64,000 nt of DNA from Fidelibacterota bacterium (GTDB lineage: Bacteria > Pseudomonadota > Alphaproteobacteria > Rhodospirillales > Rhodospirillaceae): the NCBI GenBank assembly GCA_002712165.1, contig PASS01000054.1:8428-72427 (forward strand), given 5' to 3'. Under the pieces are notes generated by a model. The model was given only the letters and a program-made list of their open reading frames with translations, did not search any database and was not told the origin of the DNA. Below are positions 1 through 64,000 of the stretch, piece by piece. Made by a program: the position numbers and the translations under genes. The stretch's first letter is position 1. Each line of letters starts with the position of its first letter.

Positions 1-675
1 ATAGGGCTTGTTTCTGAAAATAGTGCTGCTGCTGATGCGGGCTTAATGGTGGATGATAAAATCCTTGCCATTGATGGTTCTCCGATTGACCGATTTGAGG
101 ATATTCAAAATATTGTCCAAATTGGAAATGGAGCTCCCCTAGAACTCCTTATAGAAAGAAATTTAACTGAGATTACTGTCACTTTGTCTCCGCGGTCTGT
201 CGATGGCACCGATCCCTTTGGTAATTCTGTGCGGCGCCATCTTATTGGAATTAGCGCTTCAGGAGAGACACGTGTTACGAACCTGGGACCTGTTTCGGCT
301 CTAGGTGTGGCCATTGGCCAGACCTATGAAATTATTGCAGGTACGGCCATAGCCGTTAGCCAGATGGTGTCGGGGGAACGTGGAGCAGAGGACCTTGGCG
401 GACCCATTAAAATTGCAAAATATTCAGGACAGGCAGCTAAGGCGGGAGCTGCAGGATTTATTCTTTTCATGGCGATCCTGTCAATAAACCTAGGAATTAT
501 CAATCTTTTCCCGATACCTCTGCTTGACGGCGGTCACCTGGTGTTTTACGCCATCGAGGCTTTGCGCGGTCGGCCAGTATCCGAGCAGGCCCAGGAGTGG
601 GGGATGCGTGCGGGATTAGCGTTAGTTATTGCGCTGATGGTTTTTGTAACCTGGAACGATATCGTTCATTTCTGA
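1..675 (+). CDS. rseP: Site-2 zinc metalloprotease RseP/RasP, C-terminal part (5' truncated by window edge)
   Basis: Frame is open from base 1; PDZ-like segment, then 'NLFPIPLLDGGHLVFYAIEALRGRPVS' typical of the M50 LDG motif; immediately upstream of bamA. Confidence 0.93.
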   Translation: MGLVSENSAAADAGLMVDDKILAIDGSPIDRFEDIQNIVQIGNGAPLELLIERNLTEITVTLSPRSVDGTDPFGNSVRRHLIGISASGETRVTNLGPVSALGVAIGQTYEIIAGTAIAVSQMVSGERGAEDLGGPIKIAKYSGQAAKAGAAGFILFMAILSINLGIINLFPIPLLDGGHLVFYAIEALRGRPVSEQAQEWGMRAGLALVIALMVFVTWNDIVHF

Positions 676-712
676 CCATCATGGCTAGTTCACACGGATA
701 GGTATCGCACAA

Positions 713-3094
713 TTGTTAAGTTGGAAGATCCGTATGAGATTGGCAGCCCAGTTATTTCAGCACCATGAGGCGCGTCAGAAAAGCTATTTGCAGCACAGCA
801 TCGCGCGATGGCCGCGTACTCTCTGGATCTTAATTCTAGGAATAATGCTGGCTGGTATACTACCTCCAAAATCGTGGTCGCAAAGTAGGAATATAGAAAC
901 GATTGGTGTCCTGGGTAGTCAGCGCATTGAGCCAGAAACAATTCGTACTTATTTGTCTGTCCGTGAAGGAGATCCATTCGATCCAGTACGAATAGATCGA
1001 TCATTAAAAAACTTATTTGCGACCGGTCTTTTTGCTGATGTCAATATTGCACAGCAAGGATCCATGCTTCTGGTTCGTGTGGTGGAGAATCCCATAATCA
1101 ATCGGATATCGGTGGAAGGTAATAAGCAAGTCGATGATGATGAGCTCGCCCCTGAAATTCAGCTCCGTCCACGCGTAGTTTATACACGAACCAAGGTACA
1201 GCAGGATGTCGACAAAATTCTTGAGTTATATAGGCGTGAAGGTCGTTTTGCTGCGCGTGTTGAGCCTAAGGTTATTGAACTACCACAAAATCGCGTGGAT
1301 GTGGTTTTTGAGGTGTCAGAGGGTCCACCAACCTATGTACGTACCATAAACTTCATCGGTAATGAGGCTTTTGATGACAACGAATTACGTGAAGTGATTC
1401 TTACAGAGGAAGAGCGTTGGTGGAAATTCTTTTCTTCAAGTGACACTTATGACCCTGATCGTATGAATTATGACCGCGAATTACTTCGACAGCATTACCT
1501 AGAAGAAGGTTATGCAGATTTTGAAGCAATTTCAGCTATAGCTGAACTCGCACCTAATCGTGAAAACTTTTATATGACTTTCACTGTTAAAGAGGGACCA
1601 CGTTACAGGCTAGATAAAGTTGATATGGAAATTTCTGTTGAAGACTTGCCACGGGAAACTCTTGAAGCTGCGATTGTTCCAGAACCTGGTGATTGGTATA
1701 ATGGTAAACAATTAGAAGAAACTATCGAAGCAGTTAGCGATGCCGCTGGTATTGCTGGCTATGCGTTCGTCGAGGTGCGACCACGCTTAAGGCGCAACAT
1801 AGAAAATCAAACTATTAGTGTCACGTTTGAGATTGCACAGGGACCACGTGTGTTTATCGAACGGGTAAACGTGACGGGCAACAACCGCACGATGGAAAAC
1901 GTAATAAGACGTGAAATGCTTTTGGTTGAAGGTGATGCATTTAATGCTGCAAAAGTTCGTCGCTCTAAAGTACGTCTCGACAATCTGGGATTTTTTAAGG
2001 AAAAGACAGTCGAAATTGATAGTACTCCTTCGGATCTATACCCGGATCGCACAATTCTTACAGCAAAGGTGGAGGAACAGAATACTGGTGAGCTAGCTTT
2101 TGGTGTCGGTTACTCAAGCACTACTGGAGCCCTTTTCGATATCGGTTATCGTGAACGCAACTTGTTAGGACGAGGGCAAGACTTGCGTGTAAATTTTAGT
2201 CTCTCTCAACAACAATCTCAGGTGAGTTTGGGATTTACTGAACCTTACTTTATGAATAGACGCTTAGCCGCGGGGGCGGACATATTTGCATCACGTACCG
2301 ACTACCAATCAGAAAGTGGCTTTACTCAAGAAAATTACGGTGGATCTGCCCGGATTGGGTTTAGTTATAATGAGTACTTATTCCAGCGATTTAATTATTC
2401 ATTACTCTGGACGAGCCTAGATGGATTAGACAACTCGACATCACAATTCGTTCAAGAACAAGCTGGCACAGCGGTTACCTCTGAGATTAGTACAACAATA
2501 GTCTATGACCGCCGAAACAATGTAATAGATCCTACCGGCGGGTTTTATGTTTCCTTATCTGGTGATTTGGCAGGTCTGGGCGGCAACGAAAGATTCGTGC
2601 GTGGTACAGTTGCTGGTGCTTATTATGCAGAACCTTTTAGTGGGTGGGTTCTCTCGGCAGAGGCTAGCGGAACATATATAGTTGGCTTAGGAGAAGAAGT
2701 TAAAATATACCAACGTTCTCAATTAGGAGGATTTTCGCTGAGAGGGTTTAGTGACTTTGGCGCGAGCCCTCGCGACGCAACAACAAGAGATGCTATCGGT
2801 GGTGATTGGATGGCCACCACAAATATTGAGCTTAGATTGCCGTTTGGTTTCTCCCCGGAAGCCGGTATTAAGGCTTATCTTTTTAATGACTGGGGAGTAA
2901 TTGGTCCGCCAAGAGACCTAAAAAAACGTGGGGTCTCGATTTTGGATTCACGTGCTATTCGTGGTGCGGCTGGTATTGGTGTCGAATGGACTTCAGTCCT
3001 GCCTATAACTGTGGATTATTCACCGTTGGTAATTAACGCTCAAAGCTTTGATCGCGTTACTCGTTTCCGAGTTAATTTTGGAACCCGTTTCTAA
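713..3094 (+). CDS. bamA: Outer membrane protein assembly factor BamA (POTRA domains plus Omp85 barrel)
   Basis: Repeated POTRA-like segments; 'GGFSLRGFSDFGASPRD' barrel motif; C-terminal '..RFRVNFGTRF'; true start may be downstream of 713. Confidence 0.95.
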   Translation: MLSWKIRMRLAAQLFQHHEARQKSYLQHSIARWPRTLWILILGIMLAGILPPKSWSQSRNIETIGVLGSQRIEPETIRTYLSVREGDPFDPVRIDRSLKNLFATGLFADVNIAQQGSMLLVRVVENPIINRISVEGNKQVDDDELAPEIQLRPRVVYTRTKVQQDVDKILELYRREGRFAARVEPKVIELPQNRVDVVFEVSEGPPTYVRTINFIGNEAFDDNELREVILTEEERWWKFFSSSDTYDPDRMNYDRELLRQHYLEEGYADFEAISAIAELAPNRENFYMTFTVKEGPRYRLDKVDMEISVEDLPRETLEAAIVPEPGDWYNGKQLEETIEAVSDAAGIAGYAFVEVRPRLRRNIENQTISVTFEIAQGPRVFIERVNVTGNNRTMENVIRREMLLVEGDAFNAAKVRRSKVRLDNLGFFKEKTVEIDSTPSDLYPDRTILTAKVEEQNTGELAFGVGYSSTTGALFDIGYRERNLLGRGQDLRVNFSLSQQQSQVSLGFTEPYFMNRRLAAGADIFASRTDYQSESGFTQENYGGSARIGFSYNEYLFQRFNYSLLWTSLDGLDNSTSQFVQEQAGTAVTSEISTTIVYDRRNNVIDPTGGFYVSLSGDLAGLGGNERFVRGTVAGAYYAEPFSGWVLSAEASGTYIVGLGEEVKIYQRSQLGGFSLRGFSDFGASPRDATTRDAIGGDWMATTNIELRLPFGFSPEAGIKAYLFNDWGVIGPPRDLKKRGVSILDSRAIRGAAGIGVEWTSVLPITVDYSPLVINAQSFDRVTRFRVNFGTRF

Positions 3095-3107
3095 ATAGAG
3101 GTACCCG

Positions 3108-3740
3108 ATGAAGACTATTGAAAAAAAATATACCTTTCTCACAGTATTAACTGTAACCGCAGTCATGATTTCTTTACTTGTGCCAAATTCGACTGCGAAT
3201 GCGCAGGCTGAGAATCTGCCCGTTCCAGTCATTGGAGTTGTAGACACTGACCTCATACTACAAGAGTCTTTGGCGGCAAAGGGTGTGCGGCTTGAGCGCG
3301 ATAAATACGCTAACCAGTACCAAACACAAGTTAAGGATACTGAGGAACAGCTCCGCTCCGAAGATCAGGAGTTGTCGCAGCAACGTGGCGTTCTTGCACC
3401 AGAGGTCTTTCAGCAGCGTGCACAAGCCTTTCAGCAGAAGCTTGCTGACTTTCAGACACAATTGCAGGATAAACAAGGACGATTGGATTTTGCCTTTCAA
3501 CAAGCCATGCAGGAAATTGGAAATACTATTATGGTTGTTTCCAGTGAGATCGCAAAAGAACGAGGTATAAATGCGGTGATGGCCCGCAGTCAGTTAATGA
3601 TATTTGATCCATCAATGGATATCACTAAGCCAGTTCTGGATAAACTGAACGAGCGGTTAGGCACGGTAGTATTCCAAAACCCTGAAACCTTGCAAAGACA
3701 GGGTGCAGACGGTGCCGCAGCCTCTGGGAACCTGCAGTAA
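3108..3740 (+). CDS. skp: OmpH/Skp family periplasmic chaperone
   Basis: Signal peptide, 'IGVVDTDLILQES', long Q-rich coiled coil; position between bamA and lpxD. Confidence 0.88.
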   Translation: MKTIEKKYTFLTVLTVTAVMISLLVPNSTANAQAENLPVPVIGVVDTDLILQESLAAKGVRLERDKYANQYQTQVKDTEEQLRSEDQELSQQRGVLAPEVFQQRAQAFQQKLADFQTQLQDKQGRLDFAFQQAMQEIGNTIMVVSSEIAKERGINAVMARSQLMIFDPSMDITKPVLDKLNERLGTVVFQNPETLQRQGADGAAASGNLQ

Positions 3741-3760
3741 TCAACCGGACGATATAGAAT

Positions 3761-4777
3761 ATGCCCGATCCACGGTTTTATAACCGCTCCGGGCCTTTCA
3801 CGTTGAAAGATCTGGCAGCTAGGTGCCACGCTGATCTTGCTGAGACAGCGTTATCTGATCAGCTTGTACACGATATTAGCACCATAGGCGATGCTGGTGC
3901 TGAGGATATCGTCTATGTATCTGATGCTTCTTATCTAGAGTCATTCTCTTTGAGTCGATGTGGTGCAGTCGTGATCTCTCGAGATTTTTTATCCGAAATT
4001 TCAAGCAACGTGCCCTCTATTGTTACGAATCAACCGAAGCTAGTGTTTGCGCAGATTGCAGCAGCTTTCTATCCTGATTCATTGAATATACCGTTAGATC
4101 AGGAAATTGCGGTTTCTCCTGATGCATCTATTGGTTCAAAAGTGCATATTGCGCCGGGAGTTGTTATTGGTCCAAAAGCTGAGATAGGTGAGGGGACATA
4201 TTTAGGAGCGAATTCTACTATTGGTCCAGGAGTCACTCTCGGTGAACATTGTGTTGTTGGTGCAAATGTGGCGGTTAATTACGCTATAATTGGTGATAGG
4301 GTTAGTATTTCTGCAGGTAGTCAGATTGGGCAAGAGGGGTTTGGTTTTTTCCCCTCTAAGACAGGTCATCAAAAAATTCCTCAATTAGGACGGGTTATCA
4401 TAAATGATGATGTGGATATCGGTGCTAATTCTACCGTAGATAGAGGATCGCTGGGCGATACGAAAATCGGAGCTGGAACCAAAATCGATAATCTGGTTCA
4501 GATTGGGCATAACGCAGAGATTGGGCGCGAGTGCATTATCGTAGCTCATGTCGGTATCTCCGGTAGCTGTAAAATAGGCAATAAAGTTATAATTGGCGGG
4601 CAGGCGGGCCTTGCTAACCATGTCACTGTTGGGGATGGTGCTCAAATAGCCGCAAAATCAGGTATAATGCGCGACGTTCTCGCCGGCAAAGCTGTTATGG
4701 GATATCCTGCAAAAGCTATTCAGCAGTTTTGGCGTGAGGTAACAGTATTGTCGCGGTTGACCAAACGACCCGACTAA
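3761..4777 (+). CDS. lpxD: UDP-3-O-(3-hydroxyacyl)glucosamine N-acyltransferase
   Basis: Left-handed beta-helix hexapeptide repeats, '[49 protein letters not shown]'. Confidence 0.96.
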
Positions 4778-4836
4778 TTCTAAATGTCGTTGACTTTTAG
4801 TGAAGTATCTACGGGTACTATTGTGAGGGCCTGGCC

Positions 4837-5304
4837 ATGGAGCGACAAACGAGTAGCGAGAGCGGTATAACTATCGATATTCATCGTATTGTCGAAATGA
4901 TTCCGCATCGCTATCCATTTTTATTAATTGATCGTCTGACAGATGTTGTTCCAGGTGAATCTGCCGTTGGAATGAAGAATGTCAGCTACAATGAGCCTTT
5001 CTTTCAAGGACATTTTCCAAGCCGACCAGTTATGCCCGGTGTACTGATTGTGGAAGCGATGGCTCAAACGGCAGCAGTGATAGTTGTGGCGTCTTTGGGA
5101 GACTCTGCGGAGGGGAAACTTGTTTATTTTATGTCGATTGATAATGCCCGTTTTCGTAAACCGGTAGAACCTGGAGACCAGCTTCGCCTTGTTTGTAAAA
5201 AGGAGCGTCAGCGTGGGGGTGTGTGGAAATTTAATGGTGAAGCCCTAGTGGGCAATACGGTCGTGGCTGAAGCTACTTATACAGCTATGATTATGGATAG
5301 TTAA
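4837..5304 (+). CDS. fabZ: 3-hydroxyacyl-ACP dehydratase FabZ
   Basis: 'MIPHRYPFLLIDRL' and 'FFQGHFPSRPVMPGVLIVEAMAQ' hot-dog motifs. Confidence 0.97.
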   Translation: MERQTSSESGITIDIHRIVEMIPHRYPFLLIDRLTDVVPGESAVGMKNVSYNEPFFQGHFPSRPVMPGVLIVEAMAQTAAVIVVASLGDSAEGKLVYFMSIDNARFRKPVEPGDQLRLVCKKERQRGGVWKFNGEALVGNTVVAEATYTAMIMDS

Positions 5305-5324
5305 TTCGTTTAGCGGTCTTATTA

Positions 5325-6146
5325 GTGGACACTTCTCCCCAAATAGAACGTATCCATTCAACTGCGCTGGTGGACAAGAGGGCGCAGTTAGGAAGCGGTG
5401 TGGATATAGGCCCTTACTGCGTGGTGGGTCCAAATGTAATATTGGATGATGGAGTACGGCTGATATCTCATGTTGTAGTTGATGGGTGCACCAAAATCGG
5501 CGCCCGTACGATTCTTCATCCTTTTTCTTCGCTCGGTACAGCCCCCCAACATTTGCATAACAAAGGTGAAATGGCGCAATTAAGCATTGGCCAAAACAAT
5601 ATAATTCGCGAACACGTGACATTGCATGTGGGTACAGAAGATGGGCGAATGGAAACGAAAGTAGGGGATCATTGCTTTTTTATGGTGGGGTCCCATGTAG
5701 CGCATGACTGCATTATTGGTGATAATGTAATTCTTACTAATAGTGTGGCATTGGGTGGGCACGTGACTGTGGGTGACTATGCGGTCATCGGTGGGCTAAC
5801 AGGCGTGCATCAGTATGTTAGGATTGGCAAGCATTCAATGGTAGGAGGCTTATCTGGTGTAGAAAAGGATGTCATTCCCTACGCCTTAGCTATGGGCAAC
5901 CGTGCCAAGTTAACTGGTCTTAATATTGTTGGTTTGCGTCGGCGAGGATTCTCCCGGAGTGATATTCGAAGCTTGAGGACGGCTTATGGCCTTCTATTTT
6001 CTCAAGGCGGGACTTTGAGTGAGCGTTTGAAAGAGGTAGCCGATTTGTTCTCTGATCACGCAGGCGTGATGGAGATCATAAATTTTATTCGTGAGGACTC
6101 CTCTCGGCCTATTTGTACCCCTGCCATAAACGGTAATGGTGGGTGA
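5325..6146 (+). CDS. lpxA: UDP-N-acetylglucosamine O-acyltransferase
   Basis: Hexapeptide repeats, 'IGVHQYVRIGKHSMVGGLSGVEKDVIPYALAMGNRAKLTGLNIVGLRRRGFSRSDI'; GTG start. Confidence 0.96.
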   Translation: MDTSPQIERIHSTALVDKRAQLGSGVDIGPYCVVGPNVILDDGVRLISHVVVDGCTKIGARTILHPFSSLGTAPQHLHNKGEMAQLSIGQNNIIREHVTLHVGTEDGRMETKVGDHCFFMVGSHVAHDCIIGDNVILTNSVALGGHVTVGDYAVIGGLTGVHQYVRIGKHSMVGGLSGVEKDVIPYALAMGNRAKLTGLNIVGLRRRGFSRSDIRSLRTAYGLLFSQGGTLSERLKEVADLFSDHAGVMEIINFIREDSSRPICTPAINGNGG

Positions 6147-6155
6147 CTCGTATCC

Positions 6156-7010
6156 ATGGCGAGCGGAACTACTAATATGAAACTTGGAATTATCGCAGGT
6201 GGAGGGGCCCTGCCTGGATTGCTCGCTTCAGCATGCGCAGACTCCGATCGTGCATCATATATACTGGCTTTGACAGGATTCGCAGAAGAGAAACGCATGC
6301 CACGCCCCCCTGATGCTTGGGTGCAACTTGGCGAAGTGGGCAAAGGTTTACAGATTTTACGACAGGCCGGGGTTAAAGACGTAGTCATGGCAGGGTCAGT
6401 GGTGCGACCCCCATTGAGAAATATGAAAACAGATATTAAAGGAGCTGCTTTGCTAGCAAGGGTTGTTGGAAGAACTTTCGGTGATGATCGAATATTGACT
6501 GCTGTTATTGCGGAAATCGAGAGCGAGGGCTTTCGAGTGGTTGGTATTGACAGCATTTTAAAAACTTTACTAGCGGAGGCTGGGCCTTTGGGTAGTCACT
6601 TACCAGATCCTGTAGCCGCCCAAGATATTGTGCGGGGATTTGAGGTAGCCCGATCCCTAGGTGCAGCTGATGTTGGCCAAGCTGTAGTCGTGCAAGAGGG
6701 AATTGTATTGGGCGTTGAAGCTGCAGAGGGCACTGATGCACTTTTAGCTCGATGCTTTGATTTGCGCCAAGCAGGCCTAGGTGGCGTGTTGATCAAAGCA
6801 AAAAAACCTCAACAGGAAAGGCGTGCCGACCTTCCAACTATAGGAGTTGATACTATTAAAAACGCACACGCGGCCGGTTTGAGGGGAATTGCAATTGAGG
6901 CTGGCCACGCGCTTATTATTGATAAGTCATCTGTTTCAGCGCTCGCTGATGACCTAGGAATATTTGTTGTAGGACATACTGACTGCAATTCTGAGGTTGG
7001 CATTGGATAA
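6156..7010 (+). CDS. lpxI: UDP-2,3-diacylglucosamine pyrophosphatase LpxI
   Basis: 'LGIIAGGGALPGLLA', 'TIGVDTIKNAHAAGLRGIAIEAGHALIID' LpxI motifs; between lpxA and lpxB. Confidence 0.93.
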   Translation: MASGTTNMKLGIIAGGGALPGLLASACADSDRASYILALTGFAEEKRMPRPPDAWVQLGEVGKGLQILRQAGVKDVVMAGSVVRPPLRNMKTDIKGAALLARVVGRTFGDDRILTAVIAEIESEGFRVVGIDSILKTLLAEAGPLGSHLPDPVAAQDIVRGFEVARSLGAADVGQAVVVQEGIVLGVEAAEGTDALLARCFDLRQAGLGGVLIKAKKPQQERRADLPTIGVDTIKNAHAAGLRGIAIEAGHALIIDKSSVSALADDLGIFVVGHTDCNSEVGIG

Positions 7011-8184
7011 GAAGAGCACTGTGCCTCTAATTTATATTGTCGCGTGCGAATCCTCGGGCGACCATATAGGTGCACTTCTAATTAAAGCGCTGAAGGCCAA
7101 AGCAGACGGAAAAGTTAGTTTTGCTGGAATCGGTGGGGAGCAAATGGTAGATGCAGGGCTTGGCCGCCTTTTTGACCCTAAGGAATTGGCTCTAATTGGG
7201 ATCTTTGAAGTCTTGCCGAAAGCTCCTTTAGTACTTCGGCGAGTTTCCAAAGTTCTAAAAGATATAGAGTTAAAGCAACCTGATATTTTGGTAACCATAG
7301 ACTCATGGGGTTTTACTGGCAGAATTCATCAACACTTAGCTCGTAAGGGGAGTACTATCCCTAGGCTGCGCTATGTTGCACCACAGGTTTGGGCCTGGCG
7401 GCCAGGGCGCGCAAAGCAATTATCACAGTGGATTCACCATCTCTTAGCCCTACTGCCTTTTGAGCCAAAGTATTTTACGCCCCACGGTCTACCTACGACT
7501 TGGGTAGGTCACCCAGCTGTAGAGAGTGGGTTTGACGGTGGCGATGGTCTTTCGTTTAGAAATCGCTACGGTATTAAGACCAGTCAAACAGTGATTGGTC
7601 TTTTGCCAGGCAGCCGGCGGAGCGAAGTATCGCGATTGCTACCAGTATTCTGTGAAACCATTATTCGGTTATCACAGAATCACTCCGATATTCATATTGT
7701 ATTGCCTACCGTTGAAGCCGTAGCTGATATTGTCTCAAATAGAGTACAACGATTGCCAGATAATGGTTTAACTATAGTTACACATAATAACGAGCGCCGC
7801 GATGCCTTCGCCGCGATGGATGTCGCTATTGCAGCCTCTGGGACCGTCTCTCTTGAGCTTGCTGTTGCATTGGTACCTCATGTTGTCGCCTATCAGGTGA
7901 ATGTACTATCCGCATTAGCATTTCGTTATCTAGCAAGAACAACACGTGTTAATCTTGTAAATATTCTCCTAGGGCGTGATTCAATACCCGAAAGGCTACA
8001 ATCGCAGTGCAGTGCGAGTGTTTTATCTGAAGATATCAGTATTCTCCTTAAAGACGAATCGGCCCGCGTTGCTCAGCATTCAGATTTTATAGAGGTTAGA
8101 AAACAACTTTCTCCATCAGGTAAGCTGCCCAGCCACGCAGCGGCTGAAGTTATCATTTCTCTTGTTGGCGCATCGGCGAAATGA
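6997..8184 (+). CDS. lpxB: Lipid-A-disaccharide synthase
   Basis: 'ACESSGDHIGA', 'YVAPQVWAWRPGRAKQLSQWIHHLLALLPFEPKYF', 'LLPGSRRSEVSRLLPVF'; overlaps lpxI end. Confidence 0.95.
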   Translation: MALDKKSTVPLIYIVACESSGDHIGALLIKALKAKADGKVSFAGIGGEQMVDAGLGRLFDPKELALIGIFEVLPKAPLVLRRVSKVLKDIELKQPDILVTIDSWGFTGRIHQHLARKGSTIPRLRYVAPQVWAWRPGRAKQLSQWIHHLLALLPFEPKYFTPHGLPTTWVGHPAVESGFDGGDGLSFRNRYGIKTSQTVIGLLPGSRRSEVSRLLPVFCETIIRLSQNHSDIHIVLPTVEAVADIVSNRVQRLPDNGLTIVTHNNERRDAFAAMDVAIAASGTVSLELAVALVPHVVAYQVNVLSALAFRYLARTTRVNLVNILLGRDSIPERLQSQCSASVLSEDISILLKDESARVAQHSDFIEVRKQLSPSGKLPSHAAAEVIISLVGASAK

Positions 8185-8254
8185 ATTACATTCTAGATGC
8201 TCAGAGGAGTTGAAGCGCTGCTAGTGCGTCAGCCATTCTTTGAACAAACAAAAA

Positions 8255-9613
8255 CTAAGTACGTTGTTCGAGTGTTAAAAACTTACGCTTGGTTTCGCCC
8301 GTATAAAGCTGTCGCGGCCGACCAATCTTTTGTAGAGGGTCGCCAATCATCTCTTGCCACTGGGCTATCCACCCTGTAGTTCGCGCTAAGGCAAACAAAG
8401 CCGTGAACATGGTAACGGGTATACCCATCGCTTGGAAAATTATTCCCGAATAAAAATCGACATTAGGATATAGCTTTTTTTCGATGAAATAATCATCTTC
8501 GAGAGCTATACGCTCAAGTTCCATTGCAATGTCAAGGAGTGGATTGTTTTTTATTCCAAGTTCTTCCAAGACCTCGTGGCAGGGACGTGACATTATCCGA
8601 GCTCGTGGATCATAGTTTTTATAAACTCGGTGGCCAAAACCCATCAGCCGGAATGGGTCGTCTTTATCTTTGGCCCGTTTGACGAACTCGGGAATATGAT
8701 TTTTATTTCCGATCTCATTGAGCATAGTGAGCACTGCCTCATTTGCGCCACCATGAGCCGGTCCCCATAGAGAAGCTATGCCTGCTGCGATGCAGGCGAA
8801 TGGATTTGCTCCAGATGAGCCTGCAAGTCGTACAGTTGAAGTCGAGGCGTTTTGCTCATGATCTGCATGAAGAATGAGAATGCGGTCCATCGCTTTAGCT
8901 AGTGTTGGACTGACTTTGTAAGACTCACAAGGAGTCGCAAACATCATATGCAAGAAGTTCTCGGCATATCCTAAGTCATTACGAGGATAGATAAACGGCT
9001 GACCAAGTGAGTACTTGAACGCCCACGCGGCAATCGTGGGCATTTTAGCAATTAGTCGGTAAGAGGAGACCATACGATGCTCAGGATTATTAATATCTAA
9101 GCTGTCGTGATAAAAAGCTGATAGTGCCCCTACCACGCCACACATAATGGCCATAGGGTGCCCATCGCGCCTAAAACCAGAATAAAAATTATGAAATTGT
9201 TCATGGAGCATGGAGTGGTATGTAATATCGTGCTCGAACTGGCGTTTTTGACTAGAATTAGGAAGTTCACCATTAAGCATTAAATAGGCGACTTCTTCGA
9301 AGTTACACTTTTCAGCAAGGTCTTCGATGGGATACCCACGGTGCAGAAGAATGCCTTTACCGCCATCAATATAGGTGATTTTTGAATCACAGCTGCCAGT
9401 GGATGTGAATCCAGGGTCATAGGTGAACATGCCGGTTTCAGAATAGAATTTTCGTATGTCAACGACATCGGGACCCGTGGCACCTTCAAGCACAGGAAAA
9501 GACCAAGATTGATCAGTCTGATTATCTTTCAGTGTGACGGTTTTTGATCGTTTCGTTTTGGGGGCGGTCTTTGGCTGAGTTGTCATTGCCACTGTGCGTG
9601 CCTTTCCTTGCAT
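8255..9613 (-). CDS. gltA: Citrate synthase
   Basis: '[49 protein letters not shown]', '[15 protein letters not shown]'. Confidence 0.97.
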
Positions 9614-9725
9614 GTTCGCCTAAACTGTATTTTCCGGCTTATAGCCCTCTATGCTGCGGCGCGTTTAAAGCACTATACTGAAAAGTCTTTCTAAATCAAT
9701 CTATGCGAGTAATTAGTGTGCCCCC

Positions 9726-11129
9726 TTACTCGGGTAGCACACCACTGAATCGGGCAATACTTTCCTTTTTTCCAAGTACTTCCATTACCTCAAAGATAGA
9801 TGGTGAAACAGTGGAGCCGCAAAGTGCTGCTCGTAGCGGTTGTGCCACTTTACCTAGCTTTAGACCCTTTTGCTCTGCCAATGTTCTTAAACATGATTCA
9901 AGTATGGGAGCTCTCCAATCCGTTTCGTCTTTTAATAAATCAATGGTAGCGCGAATTACTTTACCATTATCATTTATGAGAACATCTCGTGCTTTGTCGT
10001 CCATAGGAAGTGGCAGTGTATGCACGTAAAATATTGCCGATTGTGATAACTCACTAACAGTCTTAGAGCGCGTCTTAAGCCCTGCCATGCCCTTAGTGAG
10101 ACGAGTAATAGCATTCGTATTCAAAGATCTACAGAGCGTTTTTTCAAGTCGAGGGGCGATATTTTTTACGAGGATTTCATCTGAAGATTCGCGAATATAA
10201 TGACCATTCAAATTTTTAAGCTTATCGATGTTAAAGCGCGAAGGCGCCCGGCCCACATCCTTAATATTGAACCACTCAATAGCATTAGTATCAGATATGA
10301 TTTCGTCATCCCCATGACTCCATCCTAAACGAATTAGATAATTACGCAGTGCTTCAGGTAGGAATCCCATATCGCGGTAAGAATCGATACCAAGTGAGCC
10401 GTGCCGCTTTGACAATTTCGCTCCATCGGCTCCGTGTATTAGTGGAATATGAGCATATATTGGCATCTTACCGCCGAGCGCGCGGACTAATTGGATTTGC
10501 CGAAAGGAGTTATTTAGATGGTCATCACCCCGAATTATATGAGTTATACTCATGTCGATATCATCAACAACCGCTGATAACATATATGTTGGGGTGCCAT
10601 CTGATCGAACAAGTATCATATCGTCGAGCTGATCGTTGGATACTGTAACTGTACCTTGGACAAGATCTTCTATGACTGTGTCACCCTTCTTCGGCGCTTT
10701 AAAGCGCACCGATGGTTTTACGTTTGGTGGCACATCTTTAGGGTCTCGATCTCGCCAGCGCCCATCATAGCGTATTGATAGCCCCTGTGCTTTTTGATCC
10801 TGCCTCATTGCAGACAACTCCTCAGGGGTACAATAGCAATGATAAGCGTTTCCAGCGGCGAGCAGCCGTTCTACTGCTAATCTGTGTTGGTCTGAGCGTG
10901 AACTCTGGAAGACCACATCGTCATCCCACGGTAAGCCGATCCATTTAAGACCTTTGAGTATTGCTTCGATGGCCTCATCTGTCGAACGAGCCTGATCAGT
11001 ATCTTCGATACGGAGAAGGAATTTTCCGCCAGTATGTTTTGCGTACAAATAATTGAATAACGCCGTTCTTGTGCCACCGATATGAAGATATCCGGTAGGT
11101 GAGGGAGCAAAGCGGGTCACTACAGTCAT
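9726..11129 (-). CDS. gltX: Glutamyl-tRNA synthetase
   Basis: 'RFAPSPTGYLHIGGTRTALFNYLYA' (HIGH) and 'GAKLSKRHG' (KMSKS-like). Confidence 0.96.
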   Translation of the reverse strand: MTVVTRFAPSPTGYLHIGGTRTALFNYLYAKHTGGKFLLRIEDTDQARSTDEAIEAILKGLKWIGLPWDDDVVFQSSRSDQHRLAVERLLAAGNAYHCYCTPEELSAMRQDQKAQGLSIRYDGRWRDRDPKDVPPNVKPSVRFKAPKKGDTVIEDLVQGTVTVSNDQLDDMILVRSDGTPTYMLSAVVDDIDMSITHIIRGDDHLNNSFRQIQLVRALGGKMPIYAHIPLIHGADGAKLSKRHGSLGIDSYRDMGFLPEALRNYLIRLGWSHGDDEIISDTNAIEWFNIKDVGRAPSRFNIDKLKNLNGHYIRESSDEILVKNIAPRLEKTLCRSLNTNAITRLTKGMAGLKTRSKTVSELSQSAIFYVHTLPLPMDDKARDVLINDNGKVIRATIDLLKDETDWRAPILESCLRTLAEQKGLKLGKVAQPLRAALCGSTVSPSIFEVMEVLGKKESIARFSGVLPE

Positions 11130-11419
11130 ATTACATCGTACATTTAGCTGTGAGTTAATCGGGCAAGCAGAGGTGCATAGGGCACTTTGATGAGGGATGG
11201 TTTAGCACATCTATATGTTCGGTAAAGCTGGTGTAATTATTTATGGGTTATACACATTGCATTCCTAGAATCTTGGCAGGCAATTTTTCTAAGCCGTTGC
11301 CGTTAAAGGATGAACCTGCATATTAGTCTTTATTAGTTAATAACAAAGTGGGTTGCGCTAAGATTTTTCTCAGGCATTAGTTTCCAAATCGCTGGCGCAT
11401 GATACTCAGTTTTAAGTAC

Positions 11420-12127
11420 TCAGTATTTGCGTATCAATCCGATTAAGCTTCCTTGTACTTTGACTCGATCCGGACCGAATATACGGGTTTCGTAGGATTG
11501 GTTGGCAGGTTCCAGTGCAATTGATTCCCCCTTACGGCGGAGACGCTTCAAAGTCGCCTCCTCATTATCTACTAAGGCGACTACAATTGCCCCGTTGTCC
11601 GCAGTTTCACAGCGCTTTATAACGACTGTGTCGCCATCGATGATACCGGCATCAACCATGGAATCGCCCTCAATAGTCAATGCGTAATGTTCGCCCATAC
11701 CTAGCATAGCGCCTGGGACACCCACGTGTTCGGTTGGATCGCGCAGGGCTTCAATGGGAGTGCCGGCAGCGATTTTTCCATAGAGTGGCAAATCAACCGT
11801 GTCAGCTGTGTCATTATTTACTTTCGCTCCGGGCATGGCTCCGCTGAAATTCCCAGTAATCACGTTGGGGGCAAAACCAGCTAATTTTTCTGGGGCGTTT
11901 TCCGGTAGTTTGATGACCTCAAGCGCACGAGCGCGATGAGGAAGGCGGCGAAGAAATCCACGTTCTTCAAGCGCCATGATAAGGCGGTGGATGCCAGATT
12001 TTGATCGAAGGCTTAGCGCCTTCTTCATTTCATCGAAGGATGGCGCCACACCGTCCTTGTTCATGCTGTCATGGATATAAATGAGGAGTTGGTGTTGCTT
12101 TTTGGTCAGCATAGAAAGCCCCCGCAA
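11420..12127 (-). CDS. lexA: LexA repressor
   Basis: '[17 protein letters not shown]', Ala-Gly-type cleavage region, '[22 protein letters not shown]' S24 peptidase; probable start at about 12112. Confidence 0.95.
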
Positions 12128-12151
12128 AAGAACAAATCGTAAACTTTATTT

Positions 12152-12166
12152 GTTCTATTTTAGTTC
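12152..12166 (-). promoter_or_regulatory. Alphaproteobacterial SOS (LexA) box GTTC-N7-GTTC upstream of lexA
   Basis: + strand reads GTTCTATTTTAGTTC, an exact GTTCN7GTTC direct repeat, about 25 bp upstream of the lexA ORF start. Confidence 0.8.
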
Positions 12167-12248
12167 CGCTTGCTCGTCAAGCCAGGTATCGGAGGTCAGA
12201 AGTATATCTTATAGAATTTCTAATAACATATACATACATTACAGTACC

Positions 12249-13856
12249 TTATGAACTTTTCTTATCTTCCTGCATCATTACTGCAGCTTTTTCAGCAATC
12301 ATTATGGTGGGCGCGTTAGTATTTCCAGTTGTGGTCTGGGGCATTACCGAGGCATCGACGATTCTCAAACCGTTTATACCATGAACCTGGAGGCGAGTGT
12401 TAACCACAGCTTGCGGATCTGTACCCATTTTGCATGTACCAACCGGATGGTAGAGAGACGAACCCATTGTACGAGCAAAATGCTCAATTTCTTTGTCTGT
12501 GTTTACTTGGTTGCCTGGCTGTGTTTCAGCTACATCGTATCGAGCAAAAGTAGTGGTCCCGAAGATACGACGAGCATGCTTGAATCCAGCAATCATAACT
12601 CGAACATCATCGGGATCAGATAAGTAGTTAGGCCGGATAAGTGGATAGGTAAAAGGGTCTGGCGACTGTGCAAGTATGCTGCCGCGACTAGAGGGTCGTG
12701 TTGGGCAAATCGCAGCTAGTACGCCAGGGTGATCTTCAAATTTCAGAAATTTTCCAACCACATAACTAGCTGGTGTAAACAACAACTGTATGTCAGGACT
12801 GGCTAATCCCTCTCGGCTTTTGCAGAATACTTGAGCGCTAGTTACCCCGAAAGTTAACGCTCCACGGCCAGTTGCGAAGAATCGGATAATTTCCCTAATT
12901 CTCCGAAGACCGCGCTGCAATTCATTGATTGTGATCATATCCTTTACTCGGTGAACAATCCGACTCACATAGTGATCTGAGAGATTGGAGCCAACTCCCG
13001 TTAGATCATGGACGACCTTAATGCCCTTAGATTGTAGGTGTGATGCTGGGCCGATACCTGAAATTTGCAGTAAATGTGGAGAGCCTACCGTACCGCTTGA
13101 GATTATGACCTCGCGAGAGGCATTGATTCTTTTTGTGATGCCATTTTGGATGTAAGTGACTCCTGTGCATTTTTTCCCCTCTGTTAGAATTTGAGTAGCA
13201 TTTGCGCGGGTTTCAATTCTTAGGTTTGGACGTTTACGTGCTTTAGTCAGATAAGTGCTCGCTGTTGCTGCTCGAAACCTCCCGCGTCGATTCATTTGGG
13301 AATAGGCAACCCCATCTTGAACTCGTCCATTATAATCTTTATTCAGCAAGAACCCGGCCTCTTGTGCGGATTCTACGAACAGATGGGTAGCTGGCAAAAT
13401 AGTGTCGTAATCTACGACAGGAAGTGGCCCGCTACGACCTCGGTATGCATCGTCTCCACCACTATAGCACTCCATTTTTTTAAAAAATGGTAACACGTCG
13501 TCATAGCTCCAGCCTGTGCACCCCATCTGTGACCAGTTGTCGAAATCCGTTGCATTACCGCGTACGAAGAGCATGCCATTTATGGAGTTGCTACCACCTA
13601 TTACTTTACCCCTTGGCCATATAAGGGCGCGGTTACCAGAGGTTTCCTCGGGATGGCTGGTATAGTTCCAATTTAGCTTTGGGTGCATTATTAAATGGCC
13701 AAGGCCGGCCGGGATATGAATCATAGGGTGGTGGTCGGATGGGCCTGCTTCGAGAAGAACTACTTTGTTGGAACCGTTTTCGCTTAACCGGCTAGCTAGC
13801 ACGCAACCCGCTGACCCAGCGCCAACAATTACGTAATCGGCGGTTATGGTCGTCAT
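12249..13856 (-). CDS. GMC family FAD-dependent oxidoreductase (choline dehydrogenase/alcohol oxidase-like)
   Basis: 'DYVIVGAGSAGCVLASRLSE', 'WPRGKVIGGSNSINGMLFVRG', 'GTCKMG', 'LRIVDASVMPQTTTGNTNAPTIMIAEKAA'. Confidence 0.93.
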   Translation of the reverse strand: MTTITADYVIVGAGSAGCVLASRLSENGSNKVVLLEAGPSDHHPMIHIPAGLGHLIMHPKLNWNYTSHPEETSGNRALIWPRGKVIGGSNSINGMLFVRGNATDFDNWSQMGCTGWSYDDVLPFFKKMECYSGGDDAYRGRSGPLPVVDYDTILPATHLFVESAQEAGFLLNKDYNGRVQDGVAYSQMNRRGRFRAATASTYLTKARKRPNLRIETRANATQILTEGKKCTGVTYIQNGITKRINASREVIISSGTVGSPHLLQISGIGPASHLQSKGIKVVHDLTGVGSNLSDHYVSRIVHRVKDMITINELQRGLRRIREIIRFFATGRGALTFGVTSAQVFCKSREGLASPDIQLLFTPASYVVGKFLKFEDHPGVLAAICPTRPSSRGSILAQSPDPFTYPLIRPNYLSDPDDVRVMIAGFKHARRIFGTTTFARYDVAETQPGNQVNTDKEIEHFARTMGSSLYHPVGTCKMGTDPQAVVNTRLQVHGINGLRIVDASVMPQTTTGNTNAPTIMIAEKAAVMMQEDKKSS

Positions 13857-14018
13857 GATTCCTCCTCCCTATCGCTTGTAAGCACAACAATAGATAGCTT
13901 TGCGTAGTCTACAAACAGTGAGAATTCATCTAAAGTCGGCCAATTATAATCAGATTGACCCATTAATTATTATGCAAAGGTTACCTATAAAGAAAGTAAA
14001 GAACTTTATGAAGGCTTC

Positions 14019-15434
14019 TTACGGGGGGGCGACACGCCAATGCAATGGAAACTTACCATTAGTGCTGCCATCGATTGGTTGTTCATAATGTAAAACTGGG
14101 TCGTAAATCTCGGTGCTTCCCAGATTTTTGATTTCACCAGCATAAGAATAAAGGGCGTAGCCAAAATAAGCCCATTGTTTGTCACCATCATCGCGGTTGT
14201 ACAATGTCCAGTACCCGTTAGGCTTTGCATTAGCGGATGCTATCAAAGGCCTCCAGGTTTTTTCGCAGTCCGTATTGCAACCGTTTATACCAATCCGCTG
14301 ACCAATAGTGTCCTTCCCGCGATCACCGCGCAGCGCCCCATCTGAACCGCCACTAGAGCTTTCACGAACATACAAAATAGTCCCGCCTTTTAATGTCAAA
14401 AGACCGCCGTAGATTTGGTTTTTTGCAATTTGGATGTTCTCGGGCATAAAATAGCGAAGGGCATAGACAAGCTTAAATCTCGGGTCCACATCTTTACCGC
14501 TGCTATCACCATAATCATTATCGCCTTTATAGGTGTACAATGAGTGGCCTTGAAAAGCCCACTGATAGATACCATCAGGTCGCGCAATAACGCTAAATTC
14601 ACCCACTGGTAAAGCCAATTGAGATGACTCGAAAGGTGTCCAATTATTGAGTATCGACGGCTCTTCACTTTCTCCACTGAAAGTGTAAAGAGGTAGCCCG
14701 ATGTCGTTTGTAAATATTTGACCTGGTGCAGTGCGTACTTCTTGAATAATGATGCCGTTTGGAACTTTGATCCACTGTTCCGGTAAAAGTTCCACAACTT
14801 GGCGTCCGTCCACTTCGTGACCTTGCCCCTGACCAGCTCCACGTGCGGTAGCGAGAGCACGTTCGGTTCTCAGTTTTTCTTCGGCTTTTTTTACGGCATC
14901 ATCATTGCTGACATCATTGCCAGACAATTCAGCCTTTTCTTTTGCCTCTTTCACAACCTTTTCAGCTGCTTCCCTAGCTTTCTTTTTTTCTTCCTTACTA
15001 CGGTTCTCCGGTACGTAGGTATACAGTGGTTGGCCTCTAAACACCCATTGCAGTGTATCATCATCACGCATAAGGATCGACCAGTGGCCTTCAGGAATAA
15101 CTCCATCGGTTACAATGGCAGGCTTCCATGTTTCTGTGCAGGTGTTATAGCAGGTGGACGTGCCATATGAGTCTTTGTCGGACGTGTAAAGAATTTGTCT
15201 TTTGGAATCGGCGAATACTACTCTATCGCGTGGTTGATTGCCGTTCGAACCTGGAGGGTTGATGCCATATCCAATTCTAATCATGCGCAGAGTGAGTGTT
15301 TCTGGTGTAGCTGCGATGCCCTCGCTGCCGGCCTCTATAAAATTTGCAGCGTGACTATTTATTGTTCCAGCTAAGAGGGCGACACAAGCTGTAGCACCAA
15401 TATTTTTGATCATGCCCTTTACTCCAATCTGCAT
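14019..15434 (-). CDS. A1: secreted Yx(F/W/Y)xxD repeat protein (COG4315-like), three modules, CxxxC pairs in modules 1 and 3
   Basis: Signal peptide after probable Met at about 15413; repeated 'C(Y/N)xxC..TW.P......P.G.W....RDD...QW.F.G..LYTY' modules; ends 'PLHWRVAPP'. Confidence 0.78.
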   Translation of the reverse strand: MQIGVKGMIKNIGATACVALLAGTINSHAANFIEAGSEGIAATPETLTLRMIRIGYGINPPGSNGNQPRDRVVFADSKRQILYTSDKDSYGTSTCYNTCTETWKPAIVTDGVIPEGHWSILMRDDDTLQWVFRGQPLYTYVPENRSKEEKKKAREAAEKVVKEAKEKAELSGNDVSNDDAVKKAEEKLRTERALATARGAGQGQGHEVDGRQVVELLPEQWIKVPNGIIIQEVRTAPGQIFTNDIGLPLYTFSGESEEPSILNNWTPFESSQLALPVGEFSVIARPDGIYQWAFQGHSLYTYKGDNDYGDSSGKDVDPRFKLVYALRYFMPENIQIAKNQIYGGLLTLKGGTILYVRESSSGGSDGALRGDRGKDTIGQRIGINGCNTDCEKTWRPLIASANAKPNGYWTLYNRDDGDKQWAYFGYALYSYAGEIKNLGSTEIYDPVLHYEQPIDGSTNGKFPLHWRVAPP

Positions 15435-15438
15435 AAGG

Positions 15439-16536
15439 TCAATGTTCGTGAGCAGTTTGTAGAGCTGGCGGCACGATAAAAGCAGGTTCGAGCTCCACGC
15501 TGAAAGTTGCCGATATGGCTAAATTGACACCTGTTTCAGGATCGTGCTCCGCATCGGCTAATTTACGCAGAGCGTAGTACATGCCAGGCAAATCCATCGA
15601 TAGCATGGATTCATATCCCGCTCCTCCTTCTCCGACTGTAGTATAAATGGGTGCCCAGAGGTGGTATCCGGCAAGAAATCCAACCGCGGTGCCATCATCA
15701 TTAAGTTTGATCCTGAAGCGGGCATTATTCATTCGAACTTCTTGCCATGCCCAGCGGTGACCGTTGAGAGCTAATGTGAAGGATTCAGTAGTTAGCATAC
15801 CGTCCTTAATTACACCTTTAACTTCATTTTTCGTCACTGGATTATTATCTTCTTGAAAGGTTAGATCAGCTTGGGGTTCGCCTACCGCGTTAATTAGGAT
15901 TGGGCTTGTTGCCTGAAACAAACGCACATGAACTTCAGGATCGTTCTTTAAATTATCGATACCATTGATTTGAACTAGCCAGGCGGGCATCTGTTGTTGA
16001 ATAGTATTCCACTGGATACTCGGCCACGTGGGGCGTGTCCCTGGATCAGCCCGCATAACACCCATGCAGCCAAACGCACGGAACAACTGATTATCAATCC
16101 CACTCTCTCCCGTTTCGGGGTCATAAAAATCGTTATCTGACACTTTGCCATCAAGATTAAAGCCATAGGCTTGTGATCCCTCAACAGTATTGATCATAGG
16201 GTCAGGTACTGAAGTGGGGTTAGTGTATGGACTCGCAGGCTTACCATCAACTCGACCGCGCATCGCAATGTGCGCGTATACACTGTTTGGGTAGTCTGAC
16301 ATTATCTCTTCAACTTCTGCTGGAGTCTTTCCCAAATCTTCCAACATCCGTATTATATTGGTGGCCGCATCCGGTGTCGGGCCTTCTGGGCAGTCAATTT
16401 CGGTTACCTGCGCGGCAACAGCTGGATAAAACCAGCTCACGACAAATCCACGCGTTTCATCAGCCAGTACAGGCGACACTCCTATGCTTACCGAAATAGC
16501 AATGGCTGCGCTGCACGCTTTGGCGTTAATTTTCAT
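15439..16536 (-). CDS. B1: secreted protein of unknown function, paralog of B2
   Basis: Signal peptide 'MKINAKACSAAIAISVSIGVSPVLADETRGF'; long colinear similarity to 17933..19081; no family recognised. Confidence 0.75.
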   Translation of the reverse strand: MKINAKACSAAIAISVSIGVSPVLADETRGFVVSWFYPAVAAQVTEIDCPEGPTPDAATNIIRMLEDLGKTPAEVEEIMSDYPNSVYAHIAMRGRVDGKPASPYTNPTSVPDPMINTVEGSQAYGFNLDGKVSDNDFYDPETGESGIDNQLFRAFGCMGVMRADPGTRPTWPSIQWNTIQQQMPAWLVQINGIDNLKNDPEVHVRLFQATSPILINAVGEPQADLTFQEDNNPVTKNEVKGVIKDGMLTTESFTLALNGHRWAWQEVRMNNARFRIKLNDDGTAVGFLAGYHLWAPIYTTVGEGGAGYESMLSMDLPGMYYALRKLADAEHDPETGVNLAISATFSVELEPAFIVPPALQTAHEH

Positions 16537-16591
16537 AGCTTTCTCCCATGACCCTTGGACCGGTGTATGTTTCTCAAGGATATATACTGTT

Positions 16592-16633
16592 GCGTGAATT
16601 AATCTACAAAGTAGCTACACTCGACATTCACGC
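16592..16633. repeat. Nested inverted repeat in the A2-B1 intercistronic gap (GCGTGAAT...CTAC-AAA-GTAG...ATTCACGC)
   Basis: 8-bp perfect arms 16592-16599 / 16626-16633, with inner CTAC/GTAG hairpin at 16604-16614. Confidence 0.5.
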
Positions 16634-16647
16634 GCTTGTTTTGACGA

Positions 16648-17931
16648 CTACGGGGGCGCAACGCGCCAATGTAGTGGGATGCCTGTATTAGGGGTCCCAT
16701 CAGCGACTTCAAAATGGTCGACGTCATCATAAACCTCGACACTCCCCATATCCTCAATACCTTCGTAGGTATATAACGCGTAACCATAATAAGCCCATTG
16801 CTTGGCACCATCTGGCCGATCGTAAACACCCCAATAGCCTGTGGGCTTTGCATCTAAATTAGCGAGTAAAGGCTTCCAGGTCTCTTCGCATTCCGCGTCA
16901 CATGTTTTTACGCCGAGGGACTGCCCTATTCCTAGTCTTCCACGATCACCACGGTAAACAGCATCAACGCCTCCGTTACCTCTCTCACGCGCATAGAGTG
17001 TGCGACCATCGGTCGTTTCAAGCAGCCCTCCGTAAGTATGATTTTTTCTGACTTGCACTACATTTGGCATGAAGTAGCGCAAAACATAGGACAGTTGAAA
17101 ACGCTCATCAGCAGCAAACAAGCCATTAGCATCGCCATACTCTCTATCGTCACGGTAGGTGTAAAGAGGCATATCTTGGAATGCCCACTGAAAAATTCCG
17201 TCAGCCCTTTTCACGATTGTAAAATCGCCTACAGGTAGCATGGCTTGTCCAGCTTCAACCGGAATCCAGTCACTATTTGGAGTAATAGATTTCACATCAC
17301 CAGAAAAAAAGTACAGAGACCTACCACTGGTCGTTGACAATACTTGACCAGATGCAGCTCGGACCTCTTCGACAGTGATGCCCATCGGCAATGCCATCCA
17401 GGTGGAAGGATTAATTTCCATTACATAACGCCCATCCACGTCGTGCCCTTTACCGTCAGGTGTGCGGCGCGCAGATGCTTGTTCTTCGCCTTTTGGCTTT
17501 TCTAATTCCTCGGAGTATCGGTACATCGGCTTACCTTTAAAAGTCCATTGCGATGTTCCGTCATTACGCGGGATGGCTGACCAAAAGCCTACAGGCTCCG
17601 CACCGTTTGATGCTAAAAGTGGAACCCATGTTTTAATGCATTCGTCATTGCAGGAAGAAACGCCAATTGTAGAATCATGGGGAGAAGCATAAAGTACGTT
17701 ACCATCCATATCAGCAAAGACGATTCGGTCTCGGGGCTGATTGCTGTTCGAACCTGGTGGATTAATCCCACGTCCAATCCGAATAACTTTGATTATGATG
17801 CCTTCAGGACTTGCTATCGCAGCTGATTTTCCTACCGATATTGCCGGTGCTGCGTATGGTGTCGCGGTCGAAATAACTAAGGCAATAGCTGAAAGTATAA
17901 AAAATTTTGTAACTCTTGGGCACGGCTTCAT
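16648..17931 (-). CDS. A2: secreted Yx(F/W/Y)xxD repeat protein, paralog of A1
   Basis: Same three-module layout; 'RIGRGINPPGSNSNQPRDRIVFAD' matches A1 'RIGYGINPPGSNGNQPRDRVVFAD'; ends 'PLHWRVAPP'. Confidence 0.8.
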   Translation of the reverse strand: MKPCPRVTKFFILSAIALVISTATPYAAPAISVGKSAAIASPEGIIIKVIRIGRGINPPGSNSNQPRDRIVFADMDGNVLYASPHDSTIGVSSCNDECIKTWVPLLASNGAEPVGFWSAIPRNDGTSQWTFKGKPMYRYSEELEKPKGEEQASARRTPDGKGHDVDGRYVMEINPSTWMALPMGITVEEVRAASGQVLSTTSGRSLYFFSGDVKSITPNSDWIPVEAGQAMLPVGDFTIVKRADGIFQWAFQDMPLYTYRDDREYGDANGLFAADERFQLSYVLRYFMPNVVQVRKNHTYGGLLETTDGRTLYARERGNGGVDAVYRGDRGRLGIGQSLGVKTCDAECEETWKPLLANLDAKPTGYWGVYDRPDGAKQWAYYGYALYTYEGIEDMGSVEVYDDVDHFEVADGTPNTGIPLHWRVAPP

Positions 17932-17932
17932 T

Positions 17933-19081
17933 TTACTGCTCGCTTTGTGCGGTCTGCGGATTGCTACGCTGAATAAATGCCGGCACGGCCTCTATTGAAA
18001 AAGTACTTGAAATCGACAGATTTAAACCTGTTTCAGTGTCCCGGTCGGCATCAGCCAGATTCCGGAATGCGTAATACATGCCGGGAAGGTCCATAGACAG
18101 CATAGCTTCATAGCCGGCGCCACCTTCTGCCTGCGGCACATACAGGGGGGCCCACTTGTGGAAGCCACCTATAATTCCGTTCGCATTTCCGTTTTCTTCT
18201 AGCTTAAGTCGAATGCGGGCGTCCTTAAAACGCATTTCAGGCCAAGCCCAGCGATGACCATTAAGCGAAAGGTCAAAAGCTTCAGTAAGTAAAATACCAT
18301 CCTTGATAGATGCCTTTACCTCATTCGTTGTATCGGGATTACCATCTTCCTCGAACGTCATGTCAGCTTGAACTTCGCTGATAGCGTCCAAAACAACTGG
18401 GCGGGTAGCTTGAGTAACACGAACTAAAACATCGTCATCGTTTCGAGCATTATCGACACCACTTACCTCGATTAACCAAGCTCCCATTTGCGGCTGAACA
18501 GTATTCCATTGGATGCTAGGCCAGGTAGATCTAGTGCCCGGCTCAGCACGCATAATGGCTGTGCAGCCATAGGCCCGAAATAACTGATTATCGACGCCTT
18601 TTTCCCCAGATATTGGATCGACAAAATCGTCATCTGACACAATGCCATCGAGGTTGAATCCGTATCCGACATTGCTAGTCACAGTCTTAATCTTAGGATC
18701 AGGAACAGACGTAGGGTTAGTGTAAGGGCTAACTGGTTTTCCATTCAGACGCCCGCGCATTGCGATGTGGGCATACACGCTATGTGGGAAGTCAGACATG
18801 ATTTGTTCGATCTCATCAGGAGTTTTCCCTGCTTCATCCAGCATTCGCTGAATATTTCCTGCTGCGTCAGGATTTAGTCCTTCGAGGCAATCTTTCTCAG
18901 CAACTTGAGCTGCAACCGAGGGAAAGAACCAGCTGATCACAAATCCATGTGTTTCAGAGGCATAGGCGGGAGCTGACGACATAATAGCCGCGATTGAGAA
19001 GGCTGCTGCCCCAGTTAAAATGCCTAACGAATCCCGACATTGCTTCACGCCACCGGGGGCGCCAAAACTATCCACGAGCAT
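17933..19081 (-). CDS. B2: secreted protein of unknown function, paralog of B1
   Basis: 'GFVISWFFPSVAAQVAEKDC..NPDAAGNIQRMLDEAGKTPDEIEQIMSDFPHSVYAHIAMRGRLNGKPVSPYTNPTSVPDP' aligns to B1 throughout. Confidence 0.75.
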   Translation of the reverse strand: MLVDSFGAPGGVKQCRDSLGILTGAAAFSIAAIMSSAPAYASETHGFVISWFFPSVAAQVAEKDCLEGLNPDAAGNIQRMLDEAGKTPDEIEQIMSDFPHSVYAHIAMRGRLNGKPVSPYTNPTSVPDPKIKTVTSNVGYGFNLDGIVSDDDFVDPISGEKGVDNQLFRAYGCTAIMRAEPGTRSTWPSIQWNTVQPQMGAWLIEVSGVDNARNDDDVLVRVTQATRPVVLDAISEVQADMTFEEDGNPDTTNEVKASIKDGILLTEAFDLSLNGHRWAWPEMRFKDARIRLKLEENGNANGIIGGFHKWAPLYVPQAEGGAGYEAMLSMDLPGMYYAFRNLADADRDTETGLNLSISSTFSIEAVPAFIQRSNPQTAQSEQ

Positions 19082-19175
19082 GAATTCTCTCCCTCTAGAA
19101 AGTCTATATTTTCTGCCCCATTTGGCAGATTTGTAATTTTAGCACTTCATAGGGCAGGATGCAGCCGAATTTCCG

Positions 19176-19201
19176 GTAACATTTGGTCACTTAAATGTTA
19201 C
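19176..19201. promoter_or_regulatory. Palindromic putative operator upstream of the B2-A2-B1-A1 cassette: GTAACATTT-ggtcactt-AAATGTTAC
   Basis: 9-bp perfect inverted repeat with 8-bp spacer, about 95 bp upstream of the B2 start; related sequence upstream of the TonB receptor. Confidence 0.55.
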
Positions 19202-19239
19202 AAAGCGTAATATAATTCCCCCGTGCAATTTTCAAGTGC

Positions 19240-20448
19240 TCATGTGAGGGGTATCACGCGCACCGGGGATCCATTACTTAACGCTTCTGCGTGGGGCGCA
19301 TGGCATATAAGGGCATTGGCCTCAGACAGCAGTTTAATCAAGGCACTGTCTTGGTTAGTCAGGCTCGTAACGGTCGGCAAACCACTTTCGCTGCGCTGCA
19401 GCACAGCGCGAATATAGTGCTCGCGATCATTATTGGCTGCTATATCGTTGCTAAGGCGGGCGGTGAGGCTCTCTGGAGCATCACCTGGTAATCCACTTAA
19501 CATTGCTATTGCAGGCCCTAGAAATATTACAGCGCAAACCATAGCTGACACTGGATTACCTGGTAGCCCAAAAAACGGCATGTTCTTTAATGTGCCGTAA
19601 AGCAAGGGCTTGCCTGGGCGCATGGCTATCTTATGAAAGTAAATTTGAAGGCCTTCCTCAATGGCCGCACGTTTGACAAGATCGTGGTCACCGACAGATA
19701 CGCCGCCACTTGATACAAGCATGTCCAACTCACCGGAGCGTTTGATTGCATCACGTAATTTGCTGAGGTTATCTGGCACAATACCGAGGTTGAATGCTTG
19801 GGCGCCTTTAGACTCTATAAAAGCGCATAAGCCTGGTCCGTTAGCAGAAAAGATTTGTCCTTCGGAGATAGTTTCACCAGGTTGCAGAATTTCATTGCCT
19901 GTCGAAAGTACTCCAATTCTGGGGCGTCTATAGACCTTGACCTCAGGTAAATTCATTGCAGCAAGTAGGCCAATATCCCTTGCATTTAACATGTGAGGAT
20001 ATTTTAGTATGGCTTCACCTTTATAAAAATCTTGTGCTCGCGCGCGAATATTTTTTCCTTTTATCAGTGGTCGGTTTATTTGCACTAAGCCGTTTTCTGC
20101 TGTTGTATTTTCTTGAATAACGACAGCATCTGCTGTTTCAGGAACTATAGCTCCCGTGAATATGCGAATACACTCTCCGGAATTCAATTTACCTTTCCAG
20201 GGCTGCCCTGCGGCAGATTCGCCCACAATATTTATTTTGGTTGGTAAACTTACTAAATCAGATGTGCGAATGGCGTAACCATCCATCGCGGCAAGGTCTG
20301 CTGGCGGGTGTGATACGCGCGCAACCGAATTCTCCGCGATCACTCGACCTAAAGCATGGCGTAATTTAATATGCTCAGCCTCGACAGGCTTGATAGTGGA
20401 GTGAACCAGGTGTCGCGCATCGGCTACGGGCAATAAGGTGTCTGCCAT
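19240..20448 (-). CDS. moeA: Molybdopterin molybdotransferase MoeA
   Basis: 'LAAMDGYAIR', 'VGVLSTGNEI'-like 'IGVLSTGNEILQPGE', 'SGGVSVGDHDLVK', 'FGLPGNPVSAMV'. Confidence 0.95.
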   Translation of the reverse strand: MADTLLPVADARHLVHSTIKPVEAEHIKLRHALGRVIAENSVARVSHPPADLAAMDGYAIRTSDLVSLPTKINIVGESAAGQPWKGKLNSGECIRIFTGAIVPETADAVVIQENTTAENGLVQINRPLIKGKNIRARAQDFYKGEAILKYPHMLNARDIGLLAAMNLPEVKVYRRPRIGVLSTGNEILQPGETISEGQIFSANGPGLCAFIESKGAQAFNLGIVPDNLSKLRDAIKRSGELDMLVSSGGVSVGDHDLVKRAAIEEGLQIYFHKIAMRPGKPLLYGTLKNMPFFGLPGNPVSAMVCAVIFLGPAIAMLSGLPGDAPESLTARLSNDIAANNDREHYIRAVLQRSESGLPTVTSLTNQDSALIKLLSEANALICHAPHAEALSNGSPVRVIPLT

Positions 20449-20451
20449 GAT

Positions 20452-20946
20452 TTACTTCTGTGTGAAATCGCCGGATTTGCCGCCAGATTTCTTCGTCAAG
20501 CGTATGTTGGTGACATGCATACTGCGATCGATTGATTTGCACATGTCGTAAACCGTCAGTGCGGCTGCAGAGACTGCCGTCAAAGCTTCCATTTCTACTC
20601 CAGTTTGACCATTTAGCTTACAGGTTGCAGTAATTTGGACTGCACTTGCTTTTTTGTCACAGCTGAGATCAACAGAAACAGAAGATAGGGAGACGTTATG
20701 GCAGAGTGGTATTAATTCTGGGGTCCGCTTTGCAGCCATAATGCCGGCCAATTGAGCAACCGCGAGCACATCGCCTTTTTTCATTTTACATTCGTGTATG
20801 AGGCTGAGCGTTGCTGGTTGCATGTTAACGGAACCTTTAGCTACGGCGACTCGGAAGTTAGGTTCCTTAGATGATACATCAACCATAACGGCATTTCCTG
20901 TGTCATCAAAGTGAGTGAGCTTTGGAGCTCGTTTGGTTTTAGGCAT
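20452..20946 (-). CDS. moaC: Cyclic pyranopterin monophosphate synthase MoaC
   Basis: '[24 protein letters not shown]', '[26 protein letters not shown]'. Confidence 0.95.
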
Positions 20947-21745
20947 TAGCGTTACCTGCTTTTACAAGCGCACGGGTTGCGGACTCAATGTTCTTCTTGA
21001 TCAGAAGGGATTCGCCAATGAGAAACCTTCGGACCCCTAATGTCGACATACGGTCTAAATCTTCCGAAGTTTTTAAACCACTTTCAGCTACTAACGCGTA
21101 GCCTTCAGGAATGAGTGCCGCCAGCTTCTCTGTTACAGTCAAATCTGTTTGAAGCGTTTTTAAATTACGATTATTAATGCCTATGAGCCTGGATTTTAAT
21201 TTGAAAGCCCTTTCCAGTTCGTATTCGTCGTGGACTTCAATGAGCACGGCCATACCAAAACTTTCTGCGCAACATTCCAACTCAGCAGCCAACTCATTGT
21301 TCAGAGCCGCCATGATCAATAAGATGCAATCTGCTCCGATGGCACGTGATTCAGCAATTTGATAGGGATCAATTATAAAATCCTTGCGTAGTACTGGCAT
21401 TTTTATTGCTGACCTCGCCTGTTGAAGATGAGAATCGTGACCACAAAAATGATCTTCCTCAGTGAGAACACTGAGGCATGCAGCGCCCCCTTTCTCATAA
21501 GCAGCTGCTATGTTGGATGGATTAAAATCTGCACGAATTAGTCCAGCTGATGGAGATGATTTTTTTATTTCGGCTATCAAAGCGTAGTCTCCCACGCTTA
21601 TCTTATTAGATAGTGCTGCCGCAAAATCTCTCACTGGAGAAGTGTGCTTTGCTATCACTTCAACTTTTGAAAGTGGGGCTTTAGATTTCCTTTGCGCGAT
21701 TGTGTTTTTTTTAATCGCGCAGATGTTTGCTAGGACATCACTCAC
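20939..21745 (-). CDS. trpC: Indole-3-glycerol phosphate synthase
   Basis: '[21 protein letters not shown]', '[13 protein letters not shown]', '[14 protein letters not shown]', 'VAESGL'. Confidence 0.96.
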
Positions 21746-22764
21746 GGTTTGCGTCCATGGGAAATTGCTACCAAAGATTCTAATGTTTGTGCAGCCTTAC
21801 CACTCATGATGGCATTGAGAGCCATTTCAGCGCCCTCTCTAATACTGGATACTTTGTCTGCGATAACTAATGCTGCCCCAACATTTAACACTACGATATC
21901 CTGATAAGGTCCACTCCTACCATGCAATAGGCTCTTTAGTGCTGAGGCATTTGTTTTAATGTCACCGCCTTTTAAATCATCAAGCTTAGCCCGCTTTAGG
22001 CCTGCGTCTTCGGGTACAATCTCAAAGGTATTAATACTATTCATATTTAATTCTGCGACGAAAGTCGGGCCCGTAGTAGTGATTTCGTCCAAACCATCGC
22101 AGCCGTGCACAACCCAAGCCCGTTCCGAACCAAGGCGGGCGAGAGTTTCAACCATCGGCACAATCCATTTCTGCGCGAATACGCCAAGAAGTTGCCGATT
22201 TGCGCCTGCAGGATTGGATAGCGGCCCTACGAGGTTGAATATAGTCCTTATTCCCAATTCCTGGCGTACAGGCGCAACATATTTAGCAGCGCTGTGATGA
22301 CGCTGTGCGAATAAGAACCCTATGTTAGCATTACGCAATGCGTTTTCTGTCATCTCTGGTGTAGCGTCAAGATTAACCCCAAGTGCAGCTAAAACATCTG
22401 CAGTACCAGATTTTGAAGACATGGCACGGTTACCGTGTTTAGCAACGGGAACGCCACATGCTGCAGTGACAATTGCTACTGCTGTTGAGATATTAAATGT
22501 ACCAGCACCATCTCCACCTGTACCACATGTGTCTATGGCTCCGGGAGGAGCATCAACCTTTAACGCTTTAGCACGCATGATTCGTGCCGCACCGGTCAAT
22601 TCTGCTATAGTTTCACCACGTACGCTTAAACCCATCAGAAACGCGCTTGCCTGGGTTGGCGTAGCTGTTCCCGACATCAATGATTCAAAGGCGGCCTCAG
22701 CCTCAGTTTCACTGAGACCAGCCCCGTCCGTAATTTTGCGTAGATAGGTTTTAAAATCTGTCAT
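21742..22764 (-). CDS. trpD: Anthranilate phosphoribosyltransferase
   Basis: 'DTCGTGGDGAGTFNISTAVAIV', 'KHGNRAMSSKSGTADVL', 'FNLVGPLSNPA'. Confidence 0.96.
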   Translation of the reverse strand: MTDFKTYLRKITDGAGLSETEAEAAFESLMSGTATPTQASAFLMGLSVRGETIAELTGAARIMRAKALKVDAPPGAIDTCGTGGDGAGTFNISTAVAIVTAACGVPVAKHGNRAMSSKSGTADVLAALGVNLDATPEMTENALRNANIGFLFAQRHHSAAKYVAPVRQELGIRTIFNLVGPLSNPAGANRQLLGVFAQKWIVPMVETLARLGSERAWVVHGCDGLDEITTTGPTFVAELNMNSINTFEIVPEDAGLKRAKLDDLKGGDIKTNASALKSLLHGRSGPYQDIVVLNVGAALVIADKVSSIREGAEMALNAIMSGKAAQTLESLVAISHGRKP

Positions 22765-23408
22765 AGGTGGGCGTCAGGTATAGCCTGAATTTGTGATAGG
22801 TATGGAGAGGGAGGCTCTGGTAGCGCATTTAGGCCAGTCGAAATTAGAAAGTTTCTCAAAATCCTATGGCCGTACTGAGATGCTATGCTCTCAGGATGAA
22901 ATTGAACACTAGTGATGGGATAGTTCCGATGCGCTAATCCCATTACAAGTCCTTCTTCAGACTTAGCCGTGATTTCCAGCGTTGATGGTAAATTAACATC
23001 TTCTATCACAAGAGAGTGATAACGTGTGGCTGTGAAAGTATTCGGAACCCCGGTAAACATTGGATGGCCTGTGTGTGATACCCTACTTACTTTTCCATGT
23101 ACTGGTTTGGGTGCGCGCACAACATTACCACCAAAGGCCTGACCTATAGACTGGAGGCCAAGACAGACACCGAAGACAGGGATTATTCCGGCTACAGCCT
23201 TTATCAGTGGAACACATATTCCAGCCCGGTCAGGATCGCAGGGACCGGGCGAAATAAGAATGCCGGCGGGTCTTATTGCTAAAGCGTCATCCACCGAGAT
23301 TTTATCGTTGCGGTGGATTATGACGCTGGCTCCAAGCTCACCCAGAAAATGTGATAGATTATATGTAAAGCTATCGTAATTATCGATCAGCAGATATTGG
23401 GAAGTCAT
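22761..23408 (-). CDS. trpG: Anthranilate synthase component II (glutamine amidotransferase)
   Basis: 'LIDNYDSFTYNL', 'SPGPCDPDRAGI', 'PVFGVCLGLQSIGQAFGG', 'SVQFHPESI'. Confidence 0.95.
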   Translation of the reverse strand: MTSQYLLIDNYDSFTYNLSHFLGELGASVIIHRNDKISVDDALAIRPAGILISPGPCDPDRAGICVPLIKAVAGIIPVFGVCLGLQSIGQAFGGNVVRAPKPVHGKVSRVSHTGHPMFTGVPNTFTATRYHSLVIEDVNLPSTLEITAKSEEGLVMGLAHRNYPITSVQFHPESIASQYGHRILRNFLISTGLNALPEPPSPYLSQIQAIPDAHL

Positions 23409-23544
23409 GAATTTAGCCTTGCCACAAAGAGCAGCCTTGTTTCTTAGAGGGCAACATGCCCCCGGAGGAGGATAGCGTCAAGGAAAGCAATGCTTTCTAT
23501 GATATGCATCAGATGGATTTTTATCTGGTAATGGTTTAGACATC

Positions 23545-24669
23545 TTGGGCCTTAATGCAGAGCGAAAAATGGTTAATATCGTAAAAAACTTCCCTGCTGG
23601 AGATAAATTAAGAGCGCGGCTTGTGCGCCATATCTTTTTAATAGCTGGAGCATTTGGCCTCATCGGTTTAGGAATTATTATTGGCAAAGAGCTAGACTCT
23701 CTTGCCCAGTACGAGGCAGGGGATGTCGCAAAGGCAATAATCAAATCTGGATCACAAAAACACCGAAAGCTTTTGTTGGAACCGCCGCAATCCACTAATT
23801 CTGCGCATGATAGCGGTGGGGAAGTAATATCAGAAGAAGTCTCGACAGATACTATTGTTACAAATTCAGACGAAGCACGGACTCAGGATTCAGTGAGTAG
23901 GGGCTCAGGGCAGAGCTCCCCCTTGGCTGACTATTCAATGCAAAGTGCGGCCCCAGAGGGGAGCCCTGTCATAGCTATTGTTATCGATGATATGGGTCTT
24001 AACCGAGCGAGATCCATGGAAATTATGAGCCTCACGGGTCCGCTTACGGTTTCACTAATGACCTACGCTCGGGGTTTGGATGAATTGTCGCTGACGGCTC
24101 GCAAGGCCGGCCATGAGGTTTTTGCGCACTTACCTATGGAACCTTTTGACTCTTATGAGAATCCAGGACCGGGTGCGTTGTTTACTAATATGGATGAAAG
24201 TACGATCAGGCTACATATTTCTGATAATTTAGATAAGTGGCGAGGCTATGTCGGCATAAATAATCATATGGGAAGCAAATTTACTGAGGATGCGACGCTC
24301 ATGCTGCTAGTTATGGAAGAGCTCAAAGCGCGTGGCTTGATGTGGCTCGATTCAAAGACTACTGCTGACAGTGCAGGAAAAATGGCGGCAGCTTGGGTGG
24401 ATGTACCCTTTGTAGAGCGAGATGTGTTTCTTGATAACGAGAATAGTGTTTCTGCTATTCTTAATCAGCTGGAGATCCTTGAAGCAACCGCAATATCACG
24501 TGGTTATGCTATTGGTATAGGCCACCCTTACGATTCAACCATTGAAGCCCTTCGGCAATGGTTGCCTACTCTCCACGCTTCTGGGATTTTTCTTGTTCCT
24601 GTAACGGAGGTCCTGAGGCGGAGCCATAAGCCGGTTAAGGAGGTTGGGGCGAGGCAACTGTTGGATTGA
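23545..24669 (+). CDS. Divergent polysaccharide deacetylase family protein (YibQ/DUF610-like)
   Basis: 'PVIAIVIDDMGLNRARSMEIMSLTGPLTVSLMTYARGLDELSLTARKAGHEVFAHLPMEP', 'GINNHMGSKFTED', 'AIGIGHPYDSTI'; N-terminal TM. Confidence 0.85.
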   Translation: MGLNAERKMVNIVKNFPAGDKLRARLVRHIFLIAGAFGLIGLGIIIGKELDSLAQYEAGDVAKAIIKSGSQKHRKLLLEPPQSTNSAHDSGGEVISEEVSTDTIVTNSDEARTQDSVSRGSGQSSPLADYSMQSAAPEGSPVIAIVIDDMGLNRARSMEIMSLTGPLTVSLMTYARGLDELSLTARKAGHEVFAHLPMEPFDSYENPGPGALFTNMDESTIRLHISDNLDKWRGYVGINNHMGSKFTEDATLMLLVMEELKARGLMWLDSKTTADSAGKMAAAWVDVPFVERDVFLDNENSVSAILNQLEILEATAISRGYAIGIGHPYDSTIEALRQWLPTLHASGIFLVPVTEVLRRSHKPVKEVGARQLLD

Positions 24670-24738
24670 CGCTCTACAATTGCTTTCATATTCTTCAAAT
24701 TTGTTACACTAATTCGAAACTTTAATGGATTTTACTGA

Positions 24739-25098
24739 ATGAAGAACCTCATTGTCTTGCTACCAACGTTAGTTCTCTTAGTTATTTTATCAGGGCTATC
24801 CTCGGCGCAAGTTTTCGATCGATCATTTATAAATAACATTCCAGATGAGGTTAACGAGCATCAAGCGATATGTGTTGACCGGATTATTGAGGAATGGACT
24901 AGACCTGAGATCGGAGATGAAAACTACACTCGTTTAAATTTGAGTATGGCTTTGAATCGCGTGAACAATAGCCAAAAGGCCATAGTTTTTCGCGGCACAG
25001 TGTTCAACCGTTTTTTGCAGCTTGAACAAGTTGCAACGGTGACTTGTCGGATATCGGACGAGCAACCTTATCTCATTTCGTTTCGTGTAGCGCGTTAA
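24739..25098 (+). CDS. Small secreted protein of unknown function
   Basis: Signal peptide 'MKNLIVLLPTLVLLVILSGLSSAQ', 119 aa, no motif recognised; AT-rich upstream region. Confidence 0.6.
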   Translation: MKNLIVLLPTLVLLVILSGLSSAQVFDRSFINNIPDEVNEHQAICVDRIIEEWTRPEIGDENYTRLNLSMALNRVNNSQKAIVFRGTVFNRFLQLEQVATVTCRISDEQPYLISFRVAR

Positions 25099-25121
25099 TT
25101 TATAGACAAAGTGGCAGAAAA

Positions 25122-26630
25122 TTAATCTGTGCTGTTGCCAGAGAAAAGCTTTATAGCTTCTTCAGCTGCTCGAACTAGCGCTTGGGCTTTATTATTACTT
25201 TCCTGGAATTCTGATTCAGGGTCACTGTCAGCGACCACACCCCCTCCAGCTTGGATAATTAATTCACCGTCTTTGACAAGTGCCGTACGTAAAGCAATGC
25301 AGGTATCCATATCGCCATTAGATGAAAGATAGCCAATGGCTCCGGCATAGAATCCACGTCGCTCTTTTTCGAGTTCGTCGATGATCTCCATCGCACGAAC
25401 TTTTGGAGCTCCGGAGACAGTGCCAGCAGGAAATCCAGCCATAAGGGCATCTAACGCATCGTAGGTAGGATCGATTTCACCCTGTACATTGGAAACAATA
25501 TGCATGACATGGCTGTAGTATTCGACGGTCATACGTTCGGTTACCTCTACGGTACCAGTTTTGCAAACGCGCCCGACATCATTTCGTCCAAGGTCTAGGA
25601 GCATAAGGTGTTCAGCGCACTCTTTGGGATCAGCCAACAACTCTTTAGAAAGAGCCTGGTCTTCTGCGATGGTCCTGCCGCGGGGGCGCGTACCTGCAAT
25701 AGGCCGAATAGTGACTTTACTATCACGTAAACGCACGAGTATCTCCGGGCTCGAACCAACTATAGAAAAATCCTGAAGGTTTAAGTGGAATAAAAACGGA
25801 GAAGGATTAAGACGTCTCAAGGATCGATAAAGAGAAAAGGAGGGTAGAGTGAAGGGAAGCCGAAAGCGCTGAGACGGCACGACCTGAAAGATATCGCCTT
25901 CGAGGATATATTCTTTGGCACGCTCAACCATTTTGTAATACCCATCTCTACCAGTATTTGAGGTAGGCTCATCGAATTTAACAAGTGGTGTCGAGGTGTT
26001 GTGAGGTATCGCGCGCTCTAGCGCTGTGACAGCGTTTAAAATTCGGCTTTGAGCAGCAGCATAAGCCACTGTAGTTCTTATCCCCTTTTTTGGATAAATA
26101 GGTGTTACAATAGTTAAAACATCATCGACATTATCGAAGATGACCGTGATGGTGGGCCGCATGAACATGCCTTCAGGAATCCCCAGTGTATCAGGATTCT
26201 TAGAAGGTATATTTTCTACTAGACGAATTGTATCATAGCCCATGAACCCGATGAGGCCTGCAGCCATTGGAGGCATGCCATCAGGTAAGTCAATATGCGA
26301 TTCAGCAATAAGAGCTCGTAAAGACTCTAAGGCAGCCTTGTCATCTTTCTTATAAGTTGGTGAACTTACCTTTATGTCATAGCACAAATCGGCTTGGTTT
26401 CCGTTGCACCGCCAGATCACATCTGGCTCAATAGCTATAAACGAATACCGTCCCCGTACGGACCCACCCTGTACTGATTCAAACAAAGCGGTAAAGGGCC
26501 TTTCCTGTCCGAGTTTGAGCATCGCCGATACAGGGGTATCGACATCCGAAGGCAGCTTACACCACATTACCTGAGACCGGCCTGCATCGTAAGCCGTAGT
26601 AAACTCAGGTTGGTTTGGGAAAATATTCAT
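25122..26630 (-). CDS. trpE: Anthranilate synthase component I
   Basis: 'EYILEGDIFQVVPSQRF', 'SSPEILVRL', 'IAGTRPRGRT', 'LMLLDLGRNDVGRV', 'FPAGTVSGAPKVRAMEII'. Confidence 0.96.
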   Translation of the reverse strand: MNIFPNQPEFTTAYDAGRSQVMWCKLPSDVDTPVSAMLKLGQERPFTALFESVQGGSVRGRYSFIAIEPDVIWRCNGNQADLCYDIKVSSPTYKKDDKAALESLRALIAESHIDLPDGMPPMAAGLIGFMGYDTIRLVENIPSKNPDTLGIPEGMFMRPTITVIFDNVDDVLTIVTPIYPKKGIRTTVAYAAAQSRILNAVTALERAIPHNTSTPLVKFDEPTSNTGRDGYYKMVERAKEYILEGDIFQVVPSQRFRLPFTLPSFSLYRSLRRLNPSPFLFHLNLQDFSIVGSSPEILVRLRDSKVTIRPIAGTRPRGRTIAEDQALSKELLADPKECAEHLMLLDLGRNDVGRVCKTGTVEVTERMTVEYYSHVMHIVSNVQGEIDPTYDALDALMAGFPAGTVSGAPKVRAMEIIDELEKERRGFYAGAIGYLSSNGDMDTCIALRTALVKDGELIIQAGGGVVADSDPESEFQESNNKAQALVRAAEEAIKLFSGNSTD

Positions 26631-26671
26631 AAGTTAGCTTTCGTGCAGCGCAAATATAACGCTGCAGCGCA

Positions 26672-28594
26672 TTATCGTAGCGCTAGCGTTTGGTCGATCA
26701 CTTCATTATTGATCTCTAAGGGATAGCGAAGAGCAAAAGCTTTGACAACTTGATCTGCTAAATCATCTCTCAGCGCATTGGTTACTGATTTCTTGATCTC
26801 TACCTGTGCCGAGGCAAGGTTACCATCTGGCTTGGGTGTATTAATTTGTTTAATTCGGGCTATCAGGAAACCATCACTTACTGGCGCAGAAATAACATCA
26901 CCATATTTACCCGAAAATAAAGCTTCTAGCATTGCCGGACTAATACGTTTGTCGTCCACTATATGATCAACTTGTGCACCTACACCGAAGCGCGTGATTG
27001 GTCCGAGTGGAGCATATGAAACAGTATCGTGTCTTGCTGCGAGGTCTACGAATGTTGTTGAAGGGCCGATTTCATCCAGCAAGTCATCCGTCAAGGTATT
27101 TGCTTTAGCGAAACGCTGCTCCTTTTCCCATAGTTTAACCACCTGCCTGCGAACTGATTCGAGGGGCTTTGGTGTTGGAGGTTTTATTGAGTCAACTTGC
27201 AATACGTAGTACCCGCTGCGGTCTGGCGTATCGAGTAATTGAGATGCCTCGCCCGACGGAGTAGAAAAAACAGTATCAATGAAATTCAGCCGGTCGAAAA
27301 TAGCTGAGATATTATTACCGTTTGGATCCTGTCCATTCCTATCCATTGCGGGAATTTGAATTACCCGACCGCCAATGAGCTCCGAAACTTCTCTGAGAGG
27401 TGTGCCACCGGCGATAGCGTCTTCGACATCTACAGAAGCCTCATAAACAGAATCTATTCCGATTTCATCGAGCATCGCTTCACGTATCTCATCTTTGACA
27501 TCAGTGAAAGGAGTTGTTTCTTCAAGTAATTCGGATGTGATTTGGAATAAATGCCATCCGAGATCCGTTTCAGTTGGATCGCTAATTTGGCCTACTGGTA
27601 AGTTGTATGCATCTCCGATCATTGCAGCAATAGGCGCATCTGCTGCTAGATGACCCATATCGATAGGCGGGGACAAATTCACTTTCCTAGCCAGCGCAGC
27701 TAAATCGTCTTCTGGTTTCAACTCCGCCCTGGCTGAGGAAGCCTGTTCTTTTGTATCAAAAATAAGCTGTACAATGTGGCGTGTCGCAGGGCTGCGGTAT
27801 CTAAAGGCTGTCTCCTCGTAACGTTTCTCTACGTCCGAATCAGCAATACTAGCCGTCGATCTGAAATCCTGTGTTTCGATAATAAGCGCCGTAACTTCAC
27901 GATACTCGGCAGCCGTGTAAGCTCTAATGTTTTGTTGATATAGTTCTTCTAATTCGGAGTCTGATGGTAAGTCTTTATCTGTGAGTGATGATGGTGAGAT
28001 AAGCAATGTATCTGCTACGCGCGTTTCGTTTTGATATGTAAAAAGATTATTAACTAGGTACTCGGGCGCTCGGGCGTTGGCGATTACAGGAGATATAATT
28101 GTCGCGCGTCTGATGTCAGAAGCAAACATATCCAAAAATTGAGCTTCCGTAAGGTTGTTTTGGTATAAAATCTCTGTAAACCGACTTTGATCAAACATCC
28201 CACTACTGTTATGAAAAGAGGATTCTTTTAATAGACTTGTTTGCAGGCGTTGTAAGGGAACAACGATTCCCATTTCTTGTGCTGCTGCACTAATAGTAGC
28301 AGTTTGAGCAATATCCTGTATCATTGTATTGGCAATTGATCGCTTTAGGCCTGCGCTTCGAGCAGCTTCAGGACCAACTTCATTCTTGAAACGCTCTAGT
28401 TCCTGATCAAAACGCCGTTGGAATTCAGTTGTTGTGATTTCTGTTGGGCCAATCTTAATAGCTATACTTGGGTCTAGGCCTCCAGTGCCTATAAAATCAC
28501 CGACCCCCCATACCCCAAAACTGATCATCATTAGGCCGATGAAGCCCTTCAGCAATAGGCTCTCTCTGACCGCTTGTCTTAGTCCTGAAATCAT
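26672..28594 (-). CDS. ppiD: SurA N-terminal domain / PpiD-type peptidylprolyl isomerase
   Basis: 'MISGLRQAVRESLLLKGFIGLMMISFGVWGVGDFI' anchor; parvulin-like 'DLGWHLFQITSE'. Confidence 0.88.
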   Translation of the reverse strand: MISGLRQAVRESLLLKGFIGLMMISFGVWGVGDFIGTGGLDPSIAIKIGPTEITTTEFQRRFDQELERFKNEVGPEAARSAGLKRSIANTMIQDIAQTATISAAAQEMGIVVPLQRLQTSLLKESSFHNSSGMFDQSRFTEILYQNNLTEAQFLDMFASDIRRATIISPVIANARAPEYLVNNLFTYQNETRVADTLLISPSSLTDKDLPSDSELEELYQQNIRAYTAAEYREVTALIIETQDFRSTASIADSDVEKRYEETAFRYRSPATRHIVQLIFDTKEQASSARAELKPEDDLAALARKVNLSPPIDMGHLAADAPIAAMIGDAYNLPVGQISDPTETDLGWHLFQITSELLEETTPFTDVKDEIREAMLDEIGIDSVYEASVDVEDAIAGGTPLREVSELIGGRVIQIPAMDRNGQDPNGNNISAIFDRLNFIDTVFSTPSGEASQLLDTPDRSGYYVLQVDSIKPPTPKPLESVRRQVVKLWEKEQRFAKANTLTDDLLDEIGPSTTFVDLAARHDTVSYAPLGPITRFGVGAQVDHIVDDKRISPAMLEALFSGKYGDVISAPVSDGFLIARIKQINTPKPDGNLASAQVEIKKSVTNALRDDLADQVVKAFALRYPLEINNEVIDQTLALR

Positions 28595-28790
28595 GGCGGC
28601 ATCTCTGCTAAGTTTGAGTTATGATTGTAGCAAAATTGTCTGCATCATAAGTGCCGGGATACGGACCCGCAACCGTGCCTAAGTCAAGGATTTAACTGGG
28701 TGTTAGCCCGGAATGCATTGAGGATGAGAAGAATCCGGGGTAACAAGTATCCATGTCGCCTGGCCCTAAAGAGCTAAGAAGAAAGGATCC

Positions 28791-29537
28791 GTGGTGTACT
28801 TAATAGTAGGAAATTGGAAAATGAATGGGCTGCCAGGCACGTCGGAAAGCCTTGTATCAGAAATAACTGATCGTGCGGTTGATGCTGTTTCTCTTCCAGA
28901 TGTTGTGCTCTGTCCTCCAGCGCCACTGCTATCTGCCATCAGTGGCGTTATATCCGAAGGGCCTTTGCAGCTAGGTGCTCAGGATTGCCACGCAAGTAAA
29001 CAGGGTGCACATACCGGTGATGTGAGTGCGCAGCTTTTGAAAGCCCTAGGCTGCCAATATGTCATCGTTGGTCATTCAGAACGAAGGGCTGACCATGGAG
29101 AATCAAACTTAGAAATTAAGGCTAAGGCGAACGCAGCTTTAGATTCTGGGCTAACACCAATAGTTTGTGTTGGTGAGACGCGTGAAGAACGCGATGCCGG
29201 TAGAGCAGCTGAAGTTGTTGATGCTCAAGTGACGGCGTCACTGCCAGATAACATTATGCAAGAGCAAATTGTTATTGCTTACGAACCAGTTTGGGCTATC
29301 GGAACTGGTCTCACAGCAACGGAGAGAGATATCGGGCTTGCGCATACTCAGATTCGCGAAACTTTTAGCCGTGGATATGGTCTGTCTAATAAATTGCGAG
29401 TTCTTTATGGCGGATCTGTCAAGGGCTCTAACGCTGTTTCTATCTTAAGGATAAGTGAGGTCAATGGCGCGCTTGTAGGCGGCGCTAGCCTAAATGCTGA
29501 GGATTTCTGGAATATTATTGAGGCCTGTCCACAGTAA
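28791..29537 (+). CDS. tpiA: Triosephosphate isomerase
   Basis: 'VGNWKMNG', 'VIVGHSERR', '[12 protein letters not shown]', '[10 protein letters not shown]'; GTG start. Confidence 0.97.
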
Positions 29538-29700
29538 TTTCAGTTTATCTGCCCTTGATATATGTCGCCGATATTCCATATCAGCGGTGACCTATTGGGA
29601 TAAAAGTCCTAGTAATGGAGCGCTCAAAGGATTAGAAGATCGCCAATCCAGGTAATCTTATTATTTGCAGGCCGGAACTAACTGGAGATTCTTAGATACT

Positions 29701-30096
29701 ATGTTAAGTGTAGTTCTTGTTATTCATCTGCTTATCGCATTTTCTTTGATTGGAGTCGTTCTCCTTCAAAAGACTGACTCCAGTGCCATGGGTGGCATGG
29801 GTGGGGGGGCGGTTTCTGTTAATAATCTCATGCGCCCCAGGTCAAGGCCCAATCCATTAACCCGTATGACAACTTATTTAGGCATAGCTTTCTTTGCCAC
29901 TAGTTTAGGACTTGCCGTTATTGCAAAGCAGCAGGCCACAACGACGTCCATTCTTGATATCCCGGTTGGGGGGAGCAGCGAGGGTATTCCTAGCGTGAGT
30001 GACAGTGTACAGGTTCCGGTAGCCGGTGCGTCTGACCCAGCAATAAATCTAGAGCCAAGTCTGGATTCTCAAGTTCCAATGGTGCCTAACGAGTGA
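29701..30096 (+). CDS. secG: Preprotein translocase subunit SecG
   Basis: 'VLVIHLLIAFSLIGVVLLQKTDSSAMGGMGGG', 'LTRMTTYLGIAFFATSLGLAV'; ORF track starts at 29665 but ATG at 29701 is likelier. Confidence 0.9.
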   Translation: MLSVVLVIHLLIAFSLIGVVLLQKTDSSAMGGMGGGAVSVNNLMRPRSRPNPLTRMTTYLGIAFFATSLGLAVIAKQQATTTSILDIPVGGSSEGIPSVSDSVQVPVAGASDPAINLEPSLDSQVPMVPNE

Positions 30097-30220
30097 ACGT
30101 TAATGCTTGGGACTCTCATTGTCTTCACCGCGATGCCCCGAATACGGTCATATTTAACTACCGAACTGCATATATTAACCAATGCTATGCTTGCCGCCGC
30201 TTACGAATAGGTTACATTAG

Positions 30221-31858
<1,638 letters not shown>

Positions 31859-31944
31859 AGTGATTTACATTGAAAGTGCTGAGGCGGATCGGCTATGCAG
31901 TTAATTTCTGTAATTAATTACATAATCGACACTATTGCTGCTAG

Positions 31945-32814
31945 TTGTGTACAGGTATTTTTATAATGACCCCCCGTCGTGTGACAGTTGGACCGCTTGT
32001 AATTAGTAACAATTTACCATTCACGCTCATAGCCGGTCCGTGCCAAATGGAAAGTAGGGCTCACGCGCTTGAAATTGCATCATTACTTAAAGAAATAGCT
32101 CAAAAATTGAGTGTACCCTTAGTTTATAAAACTTCTTTCGATAAGGCTAATCGAACAAGTTTAGGGGGGGTGAGGGGACTTGGCCTCAAAGAGGCACTCC
32201 CAGTATTCGCGGAGATACGTGAGACATTAAAACTCCCTGTACTCACTGATATCCACGAGATAGATCACTGCAGACCAGTTTCAGAAGTGGTGGATATCAT
32301 GCAGATACCAGCATTTCTTTGTCGCCAGACTGACTTAATATTGATGGCAGGTAAAACAAACGCTGCTATCAATGTAAAAAAAGGGCAGTTTCTAGCTCCG
32401 TGGGATATGAAAAATGTTGTGTCCAAATTAGAATCAACCGGCAATAAACGGATTCTTGTTACTGAGCGAGGTGTATCTTTCGGTTACAACACCTTAGTGA
32501 CTGATATGCGCAGTCTGCCGATTATGGCGAAAACCGGTTATCCAGTAGTGATAGATGCCACCCATGCTGTACAGCAGCCCGGTGGCGAGGGGTCTAGCTC
32601 TGGTGGTCAGAGAGAATTCGCTCCAGTTATTGCACGAGCAGGCGTTGCCGTAGGTGTTGCGGCGGTATTCTTGGAAACCCATCCGGACCCAGACAGTGCG
32701 CCATCCGATGGGCCAAATATGATCCACCTCAAGGACATGCCAGAAATTCTTGCAACTCTAAAGTCTTTGGATTCTGTAGCGAAGGCTAACCCAGTGCAAC
32801 TCGCCTACTCTTGA
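31945..32814 (+). CDS. kdsA: 3-deoxy-8-phosphooctulonate synthase
   Basis: 'LIAGPCQMESRAHALEIA', 'KTSFDKANRTS', 'QIPAFLCRQTDLI', 'ERGVSFGYNTLVTDMRSL'; true start probably ATG near 31966. Confidence 0.96.
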   Translation: MCTGIFIMTPRRVTVGPLVISNNLPFTLIAGPCQMESRAHALEIASLLKEIAQKLSVPLVYKTSFDKANRTSLGGVRGLGLKEALPVFAEIRETLKLPVLTDIHEIDHCRPVSEVVDIMQIPAFLCRQTDLILMAGKTNAAINVKKGQFLAPWDMKNVVSKLESTGNKRILVTERGVSFGYNTLVTDMRSLPIMAKTGYPVVIDATHAVQQPGGEGSSSGGQREFAPVIARAGVAVGVAAVFLETHPDPDSAPSDGPNMIHLKDMPEILATLKSLDSVAKANPVQLAYS

Positions 32815-32872
32815 CGTCTTGGTGCTTTTCCCGCATCTACCGCTCATGGTGTGCTGCCTAGGAGAATTTTAG

Positions 32873-34165
<1,293 letters not shown>

Positions 34166-34186
34166 ATTATTTCTCCTTATGCGGCT

Positions 34187-36133
34187 TTAAAAATCAGTAG
34201 CAATACTTAGCGAAAACCGGGTAGTGCCTTCGTATGAGTACCAGGCGGCTGATCCACTGGCTATGCCCCAGCCATAGGTATTGGTGATATTCTGGACACG
34301 GAAACGAAGAGTTGCGGGGGCATTATCTTTAATTTTAAAGCGATAACGAGCACCAAGGTCTAGGGTCGTGATTGGAGGCAACTTAACTAAATTAGCCTGG
34401 TCGGCATAACCTTGCGTTTTATTCTGAAGTTGGGCCTCAATAGAAAATCCTTTCCATGACGCGGGGCCGTACTCTACGCTAAGATTAGTGACGCGTGGAT
34501 TTCGACCGAAGGGTATGCGACCTACCAAACCGCGATCGACCAATGAGCCGGACACACGGGCTTGCAATAGCACTGTTCCTGCAACAACATTCATTCCATC
34601 AATCACCTTACCTGCGAGGGATAACTCAACGCCACGATGTCTTACAGATCCAATAGGCCGAAAGACGTTATCTATGTCAGTTTCGATGTAAGGCTTTCTA
34701 ACTTCAAAAATGCCAGCGACTAGAGTTAAATCTTGAGTTATTGCATAACGAACTCCTGCATCAATCTGTTCGGTAATGCTCGCAGGTACGGCATCCCCTC
34801 TATTCGTGGCACGATCGGGCGCCACGCCAGATTCTTCAAGGCCTCGGGTGTAACTACCATATAAAGATAAGTTTTCGGTTGCGTATATCGCCAGAGTTCC
34901 GTTGTACAGCCAGGGGCTACTTTTGGTACTAACCTCTGGCAAACTTACTTGCGCTGTAGTTTGCTTATAAGTAGTTTTTTGCAATCCGAAGCTTAGCTCG
35001 CCTAGCCCCCGCCAGAAACTTTCATAGGCTATACCTGCAGTCACTTGCCGGGCCTGGCTGTGATCAAGTGGAGTGAATATAAAGTTGGGTCTCGGCACCG
35101 GCATGGGCACGCCAATTTTCGCCGGGCCAAAAGGGATCACTGAAGAACCATCGAACTGTCGGCTGACATCACGTCCTTTTACTGCTAAGTGCAATGTATG
35201 CTGAAGCGGTCCATCTGCAAAATTTTTAGAGACTCTCAATTCCCCAGAATAAGATCCAAAGCGTTGGTTTTGCTGGCCAAAAAAAGATAAGTCCGCTGAA
35301 CCATCTGGCTGCGTGTTATTGTAAAAATTGAGGTAGCTATCTGGCCTTACTGATAGTGATCGGAAGGCACCTAATCGAATTATCCAATCCTTGCTGGGGG
35401 TGAATTTAGAGACGACTCCAAAACTCGTATTATTTTCCTCCCAGTCCGACCAGGCCTGAGAGAAATTTGTCCTGCGGTTAATTTTTGGGGGCAGATAGGG
35501 TCCACCGGTGTATATGAATGGACGCGTTTCCCAGTCACTAATCTCTGCTTGGCTCCAGAATGGTATGATCTCGATTTTGTCACTCGGCTGCCACCGCAAA
35601 ATAGCTGCAGCTGACCATGTCCAAGAATGTGTGCCCCAATCCCAAGCGGTATTCTTATAACCTAATCCTACACCAAGGCTGAGCTTCTTAGGAATGAGAG
35701 GCGTTTGTGCTCCCACTTCAATATTATATTCGTCGTAAGGGCCAAAGCCGGCATAAACACTTATAATGCGTTCGTCACTAGGTGTTCGCAGTTTGTAGTT
35801 TGCGATGCCTGTTGGAGCAGGAAATGTGTAGGACTGGGCACTAATGCCAACATGGATTGTAGAGCCTGCGATTAGGTGGCTAGTTAGACCCTGGGCACCC
35901 TGCCTATCAAAAAATAACCCTTCAATACGAACATTACCTGCATTTTGAGGGCTAAAGCCACGAGCATTAAATGAATTATATAGACCGGTTGTTTCATTTC
36001 CGACGGTGGTACCAAAAGCATCATCGGCTGCTGATACAGCATTATCATCCGCACGCTGAGCGTATGTTGCTGTCGATAGCAGCCAGCTTGTGGCGATGGG
36101 TGCCAAACATAATAGAGACCAATTCTTAAACAC
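34187..36133 (-). CDS. TonB-dependent outer membrane receptor, siderophore-receptor-like
   Basis: Signal peptide; plug-like 'FNARGFSPQNAGNVRIEGLFFDRQGAQ'; barrel repeats; 'SLYGSYTRGLEESGVAP'; terminal 'FSLSIATDF'. Confidence 0.88.
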   Translation of the reverse strand: MFKNWSLLCLAPIATSWLLSTATYAQRADDNAVSAADDAFGTTVGNETTGLYNSFNARGFSPQNAGNVRIEGLFFDRQGAQGLTSHLIAGSTIHVGISAQSYTFPAPTGIANYKLRTPSDERIISVYAGFGPYDEYNIEVGAQTPLIPKKLSLGVGLGYKNTAWDWGTHSWTWSAAAILRWQPSDKIEIIPFWSQAEISDWETRPFIYTGGPYLPPKINRRTNFSQAWSDWEENNTSFGVVSKFTPSKDWIIRLGAFRSLSVRPDSYLNFYNNTQPDGSADLSFFGQQNQRFGSYSGELRVSKNFADGPLQHTLHLAVKGRDVSRQFDGSSVIPFGPAKIGVPMPVPRPNFIFTPLDHSQARQVTAGIAYESFWRGLGELSFGLQKTTYKQTTAQVSLPEVSTKSSPWLYNGTLAIYATENLSLYGSYTRGLEESGVAPDRATNRGDAVPASITEQIDAGVRYAITQDLTLVAGIFEVRKPYIETDIDNVFRPIGSVRHRGVELSLAGKVIDGMNVVAGTVLLQARVSGSLVDRGLVGRIPFGRNPRVTNLSVEYGPASWKGFSIEAQLQNKTQGYADQANLVKLPPITTLDLGARYRFKIKDNAPATLRFRVQNITNTYGWGIASGSAAWYSYEGTTRFSLSIATDF

Positions 36134-36220
36134 TATAGGAACTTCCCTTGCTCGCTTCGTTAGGATTTTCGATTTGGCGGCAATGTATTCTTTATTCGCC
36201 AGTAAAATAGCTAACGTTTT

Positions 36221-36237
36221 GTAACAATTGGTATCAC
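36221..36237 (-). promoter_or_regulatory. Putative operator upstream of the TonB receptor: GTGATACCAATTGTTAC (gene sense)
   Basis: Closely matches GTGACCAAATGTTAC upstream of B2, at similar distance (about 88 versus 95 bp) and same orientation. Confidence 0.45.
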
Positions 36238-36505
36238 GAGCGATTAATTGGGGATGATCGCGGATTTCTAAGCAGCTACTTCAGCTGCACTGATATGGCG
36301 CAGAACCAGTATTACCAGGTAAATATTTATATATCGGATGCGATTATAAACACCAGGAATGGCAGTGTGATCATCTATTAATGATCTTTTTAACTACGTC
36401 TACAATCCTCTAAAGTTGCTCTTAGCTTACTTCTAGATGGAAAGCGCAGTACTTAAACACGTTATTTCTTTGCTTGTATCTAGTTTGATGCCGAATCTTT
36501 TTGAG

Positions 36506-36537
36506 CAAAATGTGAGTCTAATTTGTCACACATTTTG
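36506..36537. repeat. 9-bp inverted repeat CAAAATGTG-N14-CACATTTTG upstream of the ftsB-like gene
   Basis: Perfect arms 36506-36514 and 36529-36537; also contains TGTGA-N10-TCACA. Confidence 0.5.
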
Positions 36538-36626
36538 GACTATCCCCCAAAAAATCACTATCCAGTGCTAAGCTGACTTGACCACATAGCCGACGAGTGA
36601 TTCGATTATAACTATCCTGAATTTAG

Positions 36627-36971
36627 ATGATTCTGCAGGAGATTAAGTCTGTGGTTTTCGGATTAGAAGTTAGTCGAAAGATGCGCCAAATATTTGGCCC
36701 CCTACTTGGGGCGTCTGTTATGGCCTATTTCGCATATCATGGAGTTCAGGGGGACCGAGGCCTTATTGCTTGGTGGAATTTAAGTTATGAAATTCAACTC
36801 GCAGATAGAGATCTAATGCAGATTACATACCAAAAAGAGTTGCTAGATCACCGTGTATCTCTACTACGGCCAGAAAGTTTAGACCGCGATATGCTTGAAG
36901 AGCGTTCACGTATCATGCTCAGTGTTATCCATCCCCATGATTTGATTATCCCAGATCCAGGCCGCAGCTAA
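36627..36971 (+). CDS. Septum formation initiator family protein (FtsB/DivIC-like)
   Basis: TM followed by 'YHGVQGDRGLIAWWNLSYEIQLADRDLMQITYQKELLDHRVSLLRPESLDRDMLEERSRIML'; between eno and pdhA; start may be at 36681. Confidence 0.87.
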   Translation: MILQEIKSVVFGLEVSRKMRQIFGPLLGASVMAYFAYHGVQGDRGLIAWWNLSYEIQLADRDLMQITYQKELLDHRVSLLRPESLDRDMLEERSRIMLSVIHPHDLIIPDPGRS

Positions 36972-37294
36972 AATGCTCGCCTATAACTAGCATCTATACA
37001 AACATTAAAATAGCATGCTATTTATATCTGAAGATTTTCTTCGATAGTTATTGTTACTGTCTGCAAACTTTTAATTCAGCGATGTATATTCTTTGGAACA
37101 CACAGCAATCTGAACTTTCCTTTGAAATAAAATTTTACGTACACTTTTAACTTAACCTTAGTTAATATTATATTTGTATAATGAATATAATATCTTAGAG
37201 GTTATATTAGATGTCATGGTGAGGAAAGAAAGTTAATCTCAAGGCCATTAATAAAACTCGGCAGGTTTTTAGGCACATAGCAGGCTTTTATTGT

Positions 37295-38341
37295 ATGATG
37301 ATGACAATAGGAGGACCTATGGCATCCAAAAAAAGAACTAAAAAAGGCAGTCCAAAAGCACGCATAGCCAGTGCTTCAATCTCAGCGGACACGTTGAAAG
37401 CATTTTACAAAGACATGTTGTTAATTCGTCGCTTCGAAGAGCGCGCTGGTCAGCTATATGGCATGGGCCTCATAGGTGGGTTTTGCCATTTGTATATTGG
37501 GCAGGAAGCAGTGGTTGTAGGTATGCAGGCATGTGCAAAAGAATCAGATACTTTGATAACAAGTTACCGTGATCATGGGCATATGCTTGCGTGTGGGATG
37601 GATCCAAAAGGTGTTATGGCTGAACTAACCGGCCGGGCGGATGGCTATTCTAAAGGTAAGGGTGGCTCCATGCATATGTTTAGCCGGGAGAAGGGATTTT
37701 TTGGCGGGCACGGAATTGTAGGTGCACAAGTTCCTATTGGAACCGGATTGGCGTTCGCACATCAGTACAATGATGATGGTGGCGTTTGTTTTACTTATCT
37801 TGGCGACGGAGCGTTCAACCAAGGGCAAGTCTACGAATCATTGAATATGGCATCCCTATGGGATTTGCCAGTGATCTACGTACTTGAGAACAATAAATAT
37901 GGAATGGGAACCTCAGTGGAGCGCTCATCCGCGTCTACTGACCTTGCTAGTCGCGGCCAGCCCTACAATATTAAGACAATGGCAGTAGATGGGATGGATG
38001 TTGTGGCTGTCCGTAACGCAGGTATGGAAGCTATTGAATATGCTCGAGCTGGAAAGGGGCCTGTACTTATTGAGGCCAAAACTTATCGGTATCGTGGTCA
38101 TTCAATGTCTGATCCAGCTAAATATAGAACTAGGGAAGAATTGCAAAAAATGCGCACTGAGCGCGATCCGATTGACCGCTTGCGGCATATGTTGATGGAT
38201 ATGAAAGTAATGAGTGAAGAAGACTTCAAAACACTTGATAAGGAGATTAAAGATCGTGTGATAGCGTCTGCTGAATTTGCTCAGAATAGCCCAGAGCCAG
38301 AACCGTCAGAGCTATGGACTGATGTATTTGTGGCTGCATGA
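37295..38341 (+). CDS. pdhA: Pyruvate dehydrogenase E1 component subunit alpha
   Basis: '[36 protein letters not shown]', '[38 protein letters not shown]'. Confidence 0.96.
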
Positions 38342-39792
38342 CGAGCATAAGGAACTCATCTATGGCCACACAAATCTTAATGCCAGCACTTTCACCAACT
38401 ATGACAGAAGGCAAATTAGCAAAGTGGTTGGTTAAAGAAGGTGACAAGGTTAGCAGCGGAGATATTTTAGCTGAAATCGAGACTGATAAGGCTACCATGG
38501 AAATGGAAGCTGTTGATGATGGGGTGATTGGTAAAATACTTGTTGAAGAAGGAGCAGAGGGCGTCGCTGTTAATCATCCTATAGCTATATTGGTTGATGA
38601 AGATGAGGAGGTCGATGAAGTAATAAGCGCAGCGAATAAGGACGGAGACAATACTGAACACAGATTCAAAAGCGTGTCTGAAGAAGGCTTAGATACGTCA
38701 AATAGAAAGTTAGGGACTGTAAAAGATATCATTCAGCAGATTAATCCGCATATCCCTCCCGAAACATCAACTGTCAAAATTAGTGAAGGGGATGAAACCG
38801 GGTACTCTACATGGAAGACTCAAACTGTCCGTGAAGCTCTAAGGGATGCTATGGCCGAAGAAATGCGCGAGGACTCAAGTGTTTTTCTTATGGGTGAAGA
38901 AGTCGGCGAATACCAAGGCGCGTACAAAGTTAGCCAGGGATTACTTGATGAGTTTGGTTCAAAACGTGTTGTCGACACGCCAATAACCGAGCATGGATTT
39001 ACAGGGCTTGGTGTAGGAGCTGCTTTTGCCGGCCTTCGGCCGATAGTAGAGTTTATGACTTTTAACTTTGCCATGCAGGCAATAGATCACATCGTGAACT
39101 CAGCTGCGAAAACACTGTATATGTCTGGTGGTCAAATGGGGAGCTCGATGGTGTTTCGAGGTCCAAATGGTGCAGCAGCCAGAGTTGGAGCGCAGCATTC
39201 ACAATGCTATGCCAGCTGGTACGCTCATGTTCCCGGTCTTAAAGTTGTTGCACCATGGTCGGCTGCAGATGCAAAAGGATTGTTAAAGGCTTCTATCCGG
39301 GATCCAAATCCGGTTGTTTTTTTAGAAAATGAGATTCTTTATGGGCAAAGTTTTCCTGTCCCCGACGTTTCTGATTTCTTACTGCCACTCGGGAAAGCAA
39401 AGATCGAACGTAAAGGTAGCGATGTAACCATAGTTGCTTTCTCAATCATGGTAAGTAAAGCACTGCAAGCATCCGAGCAACTCAAGGCGGATGGTATAGA
39501 TGCGGAAGTTATAAATTTGCGCACAATACGGCCACTCGACGTAGATACGATAGTGACTTCATTGAAAAAAACAAATCGTTGCGTCACATGCGAGGAAGGT
39601 TGGGGATTTTCTGGAATAGGTTCAGAGATCTCTGCAATCATTATGGAGCAGGCCTTCGACTATCTGGATGCGCCAGTTGTCCGGGTATCGGGCAAGGATG
39701 TACCTATGCCATACGCAGCAAATCTAGAATCGATGGCGCTCCCTCAAGTTGCGGATATAATCGAAGCGGCTAAGCTTGCCAGTTACCGCTAA
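38338..39792 (+). CDS. pdhB: Pyruvate dehydrogenase E1 component subunit beta with N-terminal lipoyl domain
   Basis: Lipoyl motif '[14 protein letters not shown]' plus transketolase-type '[39 protein letters not shown]'; likely start '[12 protein letters not shown]'. Confidence 0.96.
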
Positions 39793-39801
39793 GGAAGTCT
39801 T

Positions 39802-41073
39802 ATGTCTATAGAAATTCTCATGCCAGCGCTATCGCCGACCATGACTGAAGGTAAGCTTGCTAGATGGCTAAAGGCAGAGGGTGATTCAATTAAAAGTGGG
39901 GATATCATTGCTGAAATAGAGACGGATAAGGCTACTATGGAAATGGAAGCCGTGGATGAGGGGGTACTGGGTAAGATATTGGTTGAGGAAGGGAGTGAAG
40001 GTGTGAGTGTGAATCAACCGATAGGTATTTTACTTGAAGATGGCGAGCCCGAAAGTGTTTTAAAAGAATCTGAGCGATTACCTCTGAAAAGCGATCTAAA
40101 TTTAAACGTAAATAGAGAAGAGAAGAAGCGGAGCCCTAAAAAACAAATCGTGCCGTCGGATTCGATTGTAAAGACGGTACAGATGGAAAATAAAAGCAGT
40201 AGAATATTTTCTAGCCCACTTGCTAGACGCATTGCAGCTGAAGCTGGATTGGATATTGCAAAAATGCACGGTAGTGGACCTAATGGCCGTATTGTAAAGA
40301 AAGATGTGGAGCAGGCTATTAGCGCTAGTACTGGGCTGGAGTCAGGAGCGCAGGGCAGCCGTACGGTCCAGATTCCTAATTATGACCAACCGTATAAAGA
40401 AGTTCCTAACAGTAGTATGCGAAAAACCATAGCTCGCCGTTTAGTCGAAGCTAAGAGCACAATCCCTCACTTTTATCTTACCATAGATTGTCAAATCGGA
40501 GAATTACTTAAAATTCGAAAAGAAATAAATGGAGATGGTGAGGATGGATATAAAATCTCAGTCAACGATTTTATTATCAAAGCAAGTGCCTTAGCATTGC
40601 GTAAAGTACCTCAAGCAAACGCATCTTGGACTGAAGAGTCTGTTCGTCTCTATGACAATGTCGATATATCGATTGCAGTGTCGACGCCTGAAGGCCTTAT
40701 CACACCGATAGTTCGTAGTGCTGAATTAAAGAGTCTCGTAGAAATTTCTTCTGAGGTAAAGGATTTGGCAAAGCGTGCTCGTGATAAAAAATTAAAACCT
40801 GATGAATATCAGGGTGGCGGGTTTTCCATTTCAAATTTAGGTATGTTTGGTATTCGAGAATTTTCGGCAGTCATTAATCCGCCTCAAGTTTGCATTTTAG
40901 CTGTAGGCAGAGGAGAGAAACGAGCGGTAGTTAACGGTGATACTGTAGCAATCTCAGATATGATGACGTGTACTCTGTCTTGTGATCACCGCGTTGTAGA
41001 TGGTGCTGTAGGCGCTGAGTTTTTGCAGTCCTTTCAAATGTATATTGAAAATCCGATACGAATGTTGTTGTAG
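39802..41073 (+). CDS. pdhC: Dihydrolipoamide acetyltransferase (E2) of pyruvate dehydrogenase
   Basis: Lipoyl domain, '[33 protein letters not shown]' E3-binding domain, '[17 protein letters not shown]' catalytic motif. Confidence 0.96.
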
Positions 41074-41080
41074 ATTAATT

Positions 41081-42478
41081 ATGAAAGACACCCAATTTGA
41101 TTTAATCGTTATCGGCGGTGGCCCAGGCGGATACACTGCTGCGATTCGTGCGGCACAACTCGGTATTAAGACTGCTGTTGTTGAACGTGAAAACCTTGGT
41201 GGTGTCTGTTTAAACTGGGGCTGTATTCCCACTAAAGCGCTTTTGCGCTCGGCCGAGGTTCTCGATTTAATGCAACATAGTTCAGAGTTCGGTCTAAAAG
41301 CAGAAAATATTAGTTTTGACCTCGAGGCGGTAGTTCAGCGTTCACGAGATGTTGCAAATCAACTTAATAGCGGCGTCAGACATTTGATGAAAAAAAATAA
41401 AATTACAGTGTTTGATGGCCAGGGCAAACTTATAGGTAGAGGTAAAATTCAAGTCACTAAAGATGAGAAGTCTGTTTCAGAACTTAGAGCTAAACACATT
41501 ATCTTGGCTACTGGAGCGCGTGCGCGGGAAATTCCAGGAATGGGGGCAGATGGTAATCTAGTATGGACATATCGCCATGCGATGGTTCCCAAGTTAATAC
41601 CCAAGACTCTTTTAGTGATAGGATCGGGGGCAATTGGTATTGAGTTCGCCAGTTTCTTCCAAAGTCTTGGCTCTAAGGTCACAGTAGTGGAAATTCTGGA
41701 TCGAATAGTGCCTGTAGAAGATGCTGAAGTTTCAGCCTTCGTGCAGAAGCAATTCGAGCAGCAAGGAATGGTTATTAAGACAAAGTCTGTTGTGAGTGCC
41801 CTGAAGAAAGAGAAAAATAGCGTTATCGCCACTATCAAAAAGGGGGATAAGACCGAAAATATCACTTTTGAACGTGTTATATCTGCGGTCGGTATTGTAG
41901 GAAATTTCGAAGAATTAGGTCTTAGTAATACTAAAGTTAAAGTAGAAAAGACTCATGTTGTCATTGATTCTTACTGCCAAACTGATGAGCCCGGGGTCTA
42001 TGCAATTGGTGATTTATGTGGTCCTCCGTGGCTTGCTCATAAAGCAGGGCACGAAGCTGTAATTTGTGTTGAAAAAATTGCAGGTTTAAAACCTCATCCA
42101 CTTGATATAGAGGGGATACCTGGCTGCACATACTCGCATCCGCAAATTGCAAGTATTGGATTGACGGAGCAGATAGCTAAAGACAAAGGATACAAAATAC
42201 GTATAGGCCGGTATCCTTTTATGGCAAATGGAAAAGCAATTGCGCTGGGTGAAAAAAACGGATTTGTAAAAACAGTATTTGACGAGAAAACAGGGCAATT
42301 ACTTGGAGCCCATATGGTTGGTGCTGAGGTTACGGAAATGATACAAGGGTATGCCATTGCTAAGTCACTTGAAACGACAGAGAAAGAACTCATGCAGACA
42401 GTGTTTCCTCATCCCACATTATCGGAAATGATGCATGAATCTGTTTTGGATGCTTATGGAAGAGCAATTAATTTTTAA
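41081..42478 (+). CDS. lpdA: Dihydrolipoyl dehydrogenase
   Basis: 'DLIVIGGGPGGYTAAIRAAQLG', 'GGVCLNWGCIPTKALL', 'HPHPTLSE'-type 'VFPHPTLSEMMHE'; ORF opens at 41045 but ATG at 41081 fits. Confidence 0.96.
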   Translation: MKDTQFDLIVIGGGPGGYTAAIRAAQLGIKTAVVERENLGGVCLNWGCIPTKALLRSAEVLDLMQHSSEFGLKAENISFDLEAVVQRSRDVANQLNSGVRHLMKKNKITVFDGQGKLIGRGKIQVTKDEKSVSELRAKHIILATGARAREIPGMGADGNLVWTYRHAMVPKLIPKTLLVIGSGAIGIEFASFFQSLGSKVTVVEILDRIVPVEDAEVSAFVQKQFEQQGMVIKTKSVVSALKKEKNSVIATIKKGDKTENITFERVISAVGIVGNFEELGLSNTKVKVEKTHVVIDSYCQTDEPGVYAIGDLCGPPWLAHKAGHEAVICVEKIAGLKPHPLDIEGIPGCTYSHPQIASIGLTEQIAKDKGYKIRIGRYPFMANGKAIALGEKNGFVKTVFDEKTGQLLGAHMVGAEVTEMIQGYAIAKSLETTEKELMQTVFPHPTLSEMMHESVLDAYGRAINF

Positions 42479-42490
42479 TCCTAACTAAAT

Positions 42491-43429
42491 TTGTATTTTA
42501 TGAGCAATGTAGAACCCATCATGGAGAGAAAGGTGAGAACACCCAAGCCAGACTGGCTTAGGGTTAAAGCGCCGACATCACCAACGTATAACTATACCCG
42601 GCGTCTAATGCGGGATCTCAATCTAAATACAGTTTGTGAAGAGGCTGCGTGCCCGAATATCGGCGAGTGCTGGTCTCAAAAGCATGCTACTATGATGATA
42701 CTAGGCGATATTTGCACTCGGGCTTGTGCATTCTGCAATGTACGAACTGGAAGCCCTTCCGCAGTTGATCCAGCTGAGCCGGCTAATGTTGGGGAGGCTG
42801 TTAAACATCTAGGTTTACGCCATGTCGTTATCACGTCTGTTGATCGTGATGATCTTGCGGATGGTGGTGCGGGGCATTGGGTGGAGGTTATTAAGGCTAT
42901 CCGTTCAGCGACGCCTGACACCACTATTGAGGTTTTGACACCAGATTTCCGAAAGAAGCTAGGCTGTGTGGATTTAGTCGCCGCTTCTAACCCTGACGTT
43001 TACAACCATAATTTAGAGACTGTTCCGAGGTTGTACCGTAAAATAAGGCCCAGCGCGCGTTATTACACCAGTTTAAGGTTACTGGAGCGCGTTAAAGAAA
43101 TTGATCATTCAGTTTTTACTAAATCGGGGATCATGCTGGGCTTAGGTGAAGAAAAAGAAGAAGTCTTGCAAGTGATGGACGATTTACGAGCTGCTAATGT
43201 TGATTTTATCACAATTGGCCAATACCTTCAGCCAACGCTCAGACATGCTTCTGTAGAAAGGTTTGTGCCTCCTGCAGAGTTCGAAGAATTTGGACGCATA
43301 GCGCGTGTCAAAGGATTTTTGATGGTCTCGTCAAGTCCATTGACACGATCCTCCTATCATGCGGATTCTGACTTTGAACGCCTTCGGGAAGTAAGATCTT
43401 CTAAGTCGATCAAAAAGTCTAAAAAATAA
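42491..43429 (+). CDS. lipA: Lipoyl synthase
   Basis: '[36 protein letters not shown]' radical SAM and auxiliary cluster motifs. Confidence 0.97.
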
Positions 43430-43869
43430 TGCCTACCCACCGCGAAACGCGGTTGTTTCCTTACACACCTGATCAGGTATTCAACCTTGTTGCGGATGTG
43501 CAATGTTACCCAGAGTTTTTACCTTGGTGTGTGGCATGCCGCATTGTATCAGTGGCTTCGCCTACGGAAATCACGGCTGACCTTGTGGTAGGATTCAAGA
43601 TGGTTCGTGAACAATTTACATCACGTGTGGTACTCAAACCATATGAAGCTATCTCAGTGGAGTATGTCAGTGGGCCATTTGAGTACCTGACAAATGAGTG
43701 GAAGTTTACAAAGACCTCCACGGGCACGAGGGTTGACTTTTACCTCTCTTTTGAATTTCGCTCTAAAATACTACAAAAAATTATTGGTGTGTTATTCGAG
43801 GAGGCAGTTAGCAGAATGGTAGCTTCATTTGAAGCTCGGGCCACTCAACTTTACAGTAAGGCCACATAA
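43429..43869 (+). CDS. RatA/COQ10-type START domain protein
   Basis: 'TRLFPYTPDQVFNLVADVQCYPEFLPWCVACRI'; overlaps lipA stop by 1 nt. Confidence 0.9.
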   Translation: MPTHRETRLFPYTPDQVFNLVADVQCYPEFLPWCVACRIVSVASPTEITADLVVGFKMVREQFTSRVVLKPYEAISVEYVSGPFEYLTNEWKFTKTSTGTRVDFYLSFEFRSKILQKIIGVLFEEAVSRMVASFEARATQLYSKAT

Positions 43870-43928
43870 AACACATTTGCTATATCTGAAGACCTTGCTG
43901 ATTATATATCATTATTAGAAAATAAGAT

Positions 43929-44429
43929 TTACGATTCTGTGAGTCGGCTATGGAGTAGTTCTAATGCTGCAGCAACACTAGCACGCCTTATATCTGTTCT
44001 TGTGCCGGCAAAGACATAGCGCTTTACCACTGCATCTCGATCAGTTTGTGCTAATGCTAGAAATACTAGTCCTACAGGTTTTTCTTTTGTCCCCCCTGAA
44101 GGACCCGCGATACCTGTCACAGAGATGGCTATATTGGCATTTGCTTGAGCAATTGCGCCTTCAGCCATCGCGGCAGCAACTATATCGCTGACGGCGCCAT
44201 TATCGGAGATAGCATTGCGCGGAACACCTAAGAGTCTAATTTTAGATTCATTAGAATATGTTAGAAATCCACTTTCTATTACGGTAGATGAACCTGGAAT
44301 TGCTGTTAACAATCCCCCTATCAAACCACCTGTGCAAGATTCTGCGGTCGTTATTTTAGAAGCCTTAGACTTTGCAGCTACAAGAACGTCTTTTGCGAGA
44401 CTAAGTAGGTCAGAGGGTAATTCAGTCAT
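43929..44429 (-). CDS. CinA C-terminal domain protein (nicotinamide-nucleotide amidohydrolase)
   Basis: 'TTAESCTGGLIGGLLTAIPGSSTVIESGFLTYSNESK', 'ISVTGIAGPSGGTKEKPVGLV'. Confidence 0.94.
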   Translation of the reverse strand: MTELPSDLLSLAKDVLVAAKSKASKITTAESCTGGLIGGLLTAIPGSSTVIESGFLTYSNESKIRLLGVPRNAISDNGAVSDIVAAAMAEGAIAQANANIAISVTGIAGPSGGTKEKPVGLVFLALAQTDRDAVVKRYVFAGTRTDIRRASVAAALELLHSRLTES

Positions 44430-44438
44430 TTGGATAAT

Positions 44439-44942
44439 TTAGGTAATATGAGACCAGAGTAATTTTAGTACTAATAATAAGAAAATGGCATAGATCGCAG
44501 CAAAGATGTCATCGAGCATAATGCCGAGAGCGCCTGCCACACGTTTATCAGCCCAGTCTATCGGCCATGGCTTTAAAATATCGAATAATCTGAAGAGAAA
44601 AAATGCAATCGCGTACCAATATGGATTGAGTGGGACCACCGCAAGAGTCGCCCATTGTCCTGATACTTCGTCAATGACAATCCATTGAGGATCTTTGCAA
44701 CTTTTTTCGTTCTTGATATGCACTGACGTTACCATCCAGCCTAATAGAAATAGGATTAAGGCTGCTATAACCAGACTATTGGTTCCCCAGAACCATGCTA
44801 TTAGAGCGGCAAAAGGTAGTGCTCCTATCGAGCCCATGGTACCGGGTGCTTTTCTGAGCAGACCGCATCCAAACCAAGACAAAAATGCCACACACATGTG
44901 TGACCAAATTGATCTAGCCGAGTATCTCTTAAATGTAATCAT
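44439..44942 (-). CDS. pgpA: Phosphatidylglycerophosphatase A
   Basis: 'FGCGLLRKAPGTMGSIGALPFA', 'DPQWIVIDEVSGQW', 'FRLFDILKPWPIDWADKRVAGALGIMLDDIFA'. Confidence 0.94.
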   Translation of the reverse strand: MITFKRYSARSIWSHMCVAFLSWFGCGLLRKAPGTMGSIGALPFAALIAWFWGTNSLVIAALILFLLGWMVTSVHIKNEKSCKDPQWIVIDEVSGQWATLAVVPLNPYWYAIAFFLFRLFDILKPWPIDWADKRVAGALGIMLDDIFAAIYAIFLLLVLKLLWSHIT

Positions 44943-45372
44943 GTACTAGTAACTTATAACTTGCTGTAATATATCATATTTCGAGTTTAATAGGTGCAAT
45001 TATGGAGATTATTTATATTTTATACAATAAATAGTTGTATAAAATTTGATGATCAAACGATGGCTTTATAAAAACAGAATCAAGCTACTTTTTTAAAAAA
45101 ATGAGTCCTCTTAGAGTACTTTAACTTTCTCTTTGAATTTACGCAGAAGAATCGGCAGGATAGTGAGAGTCAAAAGCATATAACCTTTATGTAATGCGGC
45201 ATTGAGGAGTCGCGGAATATAATCACTTCCAGTATAAAATATGCTAACGAGTGTAAATCTCGCGCGTATAACGTGATAAAAATTACGACAGCGTGTGATT
45301 AATTAGCCTCAATAACAAGATAAGGCTCAATGAGGCGGCCAGACAGGGATTGATTGGTAATGAGGGACGCGC

Positions 45373-46773
45373 GTGTTTTCGGGCAAGCAACACTCGAAGT
45401 TTGATCCAAGGGATCGCGGTCTGAACCGCATCCAAAAAAGTCTTCAACGGTTTTTCCCAGAACGGCAATTAATTGTTCGGTCTGGGGAGCGTATGCGTAC
45501 GCTTAGACTTTCGACTAATAGGCAAGCTGCCCTGGTTATTGCAGCTTTGGTTCTGGGCGCTTGGACACTTTTCAGTTCAGGTTTGGCGATGAATCATAGT
45601 GAGCGTATTGGCGCCAAGAATATAGAGGTCAAGGACGCGCGTATGGGCTACGAACAGTTACTAGCTCAAGTTACAATCTACAAAGATCGCGTTGCCGTAC
45701 TGACAGATGAATTGGATCAAAACTACACTAAATCATTGAAATTAATGAAAAATAAGACTGCTGCCCATAAAAGCGTAGCTGATGCATTAGAACTACAAAA
45801 TAAGGGAAACAGTCGGTCAGGAAAATCCAAAAACAAAGTGAATGCTAGCAGAGACAGCCTTGTTATTGACAAAGCTAAACTGGATTTGGACCACGCCGAT
45901 GAGGAGCGGAACGCCCTCATGGAAGAACTCTCCGATCTTGAAAACTCAATGCTCAATGTTGTAGCGCATCACCAAGAGACCCCATTTGTTACAACAGACA
46001 GTCTTGAGCTACGCCAGGTTGCACTGCAACGTGATCTGGCGATGGCTGAACGTGAAAAGTTGATTCAGAAAATAGGTTCTCTTGAGGGCGAAATTCGGAA
46101 TATGGAGAGCAATCAATTGTTGCTCTACCATCGTTTCTCAGAAGTTGCTGAAACAAAAATTACGGGAATTGAAAATTCTCTTAGCATCACCGGCTTAGAT
46201 GTAGATTTACTATTGAAAACTGGTCCGGCCTCTCGCAGGCAGGGCGGTCCGTTTGTTCCGCTAGCTCCGGTGATACAGAATTCTGGACTGCTGCAAGAAT
46301 CTTTGTACAAGTTAAATGCCAAATTAGACAGACTCCAAGAGCTGCAAGGCCTATTAGCAAGAATGCCATTGGATGCGCCACTTGATAAGTTTCATTTAAC
46401 GGACAGATTTGGAGTTAGAAAAGACCCTTTTACAGGTAGATTCGCTCAGCATCTTGGGCTCGACCTGGCCGGAACCTACAAGGGCTCGGTATTCAGTAGC
46501 GGTTCTGGAAAAGTAGTTCACGCAGGATGGAAGGGAAGTTATGGCCGTTTGGTGGAAATTGACCATGGTATGGGCCTAATATCTCGTTATGCTCATTTGG
46601 CGAAAATCTCAGTTGAGGAAGGTCAGGTAGTTGAGCGTGGAACGCGATTAGGGCAACAAGGATGTACGGGCCGTTGCACTGGTGACCATCTGCATTTCGA
46701 AGTTTTGTATAATAATAGGCATCTTAATCCTCTTAAGTTTCTCAGGGCTGGTACTGATGTTTTTAAGGAATAA
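45373..46773 (+). CDS. M23 family metalloendopeptidase with N-terminal TM and coiled coil
   Basis: 'DRFGVRKDPFTGRFAQHLGLDLAGTYKGSVFSSGSGKVVHAGWKGSYGRLVEIDHGMGLISRYAHL', 'GDHLHFEV'. Confidence 0.92.
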   Translation: MFSGKQHSKFDPRDRGLNRIQKSLQRFFPERQLIVRSGERMRTLRLSTNRQAALVIAALVLGAWTLFSSGLAMNHSERIGAKNIEVKDARMGYEQLLAQVTIYKDRVAVLTDELDQNYTKSLKLMKNKTAAHKSVADALELQNKGNSRSGKSKNKVNASRDSLVIDKAKLDLDHADEERNALMEELSDLENSMLNVVAHHQETPFVTTDSLELRQVALQRDLAMAEREKLIQKIGSLEGEIRNMESNQLLLYHRFSEVAETKITGIENSLSITGLDVDLLLKTGPASRRQGGPFVPLAPVIQNSGLLQESLYKLNAKLDRLQELQGLLARMPLDAPLDKFHLTDRFGVRKDPFTGRFAQHLGLDLAGTYKGSVFSSGSGKVVHAGWKGSYGRLVEIDHGMGLISRYAHLAKISVEEGQVVERGTRLGQQGCTGRCTGDHLHFEVLYNNRHLNPLKFLRAGTDVFKE

Positions 46774-47275
46774 TAAAACCCGCGCTCAAGCGCAGGAAAC
46801 ACGTTCAGAGGGCGCTGCACCAAAGGCAGTACCATCAATTATAAGTACTGACCTGGTCTTAGAAGGAAATATTGGATCGAGCGGGGAGGTGCAAGTCGAT
46901 GGCACTGTGTGCGGTGATATTCAATGTAAGACATTAATCGTAGGTGTTAAAGGATCGGTCACTGGTGACGTGATTGCCCAAACAGTTCGTATGCATGGCA
47001 CTATCAAAGGAAGGGTCAGAGCAAAGAGCGTTTTCCTAGCATCGACGGCTCATATGTCTGGTGGAGTCGAACATGAAAGCCTTGCAATTGAACCTGGCGC
47101 TTATATAGAAGGTCACTGCAAACGTATCACTGAGCCTTTAATGAAGGCCCCGGCTGAGGAAGGCGCCCGGCGCTCAGGGTCAGCAAAATCGCCGACGCGG
47201 GCATCTGTAGCGATTAAAACCCCTCCGAGAATAATACCAAGAAAACCTAGGAAGGAGAATGTGGCTGTTACTTAA
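46757..47275 (+). CDS. Bactofilin family polymer-forming protein
   Basis: 'ISTDLVLEGNIGSSGEVQVDGTVCGDIQCKTLIVGVKGSVTGDVIAQTVRMHGTIKGRVRAKSVFL'; ATG at 46757 overlaps the M23 stop. Confidence 0.88.
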   Translation: MFLRNNKTRAQAQETRSEGAAPKAVPSIISTDLVLEGNIGSSGEVQVDGTVCGDIQCKTLIVGVKGSVTGDVIAQTVRMHGTIKGRVRAKSVFLASTAHMSGGVEHESLAIEPGAYIEGHCKRITEPLMKAPAEEGARRSGSAKSPTRASVAIKTPPRIIPRKPRKENVAVT

Positions 47276-47312
47276 TCTTAGAAATCAGGCCTTCTAATTC
47301 TTAGCCATACTT

Positions 47313-49508
47313 TCAATGCTTGTTAGATAAAACTGATTCGAGGTTATTAGGCACTCTTTTTTCAAAATTCAAAATTGCCCGATAAACTAATAGATTCTCC
47401 AAAACGCGTTGGACATAGTTGCGCGTTTCTGAAAATGGTATCCTCTCGACCCAATCAATCGGATCAACGTCTGGGTGGCGAGGATCCCCAAATCTACGAA
47501 TCCATTGGCGAGAGCGTCTAGGGCCAGCATTGTAGCTAGCAGAAGCTAGCAAATAAGACCCTCCAAACGAGTTAATCAGCGAATTAAGGTATTTCGAACC
47601 CAACTGAATATTATACCTTGGGTCTACTGTAAGTTTAGATCTAATGTATTTGATCCCAGCGTTACGTGCTGTTGAACGCGCAGTGGAAGGCATCAACTGC
47701 ATTAAACCACGTGCACCAGCGCTACTGCGTGCGGATAGATCAAAATTGCTTTCTTGGCGAGCAGTTGCAAGAACAAAAGCTTTTTCAGGTGAATCCGTAT
47801 AATCATAAAACGGTACCGGAAATGCGTATTTCAACAGAGTTATTTTTTCCCTTGCGGCTTGCCGAGATATCCAAACACCTATGTCCGGGCGGGCTAGCCT
47901 GTTCATTAATTCGGCGGCGAGATATCGCGTACTGCTGAGTTTATTAGAGGCTGAAAGAGCTTGAGCAAATCGGCGCTGATGTTTTTTTTCACCAGCGTGA
48001 AGTAGAAAACTCATCACTTGAGTTAACTCATTGACCTTGAAACTTTCTCTCTCTGCATCTGTCGGCAAAGGATCACTAGGTAATGGCAGTAATGATTCTT
48101 GAGTCAAACGGCCAATTGCTAGTTGCCCATAATATCTGGTGGGATATTCTGCTGCTCTGAGGTACCATGTCTGGGCAATGTCGATATTCCCCAAATCTTC
48201 TAGAGCTCGCCCAACCCAATAGGCTCCACGAGATAAACTCACCGGCATTTGAACGGTTTCATATACCTTTTTAAAATGAGGAAGCGCCGTATCGGCATCG
48301 TTAAGAAATCTAAGTGCTATCCAGCCTGCTAGCCACTCAGCTTCTGACACGCTTATGGCGTCATCCGCTCCGTGGTTCTTGGCTATGTCGTAAGCTTCCG
48401 TCACAAAGCCTTTTGAAAGTGCATCTCGTGCTAGGATATGGCGCTCTTTCCACCATAGATCTGGTCTTGAGGACTTAACTAAGGTTCTTGGAATAAGCTT
48501 TCGGGCTTCATTTTCAAGGCCCCGCTGTCGCCTCCATTTAACACGATTGTATAGCAGGCCAGAGTCCCTTTGAAGTTGCGATGGGACTCTAGCAATGGCT
48601 GCATCTACTCCGCTTCTAGATGTAATGAGCGCAATTCGAGCTCGTGCAAGTAGTTGATATTCGCGACTAATAAACTTTAGACTTCGTCTTGCAGCAGATA
48701 TGCGTCCAGCATAGAGGAGTCGGTCAATGCGATTCCAATAGTCTTCGGCGGTAAAAAATTTCCCGAATTCTTTGAGGATCATTTGCTCCTTATCACGTCC
48801 GGACAATCCTTCAATCCAAGCTCGCCTAGCTAGTTCTTCAGCTGCTTCTTTGTTGCCGATGTCTTTTAGGGCAATTGCGTATGAAAACATACCTGCTGTA
48901 GTTAGTGGAGGGTGAGATGTGAACCAAGTCATCAAGACAGTGCTCGGAATGGTATGGTCTATGGCGAATTCAGCCCTACGCCTCAACTCTCTGAGTGATG
49001 GCCAATTTGGATTTTCATCTACAAAGTTTATTCTTTCCAAAAAACCGATATTTGCACCAGGTTGCAGCATATGTATCCAGTCAATAATTTTCTTTGGGAT
49101 TGGGTTAGATGCTTTGGAGGCAATAAACTTTGCATTTGTCCATCTCCTACGATTTACTTCACTAATAGCTTTAGCAAATACGATACGATCTTCTGCATGC
49201 GTAATGTCCTGGATCTCACTATATAGTTCCAAACTCTGCGTCGCTAAATGTGGTTTTGGAGTGGGTAAAATGAAAGGCAAGGGGAAGAAGTTTGCGCTTT
49301 GGCCATAGGCTGATGAAAAATGTACACCCTCAAGAAATGTGATGCACACCAGTGTCAAGATTGTGGCGCATTTATGAAAAGGAGTCGAAATCATGGAAAT
49401 ACAAGCATTCACGTATTTTTTACTACATTCAGAAAGATGAAGCGCAAATTCATTGGTTGTCCATCTAATTAATTTTATATCTGTAAGGGGATTGGCTGTC
49501 CTGAGCAA
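47313..49508 (-). CDS. Lytic transglycosylase domain protein (Slt70-like)
   Basis: 'ARQESNFDLSARSSAGARGLMQLMPSTARSTARNAGI', 'NIQLGSKYLNSLINSFGGSYLLASASYNAGPRRSRQWIRRFG'; start may be at about 49394. Confidence 0.93.
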   Translation of the reverse strand: MLRTANPLTDIKLIRWTTNEFALHLSECSKKYVNACISMISTPFHKCATILTLVCITFLEGVHFSSAYGQSANFFPLPFILPTPKPHLATQSLELYSEIQDITHAEDRIVFAKAISEVNRRRWTNAKFIASKASNPIPKKIIDWIHMLQPGANIGFLERINFVDENPNWPSLRELRRRAEFAIDHTIPSTVLMTWFTSHPPLTTAGMFSYAIALKDIGNKEAAEELARRAWIEGLSGRDKEQMILKEFGKFFTAEDYWNRIDRLLYAGRISAARRSLKFISREYQLLARARIALITSRSGVDAAIARVPSQLQRDSGLLYNRVKWRRQRGLENEARKLIPRTLVKSSRPDLWWKERHILARDALSKGFVTEAYDIAKNHGADDAISVSEAEWLAGWIALRFLNDADTALPHFKKVYETVQMPVSLSRGAYWVGRALEDLGNIDIAQTWYLRAAEYPTRYYGQLAIGRLTQESLLPLPSDPLPTDAERESFKVNELTQVMSFLLHAGEKKHQRRFAQALSASNKLSSTRYLAAELMNRLARPDIGVWISRQAAREKITLLKYAFPVPFYDYTDSPEKAFVLATARQESNFDLSARSSAGARGLMQLMPSTARSTARNAGIKYIRSKLTVDPRYNIQLGSKYLNSLINSFGGSYLLASASYNAGPRRSRQWIRRFGDPRHPDVDPIDWVERIPFSETRNYVQRVLENLLVYRAILNFEKRVPNNLESVLSNKH

Positions 49509-49634
49509 GGTTATGCTTATAGTACTGTCATAACTGAAGGGCTACTTGTGGTACCTATGGTCTGTGGTAAACTTACTTCTATTTCTACCTGCATATTTTT
49601 ATAAAAAACTTAATGTATATGAAGGAGCAGACCT

Positions 49635-50510
49635 ATGTTTCGCGGTACAATCACCGCTCTAATAACCCCATTTCGAAATGGAAAGGTAGATGAGATAGCC
49701 TTCCAAAGTTTTGTGGAGTGGCAAATTAATGAGGGCGTGCACGGTTTGGTATCCAGTGGCACAACGGGTGAATCGCCTACCCTCAGCCATGAAGAGCATA
49801 ACCGCGTAAATGAGATTTGCGTTGAGGCTGCTGGGGGACGGGTTCCAGTTATAGCGGGTACTGGGTCCAACTCAACTGACGAAGCCATACAACTAACCCA
49901 GCACGCTAAAAAAGCAGGTGCGGATGCTGCTCTTGTTGTTACTCCATACTACAACAAACCAACTCAGGATGGGCTATATCATCATTTTCTGGCGATTGCT
50001 GACTCAGTTGATATGCCCATCATTATTTATAATATTCCTGGCCGTAGCGTAGTGGATATGTCAGTTGAGACTATGACGAGACTAGCTACGCATGAGAATA
50101 TTGTCGGGGTGAAAGATGCGACCAATGATTTGGGACGAGTTATTCAGTCACGTTTAGAAATTGGTGAAGAATTTTGTCAATTATCTGGGGAAGATCCCAC
50201 TTCTGTTGCCTTTTTAGCGCATGGTGGGAAGGGGTGTATATCAGTTACCTCAAATATAGCCCCCAAATTATGTGCTCAGTTACAAGATGCTTGGCATCTT
50301 GGTGCATACGATGATGTTTTTCGCCTAAGAGATCATCTCATGCCGCTCCATAATGCGATGTTCGTTGAAACTAATCCTGCACCAGTGAAGTTTGCAGCAA
50401 GCTTACTAGGTAAGTGTTCATCGGATACGCGCTTACCAATTACTCCTTTGTCTGAGAATAGTAAGATGCGGGTAGAAGAAGCGATGCGGTTGGTGGGATT
50501 GCTCGACTAA
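49635..50510 (+). CDS. dapA: 4-hydroxy-tetrahydrodipicolinate synthase
   Basis: 'MFRGTITALITPFRNGKVDE', 'GTTGESPTLSHEEH', 'VTPYYNKPTQDGLYHHF', 'YNIPGRSVVDMS'. Confidence 0.97.
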   Translation: MFRGTITALITPFRNGKVDEIAFQSFVEWQINEGVHGLVSSGTTGESPTLSHEEHNRVNEICVEAAGGRVPVIAGTGSNSTDEAIQLTQHAKKAGADAALVVTPYYNKPTQDGLYHHFLAIADSVDMPIIIYNIPGRSVVDMSVETMTRLATHENIVGVKDATNDLGRVIQSRLEIGEEFCQLSGEDPTSVAFLAHGGKGCISVTSNIAPKLCAQLQDAWHLGAYDDVFRLRDHLMPLHNAMFVETNPAPVKFAASLLGKCSSDTRLPITPLSENSKMRVEEAMRLVGLLD

Positions 50511-50599
50511 AGTAACGGAATATGGCTTTGATTCAGGCTTTAATATTAACTTCTGAGAAGTAGAAAAATTTAGGTATTCCTAATTAGTGCATAGATATT

Positions 50600-51070
50600 A
50601 TGAATAAAGTACTGATTTCACATGGTAGCGTCGCCCAGAATCGGAAGGCTCGGCGAGACTATGTAATTGAAGATACTATGGAGGCAGGGATCATATTGAC
50701 GGGTAGTGAGGTTAAGTCCTTGAGGAATGGACGTTGCACGATCGTTGAAGCATTTGCGCAACCTGAGAACGGCGAAATATACCTCATCAATGCTCATATT
50801 CCAGCATATGAAGGAGCTAGTCATTTCCAACACGAGGAACGCAGAAAAAGAAAACTATTATTACATAAAAAAGAAGTCGACCGCGTGATGTCCGCTGTTG
50901 GACGTAAAGGCATGACTCTAGTGCCATTGAGTGTTTATTTTAATAACCGCGGTATCGCAAAGGTACAATTGGGTCTTGCTAAGGGTAAAACGCATATTGA
51001 TCGTCGTGAAGATATTAAAAATCGAGAATGGCAACGTGAGCAGGCCCGTGTCCTGCGAGCAAAAGGATAG
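50600..51070 (+). CDS. smpB: SsrA-binding protein SmpB
   Basis: 'NRKARRDYVIEDTMEAGIILTGSEVKSLRNGRCTIVEAFA', 'LAKGKTHIDRREDIKNREWQREQARVLR'. Confidence 0.97.
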   Translation: MNKVLISHGSVAQNRKARRDYVIEDTMEAGIILTGSEVKSLRNGRCTIVEAFAQPENGEIYLINAHIPAYEGASHFQHEERRKRKLLLHKKEVDRVMSAVGRKGMTLVPLSVYFNNRGIAKVQLGLAKGKTHIDRREDIKNREWQREQARVLRAKG

Positions 51071-51232
51071 TACTAAAACAAAAAACTGGTGCCGCTCAAC
51101 TGTAAGCTTGTCCGTGCAAATATTTCTGAAAAAGATTATGATGGCAAAGCGCTCATCAATTACAGCATCGAGCATATAGTTCTTGGGATGTAGCTCTCAA
51201 TATAAGCAGCATGATCCAAAAAAAAGGGGAAA

Positions 51233-51787
51233 GTGATGGTTAAAAGCATTTTGGTGAAAATATTTGGTTTTACGGTTCTGATTATAGGTGTAATTACCGG
51301 AGGCTCAGCAATGGCAATAAACGCTCACGACTTTAGCTTTGATGCAATTGAAGGTGGACCGTTGCCAATGTCGAAATTCAAGGGGCAAGCAGTACTGGTT
51401 GTCAATACGGCATCATTTTGCGGTTTCACATCACAATACGATGGTCTGCAGGGGCTTTGGGAGGATTACCAAGATAAAGGCCTGGTAGTATTGGGTGTGC
51501 CTGCAAATAATTTCGGTGGGCAGGAACCCGGTAGTAATCAAGATATCAAACAATTCTGTGAAGCAAACTTTTCGGTGGATTTTCCTCTAACTGCTAAAGA
51601 ATCTGTAGTAGGTGAGGATGCTCATCCATTTTATAAATGGGCTAAAGAAGATTTTGGTGCACCAAAATGGAACTTTCATAAATACCTTGTCGATGCAGAT
51701 GGTAATTTAGTCGCTGCTTTCTCTAGTTTGGTCAAGCCGCAAAGCAAGAAACTCACCCGAGCTGTTGACAAAGCTTTAGGAAAATAA
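51233..51787 (+). CDS. Glutathione peroxidase family protein, exported
   Basis: 'VLVVNTASFCGFTSQYDGLQGLWEDYQDKGLVVLGVPANNFGGQEPGSNQDIKQFC', 'PKWNFHKYLVD'; signal peptide. Confidence 0.93.
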   Translation: MMVKSILVKIFGFTVLIIGVITGGSAMAINAHDFSFDAIEGGPLPMSKFKGQAVLVVNTASFCGFTSQYDGLQGLWEDYQDKGLVVLGVPANNFGGQEPGSNQDIKQFCEANFSVDFPLTAKESVVGEDAHPFYKWAKEDFGAPKWNFHKYLVDADGNLVAAFSSLVKPQSKKLTRAVDKALGK

Positions 51788-51825
51788 ATGAGGGCCAAGA
51801 ATAGACGGGCGATCGGAGGAATAGT

Positions 51826-52509
51826 TTATCTATTTGTGGTATTGATCGCAGTCTTCAATGCTTCGTGAAACATGGGCTCCGTCAAGACCTTGGTATTAAT
51901 GTTGTAGCGTGAACAATGATAGCTATCGATTACTGATATACTATTCTCTAAGCAATGTACGGCATTGTGTTTGAATGGATATGTAGATTTTCGAGCCCCT
52001 AAAGTTGATAGTATTGCGTCGTGGGCGATCCGACCAAGAGCTAGAATTGATTTTAGGCGGGACATGGTTTTAATTTCAGCTTCCAAAAAGTTGCGGCATG
52101 TTTTCTGTTCTTCTGTAGTGGGCTTGTTAGCTGGAGGAACGCAGCGAACTGCATTCGTAATGCGACACCCAGTCAAGACTAGTCCGTCATTAGCGGCTGC
52201 ACCATACACGCCTTTTGCTAAGCCAAACTTTAGTAGGCTGGGATAAAGTAGGTCACCTGCATAGTCACCGGTGAATGGGCGCCCAGTTCGATTTGCTCCT
52301 TTTAATCCTGGCGCGAGTCCTACAATTAAAAGGTTTGCGCTAGCCGGTCCGAATGCAGACACTGCACCATTATGCCATTCAGGAAATTTACGGATATTAT
52401 CTACCCGAAATTGCACTAAACGTTTGCATAAACCACATTCTTGTGGAGGCGCAGCTAAGAGAGCGGCTCTTTCTATCTCTTCCTTTTTCATTGGGCACTC
52501 ATAATTCAA
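51826..52509 (-). CDS. Uracil-DNA glycosylase family protein (UdgB/family 5-like)
   Basis: 'CGLCKRLVQFR', 'LLIVGLAPGLKGANRTGRPFTGDYAGDLLYPSLLKFG', 'NAVRCVPPANKPTTEE'. Confidence 0.88.
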   Translation of the reverse strand: MNYECPMKKEEIERAALLAAPPQECGLCKRLVQFRVDNIRKFPEWHNGAVSAFGPASANLLIVGLAPGLKGANRTGRPFTGDYAGDLLYPSLLKFGLAKGVYGAAANDGLVLTGCRITNAVRCVPPANKPTTEEQKTCRNFLEAEIKTMSRLKSILALGRIAHDAILSTLGARKSTYPFKHNAVHCLENSISVIDSYHCSRYNINTKVLTEPMFHEALKTAINTTNR

Positions 52510-52734
52510 TATTCAAAGGATTTATCTCTTTGATAAAATACGAACGGCTTTGTATGTATCTAATAAAAATCCAGCAATTCTTTCTGCGGATTAGTGTATT
52601 ATTAATAATATAACTTAAATACAGTGGTATAGTGAACAAACTTAATTGTATTTATAAGATATACTTATTATCTCATTATAAAATATATATAAAAATTAGG
52701 TTTTTATTGCTTCTTTAAATGTCTAGGAACCCCA

Positions 52735-53229
52735 ATGATATTTATTGGCCTTGGAGGAAACCTTTCTAGCTGGGCTGGCTCACCACTTCAGACTTGTACT
52801 GCCGCTTTGTCTCATTTGGAGCGTGGGGGCGTAAACATTCTTCGTTGCTCGTATTGGTACAAAACAGAGCCTGTGCCGAGCTCTGATCAACCATGGTTTG
52901 TTAACGCTGTTGCTGAGGTGCAAACACAACATAACCCTCGGGAATTACTGCATCTTTTGCATTCTGTAGAGGAACTCTTTGAAAGAGAGCGAAGTACTTT
53001 GAATGAGGCGAGAACCCTTGATTTAGACCTCCTTGCGTTCCATGGATTAGTTTGGGGACCAGGTGAGTCTCCACCTATTTTACCCCATCCGCGCCTTCAT
53101 ATGAGGGCTTTTGTTCTTTTACCTATGCTTGATATAGCTCCAGAGTGGCGCCATCCAGTGCTCGGAGAGACAACACGTGAGATGTCACAGCGGCTCGCAT
53201 CAGATCATAAGGTCTTACGTTTGTGCTAA
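52735..53229 (+). CDS. folK: 2-amino-4-hydroxy-6-hydroxymethyldihydropteridine diphosphokinase
   Basis: 'IGLGGNLSS', 'YKTEPVPSSDQPWFVNAVAEVQT', 'ARTLDLDLLAFHGL', 'LPHPRLHMRAFVLLPMLDIAPEWRHPVLG'. Confidence 0.94.
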   Translation: MIFIGLGGNLSSWAGSPLQTCTAALSHLERGGVNILRCSYWYKTEPVPSSDQPWFVNAVAEVQTQHNPRELLHLLHSVEELFERERSTLNEARTLDLDLLAFHGLVWGPGESPPILPHPRLHMRAFVLLPMLDIAPEWRHPVLGETTREMSQRLASDHKVLRLC

Positions 53230-53382
53230 GATTGAGGCAAGGCCTTGAGTACTGGGGCGATTGAGCGTAGAAATGCTCAGCTTTCAGACCGTCTGCTTAC
53301 TTTTTGGCGGTGTGCTTCTGATAGCAGGTCGTGCCTTTCTATCTTAAGAGGGCATGCATTCTTAGAAAGATGAGGAGTTATC

Positions 53383-54198
53383 ATGGCCCGCGTTACGGTC
53401 GAAGACTGTGTTGAGAAGGTAACCAATCGTTTTGAATTGGTTATGGTGGCGTCGCAGCGTTCGCGCGAAATATCAGCTGGAGCAGAGCCTCGCGTAGAGA
53501 TTGATAGGGATAAAAACCCGGTCGTAGCTTTGCGTGAAATAGCCGAAGATAAGGCTAGCCCTGAGGAGTTATACAATAGTCTGGTGCAAAGTCTCCAACG
53601 CCATGTTGAGGTAGATGAACCCGAAGAAGACGGATTTGATGCTATGGCATCAAATCCTGAGTTTAATGAAATCAGAAATAATACTGAGGAAACCGAATCC
53701 CCACGTCCCAAGGTACGGGATTTGTATGAAGATCAACCTGGCAGTGATGAATTAACATTGACTACTCCTTCGGTAGCTTCACCAGCCATGCAAACCAATA
53801 TTACACCAGAACCGTCTTTAGATTCGCTAGCCGAGCCACTGCCTGCAACGCCATTTGAACCACCTTCGGCTTCTCCAGCTGAGCCGCCTTCGGCTTCTCC
53901 AGCAGAGCCACCTCCGGCTTCTCCAGCAGAACCACCTCCGGCTTCTACAGCTGAGCCACCTCCGGCTTCTAAAGCTGAGCCACCTCCGGCTTCCACAGCT
54001 GAGCCACCTCCGGCTTCTACAGCTGAGCCACCCGCGGCCTCTCCAGTTGAACCACCTCCGGCTTCTCCATTTGAACCACCGCCGGCCTCACCAGTTGATC
54101 AAACGACTATTACGACGGATGAACCACCGATAGCTGCGCCAGTTGAACAGACAACGATTGCTCATGAAGGTTTCGAAGAGGACGAAGATAGAGGTTAA
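53383..54198 (+). CDS. rpoZ: DNA-directed RNA polymerase omega subunit with long C-terminal Pro/Ala/Ser/Glu repeat extension
   Basis: '[55 protein letters not shown]' omega core; upstream of rsh. Confidence 0.92.
53857..54096 (+). repeat. Ten tandem 24-bp in-frame units encoding EPP(P/S/A)AS(P/T/K)(A/V/F) within rpoZ
   Basis: Read directly from the DNA and protein; a degenerate eleventh unit EPLPATPF precedes at 53833-53856. Confidence 0.9.
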
Positions 54199-54317
54199 TT
54201 TTTTGACGCGTGAGAATGTAGAATGATCGCACGCGTTACCCTGCTATTCTTAAGCACTTGCGAGTTCTTTCTTAGCTCCCCTAGTCTACACTCTAAAATC
54301 TTGGTTAGGGCCTGCTG

Positions 54318-56483
54318 ATGCTTCGTCAATTCGAACTTCTTGAACGCATTAAGGCATACGATCCAAAGGCGGACGAGGACTTCGTCAACCGCGCCTATGT
54401 CTATGCTATGAAGATGCATGGTTCCCAGAAGCGCGAATCAGGCGATCCTTATTTTTCACACCCTCTGGAAGTTGCTGGAATCCTGACAAATTATAAGTTG
54501 GATGCTGCCTCCATTGTGACGGCTCTATTACATGACATTGTTGAAGACACAAGGGCGACTCTCGAGGAAATAAGAGAGATCTTTGGGGAAGAGACTGCCC
54601 GTCTTGTAGATGGAGTTACTAAGCTAACCAGAATTCAAGTGCAAAATGTAGAAACTAAGCAGGCAGAAAATTTTCGTAAGTTTGTGCTAGCAATGTCCGA
54701 AGACATTCGAGTGCTTATGGTTAAGCTTGCCGACCGTTTGCATAACATGCGTACGCTTAATTATATAGCTGACTCAGATAAACGTCGGTCGATTGCTATG
54801 GAGACAATGGAAATTTACGCGCCATTAGCAGAGCGTATTGGCATGCAAGAGATAAAAACAGAGCTTGAAGATTTATCTTTTGCGGAACTTCATGCAGAAG
54901 CCCGTGAATCGATTCTCACTCGTCTACGATTTCTGGAATTACATGGTGGCGATTTAGTCGTAAAGATTATGGATGAGCTGGATCAAGTAATTTCGAAAGC
55001 GAATATAAAAGGATACGTATCGGGGCGGGAAAAAACGGCTTATTCCATTTGGAGGAAAATGCAAATCAAGGATGTTAGTTTTGCTCAATTATCCGATATA
55101 ATGGCGTTTCGCATTATGGTTAACTCAATCGAAGATTGTTATAGCATCTTAGGTGTAGTGCACAGATCTTATCCGACAGTACCAGGTAGATTCAAAGATT
55201 ATATTTCCACGCCGAAACGGAATGGTTATCGTTCAATCCATACGTCTGTGATTGGTCCGCAAAAACATAAAATTGAAATTCAAATTCGCACTCACGAAAT
55301 GCATGAAATTTCTGAGTTAGGCGTGGCGGCCCACTGGCGATACAAGTCCACAGATAATTCGTTAGGTAGTGATGTCTTGAATCCAATGGAGGGGCGCCAA
55401 TATTTGTGGCTCCAAGAATTGCTTGATATTTTAGAGCATGCCCCAACACCACAAGAATTTCTGGAACACACAAAGTTAGAAATGTTTCAGGATCAAGTAT
55501 TTTGCTTTACCCCAAAGGGTGATCTTATTGCCCTCCCAAGAGGGGCAGGTCCTGTAGACTTTGCCTATGCAGTGCATACCGAAGTAGGCAATACTTGTGT
55601 TGGAGCAAAGGTTAATGGACGTATCGTTCCGCTACGCACGCAATTACAAAATGGAGACCAAGTAGAGGTAGTAACTTCGTCCGCGCAAAAACCTTCTCCT
55701 GAATGGGAGGGCTTTATCGTTACAGGTAAAGCACGCGCTCATATCCGAAGGCGGTTTCGCTCAGACGCGCGTATGGAATACATAAAACTTGGCCAAGAAA
55801 TTTTGGAAAAGACGTTTACCAAAGAAGGCTATTTACTTTCGGATAAAGGTCTCCGCGGTGTGATGGGCAAGTTCGGTGTTGAGACAATTGAAGATTTGTA
55901 TGAGAAAGTGGGTGAGGGTAGGTTAGTTGGGCGTGAAGTTTTAGTTGCGGTATACCCCGGAGTGCGCAGTGCGGGTACTGAAAATGTAATCGATTTATCG
56001 CAAGCGAGGCTTAAGCAATCTCATAATAATGATAGCGCTATTGCAATTCGTGGCTTGACGCACGGCATGGCCGTTCATATTTCTACGTGCTGTTGCCCTT
56101 TGCCGGGTGATCGTATTATCGGAATTACAGCTGATGGGCGTGGTGTTGATATACACACTATAGATTGTGAGACTCTTGATGCTTACACCGACGAACCTGA
56201 GCGCTGGGTTGATTTAACCTGGGATGCTGAAGTTGATAAAGATATTCATATTGGCCGTCTAAATGTTGTGGTTGCAAACGAGCCAGGAAGCCTTGGGGAG
56301 TTTTCTGTTATCGTCGCTCGTAATCATGGAAATATTTCGAATTTAAAAATACTTAATCGTTCTCGTGAATTCTTTGAGATGAAGATAGACATTGAGGTGC
56401 GTGGAGTGAAACACCTTACCAATATAATCGCAGCACTGCGTGCCACTCCGGCCATTAATTCTGTCGAACGAGCACGAGGCTAA
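54318..56483 (+). CDS. Bifunctional (p)ppGpp synthetase/hydrolase, RelA/SpoT homolog
   Basis: 'HPLEVAGILTNYKLDAASIVTALLHDIVEDT' HD, 'KRNGYRSIHTSVIGPQKHKIEIQIRTHEMHEISELGVAAHWRYK', TGS and ACT domains. Confidence 0.96.
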   Translation: MLRQFELLERIKAYDPKADEDFVNRAYVYAMKMHGSQKRESGDPYFSHPLEVAGILTNYKLDAASIVTALLHDIVEDTRATLEEIREIFGEETARLVDGVTKLTRIQVQNVETKQAENFRKFVLAMSEDIRVLMVKLADRLHNMRTLNYIADSDKRRSIAMETMEIYAPLAERIGMQEIKTELEDLSFAELHAEARESILTRLRFLELHGGDLVVKIMDELDQVISKANIKGYVSGREKTAYSIWRKMQIKDVSFAQLSDIMAFRIMVNSIEDCYSILGVVHRSYPTVPGRFKDYISTPKRNGYRSIHTSVIGPQKHKIEIQIRTHEMHEISELGVAAHWRYKSTDNSLGSDVLNPMEGRQYLWLQELLDILEHAPTPQEFLEHTKLEMFQDQVFCFTPKGDLIALPRGAGPVDFAYAVHTEVGNTCVGAKVNGRIVPLRTQLQNGDQVEVVTSSAQKPSPEWEGFIVTGKARAHIRRRFRSDARMEYIKLGQEILEKTFTKEGYLLSDKGLRGVMGKFGVETIEDLYEKVGEGRLVGREVLVAVYPGVRSAGTENVIDLSQARLKQSHNNDSAIAIRGLTHGMAVHISTCCCPLPGDRIIGITADGRGVDIHTIDCETLDAYTDEPERWVDLTWDAEVDKDIHIGRLNVVVANEPGSLGEFSVIVARNHGNISNLKILNRSREFFEMKIDIEVRGVKHLTNIIAALRATPAINSVERARG

Positions 56484-56498
56484 CGGAGCGATTGGTTA

Positions 56499-57101
56499 AT
56501 GTTTAAACGTCGTACATCTACTTCTTGGGCTATACAGTTTTTGAGTGTCATTTGGCCTAAAATGGGATGGCGGAGAGCTGTTTCATATTATTGGCATAGG
56601 CTAAAACGTATTCCTGGATCACCAGAAAGTATTGCAATGGGCGTTGCCTGTGGCGTGGCAGCATCAATGATGCCATTCATGGGACTCCACTTTCTCATTT
56701 CTATGGGCATAGCATGGTTGATTAGAGCGAGTATGATTGCTGCAGCCATAGGAACTATCGTTGGAAATCCGTGGACATTCCCTTTTATATGGGTTGGTAC
56801 ATATGAGTTTGGTGTTCTACTTTTAGGTGAGGGTAGCCTAGAGAGCGGCGAGACCCCGTTTCGTACAATGTTCGGTGGTCTTTACCGTTCAATAGAAACG
56901 TTTGATGGTACGTTGTTTGTGGATCAAGTCATGCCTACTCTATTACCAATGATTGTCGGAAGCATTCCTGTTTCTATCATTGCTGGTGTATCGGCATATT
57001 TTATAGTCCTTAGACCCGTCCGGGCTGTTCATAAGTTGAGACAGGTACGGAAAAACTCACTCTCTGAAGATAATGATGATTTAATGAAAGATGGAAAATG
57101 A
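56499..57101 (+). CDS. DUF2062 domain-containing membrane protein
   Basis: 'GSPESIAMGVACGVAASMMPFMGLHFLISMGIAWLIRASMIAAAIGTIVGNPWTFPFIW'. Confidence 0.9.
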   Translation: MFKRRTSTSWAIQFLSVIWPKMGWRRAVSYYWHRLKRIPGSPESIAMGVACGVAASMMPFMGLHFLISMGIAWLIRASMIAAAIGTIVGNPWTFPFIWVGTYEFGVLLLGEGSLESGETPFRTMFGGLYRSIETFDGTLFVDQVMPTLLPMIVGSIPVSIIAGVSAYFIVLRPVRAVHKLRQVRKNSLSEDNDDLMKDGK

Positions 57102-57859
57102 TAGACGTTCAATCTGGTCAGACACAGTGTCTGAGACTAGGCGTGAATGTGGATCATGTAGCAACAGTCAGAAACGCGAGAGGTGGAATTCATCCAGATC
57201 CCGTCCGTGCAGCATTATTGGCTGCTCAGGCAGGAGCTGACGGTATCACTGCTCATTTACGCGAGGACCGCAGGCATATATCGGATGCAGACATTGCAAA
57301 GCTAATGGCTGATCTTCACATACCGCTAAACTTAGAAATGGCAGCAACTGAGGAGATGTTAACAATCGCCCTGAGGCATAGACCTCACGCCGTTTGTATT
57401 GTGCCAGAAAAAAGGCAAGAACGGACCACTGAGGGAGGTCTTAATGTAGCTGATTCTCAGATTTATCTGTCCCCATTTGTTCGTAAATTAACCGAATCTG
57501 GCGCGCGGGTTTCTATGTTTATAGAACCAGATGAACGCCAATTAGATGCAGTGAAAAATCTAGATGTTCCCGTGGTGGAGCTCCATACGGGTGCCTATTG
57601 CGATGCTCCCGCAGGAATTCTTCGAGAGCAACAATTAGAAAGAATTCAACATGCAGCTGATTATGCAGATAAAATTGGGTTAGAATGCCATGCAGGGCAT
57701 GGATTAGGTTACGATACCGTCGGTCCAATTGCCGCTATCACAACCTTGACCGAGTTAAATATCGGTCACTTTTTGATAGGAGAGGCCATATTTATAGGAT
57801 TCCAAGAGGCAATAAGGCGCATGCGAAAAGAGATGGAAATAGCGCGCATACCGGCGTGA
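57098..57859 (+). CDS. pdxJ: Pyridoxine 5'-phosphate synthase
   Basis: 'LGVNVDHVATVRNARGGIHPDPVRAALLAAQAGADGITAHLREDRRHI'. Confidence 0.97.
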   Translation: MIDVQSGQTQCLRLGVNVDHVATVRNARGGIHPDPVRAALLAAQAGADGITAHLREDRRHISDADIAKLMADLHIPLNLEMAATEEMLTIALRHRPHAVCIVPEKRQERTTEGGLNVADSQIYLSPFVRKLTESGARVSMFIEPDERQLDAVKNLDVPVVELHTGAYCDAPAGILREQQLERIQHAADYADKIGLECHAGHGLGYDTVGPIAAITTLTELNIGHFLIGEAIFIGFQEAIRRMRKEMEIARIPA

Positions 57860-57876
57860 GATAGTGGTGGTGTAGG

Positions 57877-58317
57877 ATGATTATAGGTATCGGAAACGAT
57901 CTCATAGACATACGACGTATTGAAAAAACGATCACTCGATTTGGTGATAGGTTCATCAACCGTATTTTTACTGATGTGGAGCGCCGAAAAGCTGAACGCC
58001 GGCAAGGCTCAGGAAATTCATATGCTGCGACACTTGCAAAACGTTATGCAGCTAAAGAGGCGGCTTCCAAAGCGCTCGGCACTGGTTTTCGTAATGGTGT
58101 TTATTGGAGAGACCTTGGTGTGATTAATCTTTCAACCGGTAAGCCGACAATGGTGATGTCTGGAGGTGCTGCGGCGCGTTTAGAATCTTTGCTGCCGGCA
58201 GGTATGCGGCAACAAGTAGATTTAACCATTACGGATGAATATCCGATAGCTGAAGCGATGGTTATCATCACCGCAATTTCGACCACTCAACACCATCCGA
58301 AAGCGATAAGTATTTGA
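57877..58317 (+). CDS. acpS: Holo-[acyl-carrier-protein] synthase
   Basis: '[19 protein letters not shown]', '[17 protein letters not shown]'. Confidence 0.96.
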
Positions 58318-58436
58318 AGTCTTGACTTTTATTTCTCACGCTGGCTTCATCTTTGATCGCTATTTGGTCATCGCGATGCTGATCTAAATATCCAGGCACG
58401 TCCACATTTATAAAATTAATGATTGGTAGATAGAAA

Positions 58437-59174
58437 ATGTTAAGCGCTAAACAGCGGGAAGGATTCTGGGAAACAGTACATACTCTTATTTATGCGGTCG
58501 TAATCGCTATAATTATTCGTACATTTTTATTCGAGCCTTTTAATATTCCATCAGGGTCAATGATCCCTACTCTACTTGTCGGTGATTACTTATTCGTTTC
58601 TAAGTACTCTTACGGATATAGCAAACATTCTTTTCCTTTTAGCGCTGCACCAATTGATGGGAGAGTTATTGAATCACTGCCGGAGCGGGGAGATGTCGTT
58701 GTCTTTAAATTACCTTCTGATGAAAAAATAGATTACATCAAACGCGTCATTGGTCTACCTGGTGATACTATTCATTTGCAGGACGGACGCCTATTTATTA
58801 ATGAAACATTGGTGGAACGCGTATCTTTCGGAGAGTACGAGTATAGGAATACCTATGGAAGTTTATTGAGGCCCATACGTTATCTAGAGAAACTACCGAG
58901 TGGTAAGGAATATTATATATTAGAGGAGGGAGATAATCGCAGACTTGACAATACGCCTAAATTTAAAGTGCCAGAGAGGCATTATTTCGTTATGGGTGAC
59001 AATCGTGATAATTCACTCGATAGCCGAGCAAATGTAGGTTTTGTTCCGGCAGATAATTTGGTTGGGCGTGCCGAATTCTTATTTTACTCCACTGATGGTA
59101 GTGCATCTCTATTGAAGATATGGCGATGGCCGTTTGCAGTGCGCTACAGTCGAATATTTTCTGGTATAGAATAG
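58437..59174 (+). CDS. lepB: Signal peptidase I
   Basis: 'FNIPSGSMIPTLLVGDYLFVSKYSYGYSKHSFPFS', 'YIKRVIGLPGD', 'FVMGDNRDNSLDSR'. Confidence 0.97.
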   Translation: MLSAKQREGFWETVHTLIYAVVIAIIIRTFLFEPFNIPSGSMIPTLLVGDYLFVSKYSYGYSKHSFPFSAAPIDGRVIESLPERGDVVVFKLPSDEKIDYIKRVIGLPGDTIHLQDGRLFINETLVERVSFGEYEYRNTYGSLLRPIRYLEKLPSGKEYYILEEGDNRRLDNTPKFKVPERHYFVMGDNRDNSLDSRANVGFVPADNLVGRAEFLFYSTDGSASLLKIWRWPFAVRYSRIFSGIE

Positions 59175-59182
59175 CTTCAGAC

Positions 59183-59881
59183 ATGGAGGCTTACGATTCC
59201 TTAATTGAAAGTTCACTCGGGTACAAGTTTGTTGATAGAAGCCTTCTCACGCTAGCATTGACCCATAGAGGGTCGTTGAGTACCCCAATTAAGGAAAGGC
59301 CGCCTGGACAGCCTACTAACGAACGTTTGGAATTTCTTGGTGACCGCGTGTTAGGGTTGGTCATTTCTGAGAGCTTACTAAAAGCCTATCCTTACGAGGC
59401 TGAAGGAGCACTAGCAACACGGCTGGCCGCTTTGGTAAGCGCTTCTACCTTGAGTAAGGTTGCAGAAGAGATTGGGCTTGGATCCCATATTAAGATGGCG
59501 CCCGGGCAACAGGCTCTTGCGATGCAGTCTGCGATACTTGCTGATGCCTGTGAGGCAGTAATCGGAGCTCTCTACCTGGATGGTGGTTTGGAGGTAGCTG
59601 CACAATTCATTTCCTCGCATTGGGAATCATTGATGCGTAAAGAGATTGTTCCACCTAAGGATTCAAAAACAACTCTTCAGGAATGGGCCCAGGGAAGGCG
59701 ATTACCATTACCATATTACAAAACTATATCGGAATCAGGTCCTGCACATACACCTAGCTTTGTAGTTTCAGTGAAAGTTGATGGGTTTTCAGAACATAAA
59801 GGTGAAGGCCGCACGAAACGTTTCGCTGAGCAAGCTGCTGCAGCTTTACTATTGAAAGAAATATCAGGAATCTCCAAGTGA
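59183..59881 (+). CDS. rnc: Ribonuclease III
   Basis: 'NERLEFLGDRVLGLVISE', 'DACEAVIGALYLDGG', dsRBD; ATG at 59183 fits better than the upstream ORF start 59120 inside lepB. Confidence 0.95.
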   Translation: MEAYDSLIESSLGYKFVDRSLLTLALTHRGSLSTPIKERPPGQPTNERLEFLGDRVLGLVISESLLKAYPYEAEGALATRLAALVSASTLSKVAEEIGLGSHIKMAPGQQALAMQSAILADACEAVIGALYLDGGLEVAAQFISSHWESLMRKEIVPPKDSKTTLQEWAQGRRLPLPYYKTISESGPAHTPSFVVSVKVDGFSEHKGEGRTKRFAEQAAAALLLKEISGISK

Positions 59882-60807
59882 ATGAAAATGTACCTGATGC
59901 TAGAACACGATGCGGGTTCGTAGCGGTACTTGGTGGGCCTAACGCAGGAAAATCGACCCTTGTTAATGCCTTGGTTGGCAGTAAGGTCAGTATAGTTACA
60001 CCTAGGGCACAGACAACACGCTCGATAGTTCGCGGCATTGCGATGTCTGAGCAGACCCAAATCATATTTCTAGATACACCAGGTATATTTGACGCCAAGA
60101 AACGCTTTGAACGAGCAATAGTGTCAGCTGCTTGGTCAGGAGCTAATGATGCAGACGTGGTTTTACTTGTTATCGATGCCGCCAAAGAATCTTCAAGACA
60201 AGGCTTTTCTTCTGCGAATAAAAAAATATTCGCTCAGCTTAGTAAGCTAGGTAGCAAAGCGCTGCTAGTTCTCAATAAGATTGATATCTGTGAAAAGGTA
60301 GATTTGTTGAATCTTACTGCAATGGTGAATGACTTAAATATATTCAGTGAGATATTTATGGTTTCTGCTTTAACTGGTGATGGACTGGAAAAAATAAGAC
60401 TACACTTGACAGGTACTTTATCACAGGGCCCGTGGATGTTTCCAGAGGATGACATTTCAGACATGCCATTAAGACTATTATCCGCTGAAATAACTCGTGA
60501 GAAATTATTTTTTAGACTGAGGCAAGAGTTACCATACTCCTGCGCAGTAGAAGTGGAGCGATGGGAAGAAAAAAATGACGGTAGTGTATGGATAGAACAA
60601 ACTATTTACGTAAGTCGCGAGAGCCATAGGCCAATTGTTCTGGGTCAAGGTGGGAAAAATATCAAAGCAATTGGAGCATCGGCACGTATAGAATTTGAAA
60701 AGTATGTCAATCGTCGTGTGCACTTATTTTTACATGTGAAAGTAAATGAACGGTGGTTGGATGAGCGTCGGTTCTATTCTTCATGGGGCCTTGACTTTAA
60801 TGCCTAA
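59878..60807 (+). CDS. era: GTPase Era
   Basis: 'GGPNAGKSTLVNALVGSKVSIVTPRAQTTR', 'FLDTPGIFD', KH domain 'VLGQGGKNIKAIGASARIEFE'. Confidence 0.96.
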   Translation: MNENVPDARTRCGFVAVLGGPNAGKSTLVNALVGSKVSIVTPRAQTTRSIVRGIAMSEQTQIIFLDTPGIFDAKKRFERAIVSAAWSGANDADVVLLVIDAAKESSRQGFSSANKKIFAQLSKLGSKALLVLNKIDICEKVDLLNLTAMVNDLNIFSEIFMVSALTGDGLEKIRLHLTGTLSQGPWMFPEDDISDMPLRLLSAEITREKLFFRLRQELPYSCAVEVERWEEKNDGSVWIEQTIYVSRESHRPIVLGQGGKNIKAIGASARIEFEKYVNRRVHLFLHVKVNERWLDERRFYSSWGLDFNA

Positions 60808-60819
60808 ATCGTTGCTTTT

Positions 60820-60846
60820 AAAATAATAAATTTTTCTTATTATTTT
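60820..60846. repeat. All-A/T perfect 10-bp inverted repeat between era and recO
   Basis: AAAATAATAA-atttttc-TTATTATTTT. Confidence 0.5.
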
Positions 60847-60882
60847 TATCATCGATGAGTCATCCGAGGCAAAGTTAGGTCC

Positions 60883-61605
60883 ATGGCTGTAAGTTGGGAA
60901 GATCAAGGAATTGTTATATCTGCGCGCCGATTTGGTGAACATGATGCTATTGTATCTCTTCTGACTGAAACACAAGGTCGTCACGTTGGATTAGTTAAAG
61001 GGGGCCTGGGACGCAAAAATCGAGGGATACTTCAACCTGGCAATGTTGTGCGAGCAAATTGGCGAGCGCGTCTCGAAGGCCAGCTTGGGACTTACATCAT
61101 TGAAGCTCTGGATAGTTATGCAGCCTTAGCGTTATCGGATGCTAATCAACTTTCGGGCATAACTGCTCTGTGCGCTATGGTGGATGCAACTCTGCCGGAG
61201 CGTGAGCCTCACGCTAATATTTACGAGGGGACTCTTCAATTACTCAAAAATCTAAATAACATTCATTGGCCTGCGTATTACGCTCTATGGGAACTGGCTT
61301 TGCTAAAAGATTTGGGGTACGGGCTAGATCTATCAAGTTGTGTGGTCACTGGAAGGCGTGATAATCTAAGTTACGTGTCGCCAAAAACTGGCCGTGCTGT
61401 TTCTAAGGGCGCGGCTGGTGAATATGCTTCAAGATTATTTGTCTTACCTTCTTTCTTTCGCACTGATGATGTTGAGGCTTCTAAACAGGAAGTTGCACAG
61501 GGATTGGCAATTACCGGTCATTTTTTCGAATCGTGGGTGTTTAATCCTCAAAACCAAGTGATTCCGTCATCGCGAACGCGATTTGTCACAAGATTTGATT
61601 CTTGA
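60883..61605 (+). CDS. recO: DNA repair protein RecO
   Basis: 'WEDQGIVISARRFGEHDAIVSLLTETQGRHVGLVKGG', position between era and parC. Confidence 0.94.
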   Translation: MAVSWEDQGIVISARRFGEHDAIVSLLTETQGRHVGLVKGGLGRKNRGILQPGNVVRANWRARLEGQLGTYIIEALDSYAALALSDANQLSGITALCAMVDATLPEREPHANIYEGTLQLLKNLNNIHWPAYYALWELALLKDLGYGLDLSSCVVTGRRDNLSYVSPKTGRAVSKGAAGEYASRLFVLPSFFRTDDVEASKQEVAQGLAITGHFFESWVFNPQNQVIPSSRTRFVTRFDS

Positions 61606-61669
61606 AAATACTAGGTATTGTTGATGGGTAGTATTGCCCGCTATGCTACGAGACATTTAATAGAGTGAT

Positions 61670-63979
61670 TTGATGGCTAAACCCCGCACAAAACGATCCA
61701 AGCGACCCAAATCCTCCGAGACTGTTCACAACACGACTTTAGATGATGCTCTGAGTGAACGGTATTTAGCCTATGCTCTTTCAACCATTGTTTCCCGTTC
61801 GCTACCTGATGTCAGGGATGGTCTAAAACCCGTTCATCGCCGATTACTTTATGCGATGCGCCAACTGAAACTGGACCCTACGGGAGGATATAAGAAATGC
61901 GCAAGGGTAGTCGGTGATGTTATAGGTAAGTACCATCCACACGGCGATTCGGCTGCCTATGATGCTCTAGTTCGACTCGCGCAAAGCTTTTCAGTTCGAT
62001 TCCCTCTAGTCGAAGGTCAGGGAAACTTCGGTAACATTGATGGTGATAATGCTGCAGCGATGCGTTACACCGAAGCAAAGCTTACACCCTTTGCTAAAGC
62101 GCTTATGGATGACCTTGATGAAGATGTGGTGGACTTTCGGCCAACTTACGATGGAGAAGAATTAGAACCCATTGTTATGCCCTCTGCTGTTCCGAATCTT
62201 CTTGCTAATGGTTCGGCTGGTATTGCGGTGGGTATGGCAACAAATATACCTCCACATAATGTGGGTGAGGTGTGCGACGCTCTTTTACATTTGATAAAAA
62301 CACCCAAAGCACGAATATCTAAACTTGTGGATATGATACCTGGTCCTGATTTTGCTACAGGTGGTGTTCTTGTAGAGAGTAGTGATAATATAGTTGAAGC
62401 TTATAAAAGTGGGCGAGGATCTTTCCGTTTACGAGCAAAGTGGGCTGTTGAAGACTTGGGTAGAGGGATTTACCACGTTGTTGTAACAGAAATTCCTTAC
62501 CAGATACAGAAATCACGACTGATTGAACGCATAGCGACGCTTATGGAAGAAAAAAAACTTCCGGTGCTGGCGGATGTGCGAGATGAGTCAGCCGAAGATG
62601 TGCGCATCATCTTAGAGCCTAGATCGCGTAGTGTTGATCCTGAACAACTAATGGAACAATTATTTCGTCAGACAGATCTTGAGACGCGCTTTGGACTTAA
62701 CATGAATGTACTTGATTCATCAGGTGTCCCTCGGGTGATGAGTTTGGTGGAAGTCCTGCAAGCTTACTTGAACCATCGTAAGTTTATACTTGTAAGACAT
62801 GCTAAGCACCAGCTTGCGACAATTAATAATAGATTAGAGATTCTGGCCGGTCACCTTGTCGCCTATCTAAATCTTGATTCAGTGATACGTTTGATTCGTA
62901 GAGAAGACGAACCAAAACCATTATTGATGAAAAAGTTTAAACTATCGGATGTGCAAGCCGAGGCTATCCTAAACATGCGATTACGTTCCCTCCGAAAATT
63001 AGAAGAGATTGAAATTAAAGCAGAACACAAGAATCTAGGGATTAAAAAAAGAGAACTACGGAGTTTACTTAAAGATAGCAAAAAACAATGGCTGTCTATA
63101 GCGGCGCAAGTCAAACATACAAAAGAAATGTTTGGTCAAAAGACGGCACTTGGTAAGCGACGTACAACATTAGGGCAGGTACCTACGGCCGTTGTAGTAC
63201 CTATAGAGTCTTTCGTCGAAAAAGAGCCGATCACAGTCATACTCTCTGTTAAAGGTTGGGTCAGGACTATAAAAGGTCACCGCGACGATGTAGTTTCTGG
63301 TAAATCCGAATTAAAATTTAAGGAAGGTGATAGATTCCTTAGTGCTGTCAAAGCTCAGTCCAATGATAAAATTTTACTATTCGCTTCGGATGGCCGTTTC
63401 TATACCCTTTCAGCGGATAAACTGCCCCAAGGAAGAGGTTACGGAGAGCCCATTCGTTTACTAATGGATCTTCCCAACGATGCTGATATCGTCTCAATGG
63501 TGGTGTACGATCAAGAGCAAAAATTCTTGCTTGTTTCTAGTGCTGGTCGGGGGTTTGTTGTTGTCGCGGAGCAAGTATTTGCCCAAACTAAAAATGGAAA
63601 ACAAGCATTAAATCTTACCAAAGGCGAATATGGCAGAGTTTGCACTCCGGTGCCGAGATCATCTAAACAGGGTGATGATATCTTAACAGGTCAACCGCCA
63701 GATTCAGTTGCGATTATAGGTGATAATAGAAAACTCCTTATTTTCCCACTCAAAGATGTTCCTCAAATGGGACGAGGTAGGGGAGTAATTCTTCAACGCT
63801 ATAAAGGTGGCGGTTGCGCAGATGCTAAGGTGTTCACAATCAAAGATGGACTTACATGGAAATCGGGAGACCGTGAACGCACTGAGACTGATCTACGAGC
63901 ATGGATTGGTGCTCGTGCACAAGCTGGACGTATGCCCCCTAAAGGGTTCTCGCGAGAAACGCGCCCGTTCTCCACGTAG
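61670..63979 (+). CDS. parC: DNA topoisomerase IV subunit A
   Basis: 'RYLAYALSTIVSRSLPDVRDGLKPVHRRLLYAMRQL', 'KYHPHGDSAAYDALVRLAQSFSVRFPLVEGQGNFGNIDGDNAAAMRYTEAKLT'. Confidence 0.96.
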   Translation: MMAKPRTKRSKRPKSSETVHNTTLDDALSERYLAYALSTIVSRSLPDVRDGLKPVHRRLLYAMRQLKLDPTGGYKKCARVVGDVIGKYHPHGDSAAYDALVRLAQSFSVRFPLVEGQGNFGNIDGDNAAAMRYTEAKLTPFAKALMDDLDEDVVDFRPTYDGEELEPIVMPSAVPNLLANGSAGIAVGMATNIPPHNVGEVCDALLHLIKTPKARISKLVDMIPGPDFATGGVLVESSDNIVEAYKSGRGSFRLRAKWAVEDLGRGIYHVVVTEIPYQIQKSRLIERIATLMEEKKLPVLADVRDESAEDVRIILEPRSRSVDPEQLMEQLFRQTDLETRFGLNMNVLDSSGVPRVMSLVEVLQAYLNHRKFILVRHAKHQLATINNRLEILAGHLVAYLNLDSVIRLIRREDEPKPLLMKKFKLSDVQAEAILNMRLRSLRKLEEIEIKAEHKNLGIKKRELRSLLKDSKKQWLSIAAQVKHTKEMFGQKTALGKRRTTLGQVPTAVVVPIESFVEKEPITVILSVKGWVRTIKGHRDDVVSGKSELKFKEGDRFLSAVKAQSNDKILLFASDGRFYTLSADKLPQGRGYGEPIRLLMDLPNDADIVSMVVYDQEQKFLLVSSAGRGFVVVAEQVFAQTKNGKQALNLTKGEYGRVCTPVPRSSKQGDDILTGQPPDSVAIIGDNRKLLIFPLKDVPQMGRGRGVILQRYKGGGCADAKVFTIKDGLTWKSGDRERTETDLRAWIGARAQAGRMPPKGFSRETRPFST

Positions 63980-64000
63980 ATGATATTCACAAATATGAAT

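What the first reader, a model, noticed from the sequence alone, without database searches (positions are those of the whole stretch)
14019..19081. Tandemly duplicated two-gene secreted cassette (B2-A2-B1-A1) of unknown function
Seen: four consecutive minus-strand genes alternate between two families. B2 and A2 are separated by 1 nt, B1 and A1 by about 4 nt, and the two pairs by about 111 bp. A1/A2 align end to end (shared 'RIG.GINPPGSN.NQPRDR.VFAD' N-terminus, three modules, identical 'PLHWRVAPP' C-terminus). B1/B2 also align end to end ('MSD.P.SVYAHIAMRGR..GKP.SPYTNPTSVPDP', '..DNQLFRA.GC', 'EGGAGYE.MLSMDLPGMYYA.R.LADA'). All four have Sec-type signal peptides. Known: the A modules resemble the poorly characterised Yx(F/W/Y)xxD secreted repeat family (COG4315-like). 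I recognise no family for B. Inference: A and B form an obligate exported partner system, and the pair duplicated as a unit and then diverged.
Basis: partly seen in the sequence, partly recalled or inferred. Interest (0 to 1): 0.75.

Follow-up and report, generated by a model that had tools for sequence, protein, structure and literature searches.

The report
Duplicated half of a cytochrome cassette
Two adjacent pairs of exported proteins are real, but they are a stripped-down offshoot of a larger four-gene periplasmic cytochrome cassette that this bacterium carries about fifteen times, and whose relatives sit beside steroid-breakdown genes, which gives a first testable clue to what these uncharacterised proteins do.

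Summary
In detail: four minus-strand genes (14019-19081) form two B-A pairs, 63% (B) and 45% (A) identical by BLASTP, sisters in both trees. B and A are not a stand-alone two-gene system. The same genome holds 22 B and 19 long A genes, mostly in about 15 cassettes B-C-D-A, where C is a PSD/PSCyt3 cytochrome (DUF1592/1588/1595/1585/1587, one CxxCH) and D is a Tat-type DUF1552 protein with a variant motif (HxxTHEE instead of HxxSHH). All 15 C and 16 D genes of the genome lie in such clusters. In 290 Alphaproteobacteria, B occurs in exactly the same five genomes as DUF1552; A is optional. Trees of B, C, D and A mirror each other. The window pairs nest among full cassettes, so C and D were lost or left behind here; the block with its GMC oxidoreductase sits between moeA and lexA, which are adjacent in a relative. 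A-less cassettes in three lineages lie beside steroid-type genes (KshA, HsaA, HsaC, KstD), and Sphingobium carriers degrade steroidal saponins. Best reading: exported accessory subunits of a periplasmic cytochrome-linked oxidation system for hydrophobic ring compounds. Chemistry and the window pair's substrate remain unproven.

The parts
17933..19081 (-). B of pair I (first in transcription order): exported protein of the new B family; AlphaFold model has a confident mixed beta fold with no PDB match
   Evidence: 86% identical to the B of related locus L051
16648..17931 (-). A of pair I: exported PF03640 repeat protein, three modules, starts 1 nt after B
   Evidence: (E 1e-25, 5 stretches); 69% identical to L051 A
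16537..16647 (-). 111-nt spacer between the pairs, with a GGGAG ribosome-binding site before the second B
15439..16536 (-). B of pair II
14019..15434 (-). A of pair II: PF03640, carries an extra E/K-rich insert
   Evidence: (E 1e-21)
12249..13856 (-). GMC oxidoreductase, no signal peptide seen; directly follows the single B-A pair in L051 (82% identical) and a 39% identical one lies 1.2 kb from a lone B in Sphingobium TomTYG65 (L061)
19240..20448 (-). moeA, upstream border of the inserted block
   Evidence: moeA and lexA are adjacent (about 150 bp) in G557 of the same family
11420..12127 (-). lexA, downstream border of the inserted block

Best explanation
The four genes are two copies of the B and A parts of a four-gene periplasmic cassette B-C-D-A. 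In full cassettes C is a single-haem c-type cytochrome of the PSD/PSCyt3 kind, often with a lipobox, D is a Tat-type DUF1552 protein with a conserved HxxTHEE motif, and B and A are exported partner proteins. I propose that C and D form the redox core, that B (and A where present) are the substrate- or surface-facing subunits that give each cassette its specificity, and that electrons leave through periplasmic carriers (cytochrome c', HiPIP, cytochrome b561 where encoded). The cassettes oxidise hydrophobic ring compounds outside the inner membrane; one A-less subclade does so in steroid-type catabolism. In the window, C and D are missing, so the two B-A pairs would work with C-D proteins from other loci, next to a GMC oxidoreductase that handles the product. 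Shown: existence, architecture, linkage, tree congruence, constraint, co-occurrence. Inferred: redox role, specificity role of B and A, substrate class, the C-D sharing.
For: Cassette architecture repeated in the genome with 15/15 PSCyt3 and 16/16 DUF1552 genes inside such clusters, each full-length C with one CxxCH, Pfam assignments. Exact co-occurrence of B and DUF1552 in 5 of 290 Alphaproteobacteria (chance of identical sets about 6e-11). Mirror trees, Mantel r 0.89-0.95 over all cassettes, 0 of 5000 permutations. B-linked D proteins carry HxxTHEE or a close variant; two B-less DUF1552 proteins in G141 have HxxSHH/HxxSHN. Redox neighbours: cytochrome c' and cytochrome b561 in L043 and Sphingobium L062, HiPIP in L043; PQQ dehydrogenase with cupredoxin in L036; molybdenum hydroxylase in L069; TonB receptors in L053, L067, L071. 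Steroid context: KshA, KstD-like, HsaA-, HsaD-like genes on C32, which ends in a truncated B; HsaC-, HsaA- and KshA-like genes after B-C-D-cyt c'-cyt b561 in S. herbicidovorans; KshA-like gene right after D in G247 (L076). TomTYG isolates and S. herbicidovorans MH act on alpha-tomatine (PMC10653915).
Against: No member of B, C, D or A has a solved structure or a tested function in the sources searched. The steroid context belongs to an A-less subclade, not to the window pairs, whose only specific neighbour is a GMC oxidoreductase. KshA_C occurs in only 2 of the 5 B-bearing genomes. A and B have no known redox cofactor motif. The GMC enzyme has no signal peptide, so it would not meet exported A or B directly. 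That B-A pairs borrow C and D from elsewhere is untested.
Confidence: 0.5

Rival explanations
1. The cassette is a periplasmic carbohydrate- or glycoside-oxidising system, as has been guessed for PSCyt proteins of Planctomycetes and Verrucomicrobia; B and A are glycan-binding subunits.
For: PSCyt genes often carry carbohydrate-binding modules and neighbour sulfatases in Verrucomicrobia (PMC5615132). In Sphingobium TomTYG65 a lone B is beside a GH39 glycosidase. TonB receptors, porins and sulfatase/phosphodiesterase-like enzymes near some cassettes.
Against: No carbohydrate-binding module in C, D, B or A. Cassette neighbours are mainly steroid/aromatic ring and redox genes rather than polysaccharide loci. 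Saponins carry both sugar and steroid parts, so the GH39 neighbour does not decide it.
Confidence: 0.2
2. B and A form their own two-protein exported system; the C-D genes are frequent neighbours with a separate role.
For: The window, L048 and L051 have B with A and no C-D. A and B trees are highly congruent.
Against: B occurs repeatedly with C-D and without A and B tracks DUF1552 perfectly in 290 genomes, whereas PF03640 does not. The window pairs are nested among C-D-containing cassettes in both trees.
Confidence: 0.15
3. The window pairs are relics on the way to loss: C and D are already gone and A-B persist without a function of their own.
For: C and D are absent here; the related MAG L051 keeps only one pair.
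Against: All four frames are open, ribosome-binding sites are intact, and substitutions are strongly biased to synonymous sites over a long divergence (pN 0.08-0.17 against saturated pS for pair I). The pair and its GMC neighbour are retained together in L051.
Confidence: 0.08
4. The cassettes serve extracellular electron transfer or metal handling, not catabolism of an organic substrate.
For: One c-type haem per C, HiPIP and cytochrome b561 partners, Cys-pair motifs in A.
Against: No multihaem cytochrome or porin-cytochrome conduit seen; about 15 divergent copies with different neighbouring enzymes fit diversified substrates better; steroid-gene linkage in three lineages.
Confidence: 0.07

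Closest known systems
PF03640 Lipoprotein_15 / COG4315-type secreted repeat proteins (also NCBIfam NF040526 SCO0930)
   Same: A matches PF03640 in 4-5 stretches at E 1e-21 to 1e-25; exported
   Different: A is a long three-module form of about 420-470 aa found here with B-C-D; most PF03640 proteins in other Alphaproteobacteria are 130-350 aa and lack B. Score for SCO0930 equivalog far below its cut-off
PSD/PSCyt3 proteins (DUF1587-DUF1595-DUF1592-DUF1588-DUF1585), 'planctomycete-specific' cytochromes
   Same: C proteins of the parent cassettes have the full domain row and one CxxCH; gene next to a DUF1552 gene, in line with the report that PSCyt3 genes usually neighbour one family of unknown genes in Verrucomicrobia (PMC5615132)
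   Different: Absent from the window itself; here joined by B and A, in Alphaproteobacteria, in about 15 copies in 3 Mb
DUF1552 (PF07586, HXXSHH)
   Same: All 20 cassette D proteins tested match the Pfam model, and all 16 in this genome exceed its cut-off; twin-arginine start
   Different: The name-giving HxxSHH motif reads HxxTHEE or a close variant in the B-linked D proteins examined
Aerobic steroid ring catabolism (KshA/KstD/HsaA/HsaC/HsaD) as in alpha-tomatine-degrading Sphingobium
   Same: Genes of this type lie next to A-less B-C-D cassettes in three lineages
   Different: No cassette protein has been assigned to that pathway; the window pairs are not in such a cluster

Membership tests
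PF03640 Lipoprotein_15 | Pfam score over the curated cut-off of 24.4 bits | tested here: met
   76.4 and 88.9 bits for the two A proteins
PF03640 Lipoprotein_15 | Lipid-anchored (lipobox cysteine) | tested here: not met
   No lipobox in the first 80 aa of either window A by pattern; three of the paralogues have one. The Pfam family does not require it, so this limits the name 'lipoprotein', not the family assignment
NF040526 SCO0930 family lipoprotein | NCBIfam cut-off 275 bits | tested here: not met
   58.5 and 79.9 bits
Four-gene B-C-D-A cassette | B and A adjacent, same strand, near-zero gap | tested here: met
   gaps of 1 and 4 nt
Four-gene B-C-D-A cassette | C (PSCyt3) and D (DUF1552) in the same cluster | tested here: not met
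   No PF07586 or PF07627 match on contig C34 of the window
DUF1552 / HXXSHH (for the D gene of parent cassettes) | HxxSHH motif | tested here: not met
   HxxTHEE or close variant in the B-linked D proteins examined; HxxSHH/HxxSHN in two B-less ones
DUF1552 / HXXSHH (for the D gene of parent cassettes) | Pfam score over cut-off of 30 bits | tested here: met
   138-170 bits, 16 genes
   B without A beside C-D in L034, L043, L062, L063, L064, L071, L072, L076
   r 0.951, n 24; within own genome r 0.968, n 17
B as a known fold | Similarity to a solved structure | tested here: not met
   Model pLDDT 87, pTM 0.81; best PDB match E 0.03, TM below 0.2 on the query; no convincing sequence match
Steroid catabolic gene cluster | Cassette linked to KshA/HsaA/HsaC-type genes | tested here: inconclusive
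   True for A-less cassettes in three lineages, not for the window pairs

The most novel reading that the evidence does not exclude
The B-(C-D)-A cassettes are a previously undescribed class of modular periplasmic oxidation complexes for steroids and other terpenoid-like ring compounds: a PSCyt3 cytochrome and an HxxTHEE DUF1552 protein form a common redox core, and B and A are interchangeable specificity subunits that can be duplicated and moved on their own, as in this window.
Probability: 0.3. Interest if true: 0.85.

Novelty: new variant of a known kind. Interest (0 to 1): 0.62.

Why it matters
[quoted passage not shown] The B family links them to a defined subset that is carried by culturable Sphingobium strains with a known phenotype on steroidal saponins. 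That turns a long-standing open question into a deletion and product-analysis experiment. A 3-Mb genome that devotes more than 70 genes to one cassette also suggests an unusual nutritional or symbiotic niche.

Tried and rejected
B against Pfam, NCBIfam and PDB sequences: nothing above cut-off. Foldseek of the B model: only weak beta-barrel-like matches (PknI sensor, TbpB, lipocalin, decarboxylases), not used as evidence. AlphaFold of A: pLDDT 75, no usable match. Literature on COG4315/Lipoprotein_15 and on DUF1592/1552 function: nothing functional. Remote links from D to another Pfam fold family: none. Idea that the pair is a recent foreign import: not supported by composition, GC 0.46-0.49 like its neighbours. 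Idea that the many copies are assembly duplicates: no near-identical B pairs in the tree, and several contigs carry two or more cassettes (C11, C44). Idea that pair II arose after the split from L051: rejected, since L051 groups with pair I in both trees. First two attempts at a collection search failed because the alignment was too diverse.
Full report
OBSERVATION. To avoid confusion I call the upstream pair I (B 17933-19081, A 16648-17931) and the downstream pair II (B 15439-16536, A 14019-15434). A is a PF03640 protein; B has no family above cut-off. Against a related locus, L051, substitutions in the pair I genes are concentrated at synonymous sites, which are saturated, while pN is 0.08 for B and 0.17 for A, so they are functional genes.

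THE GENOME HOLDS MANY MORE. In the window's own assembly (3.0 Mb, 86 contigs) PF03640 gives 76 matches in about 21 genes, and a profile of the two B proteins finds 22 B genes. Fetching those places and mapping genes shows a recurrent order, B-C-D-A or C-D-A-B, on one strand with short gaps or small overlaps. C is PSD3-PSD5-PSD4-PSCyt3-PSD2 with one CxxCH. D is DUF1552 with a twin-arginine start; several C have a lipobox. All 15 PSCyt3 genes and all 16 DUF1552 genes of the genome are in these clusters. The window contig has neither, so the window holds B-A, B-A without C-D.

B BELONGS TO C-D; A IS OPTIONAL. In 290 Alphaproteobacteria B is in five genomes and DUF1552 above cut-off is in the same five; identical sets of five would arise by chance with probability about 6e-11 (my arithmetic). 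PF03640 is in 24 genomes, mostly as shorter proteins. B was found in no genome outside Alphaproteobacteria in a sample of 399 Pseudomonadota, at the limited depth of that search, and in none of 59 other genomes of the same order, including three of the same family, so it was gained and expanded here or lost widely elsewhere. Outside the genome, B-C-D is found with A (L053, L065, L066, L067, L069, L070, L075; L077 with A nearby on the other strand) and without A (Sphingobium L062, L063; Novosphingobium L064; G184 L071; G141 L072; G247 L076). Where D is linked to B its motif is HxxTHEE or a close variant; two DUF1552 proteins of G141 that have no B nearby read HxxSHH and HxxSHN at the aligned place. 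So B marks a distinct DUF1552 subfamily.

HISTORY. Trees of B, C, D and A over matched cassettes agree closely: r 0.89-0.95 between patristic distances, none of 5000 permutations as high, also within this one genome (0.89-0.97) and without the divergent clade (0.74-0.92). The cassettes therefore duplicated as units. In the B and A trees pair I and pair II are sisters, and the single pair of L051 (another alphaproteobacterial MAG) groups with pair I (98-100% SH-aLRT). L051 has B-A directly followed by the same GMC oxidoreductase (82% identical) and no second pair between. The duplication is thus older than the split, and L051 lost pair II (or moved it). Both window pairs nest among cassettes that contain C and D, so C-D were lost here or the pair was moved without them. 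The block B-A-B-A-GMC lies between moeA and lexA; in G557, of the same family, moeA and lexA are adjacent.

CONTEXT AND MECHANISM. Neighbours of full cassettes are periplasmic or redox-related: cytochrome c', HiPIP and cytochrome b561 (L043; L062 has cytochrome c' and b561), a PQQ dehydrogenase with a cupredoxin domain (L036), a molybdenum hydroxylase (L069), glyoxalase/dioxygenase-fold proteins (L071, L063), metallo-beta-lactamase-fold enzymes (L049, L053), TonB receptors (L053, L067, L071) and a porin (L031). Steroid-type genes appear three times beside A-less cassettes. (1) Contig C32 of this genome has KshA (207 bits), KstD-like, HsaA-like, HsaD-like, oxopentenoate hydratase, acetaldehyde dehydrogenase and aldolase genes and ends in a truncated B; its end overlaps the end of contig C8, which carries the B-C-D cassette L034, over 352 bp at 94% identity. 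(2) In S. herbicidovorans the order is B-C-D-cyt c'-cyt b561-SDR, then HsaC-like, HsaA-like and KshA-like genes, the last 59% identical to the C32 KshA. (3) In G247 a KshA-like gene starts about 25 bp after D (L076). L034 and the Sphingobium cassettes group together in the D tree and, for L062, in the B tree, with moderate support (87). KshA_C itself is in 15 of 290 genomes, including both genomes with many cassettes, but in only 2 of the 5 B-bearing ones. The tomato isolates that make up most plasmid hits to B come from a study of alpha-tomatine-degrading Sphingobium, and S. herbicidovorans MH also converts alpha-tomatine (PMC10653915).

From this I infer a periplasmic oxidation system in which C and D are the redox core and B, with or without A, tunes the substrate. 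In the window the pairs would act with C-D made elsewhere in the genome, next to a GMC oxidoreductase. A GMC gene, 39% identical, also lies near the lone B of TomTYG65, so B-GMC proximity recurs. The GMC enzyme has no visible signal peptide, so it probably acts on an imported product. The chemistry, and the substrate of the window pairs, are not shown.

STRUCTURE. AlphaFold gives B a confident model (pLDDT 87, pTM 0.81): an N-terminal helical part and a mixed beta domain; no solved structure resembles it convincingly. Across all 22 paralogues C65, C173, D145, G146, D164 and S358 (numbering of pair I B) are invariant; C65 and C173 may form a disulphide and the LDG...G-D-N stretch may bind a metal ion (inference). 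The A model is weaker and gave no usable match.

CAVEATS. The assembly is a draft with 7.9% estimated contamination, and the 94% overlap of two contig ends shows strain mixture or a second copy, so copy number is approximate. L054 and L055 come from a MAG labelled Marinimicrobia and may be misbinned. Signal peptides were judged by eye and pattern. Gene starts in fetched loci come from a mechanical caller and some are too long.

Noticed in passing
G000:C32 (L103, L104) and G000:C8 (L034): A steroid-type catabolic cluster (KshA, KstD-like, HsaA/HsaD-like, meta-cleavage lower pathway) ends in a truncated B gene; the contig end overlaps the B-C-D contig C8 at 94% over 352 bp, suggesting strain mixture or a second copy.
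   Followed up: partly
L042, L050, L065: Cassettes with two adjacent B genes next to C-D-A: B alone also duplicates in tandem.
   Followed up: partly
L033:4222-4641 and L037:5304-5693: Two short PF03640 proteins in the same genome, not linked to B, C or D; the common short form of the family.
   Followed up: no
L043:856-3338: B-C-D cassette without A is followed by cytochrome c', a HiPIP-like protein, a second protein of the cytochrome c' cluster and cytochrome b561, as if these take the place of A.
   Followed up: partly
L054 and L055: B (and in L054 an A) on contigs of a MAG labelled Candidatus Marinimicrobia whose other genes look alphaproteobacterial; possible misbinning or transfer.
   Followed up: no
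L048:4148-6442: 764-aa protein with no Pfam match near a B-A pair that lacks C-D.
   Followed up: no
G141:C9 and G141:C3 (L073, L074): DUF1592-DUF1552 pairs of the ordinary HxxSHH/HxxSHN type without B, in a genome that also has one B-linked HxxTHEE cassette.
   Followed up: partly
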